Below are positions 1 through 15,936 of a stretch of 15,936 nt of DNA, one piece after another. Numbering within the stretch: the stretch's first letter is position 1; each line of letters starts with the position of its first letter. The stretch is from a bacterium (GTDB lineage Bacteria > Thermosulfidibacterota > Thermosulfidibacteria > Thermosulfidibacterales > JALWSI01): the NCBI GenBank assembly GCA_027080315.1, contig JALWSI010000172.1, positions 1-15,936 on the forward strand, given 5' to 3'. Position numbers and translations under genes: made by a program. A model generated the notes under the pieces. That model ran no database searches, was not told the DNA's origin, and was given only the letters and a program-made list of their open reading frames with translations.

Positions 1-2
1 GT

Positions 3-185
3 GTTATTGAAATAGAAGAAGGCATAAATATTGATACTACTGACGACGGAAATCTTGTAGGAATAGAAATACTAAAAGCCTCCCCAAAGATGGATATCAA
101 CACGATCTTATCTTATACTCTTGAATTAGACCCAAACATATTGGGTAAGAAAATAGCCGAACAAGTCGCTGCAGTTGATGCCTGA
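3..185 (+). CDS. DUF2283-like small protein, 3' part only
   Basis: An open frame enters from the left edge and stops at TGA 183-185, giving 60 residues of a protein whose start lies outside the window. The stretch reading EIEEGINIDTTDDGNLVGIE followed by ILKAS resembles the core of DUF2283 proteins, where acidic residues precede a 'D.DG.IVGIEIL.AS' beta-strand motif. The last 25 residues run as a probable helix beyond that core. DUF2283 proteins are small, of unknown biochemical function, and often lie near toxin-antitoxin or defence genes. The assignment rests on this short motif. Base composition is AT-rich like the restriction-modification genes downstream and unlike the metabolic genes after 2733. 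Confidence 0.6.
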   Translation, partial: VIEIEEGINIDTTDDGNLVGIEILKASPKMDINTILSYTLELDPNILGKKIAEQVAAVDA

Positions 186-198
186 TCTCTATGTTCTA

Positions 199-231
199 CT
201 AGTTTGAAATAAGACTTTCCTAGTATGAAAT
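199..231. repeat. Imperfect tandem repeat, two 12-bp units 21 bp apart
   Basis: The units CTAGTTTGAAAT (199-210) and CTAGTATGAAAT (220-231) differ at one base and start 21 bp apart, about two helical turns. This phasing is what two protein-binding sites on one DNA face would show, but no gene starts directly downstream, so the role is unknown. It lies just after the DUF2283-like gene. Confidence 0.3.
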
Positions 232-456
232 CTAAAAAAGAGCAAAGTCGCTATGGGTATCACCGGAAAGAGGAGAAAGGATCTTAAATTCACCCTTTGA
301 GGTTGTTGCAAAATCCTCTTTTTATCGGTTTATCCGGCATTCGGGGAGATAAGTGATAGGCAAGGGTAGAATAGAAAGGATAGTGGGGGTTGGAAGTTGC
401 AGCCACGTTGTTCATTCTTGCGTTGAAACTCCACTAACAACACAGGATGGACATAC

Positions 457-738
457 ATGGCGACAACAAGTTTTACTTACCACATCCAGGGTCTTGCTGG
501 CTACCGGCATCTGAAGACAGAGTACAAAGGGGGCAAAGTGATTGAGCATATATAGGCTTCCCGGGAGAAACGACGATGTCCAAACTGCGGGGCTCGTTGG
601 TACAATCTGGAGCTTCGCGGTCGGTTCAAACGCTCTTTCCTGGCACCGCCAGTGGGAAGCAAACCTGTGGTGTTGGTGATGTTTCACGGACACAGGCTCT
701 ATTGCCGCTGCTGCGGTCAACGTCACAGGGAGTGGGTA
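457..738 (+). pseudogene. ISL3-family transposase, N-terminal fragment with in-frame stop
   Basis: From ATG 457 one frame reads MATTSFTYHIQGLAGYRHLK and continues through a Cys-rich region (C-P-N-C, then Y-C-R-C-C-G-Q-R-H-R-E-W-V). This matches the start and zinc-binding domain of ISL3-family transposases. The frame is broken by TAG at 553-555, where homologues would be expected to have a sense codon. Similarity fades after about 738, so the DDE catalytic domain and the 3' end of the element are absent. No convincing terminal inverted repeats or target duplication are visible. It is a dead relic. It marks past transposition beside the restriction-modification genes. A downstream ATG at 652 in the same frame only reopens the broken frame and is not a separate gene. 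Confidence 0.75.
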
Positions 739-772
739 GGTGACTATTTTCTCAACGCCGCCCCCCCTAAGG

Positions 773-815
773 CTATAACCTCAAGCGATCCCGTTTTGAC
801 CGGGAGGAGTTATAG
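773..815. other. Imperfect hairpin between transposase relic and endonuclease gene
   Basis: CTATAAC (773-779) pairs with GTTATAG (809-815). Inside it, CTC can pair with GAG across a two-base bulge, and CCCG pairs with CGGG around a TTTTGAC loop. No T-run follows, so it is not a clear intrinsic terminator. It may be left from the transposable element or structure the leader of the restriction genes. Confidence 0.3.
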
Positions 816-911
816 TGGTATGCAAGAGGAGAAAGAGCAAGTAGCCAAAAGAGGAGAAAATAAGGCCTCTAACCAAGAGCAAAGGCATTTGGTGAGGATT
901 AAGGTAAAAGC

Positions 912-1811
912 ATGCCAGAACTGTGGAAAAAAGAGAAAGAGATAGAATTTTTCAGAGAAGCGCTAGATAGTTTTGTAGAACCAGAACAACTATTTTACAT
1001 TTCAGAAGAGGGTAACTACTACGCTTACTGGCCCAAATCCTATAAAGGTAAAAAGAGCACTCTTCAGAGTAGAAATGCTCTGATCGGCAATTTCACAGAG
1101 AAATACGCTGTGAGATTATTACAAAATTTTTCTAAAACTCATAATTTACATGCAGTTCAAAGTGTGATTTGCGAAGAGATTGGTTTAACCAATAGATCTC
1201 CATCAGATGTGGCAATATGCAAGCTGAAAAGAAGAGAACAAAGAGCTGAAGATATTGTGATTATCTTTGAAGTAAAGATGTCAATTGTATGGAATTGGGA
1301 ATATAAAGACGGAGAATTAGTCTGCTTAGGGGATTATAGAACCCATCAAGGTAATCCAGGACTATTACGTTCTGATTCCGTTCTAAAAGCTATAGGTAAA
1401 AGTATAAATATCAGAGTATCATCCCACAAAGCCTCAAGAATTCCCATTGTAGTTTTAGGAAATACTCCTATAAGCAAAAGTTACTATAACAAGGTTGATC
1501 ATCTAAGGGAATATGGCATTATACAAGGTTTCTGGTCATTAAATCCCAACCCTTTAGATTGTAATGTAGAGAGTAGAGAAAATATTAAATCAACACCTAA
1601 AGGAGGATTCTTAAGATTCGATTCTGTAGAGCAAATATACAACTCGTTAGAGGAACTTTTGAGGAATGACATGGAATTTTTCTCTGGCATGAAAAGCAAA
1701 AGGGAATTAGGTCAAATCATAGAAATTGCTAATCAAGAACCAACTTACGAACTAAAAGCAGATAAATTTCTCCAATTAATACGGAGCGAGCAGGGGAATA
1801 ATGACGTTTAA
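912..1811 (+). CDS. Type II restriction endonuclease, PD-(D/E)XK fold (putative)
   Basis: This 299-residue protein probably cleaves DNA at the site protected by the methyltransferase encoded next to it. The residues P97-S98-D99 followed after 20 residues by E120-V121-K122 (in IIFEVKMS) fit the PD...(D/E)XK catalytic core that binds the metal ion; E64 in TEKYAVRLL could be the additional helix acid. I recognise no specific endonuclease family, so the call rests on this motif and on the adjacent methyltransferase. The start at ATG 912 has AAGG at 901-904. The stop overlaps the methyltransferase start by 11 bp, which suggests translational coupling. No controller (C) protein gene is seen upstream. 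The gene is AT-rich, uses many AAA, AAT and ATA codons, and follows a transposase relic, all signs of lateral acquisition. The recognition sequence cannot be predicted. Confidence 0.75.
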   Translation: MPELWKKEKEIEFFREALDSFVEPEQLFYISEEGNYYAYWPKSYKGKKSTLQSRNALIGNFTEKYAVRLLQNFSKTHNLHAVQSVICEEIGLTNRSPSDVAICKLKRREQRAEDIVIIFEVKMSIVWNWEYKDGELVCLGDYRTHQGNPGLLRSDSVLKAIGKSINIRVSSHKASRIPIVVLGNTPISKSYYNKVDHLREYGIIQGFWSLNPNPLDCNVESRENIKSTPKGGFLRFDSVEQIYNSLEELLRNDMEFFSGMKSKRELGQIIEIANQEPTYELKADKFLQLIRSEQGNNDV

Positions 1812-2730
1812 ACGCCCAGGAACAAAAACAAGCTCCTTCGGAACACCTGGAAGGATTAACCATGATTCCTCTGAGTTTTATAATACTCGTCTTTACGAAG
1901 GTATCGTTAAAAACAAAAAAGTGAAATATACAGAAAATCCTATTGAAGAAAAATTCCTAAATAAAATTTTATGTAAGTCAAGCGAGAATATGTCTGAATT
2001 ACCAGACAACAGTGTTCATCTAATGATCACTTCACCTCCATACAATGCAGCAAAAGAGTACGATGAAGATCTGTCATTAGAAGAATATCTAAACCTACTT
2101 AACAGAGTATGGAAAGAGACATACAGAGTGTTAGTCCCAGGGGGGAGGGCTTGTATAAACGTAGCTAACTTAGGTAGAAAACCTTACATCCCTCTACATA
2201 GTTACATCATTCAAGGAATGTTAGAGATCGGCTATCTGATGAGAGGAGAAATCATTTGGAATAAAGCATCAAGCGCAAGTCCTTCCACAGCGTGGGGAAG
2301 CTGGTTATCAGCTGCTAATCCAGTATTAAGGGATATTCATGAATACATCTTGATCTTTTCTAAAGAGACATTCTCAAGGAAAAAGGGGAACAAAAGTAGC
2401 ACTATAAACAAAGAACAGTTCCTTGAATGGACCAAAAGTGTTTGGACATTTCCAGCGGTATCAGCGAAAAAGATAGGCCATCCAGCACCCTTTCCCGAAG
2501 AGTTACCTTATCGGTTGATCCAACTCTACTCTTTCAAGGGAGACGTGATATTAGATCCCTTTGTTGGAAGTGGTACCACCTGTTTAGCAGCATTAAAAAC
2601 AGGCCGTAATTACATAGGATACGACAACAATCCAGAATATGTAAAGCTGGCAGAAAAAAGGATTAAAGAACTTACCAGCCCTGACAACAGGATACCTCTC
2701 ACAACCCTGCTCAGTCACTACAACAGATGA
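1801..2730 (+). CDS. Beta-class DNA methyltransferase of type II R-M system (N4-cytosine or N6-adenine)
   Basis: This 309-residue protein transfers a methyl group from S-adenosylmethionine to an exocyclic amino group in DNA and would protect host sites from the upstream nuclease. Motif IV is T-S-P-P-Y at residues 77-81 near the N-terminus. The AdoMet-binding motif I is D-P-F-V-G-S-G at 252-258 near the C-terminus, followed by YIGYDNNPEYVKLAEKRI. This IV-before-I order defines the beta class. SPPY, rather than DPPY, favours N4-cytosine methylation, although some SPPY enzymes methylate adenine. The HPAPFPEELPYRLIQ block before motif I is typical of the group. The gene shares the AT-rich composition of the nuclease gene. 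It stops 2 bp before the stop of the convergent metallo-hydrolase gene. Confidence 0.92.
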   Translation: MTFKRPGTKTSSFGTPGRINHDSSEFYNTRLYEGIVKNKKVKYTENPIEEKFLNKILCKSSENMSELPDNSVHLMITSPPYNAAKEYDEDLSLEEYLNLLNRVWKETYRVLVPGGRACINVANLGRKPYIPLHSYIIQGMLEIGYLMRGEIIWNKASSASPSTAWGSWLSAANPVLRDIHEYILIFSKETFSRKKGNKSSTINKEQFLEWTKSVWTFPAVSAKKIGHPAPFPEELPYRLIQLYSFKGDVILDPFVGSGTTCLAALKTGRNYIGYDNNPEYVKLAEKRIKELTSPDNRIPLTTLLSHYNR

Positions 2731-2732
2731 AT

Positions 2733-3620
2733 CTACCTTCCCGGATTCACCCCTTTCACAGCAGCGAGAGCCAAAGCCTTGGCATTGGCCGCCTCTTTGA
2801 AGTCGGGAACCACCTTTAAAGCCAGATCAAAGCAGTCCACAGCCTCTTTGAACCTGCTCATCTTCAAAAGGGTTAGTCCCTTAGAGAAGGCCGCTCCTGG
2901 ATTCTCTGGCTCCTTGTCCAAAACCATGTCAAACATCTCCAAGGCCTCTGGCATCATATCAAGGTCTGCATATTGAATACCCCCTGCGATGAGCCCCATG
3001 AGAGGATCTCCCTCTGCCTCACCCTGAAGAAAGGCGTAACTCTCTACAATCATTTTAGGTATGCTCTTTCCCCTTTGAACCTCTCCATGCCCCGGCAGCA
3101 CGAATGAGACTTTCAGCGTACTGAGGAAACGAACGGACTCCGCCCACTCTCCAAGATCGGCGCCTTGAGGAATCCTCCTCTCTTCTCCCACGAAGACCGA
3201 GTCTCCAGTAAACAGCAGGCCCCGTTTGGTTTCGTAAAAGGCCATAGAGTCCTTGGTGTGGCCCGGGCAGGGAATCACTCTGAACCTCAGTTTGCCGAAG
3301 CTTAGGGTCTCGTTGCCTTTCAACGGCTCAATCTTATCTTTGGGTATCCCGTAATTTTTAAGCCCTTCAACAGCAAGCTCTGAACAGAAGACCCGGGGAG
3401 AGTAAGCAGAGCAAACTTTTATCAATCCCCCTGCATGGCATTCATGGGAGTGAGTGAGTAGAACGTTCTCAACGGGAGGCAAGATCTCTAATCCTTCCAG
3501 ATCTCCCGGTGCTCCTGTGTCCAGAAGCAGCCCCTCCTTCTCAAAAAGATAACAGTTGCCCCTCCCAGAGAGTTGGTGAATACCTTTTAACCTGGTACTC
3601 ACCTTAGCAAGGCTCATCAT
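2733..3620 (-). CDS. Metallo-beta-lactamase-fold hydrolase with C-terminal TPR repeats; metal-site Asp replaced by Cys
   Basis: A 295-residue cytoplasmic protein with two parts. Residues 1-195 form a glyoxalase-II-like metallo-beta-lactamase domain with T-H57-S-H59-E-C61-H62, PGH121T, FTGD140S and LPGH178G. The usual first motif is HxHxDH, so the metal-2 Asp is Cys61 here while the other ligands remain. Residues about 205-290 hold two TPR-like helical pairs (EALEMFDMVLDKEPENPGAA; EAVDCFDLALKVVPDFKEA), suggesting a protein partner. The substrate is unknown; thioesters and phosphodiesters are the common choices in the fold. The longer frame from GTG 3632 is less likely because AGAAGAGAG lies just before the ATG-ATG pair at 3620. 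The start overlaps the end of the tRNA methyltransferase gene by 17 bp, so the two are coupled. Confidence 0.82.
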   Translation of the reverse strand: MMSLAKVSTRLKGIHQLSGRGNCYLFEKEGLLLDTGAPGDLEGLEILPPVENVLLTHSHECHAGGLIKVCSAYSPRVFCSELAVEGLKNYGIPKDKIEPLKGNETLSFGKLRFRVIPCPGHTKDSMAFYETKRGLLFTGDSVFVGEERRIPQGADLGEWAESVRFLSTLKVSFVLPGHGEVQRGKSIPKMIVESYAFLQGEAEGDPLMGLIAGGIQYADLDMMPEALEMFDMVLDKEPENPGAAFSKGLTLLKMSRFKEAVDCFDLALKVVPDFKEAANAKALALAAVKGVNPGR

Positions 3621-4410
3621 CTCTCTTCTCACCCCTTACCACCTTCCTCGCAAAGACCAGAAACCCCGTATGAGCCACCATGCGATCGTCTGGTCTCAAT
3701 CTATCCGCCACAGGCTTCCAGTTGCGCAACATCAGCTCGCACACCTCAATTGAAGCAAAGGGCAACTCCTTCAAAGCCCTCAAGGTCTCGCTCACCTGAT
3801 TGGTGGTAGGAACCAGTACCCCCAAAGGAGCACCACCCTTCATGGCCTTAAAGGCATGTGGTAGTAGATCCCACGGAGTGCGCATGTCCAGCACAACCGC
3901 ATCTGCCTCTTCCACCTCGTCAAACCCATCTTCCACAACATCCCTAACCTTTATGGTTACAAGATGGGATAATCCAGCCTTTGCCAGGTTCTTACCAGCA
4001 AGCTCTGCAAACTCCTCCCGAGCCTCGTAGGTGATTAACCTTCCATCTGGTCTCAAAAACCACGCCAAGGCAGTTGATAATCCTCCGCTTCCCGTACCGC
4101 ACTCCACAACGGTCATTCCAGAGCTTATTCCCAACTTGGTCACCAAGTAACCTATCTCTTTTGGATAGATGATCTGGGTCTGCCTTTTGGTGTGTCTAAC
4201 CAGCTCTTCTACTGTGGGACTGAAGACGAAGAAACGCTTGCCAAGATGGCTCTTGACCTCGGTCCCATAGGGAGAACCAACAAGATCACCAAGCTCAACA
4301 AAACCATGTTGGGTAGAAAACCTGCGATGGGTGATCTCAACAAGATACTCTCTACCGTCTTCAGACTTGAGAAGAGCCCTGTCTCCAAGTTGGATCACCG
4401 TATAACCCAC
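3604..4410 (-). CDS. trmI: tRNA (adenine-58-N1)-methyltransferase, TrmI family
   Basis: A 268-residue class I methyltransferase expected to make 1-methyladenosine at position 58 of the tRNA T-loop, acting as a tetramer in the family. The N-terminal 60 residues form the small beta domain. The block RQTQIIYPKEIGYLV (76-90) is a hallmark of the TrmI/Gcd14 family. AdoMet motif I is E-C-G-T-G-S-G-G (103-110), the acidic loop is YEAREE (128-133), and VVLDMRTPW (172-180) carries the Asp175 expected to hold the target adenine. C-terminal R-P-D-D-R-M-V-A-H-T-G fits the family's terminal 'HTG' strand. The start is GTG at 4410 with a poorly spaced AAGGG; a second in-frame GTG at 4398 is better spaced from AAGGGG and cannot be excluded. 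It leads a two-gene unit with the metallo-hydrolase. Confidence 0.88.
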   Translation of the reverse strand: MGYTVIQLGDRALLKSEDGREYLVEITHRRFSTQHGFVELGDLVGSPYGTEVKSHLGKRFFVFSPTVEELVRHTKRQTQIIYPKEIGYLVTKLGISSGMTVVECGTGSGGLSTALAWFLRPDGRLITYEAREEFAELAGKNLAKAGLSHLVTIKVRDVVEDGFDEVEEADAVVLDMRTPWDLLPHAFKAMKGGAPLGVLVPTTNQVSETLRALKELPFASIEVCELMLRNWKPVADRLRPDDRMVAHTGFLVFARKVVRGEKRDDEPC

Positions 4411-4423
4411 CCCTTCAACTAAA

Positions 4424-4458
4424 GAAGCACAGGTAGGGCTTATCCCTACCTGCGCTTC
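4424..4458. terminator. Hairpin between the etf operon and trmI
   Basis: GAAGC-A-CAGGTAGGG (4424-4438) pairs with CCCTACCTG-C-GCTTC (4444-4458) around the loop CTTAT, a 14-bp stem with one mismatch. On the minus strand it follows the 86-residue gene and is trailed only by TTTAG, so it would be a weak or Rho-assisted terminator. It precedes the trmI start by 14 bp, so it may also limit read-through into trmI. Confidence 0.55.
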
Positions 4459-4479
4459 TTAAAAAGACTGTCTTTTTAA
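4459..4479. terminator. Second short hairpin after the 86-residue gene
   Basis: TTAAAAAGAC (4459-4468) and GTCTTTTTAA (4470-4479) are perfect inverted repeats separated by one base. Read on the minus strand it begins 7 bases after the stop of the small gene and ends in a T-run on its 3' arm, as in a compact intrinsic terminator. It abuts the hairpin at 4424-4458, forming a double terminator-like structure. Confidence 0.45.
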
Positions 4480-4486
4480 TGTCCCT

Positions 4487-4747
4487 TTATACCTCTGGTA
4501 GCTTTTCAAATCCCAGCTTTCTCAGGTACTCGTTCACCTCTTCAACGGTGTGGAAAAGTTCGTACTTACCATCTCCAGTAACGGTGATGAGATCCGCCCT
4601 TCCCTCTGGAGGATAGACCGAGTACTCCTTCCCATCAGGGGTGCAAAGCACCACCTCGTGGTGATTGTATGGCTCAGGATAAAGCTCCCTCAACCGGTCC
4701 ATGTACTGGGCCACAGGCTCAAGGTTTTCAAGGTTAAGATGGCTCAT
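4487..4747 (-). CDS. Small protein of unknown function, last gene of the etf operon
   Basis: An 86-residue, acidic, soluble protein with no signal peptide or membrane segment. I do not recognise a family. It starts MSHLNLENLEPVAQYMDRLR and has a central stretch that reads as a small beta sheet (EVVLCTPDGKEYSVYPP, DLITVTGDGKYELF) followed by a helix (TVEEVNEYLRKLGF). It has a single Cys and a His pair (NHHEVV). The start is well supported: GGAGGGAG lies 8 nt before ATG 4747. It begins 14 bp after the stop of the membrane Fe-S oxidoreductase and is followed by two hairpins, so it is a deliberate part of the etfBA-oxidoreductase operon. A role as an accessory or regulatory partner of that electron-transfer complex is inferred from position only. 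Confidence 0.8.
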   Translation of the reverse strand: MSHLNLENLEPVAQYMDRLRELYPEPYNHHEVVLCTPDGKEYSVYPPEGRADLITVTGDGKYELFHTVEEVNEYLRKLGFEKLPEV

Positions 4748-4761
4748 CTTGTCTCTCCCTC

Positions 4762-6780
4762 CTAAGCTTCAGGTTGGGGAGGTTCTATCGCTCTTGCCAC
4801 CAGTTCCGCAATATCCCTTACTGAGACCTCTTCTTCTTTGCCCGCGTCTTTCACACCGTCTTCAAACATTGTCAGACAGAAGGGACAAGCCGTTACAATC
4901 TTATCAGGGTTCTTAGCCAAAGCTTCTTGGCACCTCACAACGTTGATCCTGTGCCCTATCTTCTCTTCCATCCACATTCTACCGCCTCCGGCCCCACAGC
5001 AGAAGGAGCGCTCGTGGTTGCGGTCCATCTCTGTTAGCTGTTCCTCTGGCACAAGATTTCTCAAAATGTAGCGGGGTTCGTCGTATATGTTGTTATGACG
5101 GCCAAGGTAGCAGGAGTCGTGGTAAATAGTACGATGAGGCAGAGCTATGTTGAAGCGGATCTTCTTTTCGCGAATCAGTTTGGCAATAAACTGGGAATGG
5201 TGCCAAACCTCTCCATTCCAGCCGTACTGGGAATACTCATGTTTGAAGGTGTGGTAGCCGTGGGGACAGGCAGTGATTATTTTTTTAACATTGTAGGAGT
5301 TTAGAAGTTCTGCCACCTCAGTGGCCATCATCTCAAACAGGTACTCATTACCAAGCCTTCTGGCAGAGTCGCCGCAGCACTTCTCTTCAACTCCAAGAAT
5401 GGCAAAGGAGACATCCGCTGCTTTGAGTATGGTTACCAGATCTTTCATGACCTTCTTGTAGCGATCATCATAGGCCCCTGCACAACCCACCCACAATAGG
5501 TATTCAGCATCGGGGTTATCCGATATCAGAGGAATATCAAGTCCCTCTGCCCAATCGGCTCGGTTCGCAAAACCCACACCCCAAGGATTTGAATTGTTCT
5601 CAAGGTTCCTGAAAGTGATCTGGAGTTCTTCAGCAATATCGCTCTCCATCAGGGTCAGATAACGCCTCATCTCAACGATCTTCTGCGGATGTTCGTTGAG
5701 AACAGGACATATTGAGAGACAAGCCCCACAGGTAGTGCAAGACCAGATTGCATCTCTGGATATAACCCTATCTATCAAAGGCTTAACCGTCTCGCACTCC
5801 TCGTCGGGGGGAGGAAGCTTATCCTCCTTTTTAAGCTTGATCACCTCAGGTGCATCTTCAAGCAAGGCATCTCTCAGGTTCTGGATAAGCATACCCGGTT
5901 CTAAGGGTTTTCCGGTGTTGTTGGCAGGACATTGATCTGTACATCTATTGCAATAGGTACAAGCGTAAGTGTCTAAAAGGTCTTTCCAAGAGAGCTGATC
6001 TATGCGGTTCACCCCGAAGAACTCTGCGTTCTCAAAGTCCATACGGTGCTGTTTAAAGCCCTCTTTGTTCTGCAGGTAGATGTTAGGCACCCCGGCGATT
6101 ATGTGCATGTGCTTGGAGTAAAGCAGAAGGGGCACAAAGACCAGAAGGATTGCAGTGTGTAAAGCCCAGGCCCCAGTGTAGATGGAGGATGCCGCAGTGG
6201 TGGTATGGGGCCCAAGCAGGGCATGAAGAATTCCCGAGATAGGCCTTACAGCCTTCTCTCCAAGCTGTATCTCTGCCATGTTCATAGCAAAGAAGGTTAT
6301 CACCACACCTGCTATGAGCCCCAGAATCACAGGAGCATCCCAATGGTTGTCAACCCTCTTGGGTTTAACGATGAACCTTCTTACGGCTGCTCCACAAATG
6401 GCTACAAACACCCCAAGAGCAAATATGTCTTGAAGTAGGGTTAAGCCACCATAAAGGTACCTGCCCAGAAAAGCGAAAGAGAACTCAGGAAAGGCGATGC
6501 GCAGTACGGCCTCCACAGCGGTGGGGAAAAGAAGAAGGAATCCCCAGAATATAGCTGTGTGCATGATCCCCGTGGAAATATAGGGCTCTTTCCGACTACA
6601 TATCTGAGCCAGAACGTATTTGGCCGTCTCTTTCAGCCGCACATTACCATCGTCTGTTCGGGGGATAGGGCTCTCAACTCCTATCTTCAAGTAGTCAAGC
6701 AGCTGCTTAAACCTGAAAGCGAAAAGCCCGAACGAGGCCAACGCCAATGCCGCAAGTATCAACCTTAGCACCATACGCAT
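4762..6780 (-). CDS. Membrane Fe-S oxidoreductase, probable Etf:(methyl)menaquinone oxidoreductase
   Basis: A 672-residue fusion that probably carries electrons from reduced EtfAB to menaquinone at the inner membrane. Residues 1-230 hold about five or six hydrophobic helices like NarI-type cytochrome b subunits, with His74, His208 and His224 as possible haem ligands. Two [4Fe-4S] motifs follow: C274-x2-C277-x2-C280-x3-C284-P and C348-x2-C351-x2-C354-x3-C358-P. The C-terminal half has two HdrD-like CCG domains (C433, CC468-469, C505; C557, CC594-595, C632). This order matches the DUF224/GlpC-HdrD-like proteins shown in syntrophic bacteria to link Etf to the quinone pool. The start at ATG 6780 has AGGAGAGG just upstream. 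It lies 56 bp after etfA, which strongly supports the partner. Direction, to or from quinone, cannot be read from sequence. Confidence 0.88.
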
Positions 6781-6836
6781 CTCCTCTCCTGATTCTCTTT
6801 AGGTTTCAAGCCGTCCTATACCACCATGTTATGGTG

Positions 6837-7808
6837 TTAGGTAGTGGCCTTTTTCAGCTCTTCGGTGAGCAGAGGTACAATCTTAAACAGATCGCCCACG
6901 GCACCAAAGTCAGCTATGTTGAAGATGGGGGCATCGGGATCTTTGTTGATGGCCACAATGTACTTACTTGAGGACATTCCCGCCAAGTGCTGGATGGCCC
7001 CTGAGATACCCACTGCCACATAGAGGTTTGGAGAGACCGTCTTTCCAGTCTGACCAACCTGGAATGACTGAGGTTTCCAACCAGCGTCCACAGCCGCCCT
7101 GCTGGCTCCCACTGCTGCTCCCAGAAGGTCTGCAAGCTCTTCAACCAGCTTAAAGTTCTCACCCTCTTTAAGGCCACGACCACCAGAGACAATGATAGCA
7201 GCCTCCGTTAGCTCTGGTCTACCGGTCTCTTTGCTCACAAACTCTTTCATGGTCTGCTTAGAGTCCACATCTGCCGCCGAGAAGGGCACCTCTACCACTT
7301 CAGGGGTTCCCCCTACCTCTTCAACGTTGAACACGTTGCTACGCAGAGTGGCCATCTGAATCTCAGAAGAGAAGCCTATCTTGGTTATCACCTTTCCAGA
7401 GATGGCAGGACGGGTTGCTACCAGTTTTCCACCATCTACATCAAAGGCTATACAGTCGGAGGCCAATCCGGCTCCCACCTTAGCGGCAACCCTGGCAGCA
7501 ATCTCCCTTCCGTTCAAGGTGTTACCCACAAAGATCACCTTGGGAGAATGCTCTTTAACTAGGTCTGCTATAGCCCTGGAGTAGGCAATGGGATTGTAGC
7601 TGGCAAGGTCAGCCGAATCTATTGCGTACACCTTCTTAGCACCATACTTGCCTATCTCTGCGGCAAGATCCTTAACCCCGCTGCCCACAATAACCGCCTC
7701 AAAAGGCACTCCCAACTTGCTGGCCACGCGGTTTCCTTCGCTAAGGGCCTCAAGACTCGCCTTGCGAAGCTTCCCGTTTCTCTGTTCTGCTATTACCCAC
7801 AGACTCAT
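6837..7808 (-). CDS. etfA: Electron transfer flavoprotein, alpha subunit
   Basis: A 323-residue protein of normal length for EtfA. The N-terminal half is the structural domain shared with EtfB ([20 protein letters not shown]). The C-terminal half is the FAD-binding domain with the signature [12 protein letters not shown], followed by [18 protein letters not shown] and [12 protein letters not shown] and then NKDPDAPIF. With EtfB it forms the soluble heterodimer that accepts electrons from acyl-CoA dehydrogenase and hands them to the membrane Fe-S protein encoded next. The gene starts 13 bp after etfB with a purine-rich GGGGAGAAG before ATG 7808. Nothing is truncated. Confidence 0.97.
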
Positions 7809-7821
7809 CTCTCTTCTCCCC

Positions 7822-8613
7822 TTAGATAACCTTGATCTCTTCTTTTAAGAACTTAACCAGCTCAGCCACCACCTCTTCAGGCTCTCCCTCAACCTTCTTG
7901 CCACCACCTCGGGCAGGAGGCAGCTCGTATGAGAGAACCTCGGTGCGCGATCCATTCTTACCCACCTCTGAAGCATCTATTCCAAGGTCTCCAAGAGAGT
8001 AGGTGGTAAGGGGTTTCTTTTTGGCCTTCATGATGTTCGGCAAAGAGGGATACCTGGGCTCGTTCAGGCCCTTGCTGCAGGTGATCACAGCGGGAAGGGT
8101 GAGCTCGTGGATCTCTTCTCCTCCCTCAACCAGCCTCGTTGCCACCGCCTTTGAGCCAGGCTCAACCTCTAAGGCCACGGTGCAGGTGGCCTGGGGCAGG
8201 TCAAGAAGGGCTGCCACCTGAGAGGGCACCTGCCAGGTGTCACCGTCAATGGCTCTCTGACCGAATAGAAGCAGATCAAAGTCTCCACCCTCTTTCTCAA
8301 GCACCTTAACCAGCACCTTTGCAGTGGCAAGGGTATCAGAACCGTCCAGGGCATCATCGGTGACCAATACGGCCCTGTCTGCCCCGATAGCCAAGGCGTT
8401 TCTCAAGGCCTCTTGGGCCCGGGCAGGCCCCATAGAGATGGCCACGATCTCTTCGGCCTTCTTGGCCTCTTTCATCCTAACCGCCTCTTCAACAGCAAAC
8501 TCGTCGTAGGGGTTTAGAATGTACTTGATCCCGCTGGTATCCAGCCTGTCGCCCTTCAACCTGACCTTGGTCTCTGTGTCAGGGACAGACTTGCAGAAGA
8601 CCGCTATCTTCAT
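7822..8613 (-). CDS. etfB: Electron transfer flavoprotein, beta subunit
   Basis: A 263-residue protein, the usual length for EtfB. It begins [20 protein letters not shown] and carries [16 protein letters not shown] (residues 34-49), [10 protein letters not shown] and the [21 protein letters not shown] region that contacts the bound nucleotide. [28 protein letters not shown] is the conserved EtfB recognition loop that docks on partner dehydrogenases. It is the first gene of the operon, with GGAGG 7 nt before ATG 8613. Its own promoter region (8614-8707) contains a FadR-like operator, so it is probably transcribed separately from the acyl-CoA dehydrogenase operon upstream, which ends in a strong terminator. 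Pairing with a quinone-linked membrane protein argues for an ordinary, non-bifurcating Etf, although the sequence alone does not settle this. Confidence 0.97.
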
Positions 8614-8635
8614 CTCTTTACCTCCTCAATTAAAC

Positions 8636-8653
8636 TGAATGAGCATTCACTCA
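8636..8653. promoter_or_regulatory. FadR-type (TetR family) operator candidate upstream of etfB
   Basis: Read on the minus strand this is TGAGTGAATGCTCATTCA, matching the Bacillus subtilis FadR/YsiA consensus TGAATGAMTANTCATTCA at 16 of 18 positions. It lies 22 bp before the etfB start codon, between the likely promoter and the GGAGG ribosome site, where a bound repressor would block transcription. In FadR systems long-chain acyl-CoA releases the repressor. The repressor gene itself is not in this window. Confidence 0.6.
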
Positions 8654-8666
8654 TGCTTCGCACTTC

Positions 8667-8695
8667 CCTCTAATCACGCTAACCGTATTTGTCAA
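8667..8695 (-). promoter_or_regulatory. Candidate sigma-70 promoter of the etf operon
   Basis: TTGACA (8695-8690, minus strand) is a perfect -35 box. A 17-bp spacer leads to TAGAGG (8672-8667), a poor -10 box, as expected for an activated or tightly regulated promoter. It sits after the terminator of the upstream operon and 53 bp before etfB. Confidence 0.4.
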
Positions 8696-8703
8696 CACGG
8701 TTA
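8680..8703. promoter_or_regulatory. Inverted repeat around the -35 box of the etf promoter
   Basis: TAACCGT (8680-8686) and ACGGTTA (8697-8703) are perfect 7-bp arms around a 10-bp spacer containing the -35 hexamer. The site is distinct in sequence from the FadR-like palindrome and could bind a second regulator. Confidence 0.4.
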
Positions 8704-8707
8704 TCAC

Positions 8708-8742
8708 AAAAAAATTGGGAGGGGACTCTTCCCCTCCCAATT
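8708..8742 (-). terminator. Strong intrinsic terminator of the beta-oxidation operon
   Basis: On the minus strand, 9 bases after the acyl-CoA dehydrogenase stop, a perfect 12-bp GC-rich stem (arms 8713-8724 and 8731-8742, AATTGGGAGGGG and its complement) with a 6-base loop is followed by an unbroken T-run (the A-run at 8708-8714). It ends the operon starting at 13339 and insulates etfBA. Confidence 0.92.
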
Positions 8743-8751
8743 CTCTCCCCC

Positions 8752-9903
8752 TTAAATACCTATGCCTTTCAGAAGGTTTCTTGCAATGGTCAAGCGCTGA
8801 GCCTCTGAGGTACCCTCGTAGATCTCGGTGATCTTGGCGTCTCTGTAGTGACGCTCAACGGGATACTCCTCAATGAATCCGTAACCACCGTGGATCTGGA
8901 TAGCCTCTCTGGTCACCCTCATAGCCACATCTGAGGCCATGAGTTTGGACATGGCAGAGTGGTGGTAGAAGAGCTTGCCCTCTTGCTCAAGCCATGCAGC
9001 CTTGAGGTTGAGCAGGCGTGCCGCCTCAATGGCAGTGGCCATGTCGGCCAGTTTGAACTGAATGGCCTGGAAGTTAGCAATGGGCTGGCCAAACTGGGCC
9101 CTCTCCTGAGCAAAGGCAAGGGCAGCCTCAAAGGCAGCCTGAGCAATACCTATGGCCTGGGCAGCCACACCAACCCTGCCTCCGTCGTAGCACTCCATGG
9201 CGATGTAAAAGCCCTGTCCCTCTTTGCCCAAGAGGTTCTCTGCAGGCACCTCGCAGTTCTCAAAGATGAGCTCCGCAGTTGAGGATCCCCTTATGCCCAA
9301 CTTATGCTCCAGCTTTCCAATGGAGAAACCAGGGGTGCCCTTCTCAACAATAAAAGCGCTAATACCTTTATGACGGGCTTCTTTGTCAGTCTTTGCAAAA
9401 ACAAGGTATATGCCTGCCTCTTTGCCGTTGGTTATGAAATGCTTTGTACCATTAAGAATGTACTTGTCTCCCTCTTTCTTAGCTGTGGTGGAGATTGAAG
9501 CAACATCTGTTCCCGCTCCTGGTTCCGTCATGGCGTGGGCACCAACCTTCTCTCCCGAAGCAAGGGGAACCAGAAACTTCTTCTTCTGCTCTTCGGTTCC
9601 GTGCTTGTAAATGGGGTCAACCACCAAAGAGGTGTGGGCAGAGACAAGGATACCAGTAGATGCGCATCCCCTTGAAAGCTCTTCAACAACGATGGCATAC
9701 GAGACCACATCCATTCCGGCTCCGCCGTACTCCTCTGGGATATAAACCCCAAATAACCCCAGTTCTGCCAGTTTCTGGTAGATCTCAGGGAATATCTCGC
9801 CCCTCTTATCAATCTCTGCCGCCTTTGGCTTGATCTCCTCCTCCACAAGGCGGCGCACCATATCTCTTACCATGTTTTGCTCTTCTGTGAGCTCAAAACG
9901 CAT
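8752..9903 (-). CDS. Acyl-CoA dehydrogenase, short-chain (butyryl-CoA) type
   Basis: A 383-residue FAD flavoenzyme, full length for the family. It probably oxidises butyryl-CoA or a related short-chain acyl-CoA to the trans-2-enoyl-CoA and gives the electrons to EtfAB. The N-terminal helical domain (1-120) is followed by the first signature AMTEPGAGTDV (124-134), the middle beta domain with HFITNG, and the C-terminal helical domain with AQFGQPIANFQAIQFKLADM. The second signature, IHGGYGFIEEYPVERHYRDA, leads to IYEGTSEAQR with catalytic Glu363 in the short-chain position. Chain length is inferred from this Glu position and from the 3-hydroxybutyryl-CoA dehydrogenase in the same operon. It is the last gene of the operon, 18 bp after the crotonase gene. 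Confidence 0.95.
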   Translation of the reverse strand: MRFELTEEQNMVRDMVRRLVEEEIKPKAAEIDKRGEIFPEIYQKLAELGLFGVYIPEEYGGAGMDVVSYAIVVEELSRGCASTGILVSAHTSLVVDPIYKHGTEEQKKKFLVPLASGEKVGAHAMTEPGAGTDVASISTTAKKEGDKYILNGTKHFITNGKEAGIYLVFAKTDKEARHKGISAFIVEKGTPGFSIGKLEHKLGIRGSSTAELIFENCEVPAENLLGKEGQGFYIAMECYDGGRVGVAAQAIGIAQAAFEAALAFAQERAQFGQPIANFQAIQFKLADMATAIEAARLLNLKAAWLEQEGKLFYHHSAMSKLMASDVAMRVTREAIQIHGGYGFIEEYPVERHYRDAKITEIYEGTSEAQRLTIARNLLKGIGI

Positions 9904-9921
9904 CTTATTCCTCCATCAACT

Positions 9922-10644
9922 CTATTTTAGATCCTCAAACCTTGGTTCTCTCTTCTCTGCAAAGGCTGTCATGCCCTCTTTCTGGTCATGGGTTGTGAAG
10001 CAGAGAGAGAAGACCTGTCTCTCAAATTCGCATCCGTTCCGCAAGTCCATGTCGCACCCTGCGTGAATCACCTCTTTGCACAGAGACAAGGCCTTAGGAG
10101 AGCGTGTGAGCAGGGTATCAGCAAATTCAGCGGCAGAGGCCTGCAGGCTTTCAAAGTCACCTTCAACGCCGTTAAGCAAGCCTGCACCGAAAGCCTCTTC
10201 TGCACTCCATATCCTGCCTGCAAGGTAGAGCTCTTTGGCCCTGGGCAGTCCCACCATCCGTACCAGACGCTGGGTTCCCCCAAGACCCGGTAGCCTTCCC
10301 GAAGGCAACCCAAACCTTGAGCCTGCGGTAGCAAACAAGAGATCGCATGCAGCTGCCACTTCTAAACAACACTCGTAGCACTCACCATTAACGAGGCCAA
10401 GCACAGGACGCGGGAAATCCTCAAGAGATCTAACCGCATTTAAGGCGATAAAGGATGAAGGGGAGGGCGTACCCTCCCCCACACAAGAGATTTCCAGCAT
10501 CAAAAGTAGCGCCTCTTGGTCCTCTGCGATCTCTCTCAGTCTCGTTTCGAACTGTCCAAACCACCCCTCTTGGGGCCAATGGGGCATCTCTACCCTTAAT
10601 AGGGCCCTTTTGTTTGAGGTGGTATGGGCAGGAATATAGTTCAT
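9922..10644 (-). CDS. Crotonase-fold protein (enoyl-CoA hydratase/isomerase family) with altered active site
   Basis: At 240 residues it is slightly shorter than typical enoyl-CoA hydratases. The fold is clear: VLGLVNG (81-87), CDLLFATAGSRFGLP (100-114), LPGLGGTQRLVR, AKELYLAG with Glu138, and the terminal KEGMTAFAEKREPRFEDL. By position it should hydrate crotonyl-CoA. However, the oxyanion-hole stretch NGxxxGGGCE reads N86-G-E-C-Y-E91-C92-C93-L-E95, replacing all three glycines. The segment carrying the first catalytic Glu (rat Glu144, in QPEILIGTIPG) is shortened to P114-S-G-R-L-P-G, without the Glu. The second catalytic Glu (rat Glu164) is kept as Glu138. Ordinary hydratase activity is therefore doubtful. 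ATG 10644 directly follows the previous gene's TAA without a good Shine-Dalgarno sequence; Met20 is an alternative start preceded by AGGGTAGAG. Confidence 0.88.
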   Translation of the reverse strand: MNYIPAHTTSNKRALLRVEMPHWPQEGWFGQFETRLREIAEDQEALLLMLEISCVGEGTPSPSSFIALNAVRSLEDFPRPVLGLVNGECYECCLEVAAACDLLFATAGSRFGLPSGRLPGLGGTQRLVRMVGLPRAKELYLAGRIWSAEEAFGAGLLNGVEGDFESLQASAAEFADTLLTRSPKALSLCKEVIHAGCDMDLRNGCEFERQVFSLCFTTHDQKEGMTAFAEKREPRFEDLK

Positions 10645-11508
10645 TTATTTAGAGTAATCGTAGAATCCTTTGCCAGACTTTCTACCAAGATACCCTGCAT
10701 CCACCATCTTCACCAGAAGGGGACATGGACGGTACTTAGGATCGTTGAAGCTGTCGTACATAACCTGCAAGATGAAGAGACAAGTATCAAGTCCGATGAG
10801 GTCTGCAAGGGCCAAGGGACCCATGGGGTGATTGGCACCGAGCTTCATGATGGTGTCAATAGCCTCTGGAGAGCCAACACCCTCGTAAAGGGCAAATATG
10901 GCCTCGTTGATCATGGGCATAAGGACCCTGTTTGAAACAAACCCCGGAGAGTCCTTAATCACAACCGGCACCTTGCCTATCTTCTCAGACAAGGCCACCA
11001 CCAGATCCGTCACCTCTTTGCTGGTCTGCAGCCCCTCGATCACCTCAATCAGCTTCATCACAGGCACAGGGTTCATGAAGTGCATACCGATCACCTGATT
11101 GGGTCTGTTGGTGAAAGCGGCTATCTTGGTAATGGAAATTGAAGATGTGTTACTGGATAAGATCACCTCTGAAGGCATTAAATTGTCTAAATCTTTAAAT
11201 ATCTGCTCTTTGATCTCCACATTTTCGGTTGCAGCCTCAACCACAAAGTCAACCCCGGCAAGGTCCTCAAGCTTCTCGGTCAAGGTGATACGGTTCAGGA
11301 TCTCTTCTTTTCCCTCCGCTGAGAGCTTATCTTTCTTAACCAGGCGATCCAGGTTCTTGCTAATGGTGTTCAGCCCTTTTTGGGCAAACTCCATTGAGAT
11401 ATCCCTCATCACCACTTCGTAACCAGCCATTGCACACACCTGGGCAATACCGTTGCCCATGGTACCTGCACCCACAACACCTATCTTTTTGATATCTTCA
11501 AGCTTCAT
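10645..11508 (-). CDS. hbd: 3-hydroxybutyryl-CoA dehydrogenase
   Basis: A 287-residue NAD(P)-dependent enzyme that interconverts 3-hydroxybutyryl-CoA and acetoacetyl-CoA. The Rossmann motif is GVVGAGTMGNGIAQ (10-23), with an acidic residue at the end of strand two (VVMRDIS) favouring NAD. The catalytic set Ser119/Asn120 in SSNTSS, His143 in GMHFMNPVPVMKLIE, Glu155 and Asn193 in PGFVSNRVL is intact. It has the short single-function architecture of the butyrate-type enzymes. I place the start at ATG 11508, which has GGGAGG 8 nt upstream; a longer frame to 11535 would overlap the thiolase gene and lacks support. It lies 23 bp after the thiolase gene and runs directly into the crotonase gene. Confidence 0.95.
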   Translation of the reverse strand: MKLEDIKKIGVVGAGTMGNGIAQVCAMAGYEVVMRDISMEFAQKGLNTISKNLDRLVKKDKLSAEGKEEILNRITLTEKLEDLAGVDFVVEAATENVEIKEQIFKDLDNLMPSEVILSSNTSSISITKIAAFTNRPNQVIGMHFMNPVPVMKLIEVIEGLQTSKEVTDLVVALSEKIGKVPVVIKDSPGFVSNRVLMPMINEAIFALYEGVGSPEAIDTIMKLGANHPMGPLALADLIGLDTCLFILQVMYDSFNDPKYRPCPLLVKMVDAGYLGRKSGKGFYDYSK

Positions 11509-11531
11509 CTTCAAACCTCCCTGGTTAATTT

Positions 11532-12713
11532 TCACACAACCTCAACGATCATGCTAACTGCTCCGCCCCCACCGAGGCAGATAGTGGCCAAACCCCTCTT
11601 CAAGCCGCGCCTTCTTAGCTCATGAATCAGAGTGACTAAAATACGGCATCCACTGGCCCCAATGGGATGTCCAATAGCCACTGCTCCTCCGTTAACATTG
11701 AACTTCTCATGAGGGATGTTAAGGGCCTTTTTCACCGCACAGGACGCAGCAGCAAAGGCCTCGTTGTGTTCTACCAGGTCAATATCGTCAATGGTGAATC
11801 CTGTCTTCTCCAAAAGGGCCTTCACGCCAGGAATGGGAGCCTCCATAACCCACTTAGGCTCCACATGCCAGTAGTTGTAAGCAACTATTCTGGCTATGGG
11901 ATTAAGCCCCTTCTTCTCAGCGGCCTTGGCAGAAGCAATAACAACAGCGGCAGCCCCATCGCTTATCTGGGAAGCATTGCCCGCTGTCACCCTACCGTCT
12001 TTCTTAATAGCGGGTCTAAGCTTGCCCAGCTTCTCCATGGTGGTCTCTTTGGGCCCTTCATCGGCCTCAATAACAATAGGATCTCCTTTGCGCTGGGGCA
12101 CCTCTACCGGAACAATCTCGTTCTTGAAGTAGCCCTTTTGGGTAGCCTCAATGGCCCTTCTGTTGCTCTCCAAAGAGAAGGCATCCATCTCTTCCCGGGA
12201 GACATCGTACTTCTCGGCAATAAGCCCACCAGTCATGAGCATGTGGAAGTCTTCATAGGGATCCCACAAGCCGTCAAATATCATCATGTCAACGATCTTT
12301 CCATCACCCATGCGGTATCCCGAACGGGCTTTGGGCAAGAAGTAGGGACAGAGGCTCATGCTCTCCATTCCGCCTGCTATTATGAAATCGGTCTCACCCA
12401 CCTTGATTGAGTTGGCACCCACTGTGATGGCCTTAAGGCCTGAACCGCAAACCTTGTTCACTGTGAGGGCATTCACATTATCAGGCACACCAGCATACCT
12501 CATTGCCTGGCGAGCAGGGGCCTGACCAACACCACCCTGAAGCACCTGACCCATTATGCACTCTCCAAACTCGCCAGGCTCAACCCCAGACCTTGCCACT
12601 GCCTCTTTAATAGCTATGGCTCCCAGCTTAGTGGCTGGAATAGAACTCAATCCTCCCTGAAACCTTCCTATGGGAGTCCTCACCGCGCTTAGGATAACAA
12701 CCTCTTCACTCAT
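11532..12713 (-). CDS. Acetyl-CoA C-acetyltransferase (thiolase II)
   Basis: A 393-residue thiolase that would cleave acetoacetyl-CoA with CoA to two acetyl-CoA. The nucleophile is Cys89 in [10 protein letters not shown]. The remaining active-site blocks are Asn317 in HNEAFAA, His349 in [14 protein letters not shown] and Cys379 in CLGGGGAV, all intact. Length and motifs fit the biosynthetic/degradative short-chain thiolases. ATG 12713 overlaps the regulator's TGA by one base (TGATG), with AGGAGG 7 nt upstream; the TTG three bases earlier is not needed. It is the first enzyme gene in the operon after the regulator, and translation is probably coupled. Confidence 0.96.
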
Positions 12714-13339
12714 CAATCTTCCTCCTTTGGGACCTCTTTGGATCTCTCTCTTCTCCCCCGGTAGACCACTGCAAGGGCGGTACTACCCTTCTCACCGTAT
12801 ATCCTGTGCGAAACCACAGACTCAAAAAGAACCGAGTCCCCAGGTTCCAGCACAAATAGTTGATCGCCGTATTCCATGTAAACCTTTCCGCTAAGAACGT
12901 ACAGGAACTCCTCGCCGGTATGGCTCATGCAGTCCTGAGCCTCCCTCTCTTCCTCTCCCTCAAAGTGAACTATAAAAGGCTCTATAACCCTGTCTTCTTT
13001 TCCGTATCCCAAAGACTCATAAGTTAGCACCATCTGGGACTCTTCCCGGGTCATGAAGCGCCCCTTGCCCCTCCTCACAATAAAATAGTCTTCCCGATTT
13101 ATTGGGGTTTGCTGAAAGAAGTGAGCAAGTCTTATCTCCAAAGCATTGGCGATTGTCCACAGAGTTGAGATGGGAGGAGAGACAACGTTATTCTCAATTT
13201 GAGAAAGAAGAGCGGTGGAGAACCCAGTCTTTTGGGCCAGTTCTTTCAGGGTGTATCCCTTCTCTTTTCTTATCTTTCTTATCTCCCCACCTATGTTCAG
13301 AGCCTCAATCAGGGATTTACGGTCTTTTTGCGAGGTCAT
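12713..13339 (-). CDS. XRE-family transcriptional regulator with C-terminal cupin domain
   Basis: A 208-residue DNA-binding protein. Residues 15-75 are an HTH_3 (Cro/CI-like) domain: IGGEIRKIRKEKGYTLKELA, then TGFSTALLSQIENNVVSPPI. Residues about 100-195 form a cupin barrel with motif 1 (CMSHTGEEFLYVLSGKVYMEYG) and motif 2 (GDSVLFESVVSHRIYG), so it may bind a metal or a small ligand; only some of the classical cupin His ligands are present. The start at ATG 13339 is chosen for the strong GGAGGGAGGA before it; the frame extends to a TTG at 13405, which is less likely. It heads the operon for thiolase, hbd, crotonase and acyl-CoA dehydrogenase. It probably controls this operon and perhaps the divergent aldehyde dehydrogenase gene. 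The ligand is unknown. Confidence 0.92.
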   Translation of the reverse strand: MTSQKDRKSLIEALNIGGEIRKIRKEKGYTLKELAQKTGFSTALLSQIENNVVSPPISTLWTIANALEIRLAHFFQQTPINREDYFIVRRGKGRFMTREESQMVLTYESLGYGKEDRVIEPFIVHFEGEEEREAQDCMSHTGEEFLYVLSGKVYMEYGDQLFVLEPGDSVLFESVVSHRIYGEKGSTALAVVYRGRRERSKEVPKEED

Positions 13340-13632
13340 TCCTCCCTCCCCTGGCCTCAAGATCAGATTTACCCCCCGCTTACCAAAAGAGCTGTTTGGC
13401 GTCAAGAAAATAGTTTAGTTTCACCAAAAATACTTCAAACCATCTAAAAGCTATCCTACAGGTGATAGGATCGCAAGAAGAAGAGGGTATTCATTCCCAG
13501 AAAGCTCCGTCAGCACAACTCTGAATCAACGGTGTAATCCTTAGACCAGCTTCACACTATTCTGGGATGTTGAAGTTCCAGTCGTAATGGGTAACAAAGA
13601 GTTTGAAAACACCAAGAATAGGGGAGAGAACC
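13340..13632. promoter_or_regulatory. Divergent intergenic region with two candidate operators
   Basis: This 293-bp region must hold the promoters of both the regulator-led operon (minus strand) and the aldehyde dehydrogenase homologue (plus strand). A minus-strand TTGACG (13405-13400) is followed by the inverted repeat CCAAA-n7-TTTGG (13383-13399) and a weak TAAGCG -10. A second inverted repeat, ATCCTA-n7-TAGGAT (13453-13471), lies mid-region. No obvious plus-strand promoter is seen; TTGAAG at 13569-13574 with TAACAA at 13591-13596 is a weak possibility. Confidence 0.45.
13453..13471. promoter_or_regulatory. Inverted repeat, candidate regulator-binding site
   Basis: ATCCTA and TAGGAT are perfect 6-bp arms around 7 bp, extending with GC/GC pairs after one mismatch to 13450-13474. 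It stands between two divergent operons and fits a dimeric regulator such as the XRE-cupin protein, by inference from position. Confidence 0.35.
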
Positions 13633-14820
13633 ATGGACCTTAACCAACGCTTAAATATGCTCTCAGAGCTTGGAAGTAAGATAGCCGAGAAAGAAGAGGA
13701 GTTTGTTAAGGCCCTGGCGGAAGACCTGGGCCAGGCCATGAAGGTGACCAAGGCGGAGATCGCCCTTGCCTCAAAGCATCTCACCACTATGGAAGAAGAC
13801 GTGCCTCACCTGCAAGACAGAGAACCCTATGGGGTGGTGGCCATGGTTCTACCCTACGATGCTCCAACTGTTATGTTTGCCCGCTGGGTGGGAGCGGCTC
13901 TGCTTGGAGGCAACAGGGTGAAGGTGAGCTTCTCGTCTCAAACCCCAAACACCAACAGGATAATGGCAGAGATATGCAAACCATACCATCCATGGATTGA
14001 GACCATAACCGACATGGACAACCGTGACTTTGGTCTTAAGTGTGTTGAAGACCCAGAGGTGAGGGTCTTCTTCATCTCTGGGTCAGGTATGGTGGGCAGA
14101 GTTTACGAGAGCGCAGCAGACCTCTTTGATAAGGTGATCTACGCAGGACCAGTGGGCATGCCTCCTCTTCTCCTCTTTTCAGGGGCCGATGTTGATAAGG
14201 CAGCCAGTTTTGCAGCAAGAAGGGCCTTCCTCAACGGAGGGCAGTACTGCACCACCATAAAGAGGGTTCTGGTGAACAGAAAGATCGCAGAGCCCTTCAT
14301 CGCGAGGTTCCTGGAAGAGACAAAGAAGATAAAAGTGGGGGATCCCCTTGACCCCGAGACAGACTACGGCCCCATCAAAGTGGAACGCACAAGGGCCCTA
14401 TTTGAACGGGCGTTCAATAGAATAATAGGCACAACCCTCACAGGAGGACCACCCGAGGGAGAGTGGATTATGCCCACAGTGGTCCTGGCGAGAAGCATTC
14501 CCGACACAGAGGTGTTCGGGCCCTTTGTGGCCATCAAGGTTGTGGGAATGGATGACGCCATAGTTATGGATGCATACAACAGCAGGTTCCCTCTCATCGC
14601 CTACGCCTTTGGAAAGCCTCCCCTTGGAGGCAAGGGAAGGCTGGAGGCAACTTACGGCAAGGTGTATTGGGAACCTGACTTTCTCTACATGAGCCCCAGA
14701 GAGCCCTTTGGAGGCAGAAGGGAGAGTGGCTGGGTGCTTGAGAGAAAGAAATACTGCCTAAAGCGCCACGGCGGAGCTTTAAACTACGTTAAAGAGCTGA
14801 CACGTCCAAGAGAAGCCTAA
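13633..14820 (+). CDS. Aldehyde dehydrogenase superfamily protein, short, with non-canonical catalytic residues
   Basis: A 395-residue protein, shorter than the usual 450-500 residues because the N-terminal arm is missing. The fold is shown by YGVVAMVLPYDAPTVMFARWVGAALLGGN, ISGSGMVGRVYES, NGGQYCTTIKRVLVNR with Cys206, DPLDPETDYGPI and DTEVFGPFVAI with Glu293. Three canonical features differ: the catalytic Asn of the P-x-N-x-P motif is Asp76 (LPYDAP), the NAD-contacting Lys of the KP motif is lost (VKVSFSSQTP), and the ELGG motif with the general-base Glu reads A-G-P-V-G-M (171-176). It may act on an acyl-CoA or acyl phosphate, as CoA-acylating members do not need that Glu, or it may be non-catalytic. 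ATG 13633 has AGGGGAGAG 5 nt upstream; the earlier in-frame ATG 13603 lacks such a site. Confidence 0.85.
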   Translation: MDLNQRLNMLSELGSKIAEKEEEFVKALAEDLGQAMKVTKAEIALASKHLTTMEEDVPHLQDREPYGVVAMVLPYDAPTVMFARWVGAALLGGNRVKVSFSSQTPNTNRIMAEICKPYHPWIETITDMDNRDFGLKCVEDPEVRVFFISGSGMVGRVYESAADLFDKVIYAGPVGMPPLLLFSGADVDKAASFAARRAFLNGGQYCTTIKRVLVNRKIAEPFIARFLEETKKIKVGDPLDPETDYGPIKVERTRALFERAFNRIIGTTLTGGPPEGEWIMPTVVLARSIPDTEVFGPFVAIKVVGMDDAIVMDAYNSRFPLIAYAFGKPPLGGKGRLEATYGKVYWEPDFLYMSPREPFGGRRESGWVLERKKYCLKRHGGALNYVKELTRPREA

Positions 14821-14826
14821 GCCTCC

Positions 14827-15936
14827 ATGAACCATCAACAACACCAGCCCATGGCCTATCACTGGAAGGTGGCCATGGTTGCAGTGCCTTCCCTTCTCAT
14901 GGTGATCTTAGACACCACAGTGGTGGATGTGATCATCCCCCACATGATGGCCGCCTTGAACGCCGACTTCTACGACATCCAATGGGTTGTGATAGCATAC
15001 ATGGTGGCAGCTGCCGTATCTATGCCCATGTTCAAAAGGCTATCCGAACGCTTAGGCTACAAGAACATCTTCCTCATTGGGCTCTCTCTATTCACCGCAA
15101 TGAGCGCCCTCTGTGGGCAGGCGAGAAACATGGAGATGATGATCCTGGGAAGGGTGCTTCAAGGGGTGGGAGAGGGGCTGGTGATTCCCACTGTGACCTC
15201 GGTGATCTTCAGTGCCTTCCCTCCAGAGAAGAGAGGGCTTGCCATGGGGCTCATAGGCCTTGGGGCCACCATGGGCCCTGCCTTGGGACCAACCCTTGGA
15301 GGCTACATGACCCAGCACTTCAGCTGGAGATGGGCATTCTACATCAACCTTCCCATAGGAGCCCTACTGGGGCTGGCAGGCTACCTGATCTTAAAGCCAG
15401 GAGAGGGAAAAGCAGAGGCGGTTAGGCCCGACATTATTGGCTTCATTCTCTCAACCACCTTCATATCTTCGCTTCTCATCGCCCTTTCAAAGGGGCAGGA
15501 AAAGGGCTGGTTGGCATCAGATTACATACTCTCTCTCTTCGCCGTGGCCGCCATAGCCTTTCCCCTCTTCGTATGGTGGGAGCTGCATCAAGAGCACCCC
15601 TTCATTGATCTCACCATCTTCAAGGTGAAAGACTTCTCAATCACCATGCTCATAAGGCTTGTCTTTGGAGGGGCAATCTACGGCTCCTTTTATCTCATAC
15701 CCATCTACCTTGAGAAGTTCAGAATGTACCCAACCTTTCTCTCGGGCCTGCTCATACTCCCCGGTGCCCTTGTGAACGGGGCAATGGGAATGCTTGCAGG
15801 AAGGCTCACCGACAAGTTTGGGGGAAAGAGGATCATAGCCATGGCCCTTGTGGGAATGGCCTTTGGATTCCACATGCTGAGCAAGGCAGACGGCTACACC
15901 AGCAAAGGGCATCTGATTCTACTGATCGCCTTCTAC
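14827..15936 (+). CDS. DHA2-family (EmrB/QacA-like) MFS transporter, 5' part only
   Basis: The frame is open from ATG 14827 to the window edge, 370 residues without a stop, about three quarters of a 14-helix drug:H+ antiporter. Helix 1 carries LDTTVVDVIIP (28-38), the DHA2 form of motif D1. Motif A-like residues follow (FKRLSERLGYKN), then motif B (LGRVLQGVGEG, Arg109) and motif C (GPALGPTLGGYMTQHFSWRW, 150-169) of antiporters, then the FYINLPIG loop. A second motif-A copy, GRLTDKFGGKRI, lies near the end. It starts 6 bp after the aldehyde dehydrogenase stop, so the two are co-transcribed. No good Shine-Dalgarno is seen, which suggests coupling. A partner membrane fusion or outer membrane gene, if any, would lie beyond the window. 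The substrate is unknown. Confidence 0.93.
   Translation, partial: MNHQQHQPMAYHWKVAMVAVPSLLMVILDTTVVDVIIPHMMAALNADFYDIQWVVIAYMVAAAVSMPMFKRLSERLGYKNIFLIGLSLFTAMSALCGQARNMEMMILGRVLQGVGEGLVIPTVTSVIFSAFPPEKRGLAMGLIGLGATMGPALGPTLGGYMTQHFSWRWAFYINLPIGALLGLAGYLILKPGEGKAEAVRPDIIGFILSTTFISSLLIALSKGQEKGWLASDYILSLFAVAAIAFPLFVWWELHQEHPFIDLTIFKVKDFSITMLIRLVFGGAIYGSFYLIPIYLEKFRMYPTFLSGLLILPGALVNGAMGMLAGRLTDKFGGKRIIAMALVGMAFGFHMLSKADGYTSKGHLILLIAFY

Follow-up and report, generated by a model that had tools for sequence, protein, structure and literature searches.

A crotonase-fold protein of a beta-oxidation operon has lost the CoA and oxyanion site of its own chain and keeps its C-terminal helices

We describe a degenerate crotonase, ECHx, encoded in a bacterial beta-oxidation operon, whose loss of hydratase function is well supported at the sequence level. 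With about an even chance of being right, we read it as a conserved non-hydratase protein of the crotonase fold, most likely a non-catalytic subunit that assembles together with an active crotonase. We infer this heteromeric role from the retention of the C-terminal helix, the one feature of the protein that points to it.

Results

The window, that is the whole stretch of 15,936 nucleotides forming contig C172, belongs to a genome of 1.84 Mb in 253 contigs. Its minus strand carries an operon that encodes, in this order, an HTH-cupin regulator at the operon head (12713-13405), a thiolase (11532-12716), a 3-hydroxybutyryl-CoA dehydrogenase (HBD, 10645-11535), ECHx (9922-10644, 240 amino acids), an acyl-CoA dehydrogenase (8752-9903), two proteins that we take to be EtfB (7822-8613) and EtfA (6837-7808), and a membrane FeS oxidoreductase with CCG and 4Fe-4S domains (4762-6780). 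The names EtfB and EtfA follow from the positions of the two genes in the conserved operon order. ECHx is flanked by the HBD and acyl-CoA dehydrogenase genes, and its ATG lies right behind the TAA of HBD (TAAATG). The G+C content of ECHx at the codon positions is similar to that of the neighbor genes which, as originally predicted, are intact, being full-length members of their families.

Two further regions of the window lie on the plus strand. A gene of the aldehyde dehydrogenase family (13603-14820, 405 amino acids), divergent from the operon, has a short N-terminus, its Pfam alignment beginning at position 46. At 912-2730, a DNA N4/N6-methyltransferase gene shares an overlap with a 299-amino acid protein that has no Pfam match, and the two look like a restriction-modification pair. 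No RNA families were found in the window.

ECHx matches the Pfam family ECH_1 (PF00378) with 100.3 bits (E = 1.4e-28, cut-off 27), only from residue 69 on and over profile positions 79-250. Its score against the NCBIfam model of short-chain enoyl-CoA hydratase (PRK05809) is 139 bits, below the cut-off of 394. The AlphaFold2 model built on a 42-row alignment (pLDDT 88.4, pTM 0.83) predicts a crotonase fold over the whole chain, and its nearest solved structure is the C. acetobutylicum crotonase 5Z7R (Z 27.2, rmsd 2.9, 227 aligned residues), tied with the structures of Nmar_1308 (Z 26.5-26.9). A frameshift or an assembly error behind the odd N-terminus and the ECC stretch could be ruled out. In translated searches, the canonical N-terminal halves match one frame, which is that of ECHx itself, and no better N-terminal half was found in another frame. 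In addition, a second genome (G002) has an independent copy that carries the same losses. The frame is therefore undamaged, in agreement with the original prediction, and open throughout the 240 codons.

In rat enoyl-CoA hydratase (ECH), the N atoms of Ala98 and Gly141 form the oxyanion hole, Glu144 activates the water and Glu164 protonates C2 (PMC13126182). Loop-2 contributes to the oxyanion hole and holds the adenine, and Phe279 and Lys282 contact the CoA bound by the neighboring subunit (PMC13126182); in crotonases, the trimer interface houses the active site (PMC3660561). We used as landmarks Ala98 in AFAAGADIK, Gly141 and Glu144 as the middle G and the E of GGGCE, and Glu164 in FGQPE. In place of loop-2 (xFxAGADIK, rat residues 92-101), ECHx has residues 51-63 (EISCVGEGTPSPS, 10456-10494, minus strand as all ECHx features), within a region of uncertain alignment that spans residues 1-68. 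This segment is devoid of the oxyanion-hole Ala98 and of the adenine and phosphate contacts, and the motif corresponding to Ala96-Lys101 of rat loop-2 is absent. The in-cis contacts with CoA and adenine (Ala60, Lys92, Ala96, Ala98, Ile100 and Lys101) are gone as well. Residues 89-93 (CYECC, 10366-10380) correspond to A-L-G-G-G at rat 138-142, which bears out that GGG reads ECC: the three glycines are replaced by Glu91, Cys92 and Cys93, with Cys92 in the position of Gly141. By sequence, ECHx does not offer the two-NH oxyanion hole of Ala98 and Gly141, given the absence of the loop-2 motif and the change of GGG to ECC. The original prediction had described the loss of the oxyanion-hole glycines, which holds for Gly141; this is however only one of the two residues of the hole, and the loss of Ala98 had gone unreported. 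The peptide NH of Cys92 could point inwards. Cys89 and Cys93, spaced as C-x3-C, head the active-site helix in both degenerate copies.

The acidic residues had been assigned differently. The first catalytic Glu, Glu144, is not missing but retained as Glu95 (10360-10362), in a column that is invariant in the 42-row alignment. The loop said to carry it without a Glu is indeed three residues shorter; it is instead the loop of Glu164 (residues 112-123, GLPSGRLPGLGG, 10276-10311), where Glu164 has become Ser115. From FG to GG, this loop measures 12 residues in ECHx and 15 in all of the 56 canonical crotonases. As for the 'Glu138' described as kept, it is the protein's own residue 138 (in AKEL), which aligns with rat Glu190 and is non-catalytic. 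The C-terminal helix region (residues 216-239, FTTHDQKEGMTAFAEKREPRFEDL, 9928-9999) keeps 7 out of 7 canonical invariants, including Phe228 (rat Phe279) and Lys231 (rat Lys282). Because loop-2, GGG and Glu164 are lost, the known mechanism makes it very unlikely that ECHx alone hydrates enoyl-CoA.

Our sample of the phylum comprised nine genomes from a single order. The search for homologues in the same operon, which had been proposed together with the original prediction, was successful in G002, a genome of a different family where a crotonase-like gene occupies the same slot (L160, 7220-7936, minus strand; 239 amino acids from a likely TTG start). In six other relatives (G001, G003, G005, G006, G007 and G008), instead, the operon is kept and HBD is directly followed by the acyl-CoA dehydrogenase, with no crotonase between them. 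ECHx is therefore dispensable. The G002 copy scores 69.8 bits against Pfam ECH_1, reads C-L-N-S-C-L-E in comparison to C-Y-E-C-C-L-E of ECHx, has a loop of 12 residues as well (GVDEKFIPLFGG), and lacks both GGG and the loop-2 motif. The two proteins have in common a Cys at rat positions 138 and 142 and a Ser at 158. The third Cys of ECHx (Cys92) is a Ser in the G002 copy, in which the alignment still places a Glu opposite Glu164. Of the 56 canonical crotonases, four have Cys138 and two have Ser158, and none has Cys142. The three-residue loop deletion of ECHx and the G002 copy occurs in none of the 77 other crotonases that we compared. The identity of the two proteins is 37%, compared to 64-77% for the operon enzymes. 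A tree inferred without the trait columns neither united the pair nor excluded it as a clade (AU test, p = 0.305, not rejected), and the case for common descent is therefore based on operon position and shared changes.

No further members emerged from a profile of the two copies searched over 386 genomes (domain-wide), with 343 and 319 bits for the pair and at most 144 for the others. The readable matches listed for this profile have canonical motifs or nearly so, except for a GPA variant (G255); one match, L217, escaped the motif pattern. Two more phylum searches, over 3 and 50 genomes, returned no further copies, and the ECC plus short-loop pattern was absent from the 80 relatives retrieved from 84,980 genomes with a single-sequence scan, which detects exact short peptides only. 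Genome G255, from another phylum, hosts two adjoining odd crotonases (L201, 1228-2677). The first has GPA for GGG, FSKGHD for loop-2 and a full-length loop, with 4/9 N-half and 7/7 C-terminal invariants; the second has GGGMD, HPGSKLG and 0/7 C-terminal invariants. They are possibly another mixed pair.

The distribution of the losses was compared with the invariant positions of the 56 canonical crotonases, which were gathered through whole-genome searches. ECHx keeps one of the nine N-terminal CoA and oxyanion invariants and the G002 copy two, neither keeps any of the three GGG positions, and both keep all seven invariants of the C-terminal helix. The difference between the N- and C-terminal sets in the positions kept by both copies corresponds to a Fisher P-value of ~1e-4, which is a rough figure as the columns are not independent. 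Crotonases of these sets in which both Glu are lost conserve 7-9 of the nine N-terminal invariants (6/9 in one from another phylum) and, in most cases, at least two of the three glycines. The pattern of ECHx is therefore unlike the usual change of chemistry.

At four-fold degenerate sites, the operon neighbors are 33-44% identical, which corresponds to saturation. Despite this, ECHx and the G002 copy are both full length (240 and 239 amino acids) and contain no stops, which makes neutral decay of the gene unlikely. At such divergence, a neutral frame is expected to acquire 8-10 stops, and stayed open in only 1-2 out of 20,000 simulations. The identity of the pair at the three codon positions (48/58/31%) follows the pattern of protein-level constraint. 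Together with the open frame, it indicates that ECHx is fast-evolving yet maintained.

The original prediction had also recommended counting the other crotonases of the genome. One canonical gene is divided between two contigs with an exact 126-base overlap (C145, 1-540, minus strand; C240, 3-389, plus strand), and its C145 part is 73.9% identical to the canonical gene of G002. A second canonical crotonase is on C135. Both genes have the two Glu, GGG and Ala98. The remaining ones are crotonases with altered acids on C181 and C12, and a fused HBD-crotonase on C88. The split gene stands alone, next to ORFs of 322 and 890 amino acids on the opposite strand, neither of which looks like a gene of beta-oxidation; in the relatives, the canonical gene adjoins a second HBD.

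Discussion

We propose that the ancestor of ECHx was a short-chain crotonase within a thl-hbd-crt-acad-etf operon. From this ancestor, the protein's own site for CoA and the oxyanion (loop-2 and GGG) would have disappeared together with the normal Glu164 loop, while the fold and the C-terminal helices were maintained. ECHx would then join an active crotonase in a trimer or hexamer, where Phe228 and Lys231 of its C-terminal helix would complete the active neighbor's CoA site. In this way it may tune the active crotonase, or localize it at the other beta-oxidation proteins of the operon, and hydration would be carried out by canonical crotonases encoded elsewhere. Two options of the original prediction, a structural or regulatory subunit and a true hydratase elsewhere in the genome, thus find support together, the candidates for the latter being the crotonases on C145+C240 and C135. 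Against the subunit role, the C-terminal helices may be kept for no more than the packing of a homotrimer. A more detailed version, which we put forward tentatively, sees ECHx as a phylum-specific pseudoenzyme subunit, stripped of its own CoA site, that would enter a mixed trimer with a catalytic crotonase, complete and control the active site of that enzyme and tie it to the beta-oxidation products of the operon, with the Cys pair at rat 138 and 142 possibly acting as a redox switch.

Alternatively, ECHx could be a decaying relic of the operon crotonase, released from constraint after a stand-alone crotonase took over and deleted in most relatives. The empty slot in six relatives, the much faster evolution of ECHx than of its neighbors (37% against 64-77% identity) and the canonical crotonases elsewhere in the genome all fit with this account. 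We nevertheless consider it unlikely, although not without some weight, because both copies are full length and free of stops despite the saturation of silent sites, the losses do not extend beyond the CoA site and leave the C-terminal helices intact in both copies, and changes are common to two families. Intact copies, localized loss and shared changes imply that the gene was kept long after the CoA site had gone. These shared changes also bear on whether the two copies are orthologues at all, or whether the crotonase of each operon degenerated separately, as would agree with the failure of the tree without trait columns to unite them. Separate degeneration seems quite improbable given that the copies sit in the same slot, share Cys138, Cys142 and Ser158, and carry a deletion that occurs in none of 77 other crotonases.

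ECHx might otherwise be an enzyme of different chemistry, in which Glu95 and the new Cys89, Cys92 and Cys93 act on another ligand. Reaction mechanisms vary within the crotonase superfamily (PMC3660561), the equivalent of Glu144 is invariant in both copies, and so are the Cys at rat 138 and 142. The third Cys, however, is not shared, being Ser in G002, and the crotonases of these genomes with other chemistry keep loop-2 and most of GGG. Moreover, ECHx has lost the in-cis contacts with CoA and adenine, that is the CoA site itself and not just acid residues, which disfavors this option of the original prediction and leaves it distinctly unlikely. The same loss weighs against a non-catalytic carrier or sensor of acyl-CoA similar to mycobacterial EchA6, since it makes acyl-CoA binding by ECHx alone doubtful. 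Such a protein, with a crotonase fold and without catalytic residues, is on record according to the account of Cox et al. 2016 in PMC5964476, but for ECHx we give this possibility a poor chance.

Comparison with known systems

An automatic annotation would name ECHx the enoyl-CoA hydratase of the operon, which would close the pathway, while the evidence indicates that this step comes from another gene. If the proposed role as a subunit is true, ECHx would be a crotonase-superfamily pseudoenzyme in which the CoA pocket itself is gone and the part that acts on the neighbor remains. This combination is present in none of the 77 other crotonases that we compared. We found no instance of it fixed in a beta-oxidation operon in the collections searched or in the open papers searched, none of which contained both 'crotonase' and 'pseudoenzyme'.

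With short-chain enoyl-CoA hydratase or Crt (rat ECHS1, 5Z7R), ECHx shares the fold, the slot between hbd and acad, Glu144 and the C-terminal helices with Phe279 and Lys282. It differs in having no loop-2 (Ala98) and no GGG (Gly141), in the loss of Glu164 and of the N-terminal CoA contacts, and in a loop that is three residues shorter. A non-catalytic protein of the crotonase fold is already known in kind: Mycobacterium tuberculosis EchA6, as described in PMC5964476, has no residues for catalysis. By that description, which is the basis of our comparison, EchA6 shuttles fatty acyl-CoA, whereas ECHx has lost its in-cis CoA site. The hydratase-isomerase complex PaaF-PaaG of E. coli (4FZW) offers a precedent for two different crotonase-fold proteins in one complex, and a model of how ECHx might act. 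In PaaF-PaaG both partners are enzymes, by name, whereas the partner of ECHx is one that we infer.
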